Shown one piece after another: positions 1 to 64,000 of a stretch of DNA of 64,000 nt. The DNA lies in NCBI RefSeq assembly GCF_000472705.1, contig NZ_KI421453.1, forward strand, positions 372,001-436,000, in the 5' to 3' direction. Made by a program: the position numbers and the translations under genes. The DNA comes from Mesorhizobium erdmanii USDA 3471. GTDB lineage: Bacteria; Pseudomonadota; Alphaproteobacteria; Rhizobiales; Rhizobiaceae. The notes beneath the pieces were generated by a model. It was not told where the DNA came from, ran no database searches, and saw nothing but the letters and a program-made list of their open reading frames with translations. Positions within the stretch are counted from its first letter, which is position 1, and each line of letters opens with the position of its first letter.

Positions 1-1
1 A

Positions 2-961
2 TCGGCCCTGGGCTTCGTGTTCACCGACTTCATGCCGGGGTGGTTCTGCTTCCGGCTGCTCGGTGGCATGTCCATGGCCTCGATGTTCGTCGTCTGCGAA
101 AGCTGGATCAATCTCTATGCCGAACAGCACAATCGCGGCGCGATGTTCTCGATCTACATGCTGACGACGGCGATCGCCGTGCTGCTCGGCCAGATCCTGG
201 TCGCGCTAGTCGGTCCGAAATCTCCGCATCTGTTTTTGGTTGCGGCGGCGACGGTGCTTCTGGCGTTCGCGCCGAAGTTCGCGGGGTTGCGCTGGCCGAC
301 ATTGCCTTCGGCGCCGGCCGATCCGGCACCCGGAGCGAAGGCCGACAGGCGGCTCGGGCCGCTGGCGCTTTTCAGGCTGGCGCCGGTGACGGTCGTTGCC
401 ATTTTCCAGGCCGGCATCACCAACATGAACATCTTCGTGCTGACGCCTCTTTACGGGACGCAGATCGGGCTGTCGGCGGCGGCCACGGTCTGGCTGGTGA
501 CGACGATCAGCATCGCCGGCATGCTCGCACAGACCCCGGTCGGCTGGCTGTCGGACCGGTTCGACCGCCGCCTGATGCTGCTGGTGCAAGGACTGATGGC
601 GGTGACGGCCTGCGCCACGATCGCATGGGTCGGCACGCTGTCGGTGCCGCTGCTGTTCGTGCTGTTCTTCGTCTATGGCGCCACGGCGCTGACGATCTAT
701 CCGGTGGCGATGGCCTTCGGCGCGTCGCAGCTTCATAGCCGGCACATGGTCGCCGCCTCCGGCACGCTGCTGCTGCTCTATTCGATCGGCAATGTGGCGA
801 CGCCGGGTGTCGCCGCGGGCTTGATGGCGCATCTTGGGCCTCCGGCCATGTTCCTGCTGCTCGGCGGCGGCGCTGCCCTGGTTACGCTCGCGGCCTGCTA
901 CAATCTGCTGCGCCGGCCGGTGACGGCGCCGGTCCTGCAACGTGTCGAGGAACGGGTTTGA
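2..961 (+). CDS. MFS transporter (5' end outside window)
   Basis: C-terminal part, about 320 residues, of a major facilitator superfamily permease in the inner membrane. The frame is open to the window edge, so the start is missing. About ten hydrophobic segments are visible. A CESWIN sequence near the beginning resembles the YcaD-like MFS subgroup, and the loop WLSDRFDRR is the classic MFS cytoplasmic motif between helices. The substrate cannot be read from sequence. The stop lies 10 bp before the ATG of the next SDR gene on the same strand, so it probably belongs to the catabolic operon that follows and would import its substrate. The family call is firm; the operon role is inference. Confidence 0.85.
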   Translation, partial: SALGFVFTDFMPGWFCFRLLGGMSMASMFVVCESWINLYAEQHNRGAMFSIYMLTTAIAVLLGQILVALVGPKSPHLFLVAAATVLLAFAPKFAGLRWPTLPSAPADPAPGAKADRRLGPLALFRLAPVTVVAIFQAGITNMNIFVLTPLYGTQIGLSAAATVWLVTTISIAGMLAQTPVGWLSDRFDRRLMLLVQGLMAVTACATIAWVGTLSVPLLFVLFFVYGATALTIYPVAMAFGASQLHSRHMVAASGTLLLLYSIGNVATPGVAAGLMAHLGPPAMFLLLGGGAALVTLAACYNLLRRPVTAPVLQRVEERV

Positions 962-971
962 GGTCGCCGCG

Positions 972-1721
972 ATGAACCGACTGCAAGGAAGCGTTGTGCT
1001 GATCGCGGGCGCCGCAAGCGGCATTGGCGCCGCCATTGCCCGGCGCTGCGTCGCGGAAGGCGCCAGCGTGGTCTGCGCCGACCATGACCTCGCGGTGGCG
1101 CAGGCGCTTGCCGACGAACTCGGCTCGTCGGCGGCCGGTTGCCAATGCGACGTGACCGATGCCGACTCCGCCAGAAGCGCCGTCGACATGGCAAAGCAGC
1201 GCTTCGGCCGGCTGGACGGACTGGTGCACAATGCCGCCGCGCCATCGACGAACGCCAGCGTCGTCGATCTCGACGAAAAATCCTGGCGACATGAGCTCGA
1301 CGTCAGCCTGACCGGCGCGTTCCTCATGAGCAAATATGCGGTGCCGTTGATCGCCGCGGGCGGCGGCGGCTCGGTGGTGTTCATCGGCTCGCAATTCGGG
1401 CGGGTCGCGACCACCAGGGCCGTCGCCTATTGCGCCGCCAAGGCGGGGCTGATCCATCTCGCCAAGGCGATGGCTGTCGACCACGCGCCGGACAAGGTGC
1501 GCGTCAACAGCCTATCGCCGGGCGCGGTGGCGACGACGCGCCTGCTGCGCAGATTTCCGGACTTCGACGCCGCCAACGCAGGTCTTGGACCGGCCCATCT
1601 GCTCGGCCGCATCGCGGAGCCGGAGGAAATCGCCGCGGCGGCTGCATTCCTTTTGTCATCGGACGCATCCTTCGTCACCGGCTCGGACATGCTCGTGGAT
1701 GGCGGCTATGCGACGCGCTGA
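972..1721 (+). CDS. SDR family oxidoreductase
   Basis: Classical short-chain dehydrogenase/reductase of 249 residues, cytoplasmic and NAD(P)-dependent. It shows the Rossmann glycine motif GAASGIG near the N-terminus, the HNAA element, a serine in FIGSQFG and the catalytic Y153-x3-K157 (YCAAK). The C-terminal DGGYATR is typical of the family. An upstream in-frame GTG at 942 would overlap the transporter gene; ATG 972 is chosen because the Rossmann strand follows at once and the family normally starts there. It sits in a same-strand run with transporter, epimerase, deacetylase and amidohydrolase genes. Substrate unknown. Confidence 0.88.
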   Translation: MNRLQGSVVLIAGAASGIGAAIARRCVAEGASVVCADHDLAVAQALADELGSSAAGCQCDVTDADSARSAVDMAKQRFGRLDGLVHNAAAPSTNASVVDLDEKSWRHELDVSLTGAFLMSKYAVPLIAAGGGGSVVFIGSQFGRVATTRAVAYCAAKAGLIHLAKAMAVDHAPDKVRVNSLSPGAVATTRLLRRFPDFDAANAGLGPAHLLGRIAEPEEIAAAAAFLLSSDASFVTGSDMLVDGGYATR

Positions 1722-1751
1722 CCCGCTTCGTTCAACTTCAAAGGAGTTCGC

Positions 1752-2777
1752 ATGACCCTGCTCGTCACCGGAGGCACCGGCTTTGTCATGAGCGTGGTCG
1801 CGCGCGCATGGCTCGACCGCGACCCGCAAGCCCGCGCCGTGATCCTCGACCGGTCCGGCCTCGACGCCGCGGCCGAAAAGCATTTCGCCCCGGTGCGCGA
1901 CCGGCTCACAGTGATCGCCGCCGATGTCCTCGACCCGATGACCTGGTCCTCGACGCTCGACGAGCAAGGCATCACGGCGATCGTGCATGGCGCGACGATC
2001 ACGCCGATCTCGCGCGGCAGCGCCTCGGAGGCAAAGCGCCAGCCGGAGGCCGAGGACCCGGCCCGCATCGTCGACGTCAATCTCATGGGCACGGTGCGGA
2101 TGCTGGACTGGGCGCGTACGAGGCCGAACGTGAAACGCTTCATCTATGTCAGCTCCGGCTCCGTCTACCGCCATAACGGACCCGACTGGGGCGGCGAACC
2201 GCTGCCGGAAGACGGCTATGTCGCACCGCTGACGCTGTACGGCATCTCGAAATTCGCCTCCGAGATGGTCACCAACCGCTATGCCGACCTGTTCGGCCTG
2301 TCGGCGGTCTCGGTGCGGCTTGCTTCCGTCTACGGCCCGATGGACCGCGCCACCGAGAGCCGCAACTTTCGCCATGTTCCCAACCGCGTCGCGCATATGG
2401 CTCTGGCCGGCGAGACGATCAGGCCGAACAGCCTGGAGCCGGTCGGTGACTACACCGTCTCGACCGACGTTGCCGACGCGATTATCGCGCTGATCGATGC
2501 ACCGCGCCTCAATTACCGCCACTACAATATCGGCTCCGGCTCCAGCCAGACCATCGGCGAGATCATAGGCTGGGCAAGGGAACGCGTGCCCGGACTGAAA
2601 GTCGAGGTGACATCGGGAGAAGACGCCAACATCGTCCAGGATGTGAGACTGAAAGGCGGCATGTGGGGCGCGTATGACATCGCCCGCATCCTACGCGACA
2701 CCACATGGCGGCCGCGTCCTGGCAAGGAAGCCTTCCACGCTTACATGGACTGGATAGAAGCCAACGAAACGAGCTGA
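1752..2777 (+). CDS. NAD-dependent epimerase/dehydratase family protein
   Basis: Extended SDR of 341 residues, the class that includes nucleotide-sugar epimerases and dehydratases. The N-terminal GGTGFV is the NAD-binding glycine motif, YVSSGSVY supplies the conserved serine, and YGISK (Tyr about 163, Lys about 167) is the catalytic pair. A good AAAGGAG ribosome binding site lies just before the ATG. It follows the SDR gene by 30 bp and precedes the deacetylase by 12 bp, so cotranscription is likely. Nothing fixes the substrate; in this setting it may act on a small polyhydroxy or lactone intermediate rather than a nucleotide sugar, which is inference. Confidence 0.85.
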   Translation: MTLLVTGGTGFVMSVVARAWLDRDPQARAVILDRSGLDAAAEKHFAPVRDRLTVIAADVLDPMTWSSTLDEQGITAIVHGATITPISRGSASEAKRQPEAEDPARIVDVNLMGTVRMLDWARTRPNVKRFIYVSSGSVYRHNGPDWGGEPLPEDGYVAPLTLYGISKFASEMVTNRYADLFGLSAVSVRLASVYGPMDRATESRNFRHVPNRVAHMALAGETIRPNSLEPVGDYTVSTDVADAIIALIDAPRLNYRHYNIGSGSSQTIGEIIGWARERVPGLKVEVTSGEDANIVQDVRLKGGMWGAYDIARILRDTTWRPRPGKEAFHAYMDWIEANETS

Positions 2778-2789
2778 GAGGAATCTGCC

Positions 2790-3725
2790 ATGACGCCGAG
2801 TGCTGCCTCGCAACCGCCACAGCCGCGCGACTTCGTCGGCTATGGTCCGCGCCCGCCCTTCATGACCTGGCCGGGCGGCGTCAAGCTCGCCATCAACCTC
2901 GTGCTCAACTACGAGGAAGGCTCGGAGTATTCCTGGCTCGAAGACGGCCGCAACGACAATTGGGGCGAATACAATCTCACCTCGAGCCCGCCGGTGCGCG
3001 ATCTCGGCACCGAAACGCATTTCGAATATGGCAGCCGCGCCGGTGTCTGGCGCCTGGCACGGCTGTTCGATCGCCACGACATCCCGATCACCATCTCAGC
3101 TTGCGCGGTGGCGCTGGAGCGCAACCCGCCCTTGGTCGAATGGATGAAGACGCGACGTCACGACCTGCTCGGCCACGGCCTGCGCTGGATCGACTACACG
3201 ACCATCGGGCGCAACGAGGAAGAACGCCAGCTGCATGAAGCGATCGCGCTTTACGAGAAGCTGCTGGGCAGGCGCCCGTTGGGCTGGAATTGCCGCTCGC
3301 TGCCCAGCGTCAACACGCGCGACCTTTTGGTGCGCGAAGGCGGCTTCCTCTACCACTCCGACCCCTGCAACGACGACCTGCCCTATTTCCTCGACCATCG
3401 GGGCACCGAGATCCTGGTCGTGCCCTATTCCAAGACGCTCAATGACAGCCGCTATCTGGTGGCGCCGGGCTACAGCAATCCGCGAGACTTCGCCGAGGAC
3501 TGCCGCTCGGCAATCGACTACATGCTCGACGAAGCCGGCGAGACCGGCGGTCGCATGCTGACGATCGGCATCCATGCGCGCTGGATGGGCCAGCCAAACC
3601 GGGCGTCCGGCCTGCGCGAAGTGATCGAACATTTGAAGCAGAACCCTGCCGCTGCCTTCATGCGCCGCGAAGACATCGCCCGGTTCTGGCTGGACAATCA
3701 TGCCGGCTTCGAGCGGCGCGGCTAG
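2790..3725 (+). CDS. PuuE-like polysaccharide deacetylase family protein
   Basis: NodB-fold carbohydrate esterase family protein of 311 residues. The start (RDFVGYGPRPP, then LNYEEGSEYS) matches the allantoinase PuuE subfamily, in which metal-dependent C-N hydrolysis of small ureides replaces sugar deacetylation. The LLGHGLRW segment corresponds to the family motif with a metal-binding His, and HARWMGQP near the C-terminus supplies another conserved His. No signal peptide is seen, so it is cytoplasmic, unlike cell-wall deacetylases. It lies directly before a dihydroorotase-like amidohydrolase, suggesting two successive cyclic amide or ureide hydrolyses. True allantoinase activity is not shown by the sequence. 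Confidence 0.78.
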   Translation: MTPSAASQPPQPRDFVGYGPRPPFMTWPGGVKLAINLVLNYEEGSEYSWLEDGRNDNWGEYNLTSSPPVRDLGTETHFEYGSRAGVWRLARLFDRHDIPITISACAVALERNPPLVEWMKTRRHDLLGHGLRWIDYTTIGRNEEERQLHEAIALYEKLLGRRPLGWNCRSLPSVNTRDLLVREGGFLYHSDPCNDDLPYFLDHRGTEILVVPYSKTLNDSRYLVAPGYSNPRDFAEDCRSAIDYMLDEAGETGGRMLTIGIHARWMGQPNRASGLREVIEHLKQNPAAAFMRREDIARFWLDNHAGFERRG

Positions 3726-3750
3726 AGCGGTCTAACGGAAGCAAGACGGC

Positions 3751-5085
3751 ATGTTCGAGACGCTGATCCGGGGAGCCACCATCGTCAACGCCGAAGGGTT
3801 CGAGCGGTGCGATGTGGGCGTCAGCGACGGCAGCATCGCAGCGCTTCTCCCACCCGGCGAGACGGCTTCTGCGAGGGCCGTTGTCGACGCGGCTGGCGCC
3901 TATCTGCTGCCCGGCCTGGTCGACGCGCACGCGCATCTGCGCGACCCCGGACTGACGCACAAGGAGGACTTTTCCTCCGGCACGCATGCCGCGGCCCTTG
4001 GTGGCGTGACGACGGTGCTCGACATGCCGACCGACGAACCGTGGACAGCGACGGGCGAACAGCTTGCCAACAAGATGGCGACGGCCGCAGGCCGCCTCCA
4101 CGTCGACGTCGGCCTGCAGGCCGTGCTCAGCCGCGACCTGTCGCTCATCCCGCGCCTGCTCGATCTCAGGCCGGTCTCGTTCGAGCTGTTCACCGCCGAT
4201 GTGCCCGATGACTTCCTCTTCGCCACGCTCGACGCCGTGGCCGAGGCGTTGAAGGCTTTTGCCGGCAGCGACACCTTGATCGGCATCTCGCCCGGCGATC
4301 AATCGATCCTGACCGGCAGCACCATGCGCGACCGCTCCGGCACCATCGCCGCCTTCCAGGCCAGCCGTCCGCCGCTGGCCGAAGCCAACGGCATCGCCCG
4401 GGCGCTTGTGGCCGCCGCCTCGGCCGAGGCCAGAATTCATGTCCGCCAGATCAATTCCGAACTCGGCGTCGAGGCCTGGAGCCGGCTGCGCGGCATGGCC
4501 GACGCCAGCGTCGAAACCACGCCGCAGAACCTCTTCTTCAACGCCAACGACTATGGAATGCAGGGCGCCAATCTCAAGGCCTCGCCACCCCTGCGCTCGC
4601 CGCATGACGTGGATGCGCTGCGTGCCGCGCTGCGCGCGGGACTGATCGACATCGTCGCCACCGACCACGCGCCGCATACGCCGGCCGAAAAGGCGGCACC
4701 CTATGCGGCTTTCGCCGACATTCCGGGCGGCATGCCGGGACTGCAGACATTGCTGCAGACGATGCTGAAACTGGTCGACGAAAATCTGATCACGCTGCCC
4801 GATCTGGTGCGCCTGTGCGCGCGTAATCCGGCCGAACGCTTCGGCCTGGCTCGGCGCAAGGGCCGGATCGCAACCGGTTACGACGCCGATATGCTCATCC
4901 TCGATCCGCGCCACTCCAGCATGATCGCCAATGCCGATCAGGTGTCGCGAGCGGGCTATACGCCCTTCGACGGCTGGACCGTCCAGGCGCGGCTGACAAG
5001 CGTCTTCCTGCGCGGCCGCGAGATCGTGCGCGAGGGAAAACGGATCGGGCCGAAAATCGGAACCATCGTCACCCGGGAAAGCTGA
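3751..5085 (+). CDS. dihydroorotase-like amidohydrolase
   Basis: Amidohydrolase-superfamily protein of 444 residues, closest in layout to dihydroorotases and allantoinases. The N-terminal metal motif is DAHAHLRDPG, and the late aspartate motif is ATDHAPHTPAEK; ASPPLRS also fits the family. Two other metal-ligand positions look unusual: the usual His-Glu-Asp stretch reads SPGDQ and the usual C/V-H-V-S stretch reads VRQINS, so both beta-metal histidines appear replaced. It may be a mononuclear enzyme or have an altered reaction. It follows the PuuE-like gene by 25 bp and precedes an SDR by 6 bp. The pyrimidine role of a true PyrC is unlikely in this context. Confidence 0.8.
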   Translation: MFETLIRGATIVNAEGFERCDVGVSDGSIAALLPPGETASARAVVDAAGAYLLPGLVDAHAHLRDPGLTHKEDFSSGTHAAALGGVTTVLDMPTDEPWTATGEQLANKMATAAGRLHVDVGLQAVLSRDLSLIPRLLDLRPVSFELFTADVPDDFLFATLDAVAEALKAFAGSDTLIGISPGDQSILTGSTMRDRSGTIAAFQASRPPLAEANGIARALVAAASAEARIHVRQINSELGVEAWSRLRGMADASVETTPQNLFFNANDYGMQGANLKASPPLRSPHDVDALRAALRAGLIDIVATDHAPHTPAEKAAPYAAFADIPGGMPGLQTLLQTMLKLVDENLITLPDLVRLCARNPAERFGLARRKGRIATGYDADMLILDPRHSSMIANADQVSRAGYTPFDGWTVQARLTSVFLRGREIVREGKRIGPKIGTIVTRES

Positions 5086-5091
5086 GGAAAC

Positions 5092-5865
5092 ATGCCCCTG
5101 CTCGCCAACAAGACCGCCATCGTCACCGGAGGCAGTTCCGGTATCGGCCGCGCGATCGCGCTGAAATTCGCGGCGGAGGGCGCGAGCGTCGTCGTCGCCG
5201 ACACGGTCGAGCAGCCGATCGAGGGCGGTCAGAGCACCGTGGAGTTGATCCGCTCGGCCGGCGGAGCCGCCGTCTACATCCGGACCGACATCGCCGACTG
5301 GAACGCCGTCGATGCGCTGGTCAATGCGACGGTCGACCAGTTCAGACGGCTCGACGTGATGGTCAACAACGCCGCGATCTACACCAGCACCAATCTGATC
5401 GACACCACGCCGGAACAATGGCAGCGGGTCATAGGCGTCAACCTGACCGGTTTCTTCTACTGCTCGAAACGGGCGGTGATGCAGATGCTCGCCCAGGCGC
5501 CGGTCAACGACGTGCGCGGCCGTGTCATCAATATTTCCTCGCAGCACGGCATGGTGGCCTGTCCCGGCGACCTTCCCTATTCGGTGAGTAAGGGGGGCAT
5601 CGTGCAGATGACGCGGCAGATCGCGGTCGACCACGCCGACGATCTGATCGTCTGCAACGCCATCGCACCCGGCAAGATCATCACCGGCAAGCCGGGCGTG
5701 GCCAACGACCCCGACGCCATCGACTATTCACGCCGGCGCACGCCCTGGCCGCGGCTCGGGCATCCGAACGATGTGGCAGGAGCCGCACTGTTCCTTGCCA
5801 GCGACATGGCAAGCTACGTCACCGGCATCAACCTTATGGTGGACGGCGGCTGGATGGCAGGCTGA
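5092..5865 (+). CDS. SDR family oxidoreductase (glucose 1-dehydrogenase-like)
   Basis: Classical SDR of 257 residues. It has the TGGSSGIGRAIA cofactor loop, NNAAIY, the serine in NISSQHG, and the catalytic Tyr163-x3-Lys167 (YSVSK), ending with LMVDGGW. The acidic residue in VVVAD after the second strand favours NAD(H) over NADP(H). The ATG follows the amidohydrolase stop by 6 bp, with GAGGAAA as ribosome binding site overlapping that stop. It is the last gene of the first plus-strand cluster; a convergent lipoprotein gene follows. The specific alcohol or ketone substrate is unknown. Confidence 0.87.
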   Translation: MPLLANKTAIVTGGSSGIGRAIALKFAAEGASVVVADTVEQPIEGGQSTVELIRSAGGAAVYIRTDIADWNAVDALVNATVDQFRRLDVMVNNAAIYTSTNLIDTTPEQWQRVIGVNLTGFFYCSKRAVMQMLAQAPVNDVRGRVINISSQHGMVACPGDLPYSVSKGGIVQMTRQIAVDHADDLIVCNAIAPGKIITGKPGVANDPDAIDYSRRRTPWPRLGHPNDVAGAALFLASDMASYVTGINLMVDGGWMAG

Positions 5866-5905
5866 CTAATGCTGTCTGCCTGCGATGCGCCAGGTTGGGT
5901 TTCCG

Positions 5906-6397
5906 TCATTGCCTGCTGAACGTGCCGGTGTAGGTCTGGCCGGCGAGCACATAGGTTCCGGCCAGGGTTCCGCCAGGCAGCATCGTCAGACTGATGTCGG
6001 CGCCATTCGGCAGACGCCCGAGCTTCAACGTCGTCCCGACAATTCTTCCCGCGCCGGCTGCCTCTCCCGGATTGTTGTCGCCCAGATTGCTCCAGGCAAA
6101 GGTGACTGTCACCTGGCCATTCGGAGAAATCGTCTGCACTGCGACCTCGGCTTCAGAAGTGCCCTCCAATCGTCCAGCCCAAATGCCCGAAAATGCGGCA
6201 TACTTGGCCGGAACGCCTTTCGCCGGGGGAGTGATCGTCACGGATTGATCCATGATTGCCGAACCCGCGGGAGCCAAACCGGGTTGAGGGGCAACGGGAC
6301 CTGGCGCGGGTTCGACAGCGGCGGGTTGCCGCTCTGCAGGAGCCGATTGGCACGCAGCCAAGGCAAGCGCCATCAAGCCCAGCATCCTATTCCGCAT
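5906..6397 (-). CDS. small putative lipoprotein, function unknown
   Basis: Predicted lipoprotein of 163 residues. The N-terminus MRNRMLGLMALALAACQ is a signal peptide with lipobox LAAC, so it should be lipid-anchored after cleavage before Cys. A Pro/Ala-rich linker follows, then a small domain rich in beta-type sequence with SGIWAGRLEG and GTYVLAGQTYTGTF. ATG 6397 is preferred over an in-frame ATG at 6418 because AGGGAGA precedes it at good spacing and the signal peptide begins there. I do not recognise a named family. It stands alone between the convergent SDR gene and the LysR gene. Confidence 0.7.
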   Translation of the reverse strand: MRNRMLGLMALALAACQSAPAERQPAAVEPAPGPVAPQPGLAPAGSAIMDQSVTITPPAKGVPAKYAAFSGIWAGRLEGTSEAEVAVQTISPNGQVTVTFAWSNLGDNNPGEAAGAGRIVGTTLKLGRLPNGADISLTMLPGGTLAGTYVLAGQTYTGTFSRQ

Positions 6398-6599
6398 CAA
6401 ATTCTCCCTGTCGTTCACGGGCTACCGGCGGACCGCGCGTCCGCCGAATTGCACGTCACTCTACATCACCGACCGATGCAATGCGTATATCTCGCTGACG
6501 CCAGAGCCGTCCGGTTAAACGGACCGACGGCGAGGCTGTCTGAAAGAGGCATCACGTCTGCACGGGCGCGATTCATCGCGGCGGCCGCGCTGCCGGGCT

Positions 6600-7496
6600 T
6601 CAGTCGTACGGTAGGGACAGACCCGCGAGGAGCGGAGCGTACGCGGCGAGCCTGCGGGATACGAACTCCGTGAACAGCCGCACGCGCTTCGTCTTGCGTG
6701 TCTCCCCCTGCGTGAGCAGCCATAGCGTTCCGTACATGTGCAGCTCGGTGCCCGGCACCCTCATCAGCAGGGGGTCGGCGTCTCCGACGAAGCACGGCAG
6801 TGTCGTGATCCCGAGCCCCTGCCGCACAGCAACGATCTGCGCTTCGCCGTCCGTGGTCCTGAACGGAACCCCCGTCGTGCGAACCTCGCCCTGGCGGACC
6901 CAGTCCGGAATTCCATGCATGCTTATGACGATCCACCGGATGGGATCAGCCGCGCCCGCACGCCATGCGGCTAGCCGATCGCGGGATATGTAGACGGCGC
7001 CGAACAGCTCCGGTCCCTTCAGTCCGTGAAGATTGAGCGGCAGGGTTTTGCGGTCGTAGACGACGCGGATCGCCACGTCGGCCTCCCGGTTGGTCAGATT
7101 TGCCAGCTCCCCGGACGACAAGATCTCCATCTCGATGTCCGGGTGCAGACGCGCGAAATCGGCGAAGTCCGGCATGAAGAGGTGTGTCGCGAGGGTCGGG
7201 GCCAACGTCACCCGCAGAAGCCCGCGCACGCTTTGGTCGCGCCCGAAGACGCGCGTCTCCAGCTGATGCGACGACGCTTCCATCTGGTTCGCGAGTTCGA
7301 GGACCTCCTCGCCCGCCGCCGTCAGCCGGTAACCTGAAGGCAGCTTCTCGAACATCTGCGCTCCGAGGCGTTCCTCGAGCTGGGCGATGCGTCGCAGCAC
7401 GGTCGAGTGATTCACCCCGAGGCCTTCGGCGGCGGCCCGCACCGAGCCTCGGCGCGCAACGGCAAGAAAGTAGCGAACGTCATCCCAATCGATCAT
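6600..7496 (-). CDS. LysR family transcriptional regulator
   Basis: LysR-type regulator of 298 residues. The winged helix-turn-helix covers about residues 1-60 (WDDVRYFLAVARRGS, then VNHSTVLRRIAQLE), with a substrate-binding domain behind it. ATG 7496 is chosen because the HTH begins immediately; a longer upstream frame has no family similarity. It is divergent from an SDR and an NADP-binding oxidoreductase, the usual layout for a LysR protein and its targets. A perfect 16-bp palindrome 10 bp upstream of its start (7507-7522) is a candidate autoregulatory site. Inducer unknown. Confidence 0.88.
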   Translation of the reverse strand: MIDWDDVRYFLAVARRGSVRAAAEGLGVNHSTVLRRIAQLEERLGAQMFEKLPSGYRLTAAGEEVLELANQMEASSHQLETRVFGRDQSVRGLLRVTLAPTLATHLFMPDFADFARLHPDIEMEILSSGELANLTNREADVAIRVVYDRKTLPLNLHGLKGPELFGAVYISRDRLAAWRAGAADPIRWIVISMHGIPDWVRQGEVRTTGVPFRTTDGEAQIVAVRQGLGITTLPCFVGDADPLLMRVPGTELHMYGTLWLLTQGETRKTKRVRLFTEFVSRRLAAYAPLLAGLSLPYD

Positions 7497-7506
7497 GGTG
7501 CAATCT

Positions 7507-7522
7507 CGCACCGCGCGGTGCG
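7507..7522. promoter_or_regulatory. perfect 16-bp palindrome upstream of the LysR gene
   Basis: The sequence CGCACCGCGCGGTGCG is a perfect inverted repeat with 8-bp arms, ending 10 bp before the LysR start codon in the 288-bp divergent region. It could be an operator or an RNA hairpin in the lysR leader. It lacks the usual T-N11-A spacing of LysR boxes, so assignment to the LysR protein is uncertain. Confidence 0.4.
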
Positions 7523-7784
7523 CCTTCCAAATCCCAAATCTAACACATTGAACCATATCTCGTACGTGGGCAGCACAGTGGTCCTCGTAGCGCAAGCCGA
7601 CAAGTGCGGCCCAATCCCGAACGCCGATGCTGATCGTCGCTCCTGGCGCCAGTGGTCCAGCCGGATCGATTTCGCACCACCGATGTGCGCGCTTCCGCAC
7701 TGAACGCCTGACGTCGGCAGACTTATTTCCAGGCTCTCGGGGTTCTTCCCGAACGACCAAAGGCAGAGCCTGAAAGGAAAAGTC

Positions 7785-8519
7785 ATGGGAAAGCTAGACG
7801 GTAAGGTTGCAGTCATCACGGGTGGATCGAGCGGGATGGCGCTGGCGAGCGCCAAGCGGTTCGTTGAAGAAGGCGCCTATGTTTTCATCGCCGGCCGGAG
7901 ACAGGGGGCGCTGGACGAGGCGGTCAAGCTGATTGGCCGGAACGTGACCGGCGTGCGTGGCGACGTGGCCAATCTCGACGACCTCGATCGCCTGTTCGAC
8001 ACGGTCAAGCGGGCAAAGGGCAAGATCGACGTCCTGTATGCGAGCGCCGGCACGGGCGAAGCCGTCCCACTGGGCGAGATTACCGAGCAGCACTTCGATG
8101 CGGCCTTCAACCTGAATACGCGCGGCACGCTGTTTACGGTTCAGAAGGCGTTGCCGCTGTTCAGCGATGGCGGATCCATCTTCATGACCGGGTCAGTTGC
8201 TTCGGTGAAAGGTTTTCCCGGTTACGGCGTGTATGCGGCGAGCAAGGCGGCGCTACGCTCATTCGCACGCACTTGGCTCAACGAACTGAAGGGCAGGAAT
8301 ATCCGCGTGAACGTGCTGAGCCCGGGGCCGATCGCCACACCGATGCAGGACCAAGTTCTCACCCAGGAGGCGAGGCGGATGTTCGAATCCCTGATCCCGC
8401 GGGGAACGATGGGACGCCCTGAGGAAATTGCGGCGGTCGCCCTGTTTCTTGCTTCCGACGAGTCGAGCTTCGTGAATGGGGTGGAATTGTCTGTCGATGG
8501 CGGCTTCTCGGCCATCTGA
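7785..8519 (+). CDS. SDR family oxidoreductase
   Basis: Classical SDR of 244 residues with a slightly altered glycine motif, TGGSSGMALASA, in which the usual GxG third glycine is Ala. Further family features are YASAGTGEAVP where NNAG normally stands, the active-site serine in MTGSVAS, and Tyr150-x3-Lys154 (YAASK). The basic RR pair after the second strand (AGRRQG) favours NADP(H). A clear GAAAGGAAAA ribosome binding site precedes the ATG. Divergent from the LysR gene and probably controlled by it; the oxidoreductase 157 bp downstream may share the transcript. Confidence 0.87.
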   Translation: MGKLDGKVAVITGGSSGMALASAKRFVEEGAYVFIAGRRQGALDEAVKLIGRNVTGVRGDVANLDDLDRLFDTVKRAKGKIDVLYASAGTGEAVPLGEITEQHFDAAFNLNTRGTLFTVQKALPLFSDGGSIFMTGSVASVKGFPGYGVYAASKAALRSFARTWLNELKGRNIRVNVLSPGPIATPMQDQVLTQEARRMFESLIPRGTMGRPEEIAAVALFLASDESSFVNGVELSVDGGFSAI

Positions 8520-8676
8520 AATCGCGCCGGTCACTGGAAGCGGCTAACCGGCGGAAACTAGCGTGTCCATGGCGGTACGGCGGGAAGCCGACGCGAAGGT
8601 CGCCACGCAGCGAAACGGATAACCCAGCGCCGTTGAAGGCCGGGGAATCAATACCAACACAGATCGGAGAAATACG

Positions 8677-9276
8677 ATGAGCTATGCAATTGTGGGATTC
8701 GGGAAGATTGGCCAGGCCCTCGCCCACGCCTTCGCCCGCAGGAACATCGACGTGACCGTCGCGAGCCGCCGGCCGCCTGAGGCGTTGGCGCAGCAGGCAC
8801 GGGCGATTGGACCCACGGTCGTCGCCAAGTCGCTGCGGGAAGCACTCGAGGCCGATACGATCATCCTGGCGGTGCCGTTCGGGGAGCATAGCGAGGTGGC
8901 GAAGGCACTGCCGAGCTGGAAAGGCAAGACGGTCGTCGACGCGACGAATGCGTTGGTTCCACCTGAGGAACTGGACGGTCTCGTGTCCTCCGCCTTCGTC
9001 GCGAAGGCGTTTACCGGCGCCAAGTTCGTCAAAGGTTTCAATCACCTGATCGCGGCCACCCTGGCCACCGATCCGATCGTCGAGGGCGGCCACCGGGTCG
9101 TCTTTCTGTCGAGCGACGACGAAGACGCGACCGTTCCCGTGGCGGCCTTGGCCAGACAACTCGGGTTCGCACCCGTCAAGCTGGGAAGGCTCAACGAGGG
9201 TGGCGCGCTGGTGCACGCACGCGGTCGCATTTGGGGCCCGCTCATCTTCCAGGACCTGTTCAAGAAGGAGCAGTAA
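8677..9276 (+). CDS. F420/NADP oxidoreductase-like NAD(P)-binding protein
   Basis: Small Rossmann protein of 199 residues of the NADP oxidoreductase, coenzyme F420-dependent type (PF03807 fold). The N-terminus MSYAIVGFGKIGQALA is the nucleotide-binding motif, SRRPPE suggests NADP preference, and VDATNAL and VKGFNHL match family motifs. Members in bacteria lacking F420 usually act as NADPH-dependent reductases of unknown substrate. An AGATCGGAGAAATACG leader gives a GGAG ribosome binding site. It follows the SDR gene on the same strand and converges with ornithine cyclodeaminase. Confidence 0.8.
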   Translation: MSYAIVGFGKIGQALAHAFARRNIDVTVASRRPPEALAQQARAIGPTVVAKSLREALEADTIILAVPFGEHSEVAKALPSWKGKTVVDATNALVPPEELDGLVSSAFVAKAFTGAKFVKGFNHLIAATLATDPIVEGGHRVVFLSSDDEDATVPVAALARQLGFAPVKLGRLNEGGALVHARGRIWGPLIFQDLFKKEQ

Positions 9277-9321
9277 TCGATCCGCAATTCGCAGAGGCGC
9301 GGCGGGACATGTGGGTGAAGC

Positions 9322-10380
9322 TCAGGCGGCCGGCTGCGGTGCTGCCCTGAGCAGCATGCCGAAGAGGTCGCGCGGCTCGTCGGGATCGGCGAGCAGGTCG
9401 AGTTCCTCATACAGGCCGGTGGCCTGGAGCTGGTCGCGGACATACCGCAGTGCTGAAAAATCCTCGGTGGCGAAGCCGACGGAATCAAACAGCGTGATCT
9501 GCTCCGGAGCCTTGCGGCCTTCTGCCTGGCCGGTCATCACCTGCCACAGCTCGGTGACCGGATGGTCGGCATCGAGCTGCTGGATTTCGCCCTCGATGCG
9601 CGTCTGCGGCGGAAACTCGACGAAGATGTCGGAGCGCAGCAGGATGTCGCGGTGGAGCTCCGTCTTGCCGGGGCAGTCGCCGCCGACCGCGTTGATGTGA
9701 ACGCCGGAGCCCACCATGTTATCGGTCAGGATGGTGGCATACTGCTTGTCGGCGGTCACCGTGGTGATGATGTCGACGCCCTCCACCGCATCCTGCCCGG
9801 TGGTGCATATGGTGATCTCAAAGCCCTTGCCGGCGAGGTTGCGGGCACATTTTTCCGAGGCCTGGCGGTCGATGTCGTAGAGCCGCAACCGGTCGACGCC
9901 AAGCAGCGCCTTGAAGGCGACGGCCTGGAACTCGGACTGGGCGCCGTTGCCGATGATGGCCATGGAGCGCGAACCCTTGGGCGCCAGGTATTTGGCGGCG
10001 ACAGCGGACGTAGCCGCGGTGCGCAATGCTGTCAGGATCGTCATTTCGGTGAGCAGCATCGGATAGCCGGAACCGACATCGGCGAGCACGCCAAAGGCGG
10101 TGACCGTCTGGCGGCCTTCGCGCATGTTCTTCGGATGGCCGTTGACATATTTGAAGCCGTAGAGGCGGCCGTCGCTGGTCGGCATCAGTTCGATGACGCC
10201 GTCATGGCTGTGCGAGGCAATGCGCGGCGTCTTGTCGAACAGCTCCCAGCGGCGGAAATCCTCCTCGATATAGGCGGCGAGTTCGGTGAGGAACCGCTCG
10301 ACGCCGATGGCCAGCACCAGTTTCATCATGCGGTCGACGCTGACGAAGGGGACGATGGCAAGGCGGGAAGGCTGGGTCAT
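9322..10380 (-). CDS. ocd: ornithine cyclodeaminase
   Basis: Ornithine cyclodeaminase/mu-crystallin family protein of 352 residues, cytoplasmic, NAD-dependent, converting L-ornithine directly to L-proline with release of ammonia. Characteristic features are FKYVNGHPKN, the long TEMTILTALRTAATSAVAA helix, the Rossmann motif AIIGNGAQSEFQ, and VGGDCPGKTEL with the conserved aspartate. The start overlaps the arginase stop by 4 bp (ATGA), so the genes are translationally coupled and form a two-step arginine to proline route. The full length agrees with the family. Confidence 0.93.
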   Translation of the reverse strand: MTQPSRLAIVPFVSVDRMMKLVLAIGVERFLTELAAYIEEDFRRWELFDKTPRIASHSHDGVIELMPTSDGRLYGFKYVNGHPKNMREGRQTVTAFGVLADVGSGYPMLLTEMTILTALRTAATSAVAAKYLAPKGSRSMAIIGNGAQSEFQAVAFKALLGVDRLRLYDIDRQASEKCARNLAGKGFEITICTTGQDAVEGVDIITTVTADKQYATILTDNMVGSGVHINAVGGDCPGKTELHRDILLRSDIFVEFPPQTRIEGEIQQLDADHPVTELWQVMTGQAEGRKAPEQITLFDSVGFATEDFSALRYVRDQLQATGLYEELDLLADPDEPRDLFGMLLRAAPQPAA

Positions 10381-11312
10381 GAGATGCTTCCGGAATGGCT
10401 GCGGGTCGGGCGGTCCATGATGCGGCGGCCCATCAGGCTGGCGGTAAGGTCGACCATGAGCGTGGCGGTGCGGCCGCGCTCGTCGAGGAACGGGTTCAGC
10501 TCGACCAGATCGAGGCTCGAGACGAGGCCGCTGTCGGACAGCATTTCCATCACCAGATGCGCCTCGCGGAAGGTGGCGCCGCCGGGCACCGTGGTGCCGA
10601 CGGCCGGCGCGATCGAGGGGTCGAGGAAATCCACATCGAGGCTGACATGCAGCAGGCCGTTGGCCTTTTCGACCAAGGCCAGGAAGGCGCGAAGCAAAGG
10701 GGCAATGCCGTGCTCGTCGATGGTGCGCATGTCATGCACGGTCACGCCCGCCTCGTTCAGCGCCCGGCGCTCGGCCGGATCGACACTGCGCAGGCCCATG
10801 ACGCAGATGCGGGACGGATCGACGGCGACGGGCAGGTCCGGGAAATAGCCGTCGAAGCCCGGCCGCCCGCTGGCATAGGCGAGTGGCACGCCGTGCAGAT
10901 TGCCGCTGACGGTGGTGTCGAGCGTGTGAAAATCCGGATGCGCGTCGAGCCACAGCACGAAGAGCGGCCGGCCGCGCTCGGCGGCCCGGCGCGCTATGCC
11001 GGATACCGTGCCGGCCGAAATCACATGGTCACCGCCAAGGAAGATCGGCATGGCGTCCCGCGAAACCGCATAGGCGGTCTCGGCGATCGCCGCGGTCCAT
11101 GCGGAAATCTCCGGCAAGGCCTTCAGCGCGAGATTGCCGTGGACGACAGCGCGCGCAGGAGCGGCTTGCACCGCGCCCCAGTCCTCGACCTCATGGCCAA
11201 GTTCCGACAGCACCGAGACAAGCCCTGCCGTGCGCAGTGCGCTCGGCCCCATCTCGCATCCCATCCTGCCCGCGCCGTCCTGCACCGGCGCGCCAACGAT
11301 CCTGCAGCGCAT
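10377..11312 (-). CDS. rocF: arginase
   Basis: Arginase/ureohydrolase of 311 residues, hydrolysing L-arginine to L-ornithine and urea with two Mn ions. The metal motifs are complete: GGDHVIS, WLDAHPDFHT, and SLDVDFLDP, plus HGVPLA. The ATG at 11312 (MRCRIVGAP) matches the usual family start; an upstream extension in the same frame has no family similarity. It is the first gene of a coupled pair with ornithine cyclodeaminase and is divergent from an Lrp/AsnC regulator whose presumed operator lies in the 124-bp gap, a layout common in rhizobia for arginine-inducible catabolism. Confidence 0.93.
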   Translation of the reverse strand: MRCRIVGAPVQDGAGRMGCEMGPSALRTAGLVSVLSELGHEVEDWGAVQAAPARAVVHGNLALKALPEISAWTAAIAETAYAVSRDAMPIFLGGDHVISAGTVSGIARRAAERGRPLFVLWLDAHPDFHTLDTTVSGNLHGVPLAYASGRPGFDGYFPDLPVAVDPSRICVMGLRSVDPAERRALNEAGVTVHDMRTIDEHGIAPLLRAFLALVEKANGLLHVSLDVDFLDPSIAPAVGTTVPGGATFREAHLVMEMLSDSGLVSSLDLVELNPFLDERGRTATLMVDLTASLMGRRIMDRPTRSHSGSIS

Positions 11313-11397
11313 GATTCTTCTGCCCTCGCGATTGATGCGTGGAATGAACCATCCTCGCCTGGCAGTTTGAACAGGCGAAATTGGCATTTCGAAAAAA

Positions 11398-11431
11398 TTG
11401 ATTTATCATTCTGGGCAATCATTCTGATCAA
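11398..11431. promoter_or_regulatory. candidate Lrp/AsnC operator between arginase and its regulator
   Basis: The AT-rich divergent region holds TTGAT at 11398 and its inverted mate ATCAA ending at 11431, enclosing two direct copies of ATCATTCTG (11405-11413 and 11418-11426) with a 13-bp period. This composition stands out from the GC-rich surroundings. Lrp/AsnC proteins bind as dimers to such partly symmetric, phased AT-rich sites. Placement just before the regulator start also fits autoregulation. Confidence 0.5.
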
Positions 11432-11436
11432 AATGG

Positions 11437-11886
11437 ATGGCAATCATGGACGCGCTCGACGAAAGGCTGATCACGCTGCTCAGGCACGAGGCGCGGCGCA
11501 GCATCTCCGATCTCGCGATCGATCTCGGCGTCTCGCGCGCCACGGTGCGGGCGCGCATGGAGCGGCTGGAAAAGTCGGGAGAGATCATCGGCTACACTGT
11601 GGTGCTCCGCGCCGACGCCGTCGACCAGAGGATACGCGGCGTCATGATGATCGAGATCGAAGGCCATGCCGCCGATCGCGTGGTCAGGGCGCTCGGCGGT
11701 CTTGCCGAGGTCTCGACCATCCACACCACGAATGGCCGCTGGGACCTGGTGGTCGAACTTGGCACGGCATCGCTGACCGATTTCGACGCGGTGCTGCGGC
11801 GGATACGGCTGATCCCCGGCATTACCGGCAGCGAGACGAGCCTTCTTCTGGCAACGCCGCGGACGACCAGGGCAAGGTTGGCTTAG
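11437..11886 (+). CDS. Lrp/AsnC family transcriptional regulator
   Basis: AsnC-type regulator of 149 residues: N-terminal HTH (LDERLITLLRHEAR, then DLGVSRATVRARMERL) and a C-terminal RAM ligand-binding domain (TTNGRWDLVVELG, then IPGITGSETSLLL). A second in-frame ATG at 11446 (MDALDE) is an equally plausible start because many family members begin there. It is divergent from arginase-ornithine cyclodeaminase and is most likely their arginine- or ornithine-responsive activator, by analogy with other proteobacterial arginine catabolic loci. It converges with tssH. Confidence 0.9.
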   Translation: MAIMDALDERLITLLRHEARRSISDLAIDLGVSRATVRARMERLEKSGEIIGYTVVLRADAVDQRIRGVMMIEIEGHAADRVVRALGGLAEVSTIHTTNGRWDLVVELGTASLTDFDAVLRRIRLIPGITGSETSLLLATPRTTRARLA

Positions 11887-11919
11887 CCTGGATCAGGCTA
11901 GCCCGGGCGCTGGCAGCGC
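11884..11919. terminator. two small hairpins between convergent lrp-type gene and tssH
   Basis: Two perfect inverted repeats follow one another. TAGCCTG-GAT-CAGGCTA (11884-11900) includes the stop codon of the regulator gene, and GCGCTG-G-CAGCGC (11907-11919) comes next. Being symmetric, they could stop transcription from both sides of this convergent junction. No U-tract is present, so the call is tentative. Confidence 0.35.
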
Positions 11920-11933
11920 AGCCGCGCCTGACG

Positions 11934-14771
11934 CTATTCGAAGGAATAGGTGAAACCGTCCTTGGAGGCCCCTACGGTCACCTTTGTCATCTTTTCACCC
12001 GCTAGCGACCGGTTGAGCACGCCGCGGCTCAATTCCGGCAGAAGCGTGTTGGTCAGGATGGCATCGATCATCCGCCCGCCGGATTCGATCTCCGTGCAGC
12101 GGGCCTTGACCATATCCATGACACCGTCGCCGATCACCAGTTCCGCGTCGTTGGTTGCGCGCAGCCGCCGAGCGATCTTGGCAAACTGGTGGCGGGTGAT
12201 CGCTTCGATCATCGAATCCGAGAGCGGATAATACGGTATCGTGACCACTCGACCGAGGAAGGCCGCCGGAAAGACCTTCAGCAGCGGGCTGCGCAAGGCA
12301 GTGTCGAGATCGTCCAGCCCGGCCCGCACCGTGCCGTTCCTGGTCCGGTCCATGATGACTTCGGAACCCACATTCGAGGTGAGCAGGATCAGCGTGTTCT
12401 TGAAATCGATCCGTCGACCTTCGCTGTCGTCCATCATCCCCTTGTCAAAGACCTGGAAGAAGATCTCGTGCACGTCCGGATGCGCCTTCTCGACCTCGTC
12501 GAGCAGGATCACCGAATAGGGTTTGCGGCGAACCGCCTCGGTCAGGATGCCGCCCTTGCCATAGCCGACATATCCCGGCGGAGCACCCTTCAAGGTGGAG
12601 ACAGTATGCGCCTCCTGGAACTCGGACATGTTGATCGAGATCAGGTTCTGCTCGCCGCCATAGAGCGTCTCGGCCAAGGCCAGTGCGGTTTCGGTCTTGC
12701 CGACACCCGAGGGGCCGCACAGCAGGAACACGCCCACCGGCTTTTCCGGCGCGCCCAGCCCGGCGCGACTGGTCTGCACGCGCCTGGCGATCATCTCCAT
12801 GGCATGATCCTGTCCGACCACGCGTTCGGACAGGGTGGCCGCGAGCCGCAGTGCCTTTTCGGTCTGGCTCGACAGCATCCGCCCGGTCGGAATTCCCGTC
12901 CAGTCCTGAACGACGGCAGCCACCGCGTTACGGTCGACCGATGGCAGGATCAACGGCGTCTCGCCTTGCGCGGCGGCGAGTTCGGCCATGAGGTCGCGTA
13001 GCCGGGCGAGGTCAGGGGGCGGATCGGATGGCGCAGGCTCGGCAACCATTTCGGCCTTCACTTTGGCCGCCTTGGCCTTCGGCTTTACGGCCTTCGCCAG
13101 TTCAGCCTTCGTCGTTTCAGTCCTGAGCGGTTCCGTCTTGAGCGGCTCGGTCTTGGGCACCTTGGTCTTTTCCGCGTCCGTTGCTGTAGTCTCCGTATAG
13201 GCCTCAGCGGTCGCCGCCTGATCGAGCGGCACGCCTTCGCCGCGCAGCCTGGCGCGCAATTCGAGGATCTCGGCGACAAGGGCCTTTTCGCGATCCCAAC
13301 GCTGCTGCGCGGCGGCAAGCGTGACCTCGGTTTCGGCAAGCCCGGTCTCGACGCGCGCCTGCCGGTCAGCCACCTCGATGCCGATCGCGGCCTCGCGGCC
13401 GATGATGCCGCGCTCCACCTCCAGCGCCTGGCGGCGGCGCAGGATGTCCTCGACCTCCGCCGGCGTGGCGTGCTGCGAGATGGCGACACGGGCGCAAGCG
13501 GTGTCGAGAAGGCTGACCGCCTTGTCCGGCAATTGCCGTGCCGGGATGTAGCGATGCGACAGGCCGACCGCCGCCTCTATCGCCTCATCGAGTATCTGCA
13601 CCTCGTGGTGCTGCTCCAGCACGCCGGCCACGCCGCGCAACATGAGAACGGCCACCGCCTCCGACGGCTCGTCGATCTTTACCACCTGGAAACGGCGCGT
13701 CAGCGCCGGGTCCTTCTCGATGTGCTGCTTGTATTCGGCCCAGGTCGTTGCCGCTATGGTGCGAAGCTCGCCCCGTGCCAGCGCTGGTTTCAGCAAATTG
13801 GCGGCATCGCCGGTTCCGGCGGCGCCGCCGGCGCCGATCAAGGTGTGGGCTTCGTCGATGAACAGGATGACCGGCGTTTCCGATGATTGAACCTCATCGA
13901 TGACGGCCTTCAGCCGTTTTTCGAACTCACCCTTCACGCTTGCGCCCGCCTGCATCAATCCGACGTCGAGCATACGCACGCTGATGCCTTGCAGCGCGGG
14001 CGGCACGTCCTCCGCTGCGACACGCAAGGCAAAGCCCTCGACGACAGCGGTCTTGCCGACCCCGGCCTCGCCGGTCAGGATGGGATTGTTCTGCCGGCGC
14101 CGCATCAGGATGTCGACGATCTGCCGGATCTCGGGATCGCGGCCAACGACCGGATCGATCTTGCCGTCGCGGGCGCGCTGGGTGAGGTCTGTCGCGTATT
14201 TCGCCAGCGCCGAATCCCCGCCCGGACCGCGCTTCTGCGGCGTCTCGGCAGGGCCAGCGGCAGGCGGCGAGCCGGCTTCGAGCGAGCCTTCGGTCACATC
14301 GGCGAAGCGGGAAATGACGCCGTCGGCGTCGATCTTGTCGAATTCGGCGCTGATTTTCGACACCAGGCCTTCCAGCACCGGCAGCTTCAGGCAGGCGAGC
14401 AGGATGTGGGCGCTGCGCACCTCTTCGACGCCGAACTCCAGCGTCGCGAGGTTCCAGCCCTCCTGGATGGCGTGGAAGATGTGGTCGGAAAACTCCTCCA
14501 CCGATGTTGCGCCATAGGGCAGCTTGTCGATGGCTCGCGTCATGTCCGCCGTCAGCCGGCTGGCATCCAGCCCGGCGTCCGCAACGATCATCTGCACGTC
14601 CGAGCGCTCGGACAGCACCAGTTGCTGGATAAAATGGACGAGCTCGACGTAAGGATTGCCGCGTAGTTTGGCGGTGTCGGCGGCGGCCTTGAAGGCGCGG
14701 ACACCCACGGCATTGAGCTTGCCGACCAGTTCCTTGCGCTTGAAGGTCTGCGATGACCGGCGCTGTTCCAT
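11934..14771 (-). CDS. tssH: T6SS ATPase TssH (ClpV)
   Basis: AAA+ disaggregase of 945 residues that dismantles contracted TssB-TssC sheaths for recycling. An N-terminal Clp repeat domain is followed by ATPase 1 (Walker A GEAGVGKT about 232, Walker B ILFIDEAH about 300), a coiled-coil middle region and ATPase 2 (GPSGVGKT about 686, [13 protein letters not shown] about 753). Residues about 520-580 form a low-complexity Lys/Thr/Glu/Pro segment with repeated KTEPL, unusual for ClpV and making the protein somewhat long. ATG 14771 is preceded by AGGAG; an in-frame ATG at 14813 extends it without support. Transcribed divergently from the rest of the T6SS operon. Confidence 0.95.
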
Positions 14772-15108
14772 CGAACGTGCTCCTGCGATCTGCCAGCCGA
14801 TAAACTGCCACATAAGCCGTCACTTGACAAAGCGCGGGACGGATCGATGGCGCGACGTCCGGTTCAGCCGGCCCTTTTCACTTGTGGAAAGTCCCGCATC
14901 CCTGTCTGCGAACAGCCACGTGCCCGGGCGCCCCTGCGAGATGCGATTCGCATACGGCTTAGGCAAGCAAGCCACCGATTTCAACGACTGGGAAGCGGTT
15001 TCGTTTAGCTTCTGTTAAATTTTTGGACAGCCATTGAATTGTGGTAAAGTGCAACCGTGTGCTAACGTGGCGTCACGTACGGTTTGAGGTCGGTCGCTGG
15101 GGGTTTGA
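14772..15108. promoter_or_regulatory. 337-bp divergent promoter region, tssH / tssA
   Basis: This gene-free region should carry promoters for tssH (left) and for the main T6SS operon (right). The part next to tssA is AT-richer. Two short perfect palindromes are visible: ATGCGA-T-TCGCAT at 14941-14953 and ACGTG-GCGT-CACGT at 15065-15078, the latter ending 31 bp before the tssA start. I could not fit a convincing sigma-54 site. No coding frame here looks real. Confidence 0.45.
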
Positions 15109-16281
15109 GTGATTGATGCCGCGCTCTGGCTTAGCCCGCTCGACGGTGGAAACCCGTCAGGGGAGGATTTGCGCAACGACCCGGCTTTCCATGAGTTGGA
15201 GCGCCTGACGGAGCCCGAGGTCAAGGTCGTCCACGACGGCAACAACAAGCCCACGTCGCAAAGCACCATTCCTGTCGACTGGTCCGCTGTGCTGGCAAAA
15301 GCGGCGGACTTGCGCGCGCATGGCCGCGACCTGCGCCTCCTCGTCATCGTCACGCGTGCGCTGGCCAATGAAGAAGGGCTGGCCGGGCTCGCGCAAGGTC
15401 TGACCCTGATCGCGCAGACCTTCGATCAGCATTGGGAAACCATGCATCCGGCCCTGCGGCCCGGCGCCTCGCCTCGCGATGCCGCCTTGCGCCGTATCAA
15501 CGCGCTACTCGACCTGCAGAATGGTCAGGACGGGCTGTTGGCGAACCTGCGCCAGATGATTTTCTTAACGCCACGCTCGATCGGGCCGATCAGCGGACGC
15601 GACCTGGAACAGAGCGCGCTCGACGACCGTGTCATGCTCCAGGAAGCCGCCTCGGGATTGAACACTGCGGAAAAGGCCGCGCTGGTCAGCGCGCACGGGC
15701 AATTGTTGAACCGGGTGCGCGCCGGATGTGCGGCACAGATTGATCAGGCCGGTGCGGAGATGGTTTCGCTGGTCGCCGACGCCCGGGCAGCGATCGCAGC
15801 CCTCGACGCGGTGGAAACAGCGCTGAACGCCCGCCTCGAAGGCGGCGGCGCTCCCGTTCCGGACTTAAAGCGGTTTCTGCAGCGTTTGCTGACGACCCTC
15901 GAACGGAATTCGGCGGCGGGTGCGGTGGCCAACGGCGCGGCCAAGCCGCCCAACCCGGCAGAACCGGCAACGCCTGCTCGAAACGGTCATGGAGCCGAGA
16001 CTATGGCAAGTGCGGCAAGCTACACGGAGACCAGCACCGGGCTTCCCGACCGGATCTCCTCGCGCGACGACGTGGTGAAGTGCCTCGACCTGGTCGTCGC
16101 CTTCTATGACCGCACCGAACCATCGAGCCCGATACCGCATCTGGCGCGGCGCGTACGCCGCATGGTGCACATGGATTTCGTTGAACTGATGGAAGATCTC
16201 GCCCCGTCGGGGCTGAAGGAATTCCGGCTCCTTGCCGGCGTTCCGGATGTCAAGAAGACGGCTCAGAAGGATGAAAGGTAA
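15109..16281 (+). CDS. tssA: T6SS baseplate/cap protein TssA
   Basis: TssA (ImpA) of 390 residues, which primes assembly and coordinates tail tube and sheath growth. The ImpA N-terminal domain fills roughly the first 125 residues (LSPLDGGNPSGEDLR, then HWETMHPAL), and the conserved C-terminal signature TEPSSPIPHLARR with FVELMEDLAPSGL is present. Translation starts at GTG 15109 with a GGGGG stretch upstream. It is the first gene of the long plus-strand T6SS operon; tssB starts 6 bp after its stop. Family assignment is clear. Confidence 0.93.
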   Translation: MIDAALWLSPLDGGNPSGEDLRNDPAFHELERLTEPEVKVVHDGNNKPTSQSTIPVDWSAVLAKAADLRAHGRDLRLLVIVTRALANEEGLAGLAQGLTLIAQTFDQHWETMHPALRPGASPRDAALRRINALLDLQNGQDGLLANLRQMIFLTPRSIGPISGRDLEQSALDDRVMLQEAASGLNTAEKAALVSAHGQLLNRVRAGCAAQIDQAGAEMVSLVADARAAIAALDAVETALNARLEGGGAPVPDLKRFLQRLLTTLERNSAAGAVANGAAKPPNPAEPATPARNGHGAETMASAASYTETSTGLPDRISSRDDVVKCLDLVVAFYDRTEPSSPIPHLARRVRRMVHMDFVELMEDLAPSGLKEFRLLAGVPDVKKTAQKDER

Positions 16282-16287
16282 CAGCAC

Positions 16288-16827
16288 ATGCCAGCCGAAA
16301 GCAAAGCGAAGGTCATCGAACGAAATCGTGCGCCGCGGGTGCAGATCGCCTATGACGTGGAAACCTACGGTAGCCCGACGACGATCGAATTGCCGTTTGT
16401 AATGGCCGTGATGGCCGACCTTTCCGGCGCTTCGCAGACCAAGGAAGCATCCAAATCGGTGCTGGACCGGTCCTTCGTCGAGACCGACGCTAACCGCTTT
16501 CCCAAATTCATGGAGGCGCTCGGGCCGCGCGTCAAAGCCCGAGTGAAGAACACGCTGCCGCAAGCCGAAGGCCAGGAGCGTGACGAGGAACTGGCGCTCG
16601 ATCTCACCTTCACCAAGATGGGTGATTTCGCTCCGGACAAGGTTGCCGAGCAGGTGCCGCAACTGGCCGAAATCCTCAAGATGCGGCGCCAGCTCGAGGA
16701 ACTGCTCGGCTTCATGGATGGCCGCGTCGACGCCGAAAAACGCATCGCGCAGCTTCTGAACAACGAGCCGCTTCTTGGCAAGATCGCCAGCCAGGCACTG
16801 GCCGACGACGACAAGGCAGGGGAGTAA
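16288..16827 (+). CDS. tssB: T6SS sheath small subunit TssB
   Basis: TssB/VipA (ImpB) of 179 residues. Together with TssC it forms the contractile cytoplasmic sheath around the Hcp tube. Family hallmarks are RNRAPRVQIAYDVE near the start, ELPFVMAVMADLSG, and the C-terminal region LRMRRQLEELLGFMDGR-like helix (here KMRRQLEELLGFMDG). Length is normal. An AAGG ribosome binding site lies before the ATG, and tssC begins 3 bp after the stop, as is nearly universal for this pair. Confidence 0.96.
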   Translation: MPAESKAKVIERNRAPRVQIAYDVETYGSPTTIELPFVMAVMADLSGASQTKEASKSVLDRSFVETDANRFPKFMEALGPRVKARVKNTLPQAEGQERDEELALDLTFTKMGDFAPDKVAEQVPQLAEILKMRRQLEELLGFMDGRVDAEKRIAQLLNNEPLLGKIASQALADDDKAGE

Positions 16828-16830
16828 ACC

Positions 16831-18336
16831 ATGGCCGAACAGCAAAAGACCGCCGCCGTCACCGCCGAGGCCGAAGCCATCGACCTTGGAGAATTCAGCG
16901 GGCTCCTCGAGAAGGATTTCAAGGTCAAGAAGGACGACAGCGAGAAGCTGCAGCAACTCGTGCGCAATCTCGCCCTCGCGGCACAGTCGCGTTCCGACAC
17001 CACGACCATTTCGTCCAATGCGATCAAGTCGATCAAGTCGCTGATCGCGGGCATCGACAAGATGCTGACGACACAGGTCAACGAGATCCTGCACGCGCCG
17101 GAAGTGCGCGAGATGGAAGGCACATGGCGCGGCCTCTGGTATCTCGTCAACAACACCGAGACGGATCAGAAGCTGAAGATCCGGGTGATGAACATCTCCA
17201 AGGAGCAACTGGCCGACACGCTCGAAGACTATGAAGGCCAGATGTGGGACCAGAGCCCGATCTTCAAGAAAGTCTATACGGACGAGTATTCGATGCTGGG
17301 CGGCGAGCCGATTGGCTGTGTGATCGGCGCCTACGAATTCTCGAACCACCCGCGCGACGTCGGCCTGTTGCGCAACATTTCCGGCATCTGCGCATCGGCG
17401 CACACGCCGTTTATCGCGGCCGCCTCGCCGCGCCTGTTCCGCATGGACAGCTGGCAGGAATTGCCGAACCCGCAAGACTTGCAGCAGATCGTCTCCAACC
17501 CCGCCTATGCCTCGTGGCAGTCGCTGCGTGAGAGCGAGGACGCCCGCTATATCGGCCTGACCATGCCTCGCGTTCTGGCCAGGCTGCCCTATGGCACCGA
17601 TACCGTTCCGGTGAAGGGCTTCACCTTCGAGGAAGAGGTGCAGGGCGATCACAACAAATATGTCTGGATGAACGCCGCCTTCCCGATGGGCGTCAATATC
17701 AACCGTAGCCACAAGCTGTTCGGCTGGGGCACGCAGATCCGCGGCGTCGAGAATGGCGGCACGGTGCTCAACCTGCCGGTGCACAGCTTCCCGACCGACG
17801 ATGGCTCGATCGCGATGAAATGTCCGACCGAAGTCGCCATCGACGACCGGCGCGAGGCCGAACTGGCCAAGCTCGGCCTGATGCCGATCCTGCATCGAAA
17901 GAACACCGACCTCGCGGCCTTCATCGGCGCCCATTCGCTGCAGGACGACGAAACGCGCGCCGGTCGGCTGGTCGACCCCGATGCACAGTCGAACGAACGG
18001 CTGAGCGCCAACCTGCCCTATCTCTTCCCGGTCTCGCGCTTCGCGCACTACCTCAAGGCGATCGCGCGCGACAAGGTCGGCTCGTTCAAGGAGCGCTCAG
18101 ACATGCAGATCTGGCTGACCGAGTGGATCAACCGCTACGTGCTGGCCAACCCAGCCTTCGCCGACGACAAAGCGCGCGCCAAGCGCCCGCTTGCGGCGGC
18201 CGAAGTCCAGGTCGACAGCGTGGAAGGACGGCCGGGCTACTACAACGCCCGCTTCTACCTGCGTCCGCATTACCAGCTGGAGGGCATCAACGCCTCGCTG
18301 CGGCTGGTATCGGAATTGCCGTCCGTGAAGACTTGA
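16831..18336 (+). CDS. tssC: T6SS sheath large subunit TssC
   Basis: TssC/VipB (ImpC) of 501 residues, the large sheath subunit. Recognisable stretches include EVREMEGTWRGLWYLV, YEFSNHPRDVGLLR, FRMDSWQELPNP, NRSHKLFGWGTQIRG and the C-terminal GYYNARFYLRPHYQLEG. Length and content are normal for a functional sheath protein. Only one tssC is present, without the tssC/impD duplicate found in some imp loci. GGGGAG serves as ribosome binding site in the 3-bp junction with tssB. Confidence 0.97.
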   Translation: MAEQQKTAAVTAEAEAIDLGEFSGLLEKDFKVKKDDSEKLQQLVRNLALAAQSRSDTTTISSNAIKSIKSLIAGIDKMLTTQVNEILHAPEVREMEGTWRGLWYLVNNTETDQKLKIRVMNISKEQLADTLEDYEGQMWDQSPIFKKVYTDEYSMLGGEPIGCVIGAYEFSNHPRDVGLLRNISGICASAHTPFIAAASPRLFRMDSWQELPNPQDLQQIVSNPAYASWQSLRESEDARYIGLTMPRVLARLPYGTDTVPVKGFTFEEEVQGDHNKYVWMNAAFPMGVNINRSHKLFGWGTQIRGVENGGTVLNLPVHSFPTDDGSIAMKCPTEVAIDDRREAELAKLGLMPILHRKNTDLAAFIGAHSLQDDETRAGRLVDPDAQSNERLSANLPYLFPVSRFAHYLKAIARDKVGSFKERSDMQIWLTEWINRYVLANPAFADDKARAKRPLAAAEVQVDSVEGRPGYYNARFYLRPHYQLEGINASLRLVSELPSVKT

Positions 18337-18384
18337 TTTGCAGCAACCAGACTTTGTTTTGTTTGAAAGCGGTGGAGAAAGACA

Positions 18385-18840
18385 ATGCCTGTCAAGATTG
18401 ATGGTTTTCTGAAGGTTCCCGATATCAAGGGCCCAAGCACCCGCGACGGCCACTCGGACGAGATCGAAATCCATGGCGTCGACTACAAGATGGTCGCGCC
18501 GTTTGATCCGAATTCGCTCTCACGCCGTGGCCGCGTGTCCATGGGCATGATCAAGTTCACCAAACACTACGACAAATCCTCGCCCTACCTGGCAAAGGCG
18601 TTGTTCGAGAACAAGGCGCTGGATGAAGTGGTGTTCTCCGCACGGCGGACCATCGATGGCGAGACCAAGGATTATCTGGTCGTCACGCTCACCGACGCCT
18701 CGATCATGGAATACGACATGTCGCAGGCCGAGGATGAGGAAGACCTGATCCAGGAAGAGGTCAGCTTCGCCTACAAGAAGATCAAGTTCGTCTATGACGG
18801 CAATGATGAAGCCGAAATGGATGTCTATGTCGGCAAGTGA
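18385..18840 (+). CDS. hcp: T6SS tube protein Hcp
   Basis: Hcp (TssD) of 151 residues. Hexameric rings stack into the inner tube that is expelled with VgrG at its tip and can carry effectors in its lumen. The start KIDGFLKVPDIKGPSTRDGH, the SMGMIKFTKHYDKSSP stretch and the C-terminal SFAYKKIKFVY are typical of the family. A strong GGTGGAGA ribosome binding site lies upstream after a 48-bp gap from tssC, in keeping with the high expression Hcp needs. No C-terminal effector extension. Confidence 0.96.
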   Translation: MPVKIDGFLKVPDIKGPSTRDGHSDEIEIHGVDYKMVAPFDPNSLSRRGRVSMGMIKFTKHYDKSSPYLAKALFENKALDEVVFSARRTIDGETKDYLVVTLTDASIMEYDMSQAEDEEDLIQEEVSFAYKKIKFVYDGNDEAEMDVYVGK

Positions 18841-19582
18841 GGTTCGGCGGCCCGGCGCGGGCAAGCAGCAGATCGCGGGCGGCCTGCGCGCAAAAAGCGA
18901 GGCGGTGCAGCCATCGCTATGGGACCGCCTCGTCAATGACCTGCCGGGCCTGACCTCGGAGATAGACGGGCTGCGCCATGTCCTGGTGGACGAGCTTGGC
19001 GCGGACCGTCTCGAAACCCTCGTTGCCGGCAGTGCGCGGACCATCGACGCCGATGCGGAGCTGACGCCCGACCAGAAACGGCGTCTGCATCGCCTGGCCT
19101 TTCAGGCCCAGCATCGCACCGAGATCGAAAGCCGTGGTGTGGTGGTGTCGGCCCGCGTGCTCAGGGAGGCGGTGCGGCGCGACATCGAGGCGCTGTTCAA
19201 CACCGAGCGCTTCGAGGCCACGCCGCTGCTTTCCGACCTGGAAAACGAGCAAGTGGCCGACAATCCACCGTCGCTCGCCGACTTTCCGGAGGTGCGCCGA
19301 AGCGTGGTCAATTACGGCGTGCCTTCGTTTTCGGGCCGGTCGTCGCGCGACTTCGACCGCGACGTGCTGGCGCGCGAAATCCGCTCGGTGCTCGCCACCT
19401 TCGAGCCCCGCCTCAAGGAAAGCGCGACGAAAGTTACGGTTACGCTGGGCGACAAGACCGTGGGCCTGAAGATCGAGATAGATGCGGTGCTGATCATGAC
19501 GCCCACGCCGGAACGCATGCGCCTGCGCACCACGATCAATCTCGATAACGGCTTGGCGCGGACCGAAATTAGGGACGCCTGA
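18827..19582 (+). CDS. tssE: T6SS baseplate wedge protein TssE with N-terminal extension
   Basis: TssE (gp25-like, ImpF), about 251 residues. The gp25 domain lies in the C-terminal part (LREAVRRDIEALFNTERF, then VNYGVPSF and ETKVTVTLGDKT-like sequence). Typical TssE proteins are about 140-180 residues, so roughly the first 85 residues (SLWDRLVNDLPGLTSE and a helical Arg/Glu-rich segment) are an extension. The start overlaps the end of hcp by 14 bp; in-frame ATGs at 18794 and 18821 are alternatives. The tssF ATG follows the stop by 1 bp. Confidence 0.88.
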   Translation: MSASEVRRPGAGKQQIAGGLRAKSEAVQPSLWDRLVNDLPGLTSEIDGLRHVLVDELGADRLETLVAGSARTIDADAELTPDQKRRLHRLAFQAQHRTEIESRGVVVSARVLREAVRRDIEALFNTERFEATPLLSDLENEQVADNPPSLADFPEVRRSVVNYGVPSFSGRSSRDFDRDVLAREIRSVLATFEPRLKESATKVTVTLGDKTVGLKIEIDAVLIMTPTPERMRLRTTINLDNGLARTEIRDA

Positions 19583-19583
19583 G

Positions 19584-21458
19584 ATGGATCGGGTTTTCGT
19601 CGAATATTACGAGGAGGAACTGACCCATATCCGCGGCCTTGCGGCGGAATTCGCCGACATGCATCCGGCGGTGGCGCGCAACCTTTCCCTCGATACGGTG
19701 CCCTGCCCGGACCCTTATGTCGAACGACTGCTGGACGGCGTCGCCTTCCTCGCCGCGCGTACCCGGCTGAAGGTCGACGCCGAGCGCTCGCGATTTTCGC
19801 GCAGCGTGCTCGATGTCCTCTATCCCGATCTGGTGACGCCGGCGCCGGCGACGGCGATGGCCGTGCTGAAACCCGGCCAGCAGGTGCAGACCATGCCGGC
19901 CGGCCACGTTGTCAAGCGCAACACGCGGCTGGTCTCCAGCCTGCAGCCCGGCCTGTCGACGCGCTGCACTTTCTCCACTGCGCAGGACATGACCCTGTGG
20001 CCCATAGCGATCACTTCGGTCAGCTATTTTCAGGATCGCAGCGCGCTGGCGGCGGCCGGCATAGGACCGATCGGCGGTACCGCCGGCGAGGCGGCGCTGC
20101 GTCTGGCGCTGACGCGGACCGGAAAGGGAAAACTCGACGAACTGGCGCTCGACCAGCTTGACCTCTATTTTGCCGGACGCACCAAGGCGCCGCTTCTGTT
20201 CGACGCGATTTTCGGCGCCTGCGTGGCCATTGGCGCACGCCCGGAAGGCAAGACCAACCGGCTATCGCGCCTGCCGGGACCCGAAATGGTCGGCATCAGC
20301 GACGACGAGGCCTTGATGCCGCGTACCCGCCCGACATTCGAAGGCTACCGCCTGCTGCGCGAATATTTCGTCATGCCGGAGCGCTTTCACTATGCGCGGG
20401 TCTCGGGGCTGCAGCCGGTGGTGCGTACATGCGAGGGCGGACTCGAAATAATCTTCCTGTTCCGCCGCCCGGCCCCCGAACTCGCCGACCTGACGCCGGC
20501 GGATTTCGAACTCTTCGCGACGCCGATCATCAATCTGTTCGAGCGCGAATGCAACGTCGTCGAGCTCGATCAGCGCAAGACGCGGCAGGTGCTGCATGCC
20601 GACCGCACGCGAGCACGCGACTTCGAGATCTATCGTGTCCTGCGCGTCGAGGACGCCGACAGTGAAGGCAGCGATGCCGAGATACCGGAGTTGTTCAGCC
20701 TCGGGCAAAACCGCGGCAGTGGCTGGGTCTATTCGACGGAGCGGCGGCCAAGGCGGGCAACGGAGGATGAACGCCGCGACGGTCTGACCCGCACATCATA
20801 CACCGGGGACGATGTTTTCCTGGCCGTGTCCCGGCCGCTTGCAAGTGCCACCAACCGGCAGTTGAAACGTCTCGACATCATGGCACTTTGCACCAACCGC
20901 GATCTGCCGATCCTCGATGACAATCCGACCTTGACGCTGGAAGCTGGTGATCCGGTCGAATCCGTTCGGCTGCTCGGTGCGTTGCGTCCGCCGCAGCCGG
21001 CCATCCCCGCGGCACTGCCTACCGGGGCCGACGGCGAATCCCGCGCCGATGATCTCGCCTGGCGGCTGGTGGCACAACTGGCGCTCAACTTCCTCAGCCT
21101 CGCCAAGGAAGGCCGCGGCGTCGATCCGCTGCATGCGCTGCTCGATCTTTATGCCGACCGCGGCGATCCGAGCCTTGCCCGCAACGTGCATTCGATTGTG
21201 CGCATCGACTCGCGACCGGTGATCGAACGGCTGCAGATCGACGGGCCGATGTGCTTCGGGCGTGGCACTGAGGTGACGTTGCATGTCGACCAGTCGGTGC
21301 TGGCAGGTCAAAGCACCTTGCTGCTTTCGGCCTTGCTGGCGCGGCTGTTTGCCCGTCATGCCGGAATAAACGGCTTCGTGCGAACGCGCACGCGGCTGCT
21401 GCAGAAGCAGGAGGATGTGCCATGGCCGATGACGCCCGGCAATCGCTACCTGATCTAG
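19584..21458 (+). CDS. tssF: T6SS baseplate protein TssF
   Basis: TssF (ImpG/VasA) of 624 residues, the large wedge subunit that joins TssG and TssE in the cytoplasmic baseplate. The start YYEEELTHIRGLAAEFADMHP, then PYVERLLDGVAFLAAR, and the SRFSRSVLDVLYPDL region are diagnostic. Length matches the family. It starts 1 bp after the tssE stop and overlaps tssG by 37 bp, so translation is coupled. No anomalies seen. Confidence 0.95.
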   Translation: MDRVFVEYYEEELTHIRGLAAEFADMHPAVARNLSLDTVPCPDPYVERLLDGVAFLAARTRLKVDAERSRFSRSVLDVLYPDLVTPAPATAMAVLKPGQQVQTMPAGHVVKRNTRLVSSLQPGLSTRCTFSTAQDMTLWPIAITSVSYFQDRSALAAAGIGPIGGTAGEAALRLALTRTGKGKLDELALDQLDLYFAGRTKAPLLFDAIFGACVAIGARPEGKTNRLSRLPGPEMVGISDDEALMPRTRPTFEGYRLLREYFVMPERFHYARVSGLQPVVRTCEGGLEIIFLFRRPAPELADLTPADFELFATPIINLFERECNVVELDQRKTRQVLHADRTRARDFEIYRVLRVEDADSEGSDAEIPELFSLGQNRGSGWVYSTERRPRRATEDERRDGLTRTSYTGDDVFLAVSRPLASATNRQLKRLDIMALCTNRDLPILDDNPTLTLEAGDPVESVRLLGALRPPQPAIPAALPTGADGESRADDLAWRLVAQLALNFLSLAKEGRGVDPLHALLDLYADRGDPSLARNVHSIVRIDSRPVIERLQIDGPMCFGRGTEVTLHVDQSVLAGQSTLLLSALLARLFARHAGINGFVRTRTRLLQKQEDVPWPMTPGNRYLI

Positions 21459-22489
21459 ACAAACCAAACTCCGAGCGGACCGAAGGTCCGTCCGAGGCGT
21501 TCGACTTTTTCGAACTGCTGCGCCGTCTCGAACAGCGCAGCGGCCTGTTCGGCCATTCCGGACGCCCCGACCGCGAGCCGGCAAGGCTCGGCCAGCATGT
21601 GCGCCTCGCCTTTTCCGCGCGCGACCTGGTGCAATTCCGCGAGGCCAACGACAAGGCGCCGGCCCGGGTCACGGTTGCAAATCTCGGCCTGCTCGGACCC
21701 GAGGGCCCGATGCCGCTGCATCTGACGCGCTGGGTGCTCGACCGCCTGTCGCAGCGCTGGTTCGCCGGCGCCGACGCACAGCAGACCAGCGACACGACGT
21801 TCGTCGACTTCGTCAACATCCTCCAGCACCGCATGATCGCCCTCTACTACCGCGCCTGGGCGGACGCGCATCCGGCCGTCCAGGTCGAGCGCGCGGTCGG
21901 TGGTCGCGTCCGCGCCATGCTTGAAGCGATGGCCGGGATCGGGCTTCCCGGCACCCGGAACCCTGATCTCGACACCGTCAAGCTTCGCCAGGCCGCGTCG
22001 CTCGCCAACCAGGTCGACGGTCCGGAACGGCTGACGCTGTTCCTGACGGAGGCATTCAGGGTGCCGGTTCAGATCAAGGAATTCATCGCCGCCTGGATAA
22101 CAATCCCAGCCGGGCTCCAGACCCGCCTCGCAAAAGCCTATGCGGGGCTCGGCCGGGGGGCGACCATCGGCCCGCGCGTTTTCAACCGCCAAAGCAGGAT
22201 CGAGCTGCGCGTCGGCCCTCTCGGTCTTGAGGAATTCAAGGCATTCCTGCCGGGAGGTCCGCGCCTTAGACTGTTCAAGCAGGCCGTTCGCGACATGGTC
22301 GGGGAATCGCTCGACGTCGACTTGCGCATCGTGCTGGCGCGTGAAGCCGTGCCGCCGCCCCGTATCGGAACGGTCCAGCTCGGCCGGACCGCCTGGCTTG
22401 CGCGGCCCGCCGAAAGGGGAGATGCTGACGATCTGCGGCTGCGGACAATTGTCGGATGGCGGCCGGAAATGGCGGGGGTCGCGGCATGA
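21422..22489 (+). CDS. tssG: T6SS baseplate protein TssG
   Basis: TssG (ImpH/VasB) of 355 residues, partner of TssF in the wedge. Typical features are FDFFELLRRLEQRSG near the start, LGLLGPEGPMPLHLT and the domain ending in RFRLGPLGL-type sequence (here LRVGPLGLEEFKAFLPGG). The ATG is inside tssF and has a strong AGGAGG ribosome binding site. The stop shares an ATGA overlap with fha1. Length normal. Confidence 0.94.
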   Translation: MADDARQSLPDLDKPNSERTEGPSEAFDFFELLRRLEQRSGLFGHSGRPDREPARLGQHVRLAFSARDLVQFREANDKAPARVTVANLGLLGPEGPMPLHLTRWVLDRLSQRWFAGADAQQTSDTTFVDFVNILQHRMIALYYRAWADAHPAVQVERAVGGRVRAMLEAMAGIGLPGTRNPDLDTVKLRQAASLANQVDGPERLTLFLTEAFRVPVQIKEFIAAWITIPAGLQTRLAKAYAGLGRGATIGPRVFNRQSRIELRVGPLGLEEFKAFLPGGPRLRLFKQAVRDMVGESLDVDLRIVLAREAVPPPRIGTVQLGRTAWLARPAERGDADDLRLRTIVGWRPEMAGVAA

Positions 22490-23952
22490 GCCTGCTGCTG
22501 ACGCTGGAGCAAGGACCACGCACCCAAGCGGTACGGCAGACCCGGCTGGACGAGGGCGAGTTGGTGATCGGCCGAAGCGCGGACGCTGGCTGGCAGATAA
22601 ACGATCCCGACATGTTCGTCTCCCGCGCTCATTGCAAGATTTCGGGGGGGCGAGACGGATATTTCGTCACCGACACGTCGAGCAGCGGCCTGTTCATAAA
22701 CGATTCCGACAGCCCGCTCGGGGCCGGCCAGTCGACGCGCCTTCAAAGTGGCATGCGGCTGAGACTTGGCGACTACGTCGTCTATGTCGACCTGCAGGCG
22801 CCAATCGCCCAGGCACAAACGGCCAGCCAGCCGATCCCGGACCGCTCACCACCAGCATCGCGGGCACCGATCAGCATCGGCCGTGACGACTTCTTTTCCG
22901 CCAAGGTCGAGGAAGAGCCGCGGCGGCCACGTCCGGCCGATCTGCCCAACCCGTTCGAGCAGCCGATTGCGGGCGCGTTCGAGCGTGCCGCCTCCAGCCA
23001 GCGCAGTTCGCCGGCTTTCGATGACCCGTTCAGCCTCGATCCGGTTTCGACGCCCGTGTCGAAAGAAGCCGCCCCTTACCCCGAACCCGGCGGCGCGGCG
23101 AGCCAGGCAGAGCCGTTCAGCCTCGACCCCACGCCGTCGCTCGGCCGCGGAGCCCAACTTGCTCCTGCAAAGCCGTCCGACTTCAGTGATGATTTTGGTT
23201 TCGGACCCGCCGCGGCGACTGGTTCGGCAAACGGGGTCGGCCAGGCCGGACAGCGCGAGCGTATCGCCCAGCGTCCCGGCAATCCCTGGGATTTGCCAGT
23301 GCAAGCGGCTGATGGCCCGTCTCCAGCGCGCACGGGTGCCGCTGCCACACCGGCCCGCCCGCCGGCAGCGGCGCAGCCGGGGGACATGGCGCTTCGCTCC
23401 GCATTCCTGCGCGGCATGGGCGTCGAGGAAGCCGATTTTCCCGGGCGCGACAGCATCGCGGAAATGGAGAAGTTCGGCCGCGAATACCGGCTGATGATGG
23501 AAGGCCTCATGCAGCTTCTGCGCAAGCGGGCCGAGGAAAAGGGAAATGCTCGCGTCGCCCAGACCATGGTCGGGGCTTCCGAAGTCAATCCGCTCAAGTT
23601 CCTGCCCTCGGTCGACGACGCCATCGTCACGCTTATCGCCGAGCGCAGCCCAGGATTTCTCGCCGGCGAGCCAGCTATCGCCGACGCGGTGCGCGATCTT
23701 GCGCAACATCACGTGCGCGCCTGGCGCGGCGTGCAGGCCGCCTTGCGTCGGATGGTCGACCGTTTTGATCCGGCAGCGATAGAGGAAGAGCTGAAATCGA
23801 ATTCGGCGATCGGCACGCTGCTTTCGGGCGGGCGCGGCGCCAAGCTGTGGGAACTCTACCAGAAACGCCATCGTGAGATCGCCGAGAGCGCCGAGAAAAG
23901 CTTCCTTGGCGAAATCGGCGCTGATTTTCGGGACGCATATGAGGAGGAGTGA
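22486..23952 (+). CDS. T6SS FHA-domain protein (TagH/Fha, copy 1)
   Basis: Forkhead-associated protein of 488 residues. The N-terminal FHA domain (about 1-100) includes LVIGRSADAGW, SRAHCKI and the conserved TSSSGLFIND, which read phosphothreonine. A long Pro/Ala-rich linker with two PFSLDP motifs follows, then the TagH C-terminal domain (AFLRGMGVEEADF, then NPLKFLPSVDDAI). Fha proteins are scaffold substrates of PpkA in the threonine phosphorylation pathway that triggers T6SS assembly. ATG 22486 overlaps the tssG stop (ATGA). A second FHA gene lies at 38599, with the same domain order but a shorter linker. Confidence 0.92.
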   Translation: MSLLLTLEQGPRTQAVRQTRLDEGELVIGRSADAGWQINDPDMFVSRAHCKISGGRDGYFVTDTSSSGLFINDSDSPLGAGQSTRLQSGMRLRLGDYVVYVDLQAPIAQAQTASQPIPDRSPPASRAPISIGRDDFFSAKVEEEPRRPRPADLPNPFEQPIAGAFERAASSQRSSPAFDDPFSLDPVSTPVSKEAAPYPEPGGAASQAEPFSLDPTPSLGRGAQLAPAKPSDFSDDFGFGPAAATGSANGVGQAGQRERIAQRPGNPWDLPVQAADGPSPARTGAAATPARPPAAAQPGDMALRSAFLRGMGVEEADFPGRDSIAEMEKFGREYRLMMEGLMQLLRKRAEEKGNARVAQTMVGASEVNPLKFLPSVDDAIVTLIAERSPGFLAGEPAIADAVRDLAQHHVRAWRGVQAALRRMVDRFDPAAIEEELKSNSAIGTLLSGGRGAKLWELYQKRHREIAESAEKSFLGEIGADFRDAYEEE

Positions 23953-23955
23953 GAC

Positions 23956-24408
23956 ATGATCGACCGACGCGAATTTATCGTTGCCCTGGGCGCGACAGGC
24001 CTGCTTACGGCTTGCCAGAGCGGCCCGCCAAAACCTTCGGTGATTACGATCAACGTGACCGGCGGGGCCGGCATGAACCCAGGACCTGGCGGTGGCGACC
24101 GGCCGGTGACGGTCCTCGTCATGCGGCTGCGCAGCACCGGCAAATTCAATTCCGCCGACTACTTTGCCCTGCAGGGTGATGCCGGCTCGGCGCTGGCAGG
24201 CGATCTCATCGGATCAGACCAGATCGCCGTCGGGCCCGGAAAATCCGCTTCCAAGACCATCACCGTCGAGCCGGATGCCGCGGCGCTGGGCTTCGTTGCC
24301 CTGATTCGCGAGCCCACCGGTAAGAATTGGCGCACCACCAAGTCGGTGTCGTCGGGGTCCAAATTCACGATCAATGTCACGCTTGGCAGCGGCGGTATTT
24401 CCGCTTAG
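23956..24408 (+). CDS. tssJ: T6SS outer-membrane lipoprotein TssJ
   Basis: Lipoprotein of 150 residues placed between fha1 and tssK, where TssJ is expected. TssJ anchors the TssL-TssM complex to the outer membrane. The mature part is a small beta-rich domain beginning with PSVITINVTGG, then RPVTVLVMRLRSTGKF and a C-terminal TINVTLGSGG. The signal peptide reads DRREFIVALGATGLLTAC: a lipobox (LTAC) preceded by a twin-arginine-like RREF motif, unusual for TssJ. It starts 3 bp after the fha1 stop. Confidence 0.9.
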   Translation: MIDRREFIVALGATGLLTACQSGPPKPSVITINVTGGAGMNPGPGGGDRPVTVLVMRLRSTGKFNSADYFALQGDAGSALAGDLIGSDQIAVGPGKSASKTITVEPDAAALGFVALIREPTGKNWRTTKSVSSGSKFTINVTLGSGGISA

Positions 24409-24447
24409 CGGCCAGGGCAAGGGGAGCTCAATGCAGAGAGTAGCGGC

Positions 24448-25782
24448 ATGAGCGATGCAAACAGGGTGCTGTGGTCCGAAGGGCTTTTTCTGCGGACCCA
24501 GCATTTCCAGCAGCAGGATCGCTTTTTCGAGGCGACTGTGCGCGGCGCGTTGCAGGCCGGGCAACTGCATACGTTCGGCTTTCAACAGCTGACGCTGGAC
24601 CAGGCGTTGCTCGATGCCGGCCAGGTCGCGATCCTGTCCGCTCGCGGCATCTTCCCGGACGGCACGCCTTTCTCCATCCCAGACATGATGGACGCACCGC
24701 GACCGTTGCCGGTTTCCCCAGACACGGGGGCCGGACCGGTGCTGGTCGCCCTGCCGCTAGAGCCCGCCGGTGGTGTCGGCTTCGATCCGGCGCACGCCGC
24801 AGCCTCGGGAGCACGCTATCATGGGCGGATCGTTTCGGTACGCGACGCCGTCCAGGGCGGTTCGGATCCTGAAGAAATCGAAATCGCCCGTCCGCAGGCG
24901 CTGCTGCTCGCACCCGGCAAATCGGTCGGCGGCTACACGGCCTTGCCGATTGCCGACCTCAAGGGGGTTCGCGCCGATGGCGGCGTCTCACTGGATGAGA
25001 GCTTCCTGCCGCCGACACTGGTTACCGGCGCGGTGGCCTGGTATCGGCAATTGCTGCTGGAAGTCGTCACCGGGCTCGACCAGATCGCGGAGGCGCATGG
25101 CAAGATGGTCATGGGCGGGCCGGGGCGCAGCGTCGAAGACCTGCTGATGCTCAATCTTGCCAATGCGGCGCGTCCGCGGCTGGCACACATGCTGGCGCAG
25201 GATGTCTTCCATCCGGCCGAGCTTTACCTGGAGCTTGCCGGGCTCGCCGGTTCGATGGCGACCTACGGATCGAGCGCGCGGCGGCTGGGCGAGCTGCCGG
25301 CGTACGATCATATGGCGCCGGGCCCCGCATACATGGCACTGGCGGATGCGCTGCGCTCGCTCATCCTCAGCCTGCGCTACATCGAGCCGAAATCGCGTGC
25401 GCTGCCGGTCATGCGGCATTCGACCAATGTCTGGAAAATCCGCATCGACAATCCGAAGCTGCTGGTCGCCAGCCGCATCGTCATCCGGGTCGGTTCGGAG
25501 CTCTCTGAAGACGCACTGCGCAAGATATTCGTCAATCAGGCGACGGTCGGCTCGGCCGACCAGTTCGAAGGCCTGTGGAAATCGCGTTTGCCCGGCATTC
25601 CGCTGAAGCCGCTTCACTCCCAGCCGCGCGAAATCCCTTACGACGGCGATCGGCTTTGCCTCGAGCTGGACCAGAAAAGCGAGCATTGGGCATCGCTGCT
25701 CGATGCTCCCGGGTTCGTCATCGGCGTTTCGGGCGTATTGCCAAGCGAGCCGCAGGTGGACTGCTATTCGGTGAACAGGTGA
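24448..25782 (+). CDS. tssK: T6SS baseplate-membrane adaptor TssK
   Basis: TssK (ImpJ/VasE) of 444 residues, a trimeric adaptor joining the baseplate to TssL/TssM. The N-terminus NRVLWSEGLFLRTQHFQQQD is a clear hallmark; LPLEPAGG, QLLLEVVTGLDQ and LRYIEPKSRALP-type sequence follow. Length is normal. It sits 39 bp after tssJ and 1 bp before tssL1. Nothing unusual. Confidence 0.95.
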   Translation: MSDANRVLWSEGLFLRTQHFQQQDRFFEATVRGALQAGQLHTFGFQQLTLDQALLDAGQVAILSARGIFPDGTPFSIPDMMDAPRPLPVSPDTGAGPVLVALPLEPAGGVGFDPAHAAASGARYHGRIVSVRDAVQGGSDPEEIEIARPQALLLAPGKSVGGYTALPIADLKGVRADGGVSLDESFLPPTLVTGAVAWYRQLLLEVVTGLDQIAEAHGKMVMGGPGRSVEDLLMLNLANAARPRLAHMLAQDVFHPAELYLELAGLAGSMATYGSSARRLGELPAYDHMAPGPAYMALADALRSLILSLRYIEPKSRALPVMRHSTNVWKIRIDNPKLLVASRIVIRVGSELSEDALRKIFVNQATVGSADQFEGLWKSRLPGIPLKPLHSQPREIPYDGDRLCLELDQKSEHWASLLDAPGFVIGVSGVLPSEPQVDCYSVNR

Positions 25783-25783
25783 G

Positions 25784-27109
25784 ATGATGAGCCGCGATGA
25801 TCCTTTCGGACTGTCGGAGGATCGCGAACGCACCCGCATACGGCTGACCGGCGCGCCGATGCCGCGGCCGATGGCGCCGCTCCTGCCGGGCGCGGCGATG
25901 AAGCGGTCTCGCACCCACCCGAACGCGCTTGTCAACGCATTCGCACCCTTGCTCGAATTCGCGCCCGAGCTTGAAAGCGCGCTGGCGCCGGAGAACCCGG
26001 AAGCGTTGCGCACCCGATTGCTCGAAGAACTGGTTCGGGCACGCGACACTGCAATGGCGACGGGGTCCTCGCTGGAGCGGGCCGATCAGGCAGCCTGGGT
26101 GGTGGCGGCCTTGCTCGACGATCTCGCCCTGAACACGCCATGGGGCGGCGCCAGCGCCTGGCCGCGCCAGCCGCTCGTGGTCATGCTGCGCGGCGATGTC
26201 GATGCCGGCACGCAGTTCTTCACGCGCCTCGACGAACTGGAACGCCATCCCAACCGCGACCGCGAATTGCTGGAGCTGCAGTACGATTGCATGGCGCTCG
26301 GCTTCCGCGGCAAATACCGCGTGCCCGGCCGCTCGGGCGATCGGTCGCTCAACGCCGTTCGCGTGGCGGCGGCACGCTTCCTGCGCGATGCCGACGCCGA
26401 AGGCGCGCCACTGTCGCCGAACTGGAAGGGTGTGATCGCCTCCGATGAACCACAGCGCTTCATCGTGCCGATCTGGGTCATGGCGCTCGGTGCGGCGGTT
26501 GTTGCCACGGCCATCCATATCGGGCTCTCTATGGGATTGAGCAGCCAGGCGGTCGAGCTTTCCGCCCTTGTTCGTGCATTGCCGCCGCCTGAACGCGGCG
26601 ACATCAGCCGAACGTCGCCCAAGGTGGACGCCCCGCCTCCGGAGAAAGTGGATTTTGCCCTGTTGCCGGAATTCCAGGCCGGGGCGCCGGCCGACCTCAA
26701 ATCCGCCCTCAGCGGCACCGAGAGCGTTTCGCTGGCCAAGCTGATCATCCAGGCCTCCAACCCCGAACTGTTCCAGTCGTCGCGGCCAGAATTGACCGAC
26801 GGCTTCGAGCCGCTGATCGGTTCGATCGCCAAGGTGATCCTCGCCAATCAGGAATTGATCGGGAACGTAACGGTGATCGGCCATACGGACGGCGTTCCGC
26901 TGCAGAAGACCAATCCGCTGTCGACCAACCAGCGGCTGTCGGAGGCACGCGCCCAGACGATTGCCGACATGCTGGTCCAGAACGGGGTGCCGCAGGACCG
27001 CGTGCATTCCGAGGGCCGTGCGGCCACCGACCCGGTGGCCAGCGACAGCACGCGCGAGGGGCGAGCCTTGAATCGCCGCGTCGAGGTGCTCGTCGAAAAG
27101 AGGCTGTGA
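25784..27109 (+). CDS. tssL: T6SS inner-membrane protein TssL (copy 1) with OmpA domain
   Basis: TssL (ImpK/DotU family) of 441 residues. The N-terminal cytoplasmic DotU domain (NALVNAFAPLLEFAPEL, then FRGKYRVPGRSG) is followed by one transmembrane helix (VMALGAAVVATAIHIGL, about residue 230) and a periplasmic OmpA-like peptidoglycan-binding domain (VIGHTDGVPLQ, LSEARAQTIADML, NRRVEVLVEK). Evolved TssL proteins carry such a domain to anchor the complex in the wall. Directly between tssK and tssM1, with 1-bp gaps. A second tssL is at 39663. Confidence 0.94.
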   Translation: MMSRDDPFGLSEDRERTRIRLTGAPMPRPMAPLLPGAAMKRSRTHPNALVNAFAPLLEFAPELESALAPENPEALRTRLLEELVRARDTAMATGSSLERADQAAWVVAALLDDLALNTPWGGASAWPRQPLVVMLRGDVDAGTQFFTRLDELERHPNRDRELLELQYDCMALGFRGKYRVPGRSGDRSLNAVRVAAARFLRDADAEGAPLSPNWKGVIASDEPQRFIVPIWVMALGAAVVATAIHIGLSMGLSSQAVELSALVRALPPPERGDISRTSPKVDAPPPEKVDFALLPEFQAGAPADLKSALSGTESVSLAKLIIQASNPELFQSSRPELTDGFEPLIGSIAKVILANQELIGNVTVIGHTDGVPLQKTNPLSTNQRLSEARAQTIADMLVQNGVPQDRVHSEGRAATDPVASDSTREGRALNRRVEVLVEKRL

Positions 27110-27110
27110 G

Positions 27111-30100
27111 ATGTTCATACTGCGCTTCCTCTGGGCGGTTTTGACATCGCGCTGGCTGTGGACGCTGATCGGCATCACACTGCTTTCCCTGGTCATCTGG
27201 GTGTTCGGTCCGATCGTCAGGGTCGGTCCCTACGAGCCATTCACCTCCGAGAATGTGCGCATCGTCATCATCGCGCTGCTGGTCATCTTCTGGCTGATCT
27301 GGCTGATCGTCGCCCAGCGCCGGGCGATCCGCGCCAACCGCATGTTCGTCGCCGAGATCGCGGCGCCCGTGGCCGAAAAGCCGCTCAGCCCCGGCGAAGA
27401 GAACGTCGCCGCCGTGGGTGCCAAATTCGCCGAGGTGATGGCCGAACTGAAGCGCCGCAAGCTCGGCGGACGCAAATTCCTGCGCGAGATGCCGTGGTAC
27501 GTGATCGTCGGGCCACCGGCCACCGGCAAGACCACGGCCTTGCGCCAGTCCGGACTGAATTTTCCGATCGACCTCACGGATGATCTGCAAGGGGTCGGCG
27601 GCACGCGCAACTGCGACTGGTTCTTTTCCGAGAACGCGGTCCTGATCGACACCGCCGGCCGCTATGTCCAGCAGGAGAGCCAGCCCGACGTCGATGCGGC
27701 CGAATGGCTGGGCTTTCTCGATCTTCTGAAGAAGCATCGCGGCCGCCGTGCGCTCAACGGCGTGATCGTCGCGCTGTCGATCGACGTGCTTTCGGAGGGC
27801 GACGAAGCCATCAAGGCGCATGGCCGCAAGATTCGCCGCCGGCTGGCCGAACTCAATGACCGGCTCGAAATCCGCCTTCCGGTCTATCTGATGCTGACCA
27901 AGGCCGATCTGATCAAGGGTTTCGAGGCTTTCTTCGGCGGCCTGTCGACCGCTTCGCGCGAACAGGTCTGGGGAACGACCTTCGCGCTGGATGCGCGCGT
28001 CGACGCCAAGACCATCGAACGGGAAATTTCAACGCTGGCGACGGAACTGGAGCGGCGGCTGGTGCCGCGGCTGGAAGACGAGGACAAGCTCGCCGCCCGC
28101 GCCGAGATCTTCAGGTTTCCAGCCCAGCTGTCCAGCCTGTCCGAGCCGATCCAGGTGCTGGTCGAGGCGATGTTCGGCGAAAGCCGGTACGAAGAGGCCG
28201 CCTGGCTGCGCGGCCTCTATCTGACTTCGGCGACGCAGGAAGGGGCGCCCATCGACCGGCTGACCGCGGCGCTGTCGTCGTCCTTCGGCCTGCCGCCACG
28301 GCGGGCCTTGCCCGCGCCAAGGGTCGAGAAACGCAGCTTCTTCCTGAAGAACCTGCTCACCGAAGTCATCTTCAAGGAAGCCGGTCTCGGCACGTTCGAT
28401 CCGCTGGCGCAACGCCGGCGCGCCTGGATATGGCGCGGTGCCGCGGCCGCATGCGCGGCTGCGGCGTTGCTGGCCGGCGGCTTGTTCACCTGGTCCTATT
28501 TTGATAACCGCAACGCGATCACGGCTCAGGCAAGCCAGTTCGAAGCGCTGCAAACGCCGCTGACCTCCGCCGCCGCAAGCCCGGCATCGGTGCAACAGCC
28601 TGCCATCGACGGCGCGCTCGAAGCCATGGCCGCGGTCGCAAGCGCCCGGACGCCACCGCCGGGCGCGCCCCAGGATCTGTTAGGCCCATCCGCCTCGGCC
28701 GAAATGGTGCGGGCGCAGACCGACACCTACCACCACGCTTTGCGCAACGTGCTCGAGCCACGCATGGTCGCGCTGCTCGAGGCGACCATGTGGCGGCAGA
28801 TCCGCGATCCGGATTTCATGCTCGGCGCGCTGAAGACCTACCGCATGATGACGGGCCTGTCGCAGATGGACCCCGATTTCGCCCAGAATTGGTGGGTGAA
28901 CAGCCTGCCCGAATTCGCGGCCGCGGCACCATTTCCCACCGCCGATGCCGAAGAGCATCAGCTTGCCGCCATCCGCCGCATGGCGGTCGACGAAAGCTAT
29001 GTCGCGCCCGACCAGGCGCTGGTCGCCGAAGCGCTGAAAACGGTGTGCACGATCTCGTTGCCGGCGCGGGCCTACAAGCAGTTGCTGGCCGATCCGGCTG
29101 TGGCCGGGCTCAAGGAGTGGATCCCGGCCAATTTCGCCGGCCCCAATGGCGGCAAGGTCTTTGCACGGCGTTCCGACAAGACGCTGCGCGTCGGCATTTC
29201 CGGAGCCTTCACCTATGCCGGCTTCCACGATGCCATTCTCGACCGCATCGACGATGTCGCCGCCCAGGCGGCCCTCGATCGTGCGGTCTTTGCCGGCGGC
29301 TGCTCGGAGAATTCCGAGACCTCCGTCTCGGCGCTATCCGAGGATATTCTGAAGCTTTACTATGACGACTACATCGCGCAATGGGACAGCTTCCTGCGCG
29401 ATATGCGGCTTGCGCCATTGACCGATCTCAATGTCGCCAGTGAAAATCTGAAGGATCTCTCGAGCGCCGATTCAGCGCTGAAGCGGCTGCTGACGGCGGT
29501 TGTCCAAGAGACCGAACTGACGCGATCCGACGAGGCGCCCGCCGACGACAAGGCGGCAGCCAAGGGCGCTTCGAAACTGCTCGGCAAGCTTGGCAAACTC
29601 GGCAAGCTGGCGACATCAGGTGCGAAACTGCTTCCCCGCGCCGGGTCAGCCACGGAGGTGGACCTGACCGGCAACCTGGTGGCCGTACATTTCAAGCCGC
29701 TGAAGAGTACCATTGCCGAGGTCGACGGCCAGCCACCGGCGCTTGATGCCGCCGTTGTCGCGCTGACCGCGCTTTCGAATGTCCTGCAGACGGTCACCGC
29801 GAACCCCAATCCGCAGGATGCCATCAAGAAGCAGGGTGGCCTTGCCGAGCTGACGGGCGCGGTCGCCAGGCAGGCGCAGATCCTGCCCGACCCCATAAAC
29901 GTCTGGCTCAGCGGAATTGCCGGGGACACCAGCAATTTGACGCAGAAGGCGGTCACTTCGGAGCTCAACGCAATCTGGCGCGCCGACATACTGCCTTTCT
30001 GCCAGGCAGCGCTGAACGACCGCTACCCATTCAGCCCCGACAGCGCGGTGGACGTCAATGTGCGTGATTTCGCCCGCCTGTTCGGACCGGCCGGGCTGAT

Positions 30101-30647
30101 CGACGGTTTCATCAACGACCACCTCATCAACTATGTCGACACCACCAGCCAGCCATGGAAATGGCGGGCCGATTTCGGCCTCGATCCTTCGGCGCTGGCG
30201 GCGTTCGAGCAGGCCAGGCATATCCGCGACGATCTCTTTCCCGGTGGTACCGGACCGGTGATGAGCTTCACGCTCGAACCGAAGGACCTTTCTCCCAACG
30301 TTACGCGCGTGACGCTCAATCTCGATGGCCAGACGCTCGTCTATTTCAACAACGCGACGCGGCCGCAGCCGATGACATGGCCCGGCAAGGACGGCACCGG
30401 GGTCATCTCGCTCGCCTTCCAGCCGATCGACGGATCACCCGAAATCATGCTCAACGAAACCGGCAGCTGGGCCTGGCTGAGGATGCTGCGCGCCGGTCGT
30501 TTCGCCGCCACGTCGCTGTCCGATGTCTACAGCCTGCGCCTGGGCACGAAAGGCATGTGGGCCGATTTCGAGCTCAAGGCCGCCAGCGTCGAGAACCCCT
30601 ACAATCTGGAAATGTTCAAGAAATTCTCATGTCCGCCGCAGATATGA
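27111..30647 (+). CDS. tssM: T6SS inner-membrane protein TssM (copy 1)
   Basis: TssM (ImpL/IcmF) of 1178 residues, the central transmembrane channel protein spanning from the cytoplasm to TssJ. Two N-terminal transmembrane helices (within residues 1-75), a cytoplasmic NTPase-like domain with Walker A GPPATGKTT (about 133), a third helix (about 438-465), and a large periplasmic part ending in the IcmF C-terminal domain (FGPAGLIDGFINDHL, then TWPGKDGTG). Overlaps tagF at its 3' end. A paralogue of 1187 residues lies at 41173. Confidence 0.95.
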   Translation: MFILRFLWAVLTSRWLWTLIGITLLSLVIWVFGPIVRVGPYEPFTSENVRIVIIALLVIFWLIWLIVAQRRAIRANRMFVAEIAAPVAEKPLSPGEENVAAVGAKFAEVMAELKRRKLGGRKFLREMPWYVIVGPPATGKTTALRQSGLNFPIDLTDDLQGVGGTRNCDWFFSENAVLIDTAGRYVQQESQPDVDAAEWLGFLDLLKKHRGRRALNGVIVALSIDVLSEGDEAIKAHGRKIRRRLAELNDRLEIRLPVYLMLTKADLIKGFEAFFGGLSTASREQVWGTTFALDARVDAKTIEREISTLATELERRLVPRLEDEDKLAARAEIFRFPAQLSSLSEPIQVLVEAMFGESRYEEAAWLRGLYLTSATQEGAPIDRLTAALSSSFGLPPRRALPAPRVEKRSFFLKNLLTEVIFKEAGLGTFDPLAQRRRAWIWRGAAAACAAAALLAGGLFTWSYFDNRNAITAQASQFEALQTPLTSAAASPASVQQPAIDGALEAMAAVASARTPPPGAPQDLLGPSASAEMVRAQTDTYHHALRNVLEPRMVALLEATMWRQIRDPDFMLGALKTYRMMTGLSQMDPDFAQNWWVNSLPEFAAAAPFPTADAEEHQLAAIRRMAVDESYVAPDQALVAEALKTVCTISLPARAYKQLLADPAVAGLKEWIPANFAGPNGGKVFARRSDKTLRVGISGAFTYAGFHDAILDRIDDVAAQAALDRAVFAGGCSENSETSVSALSEDILKLYYDDYIAQWDSFLRDMRLAPLTDLNVASENLKDLSSADSALKRLLTAVVQETELTRSDEAPADDKAAAKGASKLLGKLGKLGKLATSGAKLLPRAGSATEVDLTGNLVAVHFKPLKSTIAEVDGQPPALDAAVVALTALSNVLQTVTANPNPQDAIKKQGGLAELTGAVARQAQILPDPINVWLSGIAGDTSNLTQKAVTSELNAIWRADILPFCQAALNDRYPFSPDSAVDVNVRDFARLFGPAGLIDGFINDHLINYVDTTSQPWKWRADFGLDPSALAAFEQARHIRDDLFPGGTGPVMSFTLEPKDLSPNVTRVTLNLDGQTLVYFNNATRPQPMTWPGKDGTGVISLAFQPIDGSPEIMLNETGSWAWLRMLRAGRFAATSLSDVYSLRLGTKGMWADFELKAASVENPYNLEMFKKFSCPPQI

Positions 30648-31171
30648 CCTTGCCCGGCTTCTACGGCAAAATACCGGCCACCGGCGATTTCGTGACGCGG
30701 CGGCTGTCGGGCGAATTTGTCCGCGGCTGGGACCGCTGGCTGGCGCAGCATATCGTTCCGCTGTTTGGCTCGGAATTCTGGCCAAGCACAACGGCGCTGC
30801 GCTTTCTGGCTGGCCCGTCTTCCTTCGGCGCATCGGCAGGCATCATCGTTCAAAGCGCGGACAGGGTCGGGAGGAAATTTCCTTTGAGCGTCGTCGCGCA
30901 GCTTGCCGAGGCTTCCGTTCAACTAGCCGACGCCGACGCGTGGTTCTCCGGGATCGAAGAGGCGGCCTTCGCCGCCCAGAACGGCGAGCTGACGCCAGAC
31001 GAACTGGATGCCGCGCTGGCCGGACTGCCGGTGCCATCAGTCGAGCCGGGCGACGAGGTCATTGGCGACATGGTGATGTGGACAGCTCGTTCGGACATTT
31101 TCGACATCGATCCGCAATCGCCGCAAACGACGCTGGAACAGATCCTCACCGCCAGTTGGGAGACCAACTGA
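30629..31171 (+). CDS. tagF: T6SS-associated protein TagF
   Basis: TagF (PF09867 family) of about 180 residues, cytoplasmic. The start LPGFYGKIPATGDFVTRRL, with WDRWLAQ and WPSTTALRFLAG, is characteristic. In Pseudomonas and Agrobacterium, TagF represses T6SS assembly by acting on Fha. Here it is a separate protein, not the TagF-PppA fusion found in Agrobacterium. The ATG at 30629 overlaps tssM1 by 19 bp; an ATG at 30644 making an ATGA overlap is an alternative. Its stop overlaps the next start (TGATG). Confidence 0.92.
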   Translation: MSAADMTLPGFYGKIPATGDFVTRRLSGEFVRGWDRWLAQHIVPLFGSEFWPSTTALRFLAGPSSFGASAGIIVQSADRVGRKFPLSVVAQLAEASVQLADADAWFSGIEEAAFAAQNGELTPDELDAALAGLPVPSVEPGDEVIGDMVMWTARSDIFDIDPQSPQTTLEQILTASWETN

Positions 31172-32277
31172 TGCAGATCTGGAATCAGATGGGCTATCCG
31201 CACCAATTCACCATGGGCATGGACAAGGCTGGCCATGAGTGGATCGTCGTGGTTGTCAAAGGCACCTTTGATTTTCCGGCGACGCCGAGCGCACGGGTGC
31301 AGAAATCGGCCGAGCAGGTTCCATTGGTCATGGCCGACACACAGACCGGCGTGCCCGGCTACTCGGCCACGCTCTGGGAGACCGACTTCGCCTTCCGCAA
31401 ACCGCGCTGCGATGTGATCGCCAATGGCTGCGCCTACGCGCCGGGCGGGCGCCCGGCCGAGCGCGTGCCGGTCGGCATCAAGGTTGGCAATTGGTCGAAA
31501 CTGTTCGAGGTCGTCGGCCACCGGGAATGGCGCTCCATCGGCCCGGTTTTTACCGCCACAGCGCCGCAACCCTTCCTGAAGCTGCCCATCTCCTATGACG
31601 TCGCGTGGGGCGGTGTCGACAGGCTGGACCCGGAGGACAAGCTGCCGGCCAGCTACAAGTACAATCCGGTCGGAACCGGCTGGTCGCGCACCAGGAACCA
31701 GCGCCTGATCCCTGGCCTCCGTCTGCCGAACACCCAGGCGGTCGGCGAAGAGATCCGCTCGCCCTTCGGCGACTACAAGCCGATGAGTTTTGGCCCGATG
31801 GGTCGTGGTTGGCCTGGACGGATCGAATATGGCGGCACCTACGACCAGAACTGGATCGACAATGTCTTCCCGTTCCTGCCGGCGGATTTCGACGAGCGCT
31901 ATTATCAGATGGCGCCCCCGGACCAGCAGATCGACCTGCCGCGCGGCGGCGAGGAGGTCACGCTTATCAACCTAACGCCGGAAGGCCGCGTTTCCTTTCG
32001 CCTGCCAATGACCGCCCTGCCAATGACCTTGTTCAAGGGGCGCGAAAAAGCTTACGAAACCAATGCGCTGCCCGACACGATCCTGTTCGACCCGGAACAC
32101 CGCCGCTTCTCTCTCGTGTGGCGTATCTCTCAACGCCTAGACCGAACCATTCTCGATTTTGCCGACTGCTGGGTCGGCCCGCCGACACGCGGCATGGAAC
32201 GCGCGCGGGCAACGGGCAAGGAGTATATCCGTACACACGCAGTGCCGTTCAAAGACGCTGAGACGGAGTCGGCATGA
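31171..32277 (+). CDS. DUF2169 family T6SS accessory protein
   Basis: DUF2169 protein of 368 residues. Hallmarks are MGYPHQFTMGMDKAG, VVVKGTFDFP, the SYDVAWGGVD motif, NPVGTGW, FGPMGRGWPGR and GTYDQNWI. Family members act as adaptors or chaperones that load PAAR-like DUF4150 effectors onto VgrG, as shown for the Tde2 system of Agrobacterium. Here it is the first gene of a coupled group with a ketosynthase-like gene and a DUF4150 gene, which fits that role. It starts inside the tagF stop, so it belongs to the same transcript. Confidence 0.92.
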   Translation: MQIWNQMGYPHQFTMGMDKAGHEWIVVVVKGTFDFPATPSARVQKSAEQVPLVMADTQTGVPGYSATLWETDFAFRKPRCDVIANGCAYAPGGRPAERVPVGIKVGNWSKLFEVVGHREWRSIGPVFTATAPQPFLKLPISYDVAWGGVDRLDPEDKLPASYKYNPVGTGWSRTRNQRLIPGLRLPNTQAVGEEIRSPFGDYKPMSFGPMGRGWPGRIEYGGTYDQNWIDNVFPFLPADFDERYYQMAPPDQQIDLPRGGEEVTLINLTPEGRVSFRLPMTALPMTLFKGREKAYETNALPDTILFDPEHRRFSLVWRISQRLDRTILDFADCWVGPPTRGMERARATGKEYIRTHAVPFKDAETESA

Positions 32278-33320
32278 ACCTCCACATCGTCTCGACTGGC
32301 ATGGTGACGGCGGTCGGTCTCGACGCACCGTCTAGCTGTGCGGCGATGCGGGCAAGGCTGGATGGATTTCGGGAAACCCGCTTCCTCGGCCTCGACAGCA
32401 ATTGGCTGATCGGCGCCCCGGTGCCGCTGCCCCGCCTGTGGATCGGTCAGAAGCGGATGGTGCGTCTTGCTGCAGGGGCGATGCTGGACGCGCTCGCCGC
32501 CGCACCGGGCGCGGAGGACGACCTGGTCCTCCTTCTTTGCCTCGCCGAAGACACCCGCCCCGGTCGTCCGGTGACCGATCCGGAAGCCTTCCTGCGTGAC
32601 CTTGCCGCCATCGTCGACTTGCCAGTTCGCACCCGAACCCAAATGATCGCCCATGGGCGCCCGTCAGGTTTTGTGGCGCTCGATCGCGCCCGCAAATTGC
32701 TGACCGATGGCACGGCGGGCCATGTCCTGATCCTTGGTGTCGACAGCTACCTGACCATTGCGGGCATCACTCACTATCTAGACGCGCAGCGGTTGCTCGG
32801 CGCCGAGAACCCCAATGGGTTCATCCCCGGCGAAGCGGCGGCGGCTGTTCTGGTCGGCCGAAGTGGCGCGTTGCGCCTGACTGGGCTCGGCCTCGCCCGC
32901 GAACCAGCCTTCATCTATAACGGTCTCGGCGAAGAGGGTACGCACCTGCCTCTGCGCGGCGACGGGATGACGGCGGCCTACAAGGCGGCGATGGATGCGG
33001 CCAATGTCGATCTGGCGCATGTCGAATACCGGATCGGCGACCTTATCGGTGAGCAATTCTTCTTCAAGCAATCGACGCTCGCGAGCCTCCGCCTGGAACG
33101 CGGACGGACCGCGTTTCAGGACTTCTGGAGCCCAGGCGAGAACCTCGGCAATGTCGGCGCGGCGGTTGTGCCGGCGATGCTCGGCATGGCGCTGACCGCG
33201 GCGGTCAAAGGCTATGCCCCAGGCACCCCGGTACTGATAGAGGCGTCGGGCGACGACGGCGCTTGCGGGGCAGCAGTCCTGCACGATGTCCAGCCCTCCG
33301 TTGCGAGGAGGGCCGCCTGA
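32274..33320 (+). CDS. ketosynthase/thiolase-like T6SS accessory protein
   Basis: Protein of 348 residues with a beta-ketoacyl synthase-like fold: MNLHIVSTGMVTAVG at the start, LILGVDSYLT, GFIPGEAAAAVLVG and a C-terminal LGNVGAA-type motif. The stretch expected to hold the catalytic Cys (ACSSS in true enzymes) appears to read GRPSG, so a condensing enzyme function is doubtful. Such genes recur between DUF2169 and DUF4150 genes in T6SS loci, where a structural or modifying role is assumed but not known. Overlaps DUF2169 by 4 bp (ATGA) and the DUF4150 gene by 1 bp. Confidence 0.82.
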   Translation: MNLHIVSTGMVTAVGLDAPSSCAAMRARLDGFRETRFLGLDSNWLIGAPVPLPRLWIGQKRMVRLAAGAMLDALAAAPGAEDDLVLLLCLAEDTRPGRPVTDPEAFLRDLAAIVDLPVRTRTQMIAHGRPSGFVALDRARKLLTDGTAGHVLILGVDSYLTIAGITHYLDAQRLLGAENPNGFIPGEAAAAVLVGRSGALRLTGLGLAREPAFIYNGLGEEGTHLPLRGDGMTAAYKAAMDAANVDLAHVEYRIGDLIGEQFFFKQSTLASLRLERGRTAFQDFWSPGENLGNVGAAVVPAMLGMALTAAVKGYAPGTPVLIEASGDDGACGAAVLHDVQPSVARRAA

Positions 33321-34309
33321 TGTCGGGCGTCTTCGCTAACGGGCTGGAAATATCCGGCAAGGCGGTGCAGGCGCAGACGATCGCCGCCATGCCCGACGTC
33401 TGCTTCACGCCGCCGGAAAATCCCGCGACGCCGCCCGGCGTGCCGGTCCCCTATCCGAGCTTCGGCATGGCTTCGGACACCGAAAGCGGCACAGGCACCG
33501 TTTTTATCGGCGGCGAGACTGTCAATATCAAGAACAAGTCCGACGAGTCGAAGACTTCCGGTACCGAGGCTGGGTGCGCAGCAAAGAAGGGCGTCATCAC
33601 TTCGAAGAACACCGGCAAGAAATATTTCAATTCCTGGTCGAATGACGTGAAATTCGACGGCGAGCCAGTGATCCGGTTCAGCGACCTGGCGACGCACAAC
33701 CACGCGTCGCCGATCGGGAATACAGGACCCTGGCCGGAAATCTGCAAGGCGAACCCGGCGGTCATGGTATGCGCCAAGATACTGAACAAGATCGGGATGC
33801 AGATCCACGTCCACGGCGAGTCGCCCTGTGAAAGTCCGGACGAGTCCGAGCACTATTTCGAAAACCAGATGATGCAGACCAAACGGAAGGATGGCACGAA
33901 CTACAAGCCATGGAAGAATTACACCACAGCCGGCGCGCCGTGCGTTTGCATGCAATCCTGGCACGAGGACGATCATTCTAAGCCAGCAGGCGCAGATGGG
34001 CCGAAGAGGGGAACGCCGCACAACAAGAAGACCACCGCGATGCGGGATTTCCTGGAGAAGAACGATACTCCGACGCTGGGCACTGCGGTCGACAAGACAA
34101 AAGCAGCCTACCGCGCCCACGATCCACGGATAAAAAAGCTGAAGCCGAACGAGAAGCAGGATGAGGCGCTGGACTGTATGGAAACCATTCTGATGGCCTA
34201 CCTGCAGGCGGTGGCTGAACCGGTTAAGGATCCAAAGGCACCGGGCGGAAAACGGCAGCCCACCAAGACCGAAATGAGGGCCACGAAACTCCGGGTCAAT
34301 TCGTACTAG
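33320..34309 (+). CDS. DUF4150 (PAAR-like) protein, candidate T6SS effector
   Basis: Protein of 329 residues. The first about 125 residues form a DUF4150 PAAR-like domain (MSGVFANGLEISGKA, PDVCFTPPENPATPPGVPVP, KKYFNSWSNDVKFDGEPVIR), expected to sharpen the VgrG spike. The rest, about 170-329, is a charged extension of unknown type with CVCMQSWHEDDHS and GTPHNKKTTAMRDF; clustered His/Asp/Cys residues suggest a metal-dependent enzyme. The HEDD stretch resembles the HxxD motif of Tde-type DNases, but this is only four residues. A GAGGAG ribosome binding site lies in the overlap with the upstream gene. The downstream repeat protein may be its immunity partner. Confidence 0.85.
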   Translation: MSGVFANGLEISGKAVQAQTIAAMPDVCFTPPENPATPPGVPVPYPSFGMASDTESGTGTVFIGGETVNIKNKSDESKTSGTEAGCAAKKGVITSKNTGKKYFNSWSNDVKFDGEPVIRFSDLATHNHASPIGNTGPWPEICKANPAVMVCAKILNKIGMQIHVHGESPCESPDESEHYFENQMMQTKRKDGTNYKPWKNYTTAGAPCVCMQSWHEDDHSKPAGADGPKRGTPHNKKTTAMRDFLEKNDTPTLGTAVDKTKAAYRAHDPRIKKLKPNEKQDEALDCMETILMAYLQAVAEPVKDPKAPGGKRQPTKTEMRATKLRVNSY

Positions 34310-34321
34310 GGAGACAGAAGC

Positions 34322-35248
34322 ATGGAAACGAGCAATCCGATCGACGAACTTTCGCCGGAAGAAATCCATATCGAGGCAATCGAGGGTTTTCATCTCGGCG
34401 GCACGCGGTATTCCGCCAGTTTCGAGCTGTCCGACCATGACGAAGAATACTTCCGGTCCTACCTGCTCGAGATCGACTTCGGCAAGACGCTGACGTTCAC
34501 GATCCGCAAGCAGATCGAAAAAACGTTCATGTCGCATGCCAGCCTTGCCGTGGACCGTCACCTCGCGCTGCAGATCGGCGGAAAGATGCATGATCTGACG
34601 CCGGACGGCGACAGCATCACCAATCTGCCTGAAGGCGTCTTGCGACGGATCTACCATATCGATGGCGGTCCGCAATATGTAGTAGGCGATGAGGGCGTCT
34701 GCTACCTGCGCGACGGGGGCGCGTGGGAGTTGGTTCCACCGTTAAACGATTTGGCCTTGAGCGATATCCACGGCCCAAGCCCTGACCTGATTCACGCTTG
34801 CGGCGATGAAGGCACTGTGTTGCGCTTGCGAGGCCGCGCCTGGGAACAGATTGAACTGCCCGACCAGCGCTCTTTCACCACGCTTGAAGTCACCAATGAA
34901 GGACTAGTCCACCTCGGCGGCACGGATGGCCTCGCACTGGCGCTTCGCGACGGGGAACTGATCGAGCTTGCGGCGCCCGAGCGCGACTTTTTTTGCATCC
35001 GCAGCTTCAAGGGCCGCCGCTATTGGAGCGACGCCAATTGGGGCCTGAACATCCAGGACGGCGACAATGTCGTGCCTTTCCGCGAGCTTCGGCACGCCTT
35101 CGCCATGCATACTTCACCCGAAAAGTTGGTGGTAGCGGGCTGGAAGGAAATCTTCGTCTTCGACGGCACGGAATGGTCGGGATTTCAATTCGGCTATGAC
35201 GGCAACATCTTCCTGAGCCGCCTCGACATGACCCGGTACGGCGGCTAG
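34322..35248 (+). CDS. repeat protein downstream of DUF4150 gene, candidate immunity protein
   Basis: Unrecognised protein of 308 residues without a signal peptide or membrane segments. After an N-terminal region of about 100 residues, it has four or five imperfect repeats of 40-45 residues with a strand-turn pattern ending in short hydrophobic-G-x-W/E elements (LRGRAWEQIELP, LRDGELIELAAP, FDGTEWSGFQF), suggesting a beta-propeller. It starts 12 bp after the DUF4150 stop with a GGGAGACAG leader. Position and acidic composition suit an immunity protein; this is inference. Its 3' end overlaps a convergent gene by 4 bp. Confidence 0.65.
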   Translation: METSNPIDELSPEEIHIEAIEGFHLGGTRYSASFELSDHDEEYFRSYLLEIDFGKTLTFTIRKQIEKTFMSHASLAVDRHLALQIGGKMHDLTPDGDSITNLPEGVLRRIYHIDGGPQYVVGDEGVCYLRDGGAWELVPPLNDLALSDIHGPSPDLIHACGDEGTVLRLRGRAWEQIELPDQRSFTTLEVTNEGLVHLGGTDGLALALRDGELIELAAPERDFFCIRSFKGRRYWSDANWGLNIQDGDNVVPFRELRHAFAMHTSPEKLVVAGWKEIFVFDGTEWSGFQFGYDGNIFLSRLDMTRYGG

Positions 35249-35592
35249 CGACCGCCTTGAAGCGTCTCAGCCAGATAGGCCCTGACCCTGACCAGGTCCA
35301 AATTGGCCACCCGGAGCCGTTCCGACCCCGGCGTTAGCATCCGCAGAACGAACAGTTCCCCCGCTTCGGGGTATTCCCCATACCGTTCCCTCGCGATACT
35401 CAAGCCATCGGGCCCTGCAACACGCAACCCGTCCAGGTGCGCCTCCAGCCGCTCGAGCAGGCGCGATAGGCGCAACGCGTCAAGTTCCGGGTTTTCCTCG
35501 GGGAAAAGCAGCGCGCGGTCGTAAACCGTCCACAGGAACGCCGCCTGTTCTGCATGCTGCCGCAAAATATCGGGAAGAACCGGCGCCGGCAT
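35245..35592 (-). CDS. short TIGR02270-like protein, probably truncated
   Basis: Protein of 115 residues. Its start (PVLPDILRQHAEQAAFLW, then RLERLEAHLDGLRVAG) resembles the N-terminus of TIGR02270-family T6SS-associated proteins, which are normally about 400 residues with HEAT-like repeats. Here the frame stops after about 115 residues, where the convergent candidate immunity gene ends. It follows the DUF6484 gene with a 1-bp overlap, so it still lies in the vgrG operon. It may be a remnant whose 3' part was lost when the neighbouring effector module was acquired, or a genuinely short form. Confidence 0.6.
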   Translation of the reverse strand: MPAPVLPDILRQHAEQAAFLWTVYDRALLFPEENPELDALRLSRLLERLEAHLDGLRVAGPDGLSIARERYGEYPEAGELFVLRMLTPGSERLRVANLDLVRVRAYLAETLQGGR

Positions 35593-36017
35593 CAGTTCAG
35601 ATTCACCGAGCCGCCGCGGATGCGGTTTGTGGCAGTGGCATGGCTGACAACATATGTTCCACGAACGGTCAAATGGCCGTCTTTTTCCATAATGATAACC
35701 GATTTGCCGCAGCGCAACTCCAGTCGCTCGCTGGCAGTTATCTTCACTGTCTCGCCGTCACGGATGATATGAGTGTCTGTCGGCTTCCTAACTGGATCAA
35801 CGATCCTGCCGACGATCAGCGGTTTTCGCAGATCGCCGTTCTCAAACAACAACGCGACTTCCGAACCGATCATCTCTGAAGACAATTCGGCCAGGCTGCG
35901 AGCAGGCAGGGCCGTTTCCTCAGGGTTGCCCGGAAACACCACCAGCGGGGCGCTGTCGTCGAAGCCGAGGAAAATGCCGATAACCACCCCATCAACCCGG
36001 TCCTTTATGTCAGCCAT
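35592..36017 (-). CDS. DUF6484-type T6SS-associated protein
   Basis: Protein of 141 residues, rich in beta strands. Features are VDGVVIGIFLGFDD, PLVVFPGN, ALPARSLAELSSE and GSEVALLFENGD, followed by a C-terminal region similar to VgrG/PAAR beta repeats (RCGKSVIIMEKDGHLTVRG). It matches what is called DUF6484, found next to vgrG genes and thought to bind the spike or its cargo; function unproved. It starts 7 bp after the vgrG stop in the same operon. Confidence 0.75.
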   Translation of the reverse strand: MADIKDRVDGVVIGIFLGFDDSAPLVVFPGNPEETALPARSLAELSSEMIGSEVALLFENGDLRKPLIVGRIVDPVRKPTDTHIIRDGETVKITASERLELRCGKSVIIMEKDGHLTVRGTYVVSHATATNRIRGGSVNLN

Positions 36018-36024
36018 GTGAGCC

Positions 36025-38349
36025 TCAATTCTGATTTATCTTCGAGCCCTTCATCGTAATGTCGCTCGACGCTTTGACATCGATCTTGCCGGACCCCTTG
36101 ATAGTAATATCCTTGCCTTCGATATTAATGGTGCCGTCCTTCTTCATCGAGATCGCCGCCGAGCCGCACTTGATCACAATTGAGTCGCCAGCCTCGATCA
36201 ACAAATCCTTGCCAATCTTGATGGCGCCATCTTCGCCGACCTCTAGCAAGCTGCCTTTTGCGATCTTAAGTGCGCGGGAGCCGCCGACCTCTGTCGCATC
36301 ATCTTCGGCAATCTTAGCGCTGCGGCCCTTCCCGATCTCCGAAGTCTGCGCCCCGCCGACAGCGAAACTCTGATCTGCGCCGACATTGACGGACTGCGCC
36401 GCCGCAATGTTCCAGCTGTCCGCTGCCCCAATATCGTGACTTTGCGCCGCGCCAACCGTGACCGACCGTGTCGCGCCGATGGTGTTTGTCTGCGGCCCGC
36501 CAACGCTTCGTGTCTCGGAGGCCCCGACCGTATCGATGCGAGCCGCGCCAACAGTCACTGTCTGGACAATCCCCACCGTCTGCGAGTGGTTGGAGCCGAT
36601 CGTCTCCGTCGAGTTCGAACCGATGCTGATCGTCTCATTCGCCCCCACCGTCAGCGAGCGGTTCTTGCCCACCGTCTCGGTATCGTTCGAGCCGATATTC
36701 GTGGTCTGGTCGACGCCGACCTTGACCGTCTTGTTGTTGCCGACGTCCTCGTCGAGGTTGTGGCCGACGGAATGCTTGGCGTCGTGGTCGATGCGGTCGG
36801 ACTGGTCGTGCTGGACGAGCTTGGTGCGGTCGTGCTTGATCAGAAGGTTGTGGTCCTTCTGCGCCTGGAAGTTGACCAACTCGGAGCCGGCCTTGTCCTC
36901 GAACATCAGCTCGTTGTAACCGCCGCCGCCTTTCGAGGAATTGGATTTCCAGCCCGATTGCGTTGCGTTGCCCGGCAAGCCGTAGGGCGGCATCTGCGAG
37001 GCGTTGTAGACCCTGCCGGTGATGATCGGCAGATCGGGATCGCCTTCGAGGAAGTCGACGATCACCTCCTGGCCGATACGCGGTATCTGGACGAAACCCC
37101 AGCCGCTGCCGGCCCAGGTCTGCGAGACACGGACGAAGCAGGAACTGTTTTCGTTCTTCTTGCCCAGGCGGTCCCAGTGGAACTGCACTTTCACCCGAGC
37201 GTATTTGTCGGTGAATATCTCTTCGCCCGAAGGGCCGACCACCGTCGCCGTCTGCGGGCCGCGCATGATCGGCCGCGCCGTGATCCGCGGAGCACGATAG
37301 GGCAAGGCTGTCGGCGCGACGCCCAGCACGACCTTGAAATTCTCGCTGTGGGCTTCGTTCTGGGTTCTGTAGCCCGGATCGAACAGCCTGTATTCGGCGC
37401 TAACAACCAGGTACTCCTGGTTCTGGTCGTCGCGCGGAAAGCTTTCCAGCTTGAAAGTACAGCCCGAATGGAGGCCGCGAACGGTGCCGACGGCCGTGAT
37501 GCGCTGGTGCACGGCCTGGAGTTCCTCGCGCCGGATGCCGGCCAGGGTGTCGCCGCGCCCCACATCGAGATGGGCGCCGGGCTGGCGATAATTCTCGCCG
37601 GAGGCTTCCTTGTGGCTGAACGGCTGGGCGGACTTCGCCATCAGGTCGGCGCCGGGCTTCTTGAAATCATAGTCGGTATGGGCATAGGCCCCCGGCCGTA
37701 CCGAACTCCCTGGAATCCATTCGGTGATGTATTCAACATCGCGCCGCGAAGCGTGTCCCTCGAAGTTATAAGGTATCTTCTCGTAACCCGGCGCCGGCTT
37801 CAGCTTGCTCATCGCATCGCACAGCACGAGCGTGTGCTTGCCCTCGTCATGCTCGAAGAAATAGAAGATGCCTTCGTGCTCGAGCAGGCGCTGTACGAAA
37901 TCCAGATCGCTCTCGTCGAACTGCACGCAGTATTCGCGCGAAGGGTACGACCCTTGCAGTCGCTTCTCGAATTTCGCCGTACCGTATTTCGAGAAGATCT
38001 TCTCGACGATCTCGACAGCGGTCATGTTCTGAAAGATGCGGCAATCAGTGGTGTTGCCGAGGAACCAGAGCCACGGCCTGACGACCGCTTCGTAGTAGGC
38101 CAGGCGGTCTTCGATGCGGGTCAGGCGAAATTCCGACACCAGGCCGCTGAACCACCGTTTCGGGTCGGATTCACCTTCGACCGAAACCATACCCCCCAGC
38201 ATCTTCAGCGGATCGATGTCGGAGCTGGGGCCGACAAACCCGACGGTATAGGCAAAGCAACGGCTGATCTCGTCGCGGCCGACAAGATGCGTGAAGGTCA
38301 GCTCGGCGCCGACCGGTGTCTGCACAACCGTGGCACGTTCGTTCGGCAT
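36025..38349 (-). CDS. vgrG: T6SS spike protein VgrG (TssI)
   Basis: VgrG of 774 residues. The gp27-like base (LTFTHLVGRDEISRCFAY, GLVSEFR, FFEHDEGKHTLVL) is followed by the gp5-type OB domain (KVQFHWDRLGKKNENSS, VSQTWAG, GQEVIVDFLEGDPD, SGWKSNSSKGGGGYNEL) and a long C-terminal repeat region. From about residue 540 to 730, short units ending in -VG- or -IG- recur every 7-8 residues, extending the gp5 beta-helix needle. The end, SDITMKGSKINQN, is typical. ATG 38349 is preceded by GGAGGGG. It heads a minus-strand operon with DUF6484 and the short TIGR02270-like gene. Confidence 0.95.
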   Translation of the reverse strand: MPNERATVVQTPVGAELTFTHLVGRDEISRCFAYTVGFVGPSSDIDPLKMLGGMVSVEGESDPKRWFSGLVSEFRLTRIEDRLAYYEAVVRPWLWFLGNTTDCRIFQNMTAVEIVEKIFSKYGTAKFEKRLQGSYPSREYCVQFDESDLDFVQRLLEHEGIFYFFEHDEGKHTLVLCDAMSKLKPAPGYEKIPYNFEGHASRRDVEYITEWIPGSSVRPGAYAHTDYDFKKPGADLMAKSAQPFSHKEASGENYRQPGAHLDVGRGDTLAGIRREELQAVHQRITAVGTVRGLHSGCTFKLESFPRDDQNQEYLVVSAEYRLFDPGYRTQNEAHSENFKVVLGVAPTALPYRAPRITARPIMRGPQTATVVGPSGEEIFTDKYARVKVQFHWDRLGKKNENSSCFVRVSQTWAGSGWGFVQIPRIGQEVIVDFLEGDPDLPIITGRVYNASQMPPYGLPGNATQSGWKSNSSKGGGGYNELMFEDKAGSELVNFQAQKDHNLLIKHDRTKLVQHDQSDRIDHDAKHSVGHNLDEDVGNNKTVKVGVDQTTNIGSNDTETVGKNRSLTVGANETISIGSNSTETIGSNHSQTVGIVQTVTVGAARIDTVGASETRSVGGPQTNTIGATRSVTVGAAQSHDIGAADSWNIAAAQSVNVGADQSFAVGGAQTSEIGKGRSAKIAEDDATEVGGSRALKIAKGSLLEVGEDGAIKIGKDLLIEAGDSIVIKCGSAAISMKKDGTINIEGKDITIKGSGKIDVKASSDITMKGSKINQN

Positions 38350-38598
38350 GGGTCGTGCCCCTCCTGGACGCGGCCGCCGACGCGGTGGGTTTGAAGTTCC
38401 CGCCATCTACCCAGGAACTTTTCAGGCCCGCCGCATCAGGCCATGTTGAGCCTACCACATGTTGTCGCGCCGGCCAAAGAGGAGGCACGGCGGAAAAACC
38501 TTACCATGTCGACGCATCGCCTCGAAACGCTGCTGTCCTGTTGGATGTGCAAACTGCTAGAATGTGGAGTATCGGTCAGTGCTCGACGGCGACCCTGG

Positions 38599-39666
38599 AT
38601 GTACATCAGTTTGCAAATCAACAATGTCGACGCCTTGCCTGCGGGCATCCCGACCGGCTACGCGGCGCGGGATCGCAGCTTCGAAATCGGGCGCGATGCT
38701 TGCGACTGGACCTTGTCGGACCCCGACAAGTTCATCTCCGGCCGGCATTGCGAGGTCCGCTACGAGGCAGGCGCGTTCTGGCTGCATGACGTCTCGCGCA
38801 ACGGAACCTACATCAACGGATCAAACCAGCGCATGATCGGCCCGCATCGGATGGCCAACGGCGACCGGATGCTGATTGGCCGCTATGTCATCTTCGTGTC
38901 GATCGACGAGGAGCGCGCCGCGACCGGTCATCCCAGCCACGGTTCGACGCAGCGCGAAATGCCGGTCGCGGAAGGTCGGCCGCTGGAATTCGGACAGGGG
39001 CCATTCTTCGATGCCACGGAGCAACGGTCCGGGCAGCGGGTTCCACCATCGACGTTCCCATCGCAACCGCCTTTGCCCTCGACCAGGGACGAAGTGCTGC
39101 GGGAAATCGCGATCGGAGCCGGCATCTCGCCGGAATTGCTGCAATCGCGCGACCCGCATGAAGTTGCCGCCGAAATCGGCGCTGTGCTGAGGACGGTCGT
39201 GGAGGAACTCGCCGTGCTGCTGAAGGCGCGCGCGGCCGCCAAAATGCTGGCCAAGAGCACGCAGCGAACGATGATCAGCGCCGCCGACAACAATCCGCTG
39301 AAGTTCGTTCCGGGAACCGACGACATCCTCGAAATCATGTTCGCACGGCGCCGGGCCGGCTATCTCGATGCCAGGCGCAGCATCGAGGATGCGTTCCGCG
39401 ATCTCAAGACGCACGAATTCGCCACCTATGCCGCCATGCAGGCGGCGCTGTCGCGGCTGCTCGACGACCTGTCCCCCGAAGCGATCGGAAGAAAGCTCCC
39501 GCCGACGTCATTCTCGTCGAAGAAGAGCCAGGCCTGGGACGCTTCCGTCGCGACGTGGCGAACCATGGAGGAAGCGCACGAGAACGGCATGCTGGACATA
39601 TTCCTGGCCTATTTCAGCGAAGCCTATGCCAAGGCCGACAAGCAGAAAACGGACGATCGGCGATGA
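38599..39666 (+). CDS. T6SS FHA-domain protein (TagH/Fha, copy 2)
   Basis: Second FHA protein, 355 residues. FHA domain at about 1-100 (FEIGRDACDW, SGRHCEVRY, DVSRNGTYINGS), short linker, then the TagH C-terminal domain (AKSTQRTMISAADNNPLKF, GTDDILEIMF). Domain order matches copy 1 at 22486, but the sequences differ clearly. The ATG is preceded only by a weak ribosome binding site; in-frame sequence upstream lacks similarity. Its stop overlaps the tssL2 ATG (ATGA). Together with tssL2 and tssM2 it forms a second membrane-complex set, adjacent to the pppA-ppkA pair. Confidence 0.9.
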   Translation: MYISLQINNVDALPAGIPTGYAARDRSFEIGRDACDWTLSDPDKFISGRHCEVRYEAGAFWLHDVSRNGTYINGSNQRMIGPHRMANGDRMLIGRYVIFVSIDEERAATGHPSHGSTQREMPVAEGRPLEFGQGPFFDATEQRSGQRVPPSTFPSQPPLPSTRDEVLREIAIGAGISPELLQSRDPHEVAAEIGAVLRTVVEELAVLLKARAAAKMLAKSTQRTMISAADNNPLKFVPGTDDILEIMFARRRAGYLDARRSIEDAFRDLKTHEFATYAAMQAALSRLLDDLSPEAIGRKLPPTSFSSKKSQAWDASVATWRTMEEAHENGMLDIFLAYFSEAYAKADKQKTDDRR

Positions 39667-41150
39667 GCTCGAAGGACGATCCTTCCACTCCGGCGGGCAA
39701 GACCGTTATTCGCGCCACGCCACGACGTGAGCGAAAACCAGCGCCGGCCCCTGAGGTACCCGTCGCGGATGGCGGCTCGCGGACCGTGTTCGATCCCGGC
39801 ATCGGTCGGCATACACCGCCGGGCTGGACATCCGGGACGGTGATTTATCAGGCTTCCGTGCCGGCAGGAGGCGGCGCTTCCGCGACAACACCCACGCCGG
39901 CCCTGCGGCAGGAGGCCCTGTTCAATCTCACCGACAATGTCCGCTATTGCGCGGAAAACCCGATCCTTGCGGCGGCGGCACCGTTGCTGATGCTGTTCGG
40001 CCAGTTCAGGCTTGTCCCCGTCGAGAGACAGGCGGACCCATTGGCCGAACATGTCGCCGAGGCGATCGATAAATTCGACAGGGTACTGGAGAAATCATGC
40101 GCTGCCGAGGAGGATGCGCGGATCGCGAAATTTGTCCTTTGCGAAACCGCCGACGATCTCATCGGCAACCTGCCCTGGCCGCGCAAAGACGCCTGGGCGC
40201 AGCACAGCATGCTGTCGCAGTTCTTCCACGTCGAGCCCAACGGCACGGGCTTTTTCGAAGCGCTGAACAAAATCCTGGCCAGCCCGGAGGCGCATTACGA
40301 CCTGCTCGAACTCATGCATGTCTGCCTGTCGCTCGGGTATGAGGGCCAGTATCGAGGCCTGATACGCGACGACACCAGTCTCGAGCGCGTTCGACGAGAC
40401 GTCTATGAAACGCTTCGCTATTTCAGACCCCGCGCGGCCGAAGACATCTCGCCCCGCTGGCAGGGCCTGGCGGCGACGGTGGCTCAATCGTCGACACGGC
40501 TTCCGCTCTGGGTCGTTGCGGCAGCGGCGTCGGCACTGCTGACAGCGGCGTTCTTCGCGTTGCGGATCTTCATCACCAATGAAGGCGACGCCGCCGCTGG
40601 TGAATTGCTGGCACTCAACCCTTCGACGCCGATCGCCATCGAGCGCGCCAGCGTGGCGCCGTTGGCGGAGCCGGTGAAAGTTGCCCCACCCCAAGCTACA
40701 ACCACGCAGATCGATCGCATCCGTTCGGCGTTGGCCAAGGACGTCGAAGGCGGCGGGCTGGCCATCAGCACGAAGGGCAACTTCATCGTCGTGGAAATCA
40801 ACAATCTTCTGCTGTTCCAGTCCGGCAAAGCCGACGCCAAACCAGAATTCCAGCCCATTGCCGCTGACATCGCAGCGGCGCTGGAAGCCGAGCGCGGACC
40901 AATCAGGATCGTGGGGCATACGGACAATGTGAAGCCGCGAAAATCGAGCCCGTTCAAGTCCAACTTCGATCTTTCCGTCGCCCGGGCGAAGGCCGTCGAA
41001 ACAATGATGGCGGCGAAGTTCAGCGATCCTTCGCGGCTGACGGTGGACGGCAAGGGCGAGGACGAGCCGATCGCCGACAATGCGACGGCGGAAGGCCGCG
41101 CCAAGAACCGCCGTGTCGATGTGATGATCGCCCGGGAGGAAACATTGTGA
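39663..41150 (+). CDS. T6SS inner-membrane protein TssL (copy 2) with OmpA domain
   Basis: Second TssL, 495 residues. An N-terminal Pro/Ala-rich tail of about 75 residues (RPERKPAP-like) precedes the DotU domain (NPILAAAAPLLMLFGQFR, SLGYEGQYRGL), one transmembrane helix (LWVVAAAASALLTAAFFAL, about 282-300) and an OmpA-like domain (IRIVGHTDNVKPRK, NFDLSVARAKAVETMM, NRRVDVMI). It is more divergent from canonical TssL than copy 1 and longer at the N-terminus. It lies between fha2 (4-bp overlap) and tssM2. Confidence 0.92.
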   Translation: MSSKDDPSTPAGKTVIRATPRRERKPAPAPEVPVADGGSRTVFDPGIGRHTPPGWTSGTVIYQASVPAGGGASATTPTPALRQEALFNLTDNVRYCAENPILAAAAPLLMLFGQFRLVPVERQADPLAEHVAEAIDKFDRVLEKSCAAEEDARIAKFVLCETADDLIGNLPWPRKDAWAQHSMLSQFFHVEPNGTGFFEALNKILASPEAHYDLLELMHVCLSLGYEGQYRGLIRDDTSLERVRRDVYETLRYFRPRAAEDISPRWQGLAATVAQSSTRLPLWVVAAAASALLTAAFFALRIFITNEGDAAAGELLALNPSTPIAIERASVAPLAEPVKVAPPQATTTQIDRIRSALAKDVEGGGLAISTKGNFIVVEINNLLLFQSGKADAKPEFQPIAADIAAALEAERGPIRIVGHTDNVKPRKSSPFKSNFDLSVARAKAVETMMAAKFSDPSRLTVDGKGEDEPIADNATAEGRAKNRRVDVMIAREETL

Positions 41151-41172
41151 GCAGGGCCGAGTGGAAGCGCCG

Positions 41173-44100
41173 ATGACGCGTTGGCTGCTGCGGATATTCA
41201 GCATGATCGCGCTGGCCGGTTTTTCGGCGGCAGTGTGGTTTGCCGGACCTCTGATCCGTTTCGCCGATAGCCGTCCGCTCGGGCCTGCCTGGCTGCGTGC
41301 CGCAATCATCTGCGTGATCGTGGCCGCCGTGGCGCTCTTCTACGGATTGCGTTTCTGGCGGATGCACAAGGCGCAGCAGGCGCTGGAGACCGCCGTCGCC
41401 CGCAACGACGACAGGAATGAGGACTCGCAGGTGCTCGAGGCGCGCATGAACGAGGCGATCGCCGCGCTCAAACGGTCGAGCGGCAAACGCAACTTCCTCT
41501 ATGAGATTCCCTGGTACATCATCATCGGTCCGCCCGGCGCGGGTAAGACGACAGCACTGGTCAATTCGGGCCTGAATTTTCCGCTGGCCGGTTCGGGCGA
41601 TGCCCAGCCAGTCGCCGGCGTCGGCGGAACGCGCGCCTGCGACTGGTGGTTTACCGACCAGGCCGTGATGATCGACACCGCCGGACGCTACACGACGCAG
41701 GATTCCAATGCCGAGAGCGACAAGAAGAGCTGGCTCGCCTTCCTGTCGCTGCTCAAGACATACCGCACACGCCAACCGATAAACGGCGTCATCCTGGCCA
41801 TCAGCCTTGCCGATCTCATCGGGCTCGACGATCAGCAGCTTGACGCTCATGTCGTCGATATCCGCAGTCGCCTGCGGGAAATCCACGAGACGCTGAAAAT
41901 CCAGTTTCCGGTGTATCTGCTCTTCACCAAGGCCGATCTTGTTTCCGGGTTCATGGACTATTTCGGCGCTTTCGACGAGCCGCGCCGGCGCAAGGTCTGG
42001 GGCGCGACATTCCAGACCAGCGATCGCACCAAGAACATGGCGGCCGAGGCTCCGGCCGAATTCGATGCGCTGGCAAGACGCCTGGTCGAGGAGTTGCCCG
42101 ACCGGCTTCAGGAAGAGGCCGACCCGGCCGCGCGCATATCCGTCTTTGGCTTTCCGGCGCAGTTTAGCGCGTTGAGGGGCCGCGTTGCGCATTTTATCGC
42201 CGGCCTGTTCGATCCAGCCCGCAGCCAGGTGAATGTCAGCCTGCGCGGACTCTATTTCTCCTCAGGCACGCAAGAGGGAACCCCAATAGATCAGGTGTTG
42301 GGTGCGATCGGCCGAAGCTTCGGCGGCAATTCCCGGGCCCATATGTCCCGAACCGGCAAAAGCTTCTTCTTGCATGATCTGCTGACGGGCGTCATTTTTG
42401 CCGAATCCGGATGGGTCTCCTACGACAAATCGGCTGTAAGACGTGCGGCGATCGCCAGATTTGCAGGACTTTGCGCCATCGCGTTGATCGCGGCGGCGGC
42501 CCTTGGCACCCTGGCCCTGAGCTTCACGGCCAACAGGTCGCTGATAGCCTCCACCACGCAGGCCATGGGCCAGTATCGAACGACGGCGGACGCGCTGCTC
42601 GGGAGTACCGAGGTCACCGATGTCGACCTCGAAAACGTCATTGGCCCACTTGACCAGTTGCGCGATCTGCCGGCCGGATTCGAGACCGGCGGCGTGCCGA
42701 CACCAATCGAGGAGACGTTCGGCCTCAGCCAGCGGGAGAGACTGCTTTCGGCGTCCAAGGCGGCTTACCGGCAGGCGCTGGAACGGATGTTGCGATCGCG
42801 CCTGCTGATCCAGGCCGAGCGGACCATCCAGGCCAAGATGGCCGATCCCGGCGCGCTCTACGAGCCGTTGAAAATCTACCTGATGCTCGGCGGCAAGGCG
42901 CCGAAGGTCGACGACGCGTTGATCGTTTCCTGGATGAAGCAGGATTGGGAACAAAACCGCTATCCAGGCGAAAACAACCGCGCAGGACGCGAGCAGCTCG
43001 AAAAGCACCTGCGCGCCATGCTTGCCCTGGACGATGCCTATGATCCGGTTTTCGAACTGAACCAGCCGCTGATCCAAGCCGCCCAGCGGACGCTTGGGCG
43101 GATGAGCCTTGCCGATCGCGCCTCCGCATCGATCAAGTCGGCGGTCTATGCGGCAGCGCTGGAGGATTTTTCCGTGTCCGTGAAAGGCGGACCGGAAGCG
43201 CAACTGTTGTTCGAGCGTGTCGATGGTGGCGACCTGTCGGGCCTTCGTGTTCCCGGCCTTTATACCTGGGCCGGCTTCAACCATTTCTATCTCGGACAGC
43301 TGTCTCGCATTGCGCAGACGCTCGTCGACGACCAGTGGGTAGTTGGCGGCGGCGGCGAGCAGGGCGGCATCGATCAGGAGTTGCCGAAGCTCGGCCCCGA
43401 ACTTCTCGACCGCTATGGGAAAGAATTCGCTCCGGCTTGGAACAGCGTTCTCGACGCGTTGAAATTCAAGCCGATGCTGAAGGACAAGCCGCACTATATC
43501 GCGCTTTCCGCCGTCGCCTCGCCGACCTCTCCGATCGAACAGCTGTTTAGCGCGATCGCCGACGAAACAGCCCTGACGCAAAACGCTGCGTCCAGCAAGG
43601 ACTCAGGCACCGGGGTTGAAGGAGGCCCGGCTCAAGGCCAGTCACCCGACGCCGCGAGCATGGCCAAGGGCCTGGCTCGCATCGGCATTCAAATCGCCAC
43701 CGGGAAATCGCAAAGCCGTGCGGGCACAGGGACAGCAGCAGCGCAAAACCAGAATCCCGGGGCCAACATCGAAGCGCAGTTCAGATCATTCCGGGCCTTG
43801 GTGGGCGGTCCTGCCGGACATCGCCCGATCGATGCCTTGACCCAGAATTTTCGCGATATCTACCAGAGCCTGCAAATGGCGACCGACGTGCCTTCGCAGA
43901 CGGAACGGGTCAATGCCAATCTGCAGCTGCAGATAGCCACCCTTCGGGCCAACGTCTCGCGTCTGCCGAAGCAGCTCGCCAGAATGGTCAATGCGACGGC
44001 GGACGAGTTCGAAGGCAACGTCACGGAAACCTCGGTGGCGAATTTGAACCAGATGCTCGACCAGGCGGTCACGGCTCCTTGCGAAGCGGCGGTCAACGGC

Positions 44101-44736
44101 CGTTATCCTTTCGCCGGCACTAGTGCCGAGGACATGGCGATGGCGGATTTCGCGAGACTGTTCGCACCGGGCGGACTGATGGATCGGTTCTTCGCGCAGA
44201 ACCTCGCGTCGCTGATCGACATGACCGGCCAGGACTGGAGCTGGAAGCAGGATGCGCGCTTCGGGCGCGACCTGTCGAAATCGACACTGAAAGACTTCCA
44301 GCTCGCGGCCGAAATCCGCAGCGCCTTTTTTCCCCAGGGCGGTTCGACGCCTTCGGTGAGCATTACCTTCACGCCGTTCTCATTGCATGGCGATGCCGAT
44401 GCGGCGATACTCGATGTGGATGGCCAGACCGTCCAGAGCAACCAGGCAGGCAACGCACCAAGCATCGTGACCTGGCCGAGCGGAGCGACCTCCGGATCCG
44501 CCAGTCTGAGCCTGACGCCGGAGATGCCAGGCCGCGAATCCACCATCAAGTTCGAAGGGCCGTGGGCGCTGAAGCGGCTCATGGACAAGGCTGCCATCAC
44601 CGGCACCGACGGCAATGTCGAAGCGCGCTTCGTGATCGGTGGGCGCGACGTCGCCTATACGATCCAGACGGGTTCCGGTCCCAGCCCCTTCCTGCTTCCG
44701 GCATTGTCCGGTTTCAGTTGTCCGAAGGCGTTTTGA
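41173..44736 (+). CDS. T6SS inner-membrane protein TssM (copy 2)
   Basis: Second TssM of about 1187 residues. Two N-terminal transmembrane helices, a cytoplasmic domain with Walker A GPPGAGKTT (about 119) and the FLSLLKTYRTRQPINGVI region, a third helix (about 426-452), and a periplasmic part ending in the IcmF C-terminal domain (FAPGGLMDRFFAQNL, then VTWPSGATSGSASL). Full length, with an intact Walker A motif, so not a relic. A GTG at 41161 could add four residues. It follows tssL2 by about 20 bp and precedes pppA by 159 bp. Confidence 0.94.
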   Translation: MTRWLLRIFSMIALAGFSAAVWFAGPLIRFADSRPLGPAWLRAAIICVIVAAVALFYGLRFWRMHKAQQALETAVARNDDRNEDSQVLEARMNEAIAALKRSSGKRNFLYEIPWYIIIGPPGAGKTTALVNSGLNFPLAGSGDAQPVAGVGGTRACDWWFTDQAVMIDTAGRYTTQDSNAESDKKSWLAFLSLLKTYRTRQPINGVILAISLADLIGLDDQQLDAHVVDIRSRLREIHETLKIQFPVYLLFTKADLVSGFMDYFGAFDEPRRRKVWGATFQTSDRTKNMAAEAPAEFDALARRLVEELPDRLQEEADPAARISVFGFPAQFSALRGRVAHFIAGLFDPARSQVNVSLRGLYFSSGTQEGTPIDQVLGAIGRSFGGNSRAHMSRTGKSFFLHDLLTGVIFAESGWVSYDKSAVRRAAIARFAGLCAIALIAAAALGTLALSFTANRSLIASTTQAMGQYRTTADALLGSTEVTDVDLENVIGPLDQLRDLPAGFETGGVPTPIEETFGLSQRERLLSASKAAYRQALERMLRSRLLIQAERTIQAKMADPGALYEPLKIYLMLGGKAPKVDDALIVSWMKQDWEQNRYPGENNRAGREQLEKHLRAMLALDDAYDPVFELNQPLIQAAQRTLGRMSLADRASASIKSAVYAAALEDFSVSVKGGPEAQLLFERVDGGDLSGLRVPGLYTWAGFNHFYLGQLSRIAQTLVDDQWVVGGGGEQGGIDQELPKLGPELLDRYGKEFAPAWNSVLDALKFKPMLKDKPHYIALSAVASPTSPIEQLFSAIADETALTQNAASSKDSGTGVEGGPAQGQSPDAASMAKGLARIGIQIATGKSQSRAGTGTAAAQNQNPGANIEAQFRSFRALVGGPAGHRPIDALTQNFRDIYQSLQMATDVPSQTERVNANLQLQIATLRANVSRLPKQLARMVNATADEFEGNVTETSVANLNQMLDQAVTAPCEAAVNGRYPFAGTSAEDMAMADFARLFAPGGLMDRFFAQNLASLIDMTGQDWSWKQDARFGRDLSKSTLKDFQLAAEIRSAFFPQGGSTPSVSITFTPFSLHGDADAAILDVDGQTVQSNQAGNAPSIVTWPSGATSGSASLSLTPEMPGRESTIKFEGPWALKRLMDKAAITGTDGNVEARFVIGGRDVAYTIQTGSGPSPFLLPALSGFSCPKAF

Positions 44737-44895
44737 GATGGGCTTCGAGCTTCCCCTAGCGGTGGCGCCAGGCGTGGGCCTCAGCCGCCCGGACCTTAAT
44801 TTCGATACTCTAATGGTCGAGCCTGTGGCAGACTGCCGTGAGCCGGCGCCCGGGAGTGCGCCGCAGAGGACGCTTGAGAAGCGTTTGGTGGCAAA

Positions 44896-45675
44896 TTGAA
44901 CGATGTCGCCCTTCCCTTTGACAGCTTCGGCGTGAGCCACAGAGGCTGTGTCCGCGAGGTCAACGAAGACAATTACCTGCTCGAGCCACGAACCGGGCTT
45001 TGGGTGGTGGCCGACGGAATGGGGGGGCATGATGCCGGAGAGGTCGCCTCTGCCAGCATTGTCGACCATCTGGCCACGATCGGCATCGCAAGCTCTGCTC
45101 CGGATCTGCGGGCGCGCTTCGAGGACAGGCTGAGCCGGGCCAATGCCGAAATCCGCAGGATATCGGAATCTCGCGGCATCACCATCGGCTCCACGGTCGC
45201 CGCACTGTTGGCGATGGATGGGCGATTTGCCTGCCTGTGGGCTGGCGACAGCCGGGTCTACCTGATCCGGAATGCCTCGATCTCGCAGATTTCGAAAGAC
45301 CACACCGAAGTGCAGGAACTGCTGGATCGAGGCATGATCAGCGCGGCCGAGGCGCTCACCTGGCCACGCCGCAATGTCATCACGCATGCGGTCGGCGTCA
45401 GCGACGAATTCGTCATCGACTTCCAGCAAGGCGAGCTGATGCCGGGTGACATTTTCGTCTTGAGCACCGATGGGCTGACTGCGCATGTCACCGATGCCGA
45501 AATCGAGGCGGCGGTGATGTCGGCAACGCCTCAGGCGGCCTGTGAAAATCTTTTGGAGACGGTGCTGGCACGAGGCGGAACGGACAATGTCACCATCGTG
45601 CTGGTGAAGATCGGAAACGGGCGCAATGGACAATCGCCCCACCCTGATCTGTCCAGGGCGGAGGGCCGAGGCTGA
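44896..45675 (+). CDS. pppA: PP2C-type Ser/Thr phosphatase PppA
   Basis: PP2C-family phosphatase of 259 residues that removes threonine phosphates placed by PpkA on Fha, resetting T6SS activity. Metal-binding motifs: CVREVNEDNYL, WVVADGMGGHDAGE, WAGDSRVYLI, VLSTDGLT and GTDNVTIVLV. No ATG lies near the domain start; the frame is closed upstream at 44875, leaving TTG 44896 as the best start with a GGTGG just before it (GTG 44932 would truncate the first strand). Separate from TagF here. Its stop overlaps the ppkA start (TGATG). Confidence 0.92.
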   Translation: MNDVALPFDSFGVSHRGCVREVNEDNYLLEPRTGLWVVADGMGGHDAGEVASASIVDHLATIGIASSAPDLRARFEDRLSRANAEIRRISESRGITIGSTVAALLAMDGRFACLWAGDSRVYLIRNASISQISKDHTEVQELLDRGMISAAEALTWPRRNVITHAVGVSDEFVIDFQQGELMPGDIFVLSTDGLTAHVTDAEIEAAVMSATPQAACENLLETVLARGGTDNVTIVLVKIGNGRNGQSPHPDLSRAEGRG

Positions 45676-48245
45676 TGAGCGCCGACGACAAGACGCGAAT
45701 ATCGCCGCAAGTGGCCAACACCGCGGTCGGCACGCAGCTCAGCGGCATCTACGAGCTCGACGAGCGGATCGCGTTCGGCGGCATGGGTGAGGTCTACCGT
45801 GGCCACAACATCCAGACCGGAGACCATGTCGCGATCAAGATCGTGCTGCCCGAATTTGCCCGCGACCAGACGATCCTGTCCCTGTTCCGCAAGGAAGCCT
45901 CGATCCTCAACCATTTGTCCCATGACGCGGTCGTGCGCTACCACGTGTTCACCATCGATCCCGGGATCGGCCGTCCCTATCTCGCCATGGAATTCGTCGA
46001 CGGCGAGTCGCTGTTCGACATCATGCGACGTGGCCCGATGCCGGCGGAAGCGGTGCGCAGGCTCTGCCATCGCCTGGCATCCGGCCTGAGTGCCGTGCAT
46101 CAGGCGGGCGCGATCCATCGCGACCTCTCGCCCGACAACATCATCCTGCCGGGAGGCCGGGTCGACCGCGCAAAGATCATCGATTTCGGCATCGCACGAT
46201 CGGCGACCGTGGGCGGGGAGACGCTGATCGGCGGAAAGTTCGCGGGCAAATACAACTACGTTTCACCCGAACAGCTCGGACTGTACAGCGGCGACGTCAG
46301 TGAACAGTCCGATATCTACAGCCTTGGGCTGGTGTTGGCCGCCGCCCTGCGCGGCAAGCCGATCGACATGAGCGGATCACAGTTCGAGATCATCGAAAAG
46401 CGCCGGACGGTGCCTGATCTGTCCGACATCGACGACGATTTTCGTGACATTGTCGAAGCCATGCTGCAACCGGATCCGCGAGACCGGCCAGCCAGCATGG
46501 CGGATATCGCCAGGATGACGCGCGACGAAGAGGAAGGAACAACGCCGCCGACGTCGATCACCCCCCGCGACCGGCCGGGTTTGCCGCGAGCCGGGCACAC
46601 CCTTGTCCCGGATCCCAGGGCCCAGCCCCAGCCCTCCAATGTCGCGGGACACGGCGCGCCGCCGGCAACCGGCCCCGGCGAACAACGCTTCGTCCCGCAT
46701 GTCCGACCCGCGCATCTGTCCGAACCGCTGCCTCAGGCCCGCCCCGGCCCGCCGCCCACGGCCACCCGTAATGTCCCCGGAAAACCCGCAAAGACCCGAA
46801 CCATCGCGATTGCTGCCTTGGCGACGCTGGCTGTCGCCTCGGGCGCGGGCCTGTATTTGAGCGGCTTGATGACGCCTGCGACGCCGACTGCCGGCAAGAC
46901 ATCGCTTTCCGCGCCCGAGCCATCGAAGCCGGTAGTGGAGAAATCAAATCCGGTCTCAACGGACAAAGTCGCGAGCGCCTCCGAGCCGGCAAAACCAGTT
47001 CCGCCCGTGCAGCCGGAGCCCAGCGTCCCGCCGGCTGAAGAACAGCCAGATGCCACGGCGGTTCAAAAGCCGCCGGCGGCCAAGCCTGCCGAACCGCAGG
47101 CCGAGGAACCGCCGAAGCCGCCAGCAACGGCAGCGCAGCCGCAAACAGAGGCGAGCGCGCCACCGGCCAGAAGCCAGCCGGATGTCAAGACCGTGCAGAC
47201 ACCGGAGCCGGCGAAACCCATCCTTCCACCGCAAACCGTGGAACCGCTGAAGCCATCGACAACGGCCACTCAGTCGTCTGAAAAAACATCGCCGGCACCC
47301 CAGCCGAATGCGATGGCCAGCAACAGTCAAATGTCGGCTTCGCCGCCCGACGCGGGCGCTCCGACCACGCCAGCCGAGAAGGTCTCGACGCCGCCGGCCC
47401 AGCCGAAGACTGTGGAGAGCCAAAAGCCCGAGCCTCGGATCAGCCCGCCGGCGGCGCCCAAGGCGACCCCGCCGGCGCCCAAACCCACTGCCAGCCCGAC
47501 GAATGCCGCCAGTGCCGAGGGCCAAAACGCCTCGTCAGCGCCGGCGAAGCAGCCGGACCAACCCGTCGTAGCCTTGAACGTGCCCAAACCAGCGATCCCA
47601 CCGGTCGTCGACGACGTCGCGCAACGTGTCTCCTGGGTTCGCGACTTCGGCGGCGGCGATTGTTTCTATGCGACCATGACGTCGGCGACCGACACGGCCG
47701 CCGCGATCGAAGGGTTTGGCACAGCGGTCCAGCCATTCGAACGGATGCTCGGCGATTTCCAGGCAAAATTCCATGTCGAGCCGGACATCAGCGTCCGCCT
47801 CATCGAGCCGAGCCAATGCGAAGTCACCAACTTCCTGCGCTTTCTGGGGCAGAGCGCGGCCGACAAGCCACAGCTTGTTCTCGACCGGACATCGGTGCCG
47901 AACGGCACGCCGATCAGCGGCACGCTGGTGACGCGTGGCGGGCTCATGTCCAGCGTGCTGCTGATCGATCACAAAGGCATGGTGTTCAATCTCGACGACC
48001 GCATCGTCGTACAACCCAACAAGGCCACCTTCAGCATTCCGATTGGCCTCGGCGCCGCCGACAAGGCCGCCGGAAAGGCGGTGCCGCAGCTCATCATGGT
48101 GATCACGGGTCCTCAGGATATTCAGTCGGCCGCCTTCTCGACGCCAACGCCTGCCTCAGTGCTGCTGCCCAAAATTCTCGAAGAAATCGAGACCGACGGC
48201 TCTCAATTTTCAGCCACCGCCAAGTATTTCCGGCTCGGCGGATAG
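45675..48245 (+). CDS. ppkA: membrane Ser/Thr kinase PpkA with periplasmic domain
   Basis: Protein of 856 residues. Kinase domain at about 25-285: glycine loop IAFGGMGEVY, AIKIVL lysine (about 55), HRDLSPDN (about 147), DFG (about 170) and SPEQ. Juxtamembrane linker rich in Pro, a transmembrane helix (about 376-398, IAALATLAVASGAGLYL), a Pro/Ala/Glu-rich periplasmic stalk of roughly 250 residues, and a C-terminal domain of about 200 residues (RVSWVRDFGGGDCFYA) I do not recognise. Unlike Pseudomonas PpkA, it lacks an obvious von Willebrand domain. It would sense a periplasmic signal and phosphorylate an Fha protein. Confidence 0.93.
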   Translation: MSADDKTRISPQVANTAVGTQLSGIYELDERIAFGGMGEVYRGHNIQTGDHVAIKIVLPEFARDQTILSLFRKEASILNHLSHDAVVRYHVFTIDPGIGRPYLAMEFVDGESLFDIMRRGPMPAEAVRRLCHRLASGLSAVHQAGAIHRDLSPDNIILPGGRVDRAKIIDFGIARSATVGGETLIGGKFAGKYNYVSPEQLGLYSGDVSEQSDIYSLGLVLAAALRGKPIDMSGSQFEIIEKRRTVPDLSDIDDDFRDIVEAMLQPDPRDRPASMADIARMTRDEEEGTTPPTSITPRDRPGLPRAGHTLVPDPRAQPQPSNVAGHGAPPATGPGEQRFVPHVRPAHLSEPLPQARPGPPPTATRNVPGKPAKTRTIAIAALATLAVASGAGLYLSGLMTPATPTAGKTSLSAPEPSKPVVEKSNPVSTDKVASASEPAKPVPPVQPEPSVPPAEEQPDATAVQKPPAAKPAEPQAEEPPKPPATAAQPQTEASAPPARSQPDVKTVQTPEPAKPILPPQTVEPLKPSTTATQSSEKTSPAPQPNAMASNSQMSASPPDAGAPTTPAEKVSTPPAQPKTVESQKPEPRISPPAAPKATPPAPKPTASPTNAASAEGQNASSAPAKQPDQPVVALNVPKPAIPPVVDDVAQRVSWVRDFGGGDCFYATMTSATDTAAAIEGFGTAVQPFERMLGDFQAKFHVEPDISVRLIEPSQCEVTNFLRFLGQSAADKPQLVLDRTSVPNGTPISGTLVTRGGLMSSVLLIDHKGMVFNLDDRIVVQPNKATFSIPIGLGAADKAAGKAVPQLIMVITGPQDIQSAAFSTPTPASVLLPKILEEIETDGSQFSATAKYFRLGG

Positions 48246-48353
48246 CATGGGCGCCCGATGGAACTCCGCTGTGCATGTTTGCCCCACTCGTCCGCAGACC
48301 TGCCTATCGAGCAGCGTGGTCCGGCTCGAGCCCTGCTTACCCTGACGGGCCGT

Positions 48354-48764
48354 ATGAAGCTTGCGGTCATGGCGGGAGCGGCAGTGCTGTCCGTACTGTC
48401 GTGCGGCCAAGCGCGCGCCGAATTCACGGTCTGCAACCAGACGCTCGACGTCGTCAACCTGGCCGTCGGCCAGAAGGTCGACAATGCGGACCAGACCGAT
48501 GGCTGGTGGACAATCGGCGCAAATCAATGCGTGAACGTCATCCGCGAGGAACTGACGAACCGCTACATCTACATCTATGCGACGGACGTGTTTGGCCATG
48601 CGATCCTGACAGGCGCGACCGAGATGTGCATCGAGCGGCGGCGTTTTTCGATCCGCGGCATCGACGAGTGCTGGCAGCGTGGCCATATCGCGGCGCAATT
48701 CCTCGAAGTCGATACGCTTGAACAGGTGCGGTGGACCTTCTTCCTGACCGGAAGCAACCCGTGA
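48354..48764 (+). CDS. DUF1036 exported protein
   Basis: Protein of 136 residues with an N-terminal signal peptide (MKLAVMAGAAVLSVLS) cleaved near ARAE, so periplasmic or secreted. The mature part matches DUF1036: FTVCNQTLDVVNLAVGQ, WWTIGANQCVNVI, CIERRRF. Cysteines are positioned for disulphides. An in-frame ATG at 48258 would place the signal peptide internally, so 48354 is preferred. It lies between ppkA and the cell-wall hydrolase gene, whose GTG start overlaps its stop. Role in secretion unknown. Confidence 0.82.
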   Translation: MKLAVMAGAAVLSVLSCGQARAEFTVCNQTLDVVNLAVGQKVDNADQTDGWWTIGANQCVNVIREELTNRYIYIYATDVFGHAILTGATEMCIERRRFSIRGIDECWQRGHIAAQFLEVDTLEQVRWTFFLTGSNP

Positions 48765-51178
48765 CGCACAGCATCGACACGAGCTTCAAGCAGAAGAAGC
48801 AGGCGCGCGCCGCGCTGCGCCGGCGAACGCTTTGGCGCAGGCTCATTGCCGGTTTCGCTTTCATGGTCCTGCTTTCCATCGCCGCGGGCTTCTACCTCAC
48901 CGCGGACTATTGGTCGTTCGGTGACGAAGACCAGGACTTGCACGCGGTCGAAGGCGCGGACGATATGCCGGCCGATGCATCCGTCTATGTGCCTGCCATT
49001 ATCGACCTGGCGGGGGATCCGATGTGGATCACGCTTGCCCCCGATGCGGACACGGCAAGCAAGGGCCATTCGGTAGCGCGCCCGGCCGAGCTCGACAGTT
49101 CCGGCGCCTCGCCGCAGATCGAGATTCTCTCCGACGTAATGCTGAGTGCCAGCGAAAAGTTCATGACGACGATCCCGTCGACGCAGGAGGACTTCGCGTT
49201 CTTCCAGGCACAGCGGCGGACCGCTCCGACTTCCGCGGCTGCCGTACCCAACGAGCAGGCCTCTCCGCCTGCCCCGGCGGCGGCACCGGACGACCAGCAG
49301 GGCGACTTGAATAATGACCTTCAGGCGGCGCCCGATGCGAGCGAGGGTCCGGCCGGTTCGGCGCCGAAGCCGGATGCCGACGACCCGGAGGCCGGCTGGG
49401 GGGAGACCATCGATCAGGGCGAGGCAGCGCTGCCCACCTTCAAGAAAACCCAGATCGAGAACAATACGACCGTCGCAACCGTGACCAGCGAGTACCAGCG
49501 CTTCGAGGCGACCGGGGACACTTTCGTCAAGATCCTCAACGACCGCAGCCTGGAGAGCGTCGCCGTCGACGCGCATTTCTCGGCCGATGACGCCAAGCTT
49601 GCGAGCGAGGCGCTCAAGAGCCTGTTCAACCTCGACGGCCTGGAGCCGGGTTATGTCGTTGCCATGCGCGGATTCCGGCCGAACCGCGAGACGACGACGA
49701 TGTCGCTCATGCAGGTTTCGATTTACGCCAAGAATGTCTTTGTCGGCACGCTGACGCGCAATACAGCGGGCGCCTTCGTGTCAGGCGTCGACCCTTGGGT
49801 GCGCGAGGATCTGTTCAACTATTCCGGTGCCGATCAAGGAGGGCTCAAACGGCAATACCGGCTGCTCGACGCGATTTATTCGACGGCTGCGCGTAACAAG
49901 GTTCCGACCGGCGTCATTGGCGAGGCGATCATGTACCTGTCGCGAGGACAGGACCTCGACGCTTTCGCCAGCGAGGACCAGCGCCTGGTGCTGATCTACT
50001 CACAGACGCCGCGCGGCAAGGACGAGACATCCGGGCGGGTGCTTTATGTCGGCGTCCAGGGCGGTGAAAAGACCATCGACTGTTTCGTCTTCCAGCAGAG
50101 CGACGGCCAGTTCGCCTGCGTCACCGGCAATGACGAGGTGCACTCGCTGACAGCAGCCAACGGCATGGTCACGCCGGTGAACGGGGTCATGACCTCGACC
50201 TTCGGCCCGCGCAAGCACCCGATCCTCGGCGTCGTCCGTATCCACAAGGGCGTCGATTGGGCAGCCCCTGTCGGCACGCCGATCATGGCGGCTTTCGACG
50301 GCGAAATCAGCTTCCAGGGCGATGGCGGCAGCTATGGCAATCTGGTGAAGATTTCGCATGCGAACGGGCGCGAGACGCGCTACGCGCATATGCAAAAATT
50401 CGCCATTGCGAGCGGCGTCGGCACCAAGGTGAAGGCCGGCGACGTCATCGGCTATATCGGCACCACCGGGCTTTCGACCGGCCCGCACCTGCATTTCGAA
50501 CTCTACCAGAACGGCGAGGCGATCGATCCGTTGGGGACCGTCACCACGGTCGCCACCTATGATACCGGCAATTCCGGTAATTCCGGCGATGTTGCCGTCG
50601 AAACGCTCACCGAACGTATCGTTCATGTCGAAAGCGGTGGCAGTGCTCGCGCCAAGAACCCGAATTCTTCGGCGACCGGCGCCGGCCAGTTCATAACCAA
50701 GACCTGGATCCGGATGATGAATACCTATCGCCCGGACCTTGCACGATCACTGTCGACCGCCGACCTGCTGGCTCTGCGCTACGACGCCACCATTTCGCGT
50801 GAGATGGTGCGCAATCTGGCGCGCGAAGGCGAGGCCTATCTGCGGGCGCGCGGTCACCAGATCACAGCCGGCCGGCTCTATCTCTGTCATTTCCTGGGAA
50901 TGGAAGGCGCGCATCAGGTGCTGGCGGCGCCAGGGTCGGCGCAACTGAGCGCCGTGCTGGGGTCGGCCGTCATCCAGGCCAACCCGTTTCTCACCGGCAA
51001 GACAGCCAGCTACGTGGTAGACTGGGCCGAAAGGAAGATGGGCCAGAAGCTGAGCCGTGTGGCCACCGACGCCAGCCCACCGGTGACGACCACGGAGATC
51101 CGCCAGACATCGCCGGAGTTCGAAAAATACAAGCAGGCCGTTACCGCCCTCGTCAGCTCGATTCAGAATACGCTTTGA
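48761..51178 (+). CDS. membrane-anchored M23 peptidase with lysozyme-like domain
   Basis: Putative two-activity peptidoglycan hydrolase of 805 residues. A basic N-terminus and a transmembrane helix (about 27-48) anchor it in the inner membrane. A long linker and a central region lead to an M23 endopeptidase domain (about 477-590; TFGPRKHP, HKGVDWAAPVG, GPHLHFELY, with the HxxxD and HxH zinc ligands), then a lysozyme/SLT-like domain (about 618-745; HVESGGSARAKNPNSSATG with the likely catalytic Glu). GTG 48761 overlaps the DUF1036 stop and has GGAAG upstream. A plausible role is opening the wall for the T6SS membrane complex; an effector role is less likely given the anchor. Confidence 0.88.
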   Translation: MTHSIDTSFKQKKQARAALRRRTLWRRLIAGFAFMVLLSIAAGFYLTADYWSFGDEDQDLHAVEGADDMPADASVYVPAIIDLAGDPMWITLAPDADTASKGHSVARPAELDSSGASPQIEILSDVMLSASEKFMTTIPSTQEDFAFFQAQRRTAPTSAAAVPNEQASPPAPAAAPDDQQGDLNNDLQAAPDASEGPAGSAPKPDADDPEAGWGETIDQGEAALPTFKKTQIENNTTVATVTSEYQRFEATGDTFVKILNDRSLESVAVDAHFSADDAKLASEALKSLFNLDGLEPGYVVAMRGFRPNRETTTMSLMQVSIYAKNVFVGTLTRNTAGAFVSGVDPWVREDLFNYSGADQGGLKRQYRLLDAIYSTAARNKVPTGVIGEAIMYLSRGQDLDAFASEDQRLVLIYSQTPRGKDETSGRVLYVGVQGGEKTIDCFVFQQSDGQFACVTGNDEVHSLTAANGMVTPVNGVMTSTFGPRKHPILGVVRIHKGVDWAAPVGTPIMAAFDGEISFQGDGGSYGNLVKISHANGRETRYAHMQKFAIASGVGTKVKAGDVIGYIGTTGLSTGPHLHFELYQNGEAIDPLGTVTTVATYDTGNSGNSGDVAVETLTERIVHVESGGSARAKNPNSSATGAGQFITKTWIRMMNTYRPDLARSLSTADLLALRYDATISREMVRNLAREGEAYLRARGHQITAGRLYLCHFLGMEGAHQVLAAPGSAQLSAVLGSAVIQANPFLTGKTASYVVDWAERKMGQKLSRVATDASPPVTTTEIRQTSPEFEKYKQAVTALVSSIQNTL

Positions 51179-51364
51179 CCCTGCCCGGCACGGCATCCGT
51201 CGCCCGGGCATTTGGCGTCACCATTTTTCAGGCCTTTGTGAACCAAAACCGCGATCGGGACCACATATGCCCAGGAGCCGTTTTTGGCACAAGCGACCCA
51301 GTCGCCGACGAAACATGGCATCCGCAGACATCGACAGTGCAATCTGATGGTAGAGGGCTGGTCC

Positions 51365-51736
51365 ATGAAAGCGGTCGCGGTCTTTCTGAGCGGAGTTGTC
51401 CTGGTTTTCCTTGTCGGCTTCGGCGCCGAAGCCGCCGAGCCCGACGCCAAACGCGTCGCTCTGGTGATCGGCAACAGCAACTATGTCCATGCGGTTACCT
51501 TGCCGAACCCCGCCAACGATGCCCGCCTCATCGCATCGACGCTGCGCAATGCCGGCTTCGAAGTGATCGAAGGCGTCGATCAGGACAATGCAGGCATGCA
51601 CGGCCTCATCAGCCGATTTACCGAGCAAGCCTATGACGCCGATCTCGCGGTCATCTTCTATGCCGGTCACGGCATGCAGGTCGACGGCAAGAATTACCTG
51701 ATCCCGGTCGACGCCGATTTGACGTCGCCGGCCTAA
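51365..51736 (+). pseudogene. caspase-fold protease, N-terminal half (split gene)
   Basis: First 123 residues of an exported caspase-family (peptidase C14) protein. The signal peptide (MKAVAVFLSGVVLVFLVGF), RVALVIGNSNY, the LPNPANDARLI stretch and the His motif FYAGHGMQ are intact. The frame stops at TAA 51734-51736, which is the first three bases of a 104-bp palindromic repeat. The rest of the protein, including the catalytic Cys, continues at 51838 in another frame. A GAGGG ribosome binding site precedes the ATG. It is therefore interrupted; see the C-terminal half. Confidence 0.88.
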
Positions 51737-51837
51737 AGCGCGTCGCTCTGAAACGGATTCAGGCGACGCACTTTAAGTCTTTGTTTTGATGCATGTCGTT
51801 ATCCCAAGACCGCTGCACACTTCTGGGCGACATGCAT
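51734..51837. repeat. 104-bp paired-palindrome (RIME-like) element inside caspase gene
   Basis: Two imperfect palindromes, 51734-51775 (TAAAG...CTTTA arms with GCGTCG/CGACGC) and 51789-51837 (ATGCATGTCG / CGACATGCAT), flank a short AGTCTTTGTTTTG spacer. Length and build match the two other 104-bp elements at 54393 and 61859. It resembles the Rhizobium intergenic mosaic elements described in rhizobia. Deleting exactly these 104 bases joins Ala (GCC, 51731-51733) to Tyr (TAT, 51838) in frame. It supplies the stop of the upstream part and the ATG at 51793 of the downstream frame. Confidence 0.85.
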
Positions 51838-53097
51838 TATCTCAAGACCCGGACCATTCAGATCGACGATTTCATGGCTGCGCTGCCGCCCGACCCGGCG
51901 ATCGGCGTCATCATCCTCGATGCCTGCGGCGACAATCCGCTGGCGAGGACGCTGGCGGCCTCACTGCCGAAAAGCCGCTCCACCGCATTGGGTACTGGCC
52001 TGGCGCCGGTCGAAGCGAGATCGGACGGCGTCGGTACCGGCGGCCTGCTGATTGCTTATGCAACGGATCCGGGCGCCATCGCTTTCGACGGCACAGGGGC
52101 CGACAGTCCTTACTCGACGGCGCTCGCCAGGCACCTGACCGAACCCGGCGTCGAAATCCAGAGCGCGCTGACGCGCGTGCGCGGCGAAGTGACCGAAACC
52201 ACGCAAGGTCGCCAGCGGCCATGGCATAACGCATCGCTGGGACGCGAGGTCTTCCTCGGAAAGCCGGTAGCCGCAGCGACGCCGACCGCACCCTCGGCGG
52301 CGGGCGGATCGAACGTGGCAGCGACATCCGCTCCTATCCCTGTCACCAGCGATCCTGCGTCGTGGGAAGTCGAGCAACGGCTTTGGGATGAGGCTTCAAA
52401 GCACAATTCCGGCCCGTTCTACCAAGCCTATCTCGACCAGTTTCCGGACGGCCGCTTCGCCACCGTGGCGCGGCTGAACATCGACGAATTGAACGACCCG
52501 ACGGCTCGAAACCGGCAGGTAGCGGCCCTCGATGCGAACCAGGCGAATGCCAGTTCGGGCTCTGCCATTCCGGCCTCGGTCAGCATTCCGGATGAGGTGA
52601 AGCACACGCCGGGCAGCCAGTTGACGGAAAATGCGATCGGCCTCGATCGCCAGGGTCGCATCGACCTTCAATTGCGCATCGAGGCGCTGGGCAACGAACT
52701 TGGGCGTATCGACGGAAACCTGGGCTCGCAGACCCGTCAGGCGATCGGCGTCTGGCAAGCCGGGAACGGTCTGCCGCAAACCACCTATCTGACCCGCGAA
52801 CAGCTGGCGTTGCTGGTGATCCAGACGGATCCGATGATGGAGGCCGTGCGTGCTAGGTACGCGGCCGATCAAGCCCATGCGTCGCAACCCAAGAAGCAGG
52901 TGGTGCAGAAGGTCCGCGCAATGAGGCCCGTTGCACAAAACCCTCGCAAACAGCAGCAGATCGTCCAGAAACGTCGCACACGCGAGACGGTGGCGTGGCA
53001 GGATGATCCTCCGCCAAGCCGGCGCGGCAACGACTTCCTGACAAGCGCGCTGATTTTCGGCGCCGGTGTGGCCGTCGGAGGCATACTCAAGCACTGA
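51838..53097 (+). pseudogene. caspase-fold protease, C-terminal half with peptidoglycan-binding-like domain
   Basis: Remaining about 420 residues of the split caspase. It begins YLKTRTIQIDDFMAALPPDP and carries the catalytic Cys motif IILDACGDNP, YATDPGAIAFDG and RGEVTETTQGRQRPWHN. Then come a SNNS/FP-G-type repeat (YLDQFPDGRFATVARL), a peptidoglycan-binding-like segment (DGNLGSQTRQAIGVWQAG) and a basic C-terminal tail with a hydrophobic end. An open frame does continue upstream to an ATG at 51793 within the repeat, so a cytoplasmic fragment could be made, but it would lack the His and the signal peptide. Confidence 0.85.
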
Positions 53098-53107
53098 CGG
53101 CCGCGCG

Positions 53108-53644
53108 CTACTGCGTCTTTATCCGCATTTCCACGCGGCGGTTGAGCGGATCGTACGGGTTGGCGCTGCGCGGGTTCTTTTCGCCCATGCCGACCGCGTC
53201 GATGCGGGCTGCCTCGATACCGTTGGCCGTCAGGAAGGCTGCAACCGATTGCGCCCGCCGTTGCGACAGGCCTTCATTGTAGTGCACCGTGCCGGTGGCA
53301 TCGGTGTAGCCTTCGACGACGAAGCTGAAGGTGCTGAGCCGGCTGTCCTTGAGCGCCTTGGCGAACTCGTCGAGTTCAGCCCGCGCGGTGGTATCGAGGG
53401 CGGCCGAATCCAAGCCGAAATTGATCAGCATATCGAGGCTGGATTTTCCGGCCGGCGCGTCCTTAGCCTTGGTCTTGCTCTTGCACTCCTCCTCGGTGCC
53501 GACACAAATTCCGCGCGATTTGCCGAGATCGGCCGCGCCGGCAAAGAACTTCACGATGTCTTCCGATTTCTGAACGGGGTCGGCGGAAGCGTGGGTCGAG
53601 AAAAACACGACCGCCAACACAAAGGCTGAACTGCCCCACTGCAT
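53108..53644 (-). CDS. OmpA family protein
   Basis: Protein of 178 residues. A signal peptide (SSAFVLAVVFFSTHASA) is followed by a short region with two Cys (GICVGTEEECKSK) and an OmpA-like peptidoglycan-binding domain (VVEGYTDATGTVHYNEGLS, LSQRRAQSVAAFL, GEKNPRSANPYDPLNRRVEM). The N-terminal barrel of full OmpA is absent, so it is likely a periplasmic wall-binding protein. ATG 53644 is chosen because AGGAG precedes it and the signal peptide begins there. It converges with the split caspase gene, 10 bp away, suggesting a joint locus. Function unknown. Confidence 0.88.
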   Translation of the reverse strand: MQWGSSAFVLAVVFFSTHASADPVQKSEDIVKFFAGAADLGKSRGICVGTEEECKSKTKAKDAPAGKSSLDMLINFGLDSAALDTTARAELDEFAKALKDSRLSTFSFVVEGYTDATGTVHYNEGLSQRRAQSVAAFLTANGIEAARIDAVGMGEKNPRSANPYDPLNRRVEMRIKTQ

Positions 53645-53815
53645 AGCGGTTACTCCTGTTTGAGCATCCGTTTCGATGATCGCCATCATACCAAACTCCA
53701 AGGCGATTGTCTGTCGATAAACGCTGGAGGCGCGATGAGTGGTGCGACGTCACTTGACCCGAGCCGCGCCTGAGGCTTGAGTGGCCTAAGGCTTCTCGAT
53801 GAAGGCGTGGCGGTC

Positions 53816-54394
53816 ATGGCCAATGGGCTCCGATTCAAAACGGCACGGGATCTTTTCGCGACTTGTCCCGCTATTGCCCGGGACATGAGAACCCTTCCTA
53901 CCGAACAAAACGCGATCGCGTTCTGCCGCGACCTCCTCGCCGGGCGCGTTCCCGAAGAAGCCGTCACCTTCTGTGCGTATTTGCTGCCCGAGCGGGCCGC
54001 GGTCTGGTGGGCGCATGAATGCCTGAGCCATCTGACCGACCTGTTCGACGGGAGCGATCAGGAACTGCTTGCGCATGTTCGCGACTGGGTCGGCGAACCG
54101 GACAATCCTCGCCATCGGGCTGCGGTCAGCACAGCCGCGGCGACACCGCCGACAACGCCGGTCGGTTGGATTGCGCTGGCCGCCGGATGGCGCGACAACG
54201 GTTCGGCCATGGCCACGACGAAGGCACCGGCTTTGCAACCCTTTCCTGCTGCGCATGCCGTCAATGCCGGGATTCTGGCCGGACTGGCCCGTGTCGCTCT
54301 GGTTGACCGGTTTGCCGTTCTTTCGGCATTTGTCGAAATGGGCATCCAGATGGCCGAGATCGAAGCGCTGCAGCAATCCGCGGATGCATATTAG
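53816..54394 (+). CDS. T6SS-locus protein, possibly DUF6931
   Basis: Protein of 192 residues with no signal peptide. It contains LRFKTARDLFATCPAIA, FCAYLLPERAAVWWAHECL and VGWIALAAGWRDNGSAMA, an arrangement seen in hypothetical proteins of T6SS loci (DUF6931 is my best guess, not certain). Trp/Cys-rich helices suggest a compact cytoplasmic protein. Start at ATG 53816; further upstream codons are TTG only. Its stop codon TAG overlaps the first bases of a 104-bp repeat. It lies in the divergent space between the OmpA gene and the caspase operon. Confidence 0.68.
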   Translation: MANGLRFKTARDLFATCPAIARDMRTLPTEQNAIAFCRDLLAGRVPEEAVTFCAYLLPERAAVWWAHECLSHLTDLFDGSDQELLAHVRDWVGEPDNPRHRAAVSTAAATPPTTPVGWIALAAGWRDNGSAMATTKAPALQPFPAAHAVNAGILAGLARVALVDRFAVLSAFVEMGIQMAEIEALQQSADAY

Positions 54395-54496
54395 AGCGGT
54401 TCAGCGTTTGATGGAATTGCCGAACCGCTCTAACTCTTTGTTTTTACGCAATTCTGGACGGAAAACCATTACACACTTTTCCTGGAATTGCTCTAG
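54393..54496. repeat. 104-bp paired-palindrome (RIME-like) element
   Basis: First palindrome: AGAGCGGTTCAGCG ... CCGAACCGCTCT (54393-54432 region); second palindrome: GCAATTC ... GGAATTGC with GGAAAA/TTTTCC arms ending in CTCTAG at 54496. A CTCTTTGTTTTT spacer joins them. It differs at few positions from the copy at 61859-61962 and shares the build and length of the copy at 51734. Its first base belongs to the TAG stop of the upstream gene. Confidence 0.85.
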
Positions 54497-54514
54497 AGCC
54501 GCTATTCGGGCTCC

Positions 54515-55759
54515 CTACTTGCAGCCGCCCTGCGCCCATTTCGCAAGCGCCACCTTGAAGCGTGTTCCCAGCGGATGTTGCAGGCGCAAGACAGAGACAT
54601 CGTTGGCGGCGAAATTTTTCGCCTGATCGCACAGACGGGCCTCGTTCCATTCATGGCAGCCGTCGCAGTGCTTGCCCTCCCAGACCGACTTGTCCAATCC
54701 CTCCACGGGACTGAACAGGGGCTTACTCTTGATCAGTTCGGCGATGCTCTTGCCGTCGATTGCCGCATCGCCGAACTCGATCGGATGGTCGAAAAGGATC
54801 GGTGCATCCGAGGCCAGTTTGGGGATTTTCTGGCGCAGCACATCGAGTGCAAGCTGGTCGCCGTTTTGGGCTGTCGCACTTGCCGCGGCGGTGTTGCGCG
54901 CGTCCGAGCCGCCTTCGGCTTGAGGTTCGCTCGCTTCGCCGACGATCAATGGCGCATTGAGATCGACCTTGTGCAAGACGACCTCCGTGGTCAGCGAAAC
55001 GTTGATCCAGGGGCGTTGCTTGCCGGAGGTTGCCTTGAAGACGTCACCGGTCACCCTGTTCATTGCCTCGGTGATCGAGACGTTGGAGGCGCCGATGTGC
55101 TGAAGCAGTGCGGCGGTGAACGGCGAATATTCGCCCGACCCGTCATAGGCGAGTTGATTGGGACTGGCGGCAAAAGCGACGAGCGTGCCGGCGCCGCCAT
55201 TCTCGATCGGGATTTCGGCCAGGCCGCTGCTCGCGCCGTTGCCGCCAGAGGACTTGGCCAGCGCCTTGGCAAGGGGATTGTCGCGGCAAGCATCGAGAAA
55301 CACCAGCCTGATACTGGTCTCGCGCGACATCTGGCGCAAAATGAAATCGACCGACACCGCCTCGAAGTCGAGGGAGGTCTCGTCCTCCAGCGCGGCGTCG
55401 ACCGGCAGCAGGTAGTTCTTGCCCGCAACCTGCAGACCGTGGCCGGCGTAGAAGAACAGCGCGATATCGGCACCGCGTACTTGTTTTGCGAACAGGGCGA
55501 TCGTTGCCTGTGTCTGCGGCTTGGTCAGGTCGAAACCGGAAACCACCTCGAAGTCGAGTTTTTTCAGGCGTTCAGCCATGGCCTGGGCGTCGCGCACCGG
55601 ATTGGCCAGCGGCGCCGCGTGCTGGTACTGGGCGTTGCCGAGGACCAGCGCGACGCGGCGCTCGGCGCTGGCGGCGGTCAAAGTCAGCAACAAGGCGAGC
55701 ACCGCCAGACCAGCGGCGCGAAACAGGCCACTGCCACGGGCGATCAGATCGTGCCTCAC
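54515..55759 (-). CDS. caspase-family protease with C-terminal CxxCH motif
   Basis: Exported caspase-fold (C14) protein of 414 residues. Signal peptide at about 10-28 (LAVLALLLTLTAASA); RRVALVLGNAQY; catalytic His in YAGHGLQ (about 104) and Cys in FLDACRDNP (about 156); QRPWINVSL closes the domain. A linker leads to a C-terminal segment with KHCDGCHEW (about 363-370) and further cysteines, a CxxCH motif of the kind that binds haem c. GTG 55759 has GAGG upstream and places the signal peptide at the N-terminus; earlier in-frame ATGs do not. Lies 7 bp after the YceI-OmpA gene. Confidence 0.85.
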   Translation of the reverse strand: MRHDLIARGSGLFRAAGLAVLALLLTLTAASAERRVALVLGNAQYQHAAPLANPVRDAQAMAERLKKLDFEVVSGFDLTKPQTQATIALFAKQVRGADIALFFYAGHGLQVAGKNYLLPVDAALEDETSLDFEAVSVDFILRQMSRETSIRLVFLDACRDNPLAKALAKSSGGNGASSGLAEIPIENGGAGTLVAFAASPNQLAYDGSGEYSPFTAALLQHIGASNVSITEAMNRVTGDVFKATSGKQRPWINVSLTTEVVLHKVDLNAPLIVGEASEPQAEGGSDARNTAAASATAQNGDQLALDVLRQKIPKLASDAPILFDHPIEFGDAAIDGKSIAELIKSKPLFSPVEGLDKSVWEGKHCDGCHEWNEARLCDQAKNFAANDVSVLRLQHPLGTRFKVALAKWAQGGCK

Positions 55760-55766
55760 CGCAACC

Positions 55767-56861
55767 TCAGAGCTTTGTAGCGGAAAACTCGATCCGCCGA
55801 TTGAGCGCCTTGTTCTTGGGTGTATCGTTGGCGGCAACCGGCCGCTCCTCGCCATAGCCGGTTGCCGTGATCTGCGTGCGAGGGATGCCCGCGGCAACAA
55901 TAGCGTCAGCAACGGCCTGGGCCCGGCGCTCGGACAACTGCTTGTTCGCCTCCGGCGAGCCGTCTGAATCGGTATAACCGGAGACTTCGACTTTCAGGCT
56001 CGGGCATTTTCCGACGACACCTTCGACCTCGGTCAGCAAGGGGCGGCTTTTCGCATCGAGCCGCGCGCTGGCGGGCCGGAAATAGATAGCGCCGGTGCGC
56101 GAGAGCACGGCGAACCTGTTCAGGCATTCCTCGTCGCTGAAGTTCGCCTTGGCCGCATCTGTGGCAACCGGGCCGACACCGGCCGAACTCGCCGCGGCGG
56201 CCTGGGTGGCGGCCGGCTTGCTGCCATCGGCGGTGAAGACGAAATCGAACGAGACCGACGCGGTGGGCACGATGTTGGTGACGTTGGCGGCCTGCTGCAG
56301 CTTGTCGACGTTCGGCAACAGGCCGAAGTCCTCGACGTGGACAGCGACCGGAGCCTCCGAAGCAACCGACACCATTGTGTCGCTGATCATGGTGACGACG
56401 ACGCTGGCCTCAAGATCCTTGTCGACACCATGCAGATTGAGGCGGAACGGCAGCGTCGCCTTCACCCTGCGCTTTGTCGCGAGATCGGCGAATGCGGCGG
56501 GATCCACTTTCGCCGTCAGCTCGGCGGTCGGGTACTTGAATGTTTCGAAGAACAGGAACCGCATGCGAACGTTGCGTAGGTCGACGCCGGTATCGACCGA
56601 ATTGAGATCGAACGTGACCTTGGCATCCCCCGCCGCGCTAAGCGTGCCCGTGATGTTCCTGATCTTGTTGGTCTCGACGATCGTGTTCTTCTTGACCGAC
56701 TGATAGGTGATCACCGAAGCGGCGGGATCGAGCGTCCAGCTCGGCGCGGCGCTGGCGGCTTGCGATCCGAGCAGCAGCAACAACGCAACGATCAGGCCGA
56801 GAGCTCTTGCAGCATGGCCTCTCGACATTGTCTTCCACCAGAATGCGACGACTTCGAACAT
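55767..56861 (-). CDS. YceI-like / OmpA fusion protein
   Basis: Protein of 364 residues. A signal peptide (GLIVALLLLLGSQAASA) is followed by a YceI-like domain (about 37-215: WTLDPAASVITYQSVKKN, GTLSAAGDAKVTFDLNSVDTG, FFETFKYPTAEL) and a C-terminal OmpA-like domain (VEVSGYTDSDGSPEANKQL, LSERRAQAVADAIV, NRRIEFSATKL). YceI proteins bind isoprenoid-type lipids in a lipocalin-like barrel; OmpA domains bind peptidoglycan. ATG 56861 is preferred because AGGGG precedes it. Probably a wall-bound periplasmic protein; in one operon with two caspase genes. Confidence 0.86.
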   Translation of the reverse strand: MFEVVAFWWKTMSRGHAARALGLIVALLLLLGSQAASAAPSWTLDPAASVITYQSVKKNTIVETNKIRNITGTLSAAGDAKVTFDLNSVDTGVDLRNVRMRFLFFETFKYPTAELTAKVDPAAFADLATKRRVKATLPFRLNLHGVDKDLEASVVVTMISDTMVSVASEAPVAVHVEDFGLLPNVDKLQQAANVTNIVPTASVSFDFVFTADGSKPAATQAAAASSAGVGPVATDAAKANFSDEECLNRFAVLSRTGAIYFRPASARLDAKSRPLLTEVEGVVGKCPSLKVEVSGYTDSDGSPEANKQLSERRAQAVADAIVAAGIPRTQITATGYGEERPVAANDTPKNKALNRRIEFSATKL

Positions 56862-57034
56862 GGAACGCCCCTGCCCAGGACCACCGTATCGACACCGACA
56901 CCGCGCGAACGCGAGCGAAGTATAAAGCACTTGCATGCTCTTGGCGAGCAGTTGCGGCCGGTCTCCGGTCAGGGTCTGCGCCGCGGAATTGGTCCCAAAT
57001 GGCAGGATCGGGGATTGACCGTCTGTTGAAGGGC

Positions 57035-57304
57035 TCATCCCCAGCCACCGCCACCGCCGCCACCACCACCCAAAGCTGGAACGACGACAGGTGCTTCCTC
57101 AACCGGCTTGATCACCTTCTTGGCGGTGACCTTCTTCTGCTGGTCGATCTTTGGCGTGGACGTCGTGCGAACGAGCTTCGCCTTGTGCTTCGTCGTCGTC
57201 ACCATCGGTTCGGGCTTGGGTGCGACGGATATGCAACCCGTCAGCGCCGCCAGGCCACCGGATAGAACTGTCGCAATCAATGCCTGTTTCACTGCCCTGC
57301 CCAC
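57035..57304 (-). CDS. small Gly-rich lipoprotein
   Basis: Lipoprotein of 89 residues. Signal peptide with lipobox (LAALTGC), then a short Lys/Thr-rich mature part (KHKAKLVRTTSTPK, QQKKVTAKKV) ending in a run of glycines and WG. GTG start at 57304 with an excellent AAGGAGG ribosome binding site; no ATG alternative exists. Positively charged and presumably unstructured, so it could bind peptidoglycan or another acidic partner. No family recognised. It lies 16 bp downstream of the Sel1-caspase gene. Confidence 0.7.
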   Translation of the reverse strand: MGRAVKQALIATVLSGGLAALTGCISVAPKPEPMVTTTKHKAKLVRTTSTPKIDQQKKVTAKKVIKPVEEAPVVVPALGGGGGGGGGWG

Positions 57305-57320
57305 TGTTGCCTCCTTGTGA

Positions 57321-59870
57321 TCAAAACAAGTCCCGACGGGGATTGGCTTGCTCCCAGACCGCCCTGGCCGTCTTGACCAGTTGGTCGTCGAGCGAGCCGT
57401 TCGCCGCGATCTTCGACTTGAGTTCGCCGCGCAACTGCTTCAGCGCCGCCGTTTTCGCCTTGACTCCGAATTTTGTCAGCGTCGCCTCGGCGCCCGGCAA
57501 CTCGTTGCGAAGATCGAGAGCAACCGCGAAGGCCAGGAACCGCACCGCTATCGCCTGGTCGGCCTTGTCGCCCTTCTGCATTTCCAGAGCCGCGCGATCA
57601 TATGCGGCGGACTGATCGCCGCGTGCGGTGGCCAGCTCGAACAGTCTTTGCGCTTCATCGAGGTTTTGTCCCATGCCGACACCGTCGCGATACATGCGGG
57701 CGAGGCTAGCCGGAGCGTAAGGCTGGCCGAGATCCATGGCCTTCTGGAAAAGCGCTTGAGCCTGCCGAGGATCTTTCTCGATACCCACGCCGGCCAGATA
57801 GTTGCGACCGAGCAGGTTCATTGAGTACATGTCCTGCCGCTCGACACCTGCCTTCAGAAAGGCCACGGCTCGAGCCGGATCGGCGGGCACGCCATTGCGA
57901 CCTTCCGTGAAGATCGCGGCAAGATCGTTCATGGCGTAGGTATGGCCCATGGCCGCCGCCTTGAGCAGGAGGTCAAGCCCTTTGCCGGTGTCGCGCTCGA
58001 CGCCATAGCCGTTGAACAAGGCACGTCCCCACGACGTCATCCCATAGGGATCGCCCTTGTCGGACGCCGCCGCATAGAAGCCATTGCCCCGCTTGCGGTC
58101 GACAGCCATTCCCGTTCCTGTCGCGTTTAGGTAGCCGAGTTCGAACACGGCGCGGACGTGGCCCTTGTCGGCTGCCGCCTGGATGGCTTTTTTTGCTTCC
58201 TCGATCTTGCCGGCGGCAAGCAGCGCCCGGCCCAGTTCGTAGCGGAAGCGGGCGACATCGGGATAGGCAGTGACCGCCGCCTCGCAGGCCTTCACGGCTT
58301 CAGCGCCGATTTCATTCGGCAGCAGGCCGGGGACGACGCCTTGCAGGTCGAGAGGCTCACCGGCGGCCTGGTCGCAGGGATCGACGCTTGGTGACAGCTT
58401 CATGGTGGCGGGCTTGGACGAATTGCTGTCGGCCCGGATCTCGAAGCCGACCTCGACCGGCGCGGCCGCACCGATCTGGGGTTCGTAGCGCAGTTGGTCG
58501 ACCTCATCCGCCATCAGGCTCGATTCCGGCGACAAGGCACGATCCGGCAGGGACAGTGTACCCGTTGCCGGATAGCTCGCGAGTTTCAGGCTGACCGCGG
58601 GGTCCCTGGTCGGGAAATCCAGCTTGAGCGGAACCGGGCCGACCCCGACCGGAACGCTGATCTCGCGGTCTTCGATCGCCTCGGCGGCGCCGGTGATATG
58701 GATGCCCCTCTCCAGCACCTGCTGTTTCTGTTCGGTCTCGAGCGAGGCGACGATCTGCTCGCCCTGGGCGCCCTCGCCGTTCTTGACACGGAACACCATG
58801 ATGCCCTGGGCTTCGCCGCCCCAATTGTCATGGGTGGCGTAGGCCAGCATGTCGACCTCCTCGGCCGCAGCGACGCCCTTGGGCACATCCATCTTCAGGC
58901 GCGGCAGGTCCTTGCCGTCGATCTGTTCGCCAACCGCCACAGCCTTGCCGTCCAGCAGCAGGCGCCCAAGTGCCGGCGGCCTTTCGATGCTGACGGTGAT
59001 CGATCCGCCATCGACATCGACCGGTTCCGGCAAGTCGAGGGCAACCGGCCCCACACCTGACGGCACGACCTTCTCAAGAACCGGCGGCAACGAGGGCCGG
59101 TTGGCGCGGCGCATCAGGACAACTTCGTCGATGAGTGAGGAGTTTTCCCAGGGAACCTGCTTGCCTTCGGTGGCCTCGACCACATCGCGGCGCACCGCGG
59201 CCATGACCGTGCGTATCTCCTGGTTCGGCGCCAGCGCCCGACGAGAGAATGCGGATGAAAACGGGCTGAGGTCTCCCGCCCCGTCGTAGGCGACCGCCCC
59301 TGGCTCGGTGGCAAAGGCAATCAGCGTGTTCAGCGAGCTTTTGACCTGCGCGAGGCCGGTGTTGCCCGCCGTGATCAGTTGGTCCCTCAACCAATAATCC
59401 TTGCGCGGAAAGGGATTGTTGCGACAGGCATCGAGGATGATCACCTGGATCTTCGATTTCGCGCGCAATTGCTGCAGGACATCGTCCAGCTTGACCGCCT
59501 GCACCTCTATGTCCGCGGCATTCTTCAGCGAGGCATCCACGGGGATCAGGAAATTCTCGCCGCCGATCTGAAAGCCATGGCCGGAATAGTAGACGACGGA
59601 CAGATCGGCACCGTCCGCCGCCGCCAGATAGTTGCGGAATTGCTCCTCGAACTGCAGCTTGGTGAGATCCTTGGCAACGAATACCTCGAAGCCGGCCAGC
59701 CGAAACGTCTTCGACACGTCCTCGGCATCCTTGTCGGGATTCTTGAGAACGGGAATCTCCCGGTACTCGGAATTGCCGATCACCAGGGCGACCCTTCGAT
59801 CGGCCGACGCCTCGAAGGTCGTGAAGGCGGCCACGAGGAAAACCGCGATCAATCCGCAAAGTCGGAGCAT
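57321..59870 (-). CDS. caspase-family protease with Sel1-like repeats
   Basis: Exported protein of 849 residues. Signal peptide (GLIAVFLVAAFTTFEASA), caspase domain about 23-260 with RRVALVIGNSEY, His in YYSGHGFQ (about 96) and Cys in ILDACRNNPF (about 147), then a middle region of beta-type sequence in two similar parts (VGPVALDLPEPVDVDGGS and VGPVPLKLDFPTRDPAVS), and a C-terminal series of Sel1-like repeats (about 560-790: AYPDVARFRYELGRALL, MTSWGRALFNGYGVERD, SMNLLGRNYLAGVGIEKD). ATG 59870 has GAGG upstream. First gene of the four-gene minus-strand caspase operon. Confidence 0.88.
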   Translation of the reverse strand: MLRLCGLIAVFLVAAFTTFEASADRRVALVIGNSEYREIPVLKNPDKDAEDVSKTFRLAGFEVFVAKDLTKLQFEEQFRNYLAAADGADLSVVYYSGHGFQIGGENFLIPVDASLKNAADIEVQAVKLDDVLQQLRAKSKIQVIILDACRNNPFPRKDYWLRDQLITAGNTGLAQVKSSLNTLIAFATEPGAVAYDGAGDLSPFSSAFSRRALAPNQEIRTVMAAVRRDVVEATEGKQVPWENSSLIDEVVLMRRANRPSLPPVLEKVVPSGVGPVALDLPEPVDVDGGSITVSIERPPALGRLLLDGKAVAVGEQIDGKDLPRLKMDVPKGVAAAEEVDMLAYATHDNWGGEAQGIMVFRVKNGEGAQGEQIVASLETEQKQQVLERGIHITGAAEAIEDREISVPVGVGPVPLKLDFPTRDPAVSLKLASYPATGTLSLPDRALSPESSLMADEVDQLRYEPQIGAAAPVEVGFEIRADSNSSKPATMKLSPSVDPCDQAAGEPLDLQGVVPGLLPNEIGAEAVKACEAAVTAYPDVARFRYELGRALLAAGKIEEAKKAIQAAADKGHVRAVFELGYLNATGTGMAVDRKRGNGFYAAASDKGDPYGMTSWGRALFNGYGVERDTGKGLDLLLKAAAMGHTYAMNDLAAIFTEGRNGVPADPARAVAFLKAGVERQDMYSMNLLGRNYLAGVGIEKDPRQAQALFQKAMDLGQPYAPASLARMYRDGVGMGQNLDEAQRLFELATARGDQSAAYDRAALEMQKGDKADQAIAVRFLAFAVALDLRNELPGAEATLTKFGVKAKTAALKQLRGELKSKIAANGSLDDQLVKTARAVWEQANPRRDLF

Positions 59871-60219
59871 GGCAACCGCCTCAACCGCCGCGACCTGACG
59901 ACCACAAGCTCCCCAGATTGCGGTATCAAGGTCTGTTGAAGAACTCACAATCCGCCGAAACAGCAACAGAAAAAGACTGAAAAACCGCCCCGGCCGCAGG
60001 CACCTTCCTCATCCCGATGTGTAAACTACCTCAGAGCCGAACCATCCGCAATGAGTGTCGACCTGTCCCGGGGTGGCTGTCTGGATCCGATGCATCCGCC
60101 AGGTTCCAATCCAGCGCGGGTGCGTCAGAGACGCCTGTCTATCCTGCGCGACGTCCTTGGCTTCCGGCAAGAGTATGACTGGCGCACACCACGACCCGGT
60201 TGATGCCCCGACGGGAACT
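59871..60219. other. 349-bp gap without a gene, upstream of the caspase operon
   Basis: Contains the presumed promoter of the minus-strand caspase operon (near 59870-60010) and the downstream end of the minus-strand enolase transcript. The part nearest the caspase gene is AT-richer. No convincing coding frame, repeat or strong terminator hairpin seen. Confidence 0.4.
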
Positions 60220-61422
60220 TCAGCGATCGAAGAAGCCCGCATCCTCTTCCCCGAGATATTTGCCGGCCGCTTCTGCGTCGATATCGAGACCCAGCCCCGG
60301 CGCTTCCAGCAGGTCAACCATGCTGTCCTTCACGATCTGTGATGGCAAGCCGATCACCAGATCCTCCCACCACGGGTCCGAGGCGCTCGGATATTCGAAG
60401 GCGATGTAGTTGGCGGGCAAGGTGGCGCATACATTGATCAGCGCGCCGAGACCGAGCAGGCCGTTCGCGGTGCCGTGCGGCGCCATCAGGATCGAGTGCA
60501 TGTAGGCGTGCTCGGCGACCCATTTGAGCTCGGCGATGCCGCCGATATCGGCCGGGTCCGGACCGATGACGCGCACCGCCTGCGTCTCGATCAGCTCCTT
60601 GAAGTTATGCCTGAGATAGATCTGCTCGCCAGTATGAATCGGCGTCGAGGTAGAGGTCGTCAACTCCCGATAGGCCTGCGGATTGACCCACGGCACATAG
60701 TCGCCGGTCAGCATGTCCTCGAGCCACATCAAATTGTACTTCTCGACCGCGCGAGCGAACTTGATCGCGTCTGGCAGCATCCAGCCCGGGCCGCAGTCGA
60801 GTGCCAGGCTGACCTTGTCGCCCAGCACTTCCTTCATCGCGATCACGCAGTCCAGCATGTGATTGAAACCACGCTCGCTGATCACGCCCTGGTCCATGGC
60901 ACCGTGATAGCCGGCCTTCTTCTGTGTCACGCCGTAATGGAAGTCCTCGATGCTGTCCTTCATGTTGGAGTGGAATGAGATTCCCTGCTTGATCATGAAG
61001 AAGTTCTGCGGCTGTTCCATCATCCATCTGACATCAGCGGCATAATCCTCCGGCCGATCGCCCGAGCGCTTCCGGCGGATCGAGCCATTGTAGACGCGCA
61101 CCTTGTCACGCACCTTGCCGCCGAGCAGCTTATAGGCCGGCACGCCCGCCGCCTTGCCGGCAATGTCCCACAGCGCATGCTCGATAGCGCTCACTGCGGC
61201 GCCATAGGGCTTGAAGGAGCCACGCTGCCGGATCTTCAGCATCACCCGCTCGACGTCGGTCGGATCCTCGCCGATCAGCGCCTCGCGGAAATGCAGCACA
61301 AAGGGCTTGAGATAGCTTTTGGTATACTCGACTTCGCCCAGGCCATAGAGGCCCTCATCGGTGACGACGCGAACGATCGGATGCTTGCCGATAACGGCGC
61401 AGCGCAGGTCGGTGATCTTCAT
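60220..61422 (-). CDS. enolase-superfamily (mandelate racemase/muconate lactonizing) protein
   Basis: Enolase-superfamily protein of 400 residues. N-terminal capping domain (VRVVTDEGLYGLGE, WDIAGKAAGVPAYKLLGG) and a barrel with metal ligands in LALDCGPGW, MWLEDML and HTGEQIY, and a late HGTANG. The residues place it with the mandelate racemase-like dehydratases of acid sugars, but the exact substrate cannot be set. A TAGGA ribosome binding site lies before ATG 61422. Last gene of the minus-strand group; the NIPSNAP gene ends 9 bp upstream. Confidence 0.86.
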   Translation of the reverse strand: MKITDLRCAVIGKHPIVRVVTDEGLYGLGEVEYTKSYLKPFVLHFREALIGEDPTDVERVMLKIRQRGSFKPYGAAVSAIEHALWDIAGKAAGVPAYKLLGGKVRDKVRVYNGSIRRKRSGDRPEDYAADVRWMMEQPQNFFMIKQGISFHSNMKDSIEDFHYGVTQKKAGYHGAMDQGVISERGFNHMLDCVIAMKEVLGDKVSLALDCGPGWMLPDAIKFARAVEKYNLMWLEDMLTGDYVPWVNPQAYRELTTSTSTPIHTGEQIYLRHNFKELIETQAVRVIGPDPADIGGIAELKWVAEHAYMHSILMAPHGTANGLLGLGALINVCATLPANYIAFEYPSASDPWWEDLVIGLPSQIVKDSMVDLLEAPGLGLDIDAEAAGKYLGEEDAGFFDR

Positions 61423-61431
61423 GGCGCAGTC

Positions 61432-61758
61432 CTATTTCACAGACGAGAAAGCTGTCGGCGTGAGCAGTTGGCTGCTGATATTGGCAACGATCTGCCCGTC
61501 GCGTTCAGACTCGTCCCGGGCCTTGTGCCATACCGGATCGGTGACGAAAGCCGCCCATTTCGCCTCACGCTCGGCCAGCGATTCCCAGGCGAGGAAATAG
61601 GTGAGGCGATTGTTGTTTTCGCCGATCGCCGTGGTGAAAAACCCGGCCTGGCGGATGCCATGCCTCTCCCAGATGGCCAGCGTTCGCTCGGAAAAGCGCT
61701 TGAGCAAAGCCGGCAGCCTGCCCGGCAGGCAGTCGTAGATACGCAGTTCGTAGATCAT
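61432..61758 (-). CDS. NIPSNAP family protein
   Basis: Protein of 108 residues with a dimeric alpha/beta barrel (ABM-like) NIPSNAP fold: MIYELRIYDCLPGRLPALLKRF, FTTAIGENNNRLTYFLAWES, AAFVTDPVWHKARDESE. Such small proteins often sit in catabolic operons, where they may bind or isomerise intermediates. ATG 61758 is chosen as the fold begins there; an upstream ATG at 61806 adds a charged tail. It lies between two enolase-superfamily genes, separated from the upstream one by a 104-bp repeat. Confidence 0.85.
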   Translation of the reverse strand: MIYELRIYDCLPGRLPALLKRFSERTLAIWERHGIRQAGFFTTAIGENNNRLTYFLAWESLAEREAKWAAFVTDPVWHKARDESERDGQIVANISSQLLTPTAFSSVK

Positions 61759-61858
61759 GGTTTCGTCCGTTTCTTTCCTTGCCTCTGCCTTGGGAGAGGT
61801 CGGCACGAATGGTCGGTCGTTGGCCCTGTGAGCCCTGGGGAACGAAGGCAGGGCGGCT

Positions 61859-61962
61859 AGAGCGGCTCAGCGATCGGTAGAATCGCCGAACCACTCTAAC
61901 TCTTTGTTTTTACGCAATTCCGGACGGAAAACCGTTACACACTTTTCCTGGAATTGCTCTAG
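61859..61962. repeat. 104-bp paired-palindrome (RIME-like) element
   Basis: Close copy of the element at 54393: AGAGCGGCTCAGCG ... CCGAACCACTCT forms the first palindrome, and GCAATTCCGGACGGAAAA ... TTTTCCTGGAATTGC the second, joined by AACTCTTTGTTTTT and ending CTCTAG at 61962. It lies one base beyond the stop codon of the second enolase gene, between it and the NIPSNAP gene. It could form hairpins in the mRNA. Confidence 0.85.
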
Positions 61963-61963
61963 G

Positions 61964-63322
61964 CTAACTCCAGGTCCTGTCCCAGCTATATTCATTGTCC
62001 CACTGCTCGGTGGATTGCCATATTGCCGTGACACCGGGCTGCAGATGCTGGCTGATCACCTCGTCGACCACATCGTCTATGCCCAGCCCCGGCTTGTCGG
62101 GCACGGTGATGCAGCCGTCCTTGACGAGCGGCTTGGGCAGGCCGGTGACGATGTCGTCCCACCAGTCGACATCGGCGGAGTGGTACTCGAGAGCCATGAA
62201 GTTTTCGGTCGCCATGGCGACATGTGCGGCGGCCATAGCGGCGATCGGACTTTCGGCCATATGGATCGCCATGGCGACGCCGTGATCCTGCGCCATATCG
62301 CCGATCTTCTTGGTCTCGAGGATGCCGCCGCTGGTGAGCAGATCCGGGTGGATAACGGAGAGGCCGCCGCTCTTGAGCAGAGGTTCGAACGCCTCCTTGA
62401 GATAGATATCCTCGCCAGTGCAAATCGGCACCGTGGTAGCCTGCTGGAGCTGCCGGTACTGTTCGGTGTATTGCCAGGGAATCACGTCCTCCAGCCAGGC
62501 GGGAACGTATTTCTCGATACGGCGCGACAGTCGTATGCCATCCTGCAGCGAGATGTGACCGACATGGTCAATGGCGAGCGGGATCTCGTATCCGATCACC
62601 TCGCGGACCTCGTGGATATACTGCTCGAGCAGGTCGATACCCTTTTCGGTGAAGTGCAGGCCCGTGAAAGGGTGCCGCACGTTCTGCGCGTCATAGGCAC
62701 GATTGCGGGCCTTGCGCTCATCGAGCGCACCACCGCGGCCGCGCGGATTGCCGTAAAGCCCTTCGAGCACGCCGGCGGGCGCCGTCACGGCGCCAGGGAC
62801 ATGGGCGATCTGCATCAAACCGAGGTCCATCTTGAGGAAGGTGAAACCGCGGTCCATGCGCTGCTTGAGACGTTTGCCGGTTTCGGTGCCGCTCGGTTTT
62901 TCGGCATCGGTATCGCAATAGACGCGCACATGATCGCGAAACCTGCCGCCGAGCATCTGGTAGATTGGGACGCCATAGGCCTTGCCGGCGAGATCCCAGA
63001 GCGCGATCTCTACCGCCGAGACGCCACCGCCTTGCCGGCCATGCCCACCGAACTGCTTGATGCGGCGAAACAGGCGGTCGATGTCGCAAGGGTTCTCGCC
63101 AAGCAGCCGGCTTTTGAGCATCAGCGCATAGGTGGCGCTGGCGCCGTCGCGCACCTCGCCGAGCCCGACGACGCCCTGGTTCGTGTAAATCTTGAGCAAC
63201 GCCGAGGTGAACGGGGCGCCGACGATTTCGGCCACCCGCATGTCGGTGATGCGAAGGTCGGATGGTTTGGAGTTCGTGTTGACCCGATTGAGAGCCTCGC
63301 CGGCTCCACCCGTCTCTGGCAT
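61964..63322 (-). CDS. enolase-superfamily (mandelate racemase-like) protein
   Basis: Enolase-superfamily protein of 452 residues. Capping domain with [16 protein letters not shown] and [18 protein letters not shown]; barrel with [31 protein letters not shown], and [10 protein letters not shown], followed by [14 protein letters not shown]. The metal ligands Asp, Glu, Glu are in place. Its length, with an insertion after the KMDLG strand, is above the typical 370-400. ATG 63322 has GAGGAC upstream. The first gene downstream of the partial enolase gene; transcription passes a 104-bp repeat after its stop. Substrate unknown. Confidence 0.86.
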
Positions 63323-63374
63323 GACTTGTCCTCGTTCTGATCGGCGGGGCTTGTCCTTGAGGTCCAGGGCGCCT

Positions 63375-64000
63375 TTAGCCGAGCTCGATCTCGTGGGCTT
63401 GCAGGTAGTCGCGGTTCATCTCGACCCCGAGGCCAGGCCTTGACGTCAGCTTGAGGTTGCCGTTCGAAACGTCGAGCGGCCTGTCGATGAGGTGATCATA
63501 TTTGCCAAGGTTCCATTCCGACGTTTCGAGCTTGTAGAAGTTCGGGACGGTCATCATCACCTGCGCTCCGGCGACCACGTTGATCGGCCCCGCGGCGTCG
63601 TGAGGCGAGACCGGGATGTAGTAGGCTTCGCACAGAGCTGAGATCTTCTTGAGTTCGGTAATGCCGCCGGTCCAGGTAACGTCCGGCATGATGTAGTCAG
63701 CGAGCTTGTTCTCCAGCACTGGCACGAAATCCCACTTCGTGTGGCCGCGCTCGCCCCACGAGATGGCGGCACTGACCTTTTCACGCACCTGCTTGAGCGC
63801 GTTAAGGCTTTCGGGAGGACAGGGCTCCTCGAACCAGTCAATCTGGCCGGCTTCCTCGAGGCTCCGGCAGAGGCGAATGGCGGTGGGAACGTCGAAGCGG
63901 CCATGCGCATCGATGAGGATGTCGACGTCGGGGCCTGCCGTTTCGCGGATCAGCGCCGTGAGTTCGGCCGCTTCGCGTTCATCCTTGCGGGTCATGCTGC
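63375..64000 (-). CDS. enolase-superfamily protein (5' end outside window)
   Basis: C-terminal part, about 208 residues, of a third enolase-superfamily protein; the frame is open to the window edge and the N-terminal capping domain is missing. The barrel motifs [42 protein letters not shown] and SPHDAAGPI supply metal ligands and late active-site His. It differs clearly from the two downstream paralogues. Same strand, 52 bp before the second enolase gene, so one transcript is likely. Confidence 0.84.

Follow-up and report, generated by a model that had tools for sequence, protein, structure and literature searches.

The window, that is, the whole 64,000-nucleotide stretch of Mesorhizobium erdmanii USDA 3471 DNA analysed here, contains a caspase gene interrupted by a short palindromic repeat. 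The features of the locus, in window coordinates, are:

51365..51736, plus strand: ORF1, the N-terminal caspase half of 123 aa, starting at ATG 51365 and holding the His motif FYAGHGMQ
51734..51735, no strand: left copy of the TA target; relatives have a single TA, and original and duplicate copy are indistinguishable
51734..51775, plus strand: left hairpin, similar over its outer 30 nt to the transposase-proximal end of TAAAGC-type IS630 elements
51736..51837, plus strand: 102-bp core of a two-hairpin MITE of RIME/CIR type, assigned from its fold and from the 42 or more related places found genome-wide
51756..51760, plus strand: GATTC, a GANTC (CcrM) site that starts at nt 23 of the element and partly overlaps the loop of hairpin 1
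51786 (about)..51839, plus strand: right hairpin, with outer end TAATGCATGTCGC on the minus strand and holding ATG 51793
51793..53097, plus strand: ORF2, the C-terminal part of 434 codons, with the motif LDACGDNP, for which relatives have LDACRDNP, and a PG_binding_1 domain
51838..51839, no strand: right copy of the TA target; relatives have a single TA

ORF1 aligns to positions 1-101 of the 233 in the Pfam profile PF00656 (E 2.4e-21) and ORF2 to positions 100-232 of Peptidase_C14, so that one domain is spread across both ORFs. An initial reading of the sequence alone (hereafter the sequence-only reading) had assigned the His and Cys motifs to two different frames, and its coordinates and frames are borne out. 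The same holds for its proposal that the element provides the stop of the first half and the start of the second: the opening three bases of the element form the TAA of ORF1 (51734-51736), ATG 51793 lies within the element, and about 15 initial codons of ORF2 derive from it. A bacterial caspase would be expected to carry a His-Cys dyad on a single chain with the sequence DACR, whereas here the dyad is distributed over two ORFs and the R is replaced by G. The N-terminus of ORF1 has a stretch that resembles a signal peptide, as judged by eye. The closest named relatives for the caspase gene are Mesorhizobium (M. carmichaelinearum, M. loti DSM 2626, M. qingshengii and others), at 85-86% protein identity. 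Within the genome the split gene has 11 matches in all.

A type VI secretion gene coding for an IcmF-like protein (1191 aa) and then a Ser/Thr protein kinase gene (856 aa) occupy positions 41161-48245. The split caspase may be part of a secretion-linked cluster since it sits just downstream of these two genes. Directly upstream of it (48731-51178) is a gene for an 815-aa protein with a Peptidase_M23 domain and directly downstream, on the minus strand (53108-53701), an OmpA-domain gene. Two further caspase-domain genes with whole domains follow on the minus strand (54518-55912 and 57324-59966), the second having additional Sel1 and TPR repeats. These two intact genes may make the loss of the split one tolerable.

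The inserted repeat and its target

Orthologous loci were retrieved from genome contigs with ORF2 alone as query, and loci carrying the insertion were thus not selected against. The element is absent from all 56 loci listed, which read straight through the site. Where the window has GCC TA AAGC...GCAT TA TCTC, the relatives have, with few exceptions, GCC or GCT followed directly by TATCTC, and the closest ones, among those translated on the correct strand, read TSPAYLKT across it. From the chosen start the frame is open over 531-551 codons in 50 of the 56 loci; the empty site with a continuous frame of about 540 codons anticipated by the sequence-only reading therefore exists. The six other orthologues are L109, which ends at a contig end, L110-L113, with 441-443 codons, and L116, with 154 codons; the shortened frames of L110-L113 and L116 indicate that the caspase gene was altered by other routes in other species. 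On this comparison the element is an insertion in the host lineage, because the orthologous loci run through the site element-free. An assembly error is an unlikely source, as the genome has no second copy of the element that is more than 93% identical.

Comparison of filled and empty sites shows that the single TA of the relatives is doubled in the window, leaving a core of 102 bp. The view of the locus as a gene split or inactivated by a RIME-like element stands as far as the species-specific repeat was inserted, divides the gene and supplies a stop and a start, but the target duplication, said not to be visible, had been overlooked, and the mode of mobility, the IS630 link and the CcrM site did not enter into it.

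Both palindromes attributed earlier to the element are present (inverted repeats I2 and I6). The 106-nt sequence folds with z-scores of -5.5 as DNA and -5.3 as RNA, and none of 200 shuffles was as good in either case. Its terminal inverted repeats TAAAGCGCGTCGC and TAATGCATGTCGC are imperfect (10/13 identical), and each arm consists of one end followed by its own inverted copy, giving four end-like segments within 106 bp. The element is short, lacks a transposase and is multicopy, as expected of a MITE: at least 42 related places occur in the genome with E 1.4e-12 or better, 40 of 90 first-look candidates having been scored. No Rfam family reaches its gathering score within the window. Beyond the genome, BLAST matches are found in 442 plasmid records, all from Rhizobium, Sinorhizobium, Ensifer, Agrobacterium or Neorhizobium, and a class-wide search gave one weak 24-base match in 189 other genomes, a sample in which the share of the element's own family is uncounted. 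Loci L123, L127, L128 and L129 of the host genome match the right-hand hairpin without the left one and are perhaps a separate repeat or truncated copies.

Copy ends were read in 41 loci representing 43 distinct places, with both ends recognisable in 33. The base preceding the left end is C in 26 copies and T in 7, hence always a pyrimidine, and the base following the right end (n=42) is G in 33, A in 8 and T in one, the lone T being that of the window copy. The left end starts with TA in 28/33 copies; the right end finishes with TA in 27/42 and with CA in 9. Copies with clear ends thus occupy Y-TA...TA-R sites. Seven filled sites were compared with relatives (window, L220, L221, L095, L010, L096 and L223). 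One TA has become two in three of them, namely the window, L220 (versus L257 and L260) and L221 (versus L258 and L261), which is the target-site duplication of a MITE; at L095 (versus L082/L090) a CTAG target is evident and the right TA copy is altered.

These sites bear on whether the repeat belongs with the single-strand elements of REP/RAYT or IS200 type, which would have been placed beside a fixed target that is not duplicated, leaving two TAs by coincidence. The two hairpins and the absence of long terminal repeats would suit such an element and, judged from a single site, CCTA plus a 104-bp insert describes the sequence formally just as well. This reading is nonetheless highly improbable when all copies are considered: Y precedes 33/33 and R follows 41/42 ends, in both orientations, TA stands at both ends, three filled/empty pairs show both TAs, and the ends are homologous to those of DDE-type IS630 elements.

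IS630 ends and the CcrM site at nucleotide 23

A weight matrix built from the copy ends was scanned over 30 IS5-family and 30 IS630-family loci. Two IS630 elements from other genomes of the genus, L176 (1047 bp) and L179 (1046 bp), carry the ends as an inverted pair with TAAAGCGTGTCGCGATT at both, flanked by C TA...TA G and C TA...TA A, respectively. A near copy, 95% identical, on a Mesorhizobium plasmid is annotated as IS630 family transposase. A transposase search in the family gave some match in 159 of 297 genomes and, combined with end pairing, further end-matched IS630 elements. The comparison of ends took in 20 of 23 non-redundant elements. The copy consensus is identical at 19-25/30 positions to the 8 ends of TAAAGC type (19-24/30 for the left end of the window copy) and at 10-11/13 for the right end, versus 12-19/30 (left) and 5-8/13 (right) for 12 elements of TAGAGC type. 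All 8 TAAAGC-type ends score above every one of 20,000 shuffles that preserve composition and the first TA, and the ends of the repeat are in this respect common to autonomous IS630 elements. Counting against an IS630 origin, IS630 ends lack palindromic arms, unlike the four end-like segments of the element.

A different mover to be weighed is a transposase of IS5/IS427 type, similar to IS711, which would also duplicate the TA of YTAR. The IS711 family differs from IS630, and the Bru-RS palindromic repeats, about the same size as the element, serve IS711 as target, which distinguishes that system from the present one. In Brucella, IS711 duplicates TA at YTAR, as seen here, and is associated with Bru-RS according to PMC2266754. 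Among 30 IS5-family loci from 61 genomes, taken from more than 100 IS5 matches, no convincing RIME-like end pair flanks a transposase; the two weak pairings are L148 and L130, where in L130 one end belongs to an adjacent IS630 copy. Since these 30 loci gave no such pair and the matching ends were found on IS630 elements instead, mobilisation by an IS5-type enzyme is very unlikely.

We favour the reading that the element is a RIME/CIR-type MITE which, in all likelihood, is moved in trans by an IS630 clade with ends TAAAGC..GTCGC; from the end similarity we infer the transposase of this clade specifically. The transposase would mobilise the element in trans and join it to the target at a TA, normally inside YTAR and here in CTAT, the TA being duplicated on insertion. 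The elements of this clade of the IS630 family (PF13358) share with the repeat their ends, the TA target and GANTC at nt 23; they differ in being autonomous, about 1,050 bp long and with two overlapping transposase ORFs. The proposed helper is currently not in the host, since its genome has fragments of one IS630-type transposase only. The repeat family therefore seems immobile in this host for now, although repeats can drop out of a 50-contig draft.

GANTC starts at nt 23 in 23 of the 33 genome copies with a left end. The IS630 loci L160-L219 (n=60) gave an end pair in 36 and none in 24, and 32 pairs were accepted, L162 and L213 with a lower-ranked or tied pair. GANTC begins at nt 23 of one end in 32/32 accepted pairs; the four dropped as implausible (L164, L183, L185 and L199) do not have it there, and including them gives 32/36. 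The GANTC-bearing end is the transposase-proximal one in all 29 elements that could be oriented. Clustering at 85% leaves 23 elements, all with GANTC at nt 23, the middle base being A in 11, T in 8 and G in 4. Because this base varies, it is the recognition sequence rather than one word that is kept. Scanned by offset without the pairing step, the 60 loci give 40 matches at 23, none at 19-22 and 24-27, and one at 28; seven of the 28 unpaired or set-aside loci match at 23. GANTC was found at 23 in 4 of 8 further IS630 loci inside the class and in none of 20 outside it, which belong to other subfamilies and include several weak end pairs.

Additional GANTC sites of the IS630 elements occur at positions 30-36 (15) and 50-61 (22), and 4 in the 3' ends, none of these at 23. 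The interiors hold 4 in 21,000 bp versus 72 expected from composition. GANTC is scarce in the host region, with 63 in the 64-kb window and 457 in 393 kb of the 56 loci, so that a fair interior expectation is about 21-24 and the shortage still some five-fold. Common descent is a possible reason for the site at nt 23, whereas the varied middle base argues for its being under selection. The repeat is best read as having inherited its CcrM motif from the transposon end. Among the best end pairs of IS5 loci, obtained for 26/30 and many of them doubtful, none has GANTC at nt 23, one has it at 21 and one at 22. In the IS5-family loci L144 and L147, one end of the best pair carries GANTC at nt 21/44 and 22/45, respectively; GANTC/CcrM sites near transposase promoters may thus extend beyond IS630 to some IS5 elements.

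Stop codons and the fate of the caspase

Four plasmid copies were chosen for an annotated gene overlapping the match and hence give no frequency estimate. In each of them gene and element share precisely the final codon, the stop being formed by the outer three bases of the element (TAA in three, TAG in L221). The 33 two-ended copies of the host have 66 sides, 28 of them bordered by an open frame 140 codons or longer. In 17 cases, the caspase itself included, the outer codon of the element closes the best frame (13 TAA, 3 TGA, 1 TAG), versus 8 and 3 for the other two frames (p 0.003). Pfam matched a family for 9 of the 10 frames scanned among these 17. Frames ending in this way are present on both sides of four copies: L033 and L043, where both are Pfam-supported genes, L039, with one of two supported, and L051. 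Elements adjoining genes often provide the gene's stop codon.

Both ends of the element begin with TAA read inward, so that an insertion placing the TA at codon positions 1 and 2 would create a stop. This would be neutral in a TAR stop codon, where the stop is regenerated because the YTAR target includes TAR, and truncating in a TAY codon; the TA target of the caspase was part of a Tyr codon. The second half would then at best start from the ATG inside the element, and as this has no evident ribosome-binding site the caspase gene is most likely lost.

DACRDN is conserved in 55/55 relatives with the motif (L116 is shortened before it), versus DACGDN in the window. The change of DACR to DACG and the lost start context of the second half suggest that the split caspase is probably inactive. 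That both ORFs form a working split caspase, the element giving a new start and the halves being made and assembling, would accord with ORF2 being open over 434 codons and with a negative test for relaxed selection (private non-synonymous/synonymous changes 25/25 in the window versus 91/108 in 11 pooled relatives, Fisher p 0.64), a result for which a recent insertion or limited power of the test may account. A functional pair is unlikely given the R to G change at a position invariant in the motif-bearing relatives, the location of the His and Cys residues on separate chains, and, both judged by eye, the lack of a Shine-Dalgarno-like stretch before ATG 51793 and of a signal peptide in the second half.

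Relation to known repeats and significance

RIME1 is about 106 bp long and has two large palindromes. The element, compared by description, resembles RIME in its length of about 106 bp, its two palindromes, its multicopy state and its rhizobial host, and differs in that the window copy lies inside a gene. RIME stands for Rhizobium-specific intergenic mosaic element (Osteras et al. 1995, via PMC2573895 and PMC2245857) and CIR for CcrM-associated intergenic repeat (Chen and Shapiro 2003, via PMC2229807). By the description in PMC2229807, CIR is about 110 bp long, with two arms, a linker and a GANTC located at, or partly within, the loop of one arm, an architecture that the element has in its folds and in GATTC 51756-51760. 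CIR is described there as never intragenic, whereas the window copy splits a caspase gene; the same source states that the CIR mobility mechanism needs more information and calls the role of the GANTC motif undetermined. MITEs of IS630 are already known from RUP of Streptococcus pneumoniae, a 107-bp MITE thought to be mobilised by the IS630-Spn1 transposase, with a TA target and end similarity (PMC2229807). It belongs to another phylum, and the account of RUP in PMC2229807 reports no methylation motif. In titles and abstract starts of the open-access papers searched we recognised no link of RIME, CIR or Bru-RS to IS630, a prior description elsewhere being possible, and no report of GANTC at a constant position of IS630 ends. 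The novelty would lie in the combination of palindromic arms and an apparently inherited CcrM site in an IS630-type MITE, not in IS630 MITEs as such.

Dam couples the jumping of IS10 to the passage of the replication fork. A joint reading, which we put forward tentatively and hold somewhat less probable than its opposite, is that CcrM methylation at nt 23 of the transposase-proximal end gates transposition of TA[A/G]AGC-type IS630 elements in Alphaproteobacteria, coupling their jumps to the replication fork. Beyond this proposed gating, RIME and CIR would be non-autonomous descendants for which the CcrM site is an inherited switch and whose terminal TAA makes insertion into a stop codon harmless.

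Catalogues of RIME and CIR in rhizobia and in relatives of Caulobacter go back decades. The match to IS630 ends and the CcrM site at the identical nucleotide provide a concrete candidate transposase for them and a testable explanation of the GANTC motif. The landing rule, a YTAR target with a regenerated stop, would explain why these repeats gather at gene ends and seldom split genes; in the split caspase the rule would be seen through its exception.
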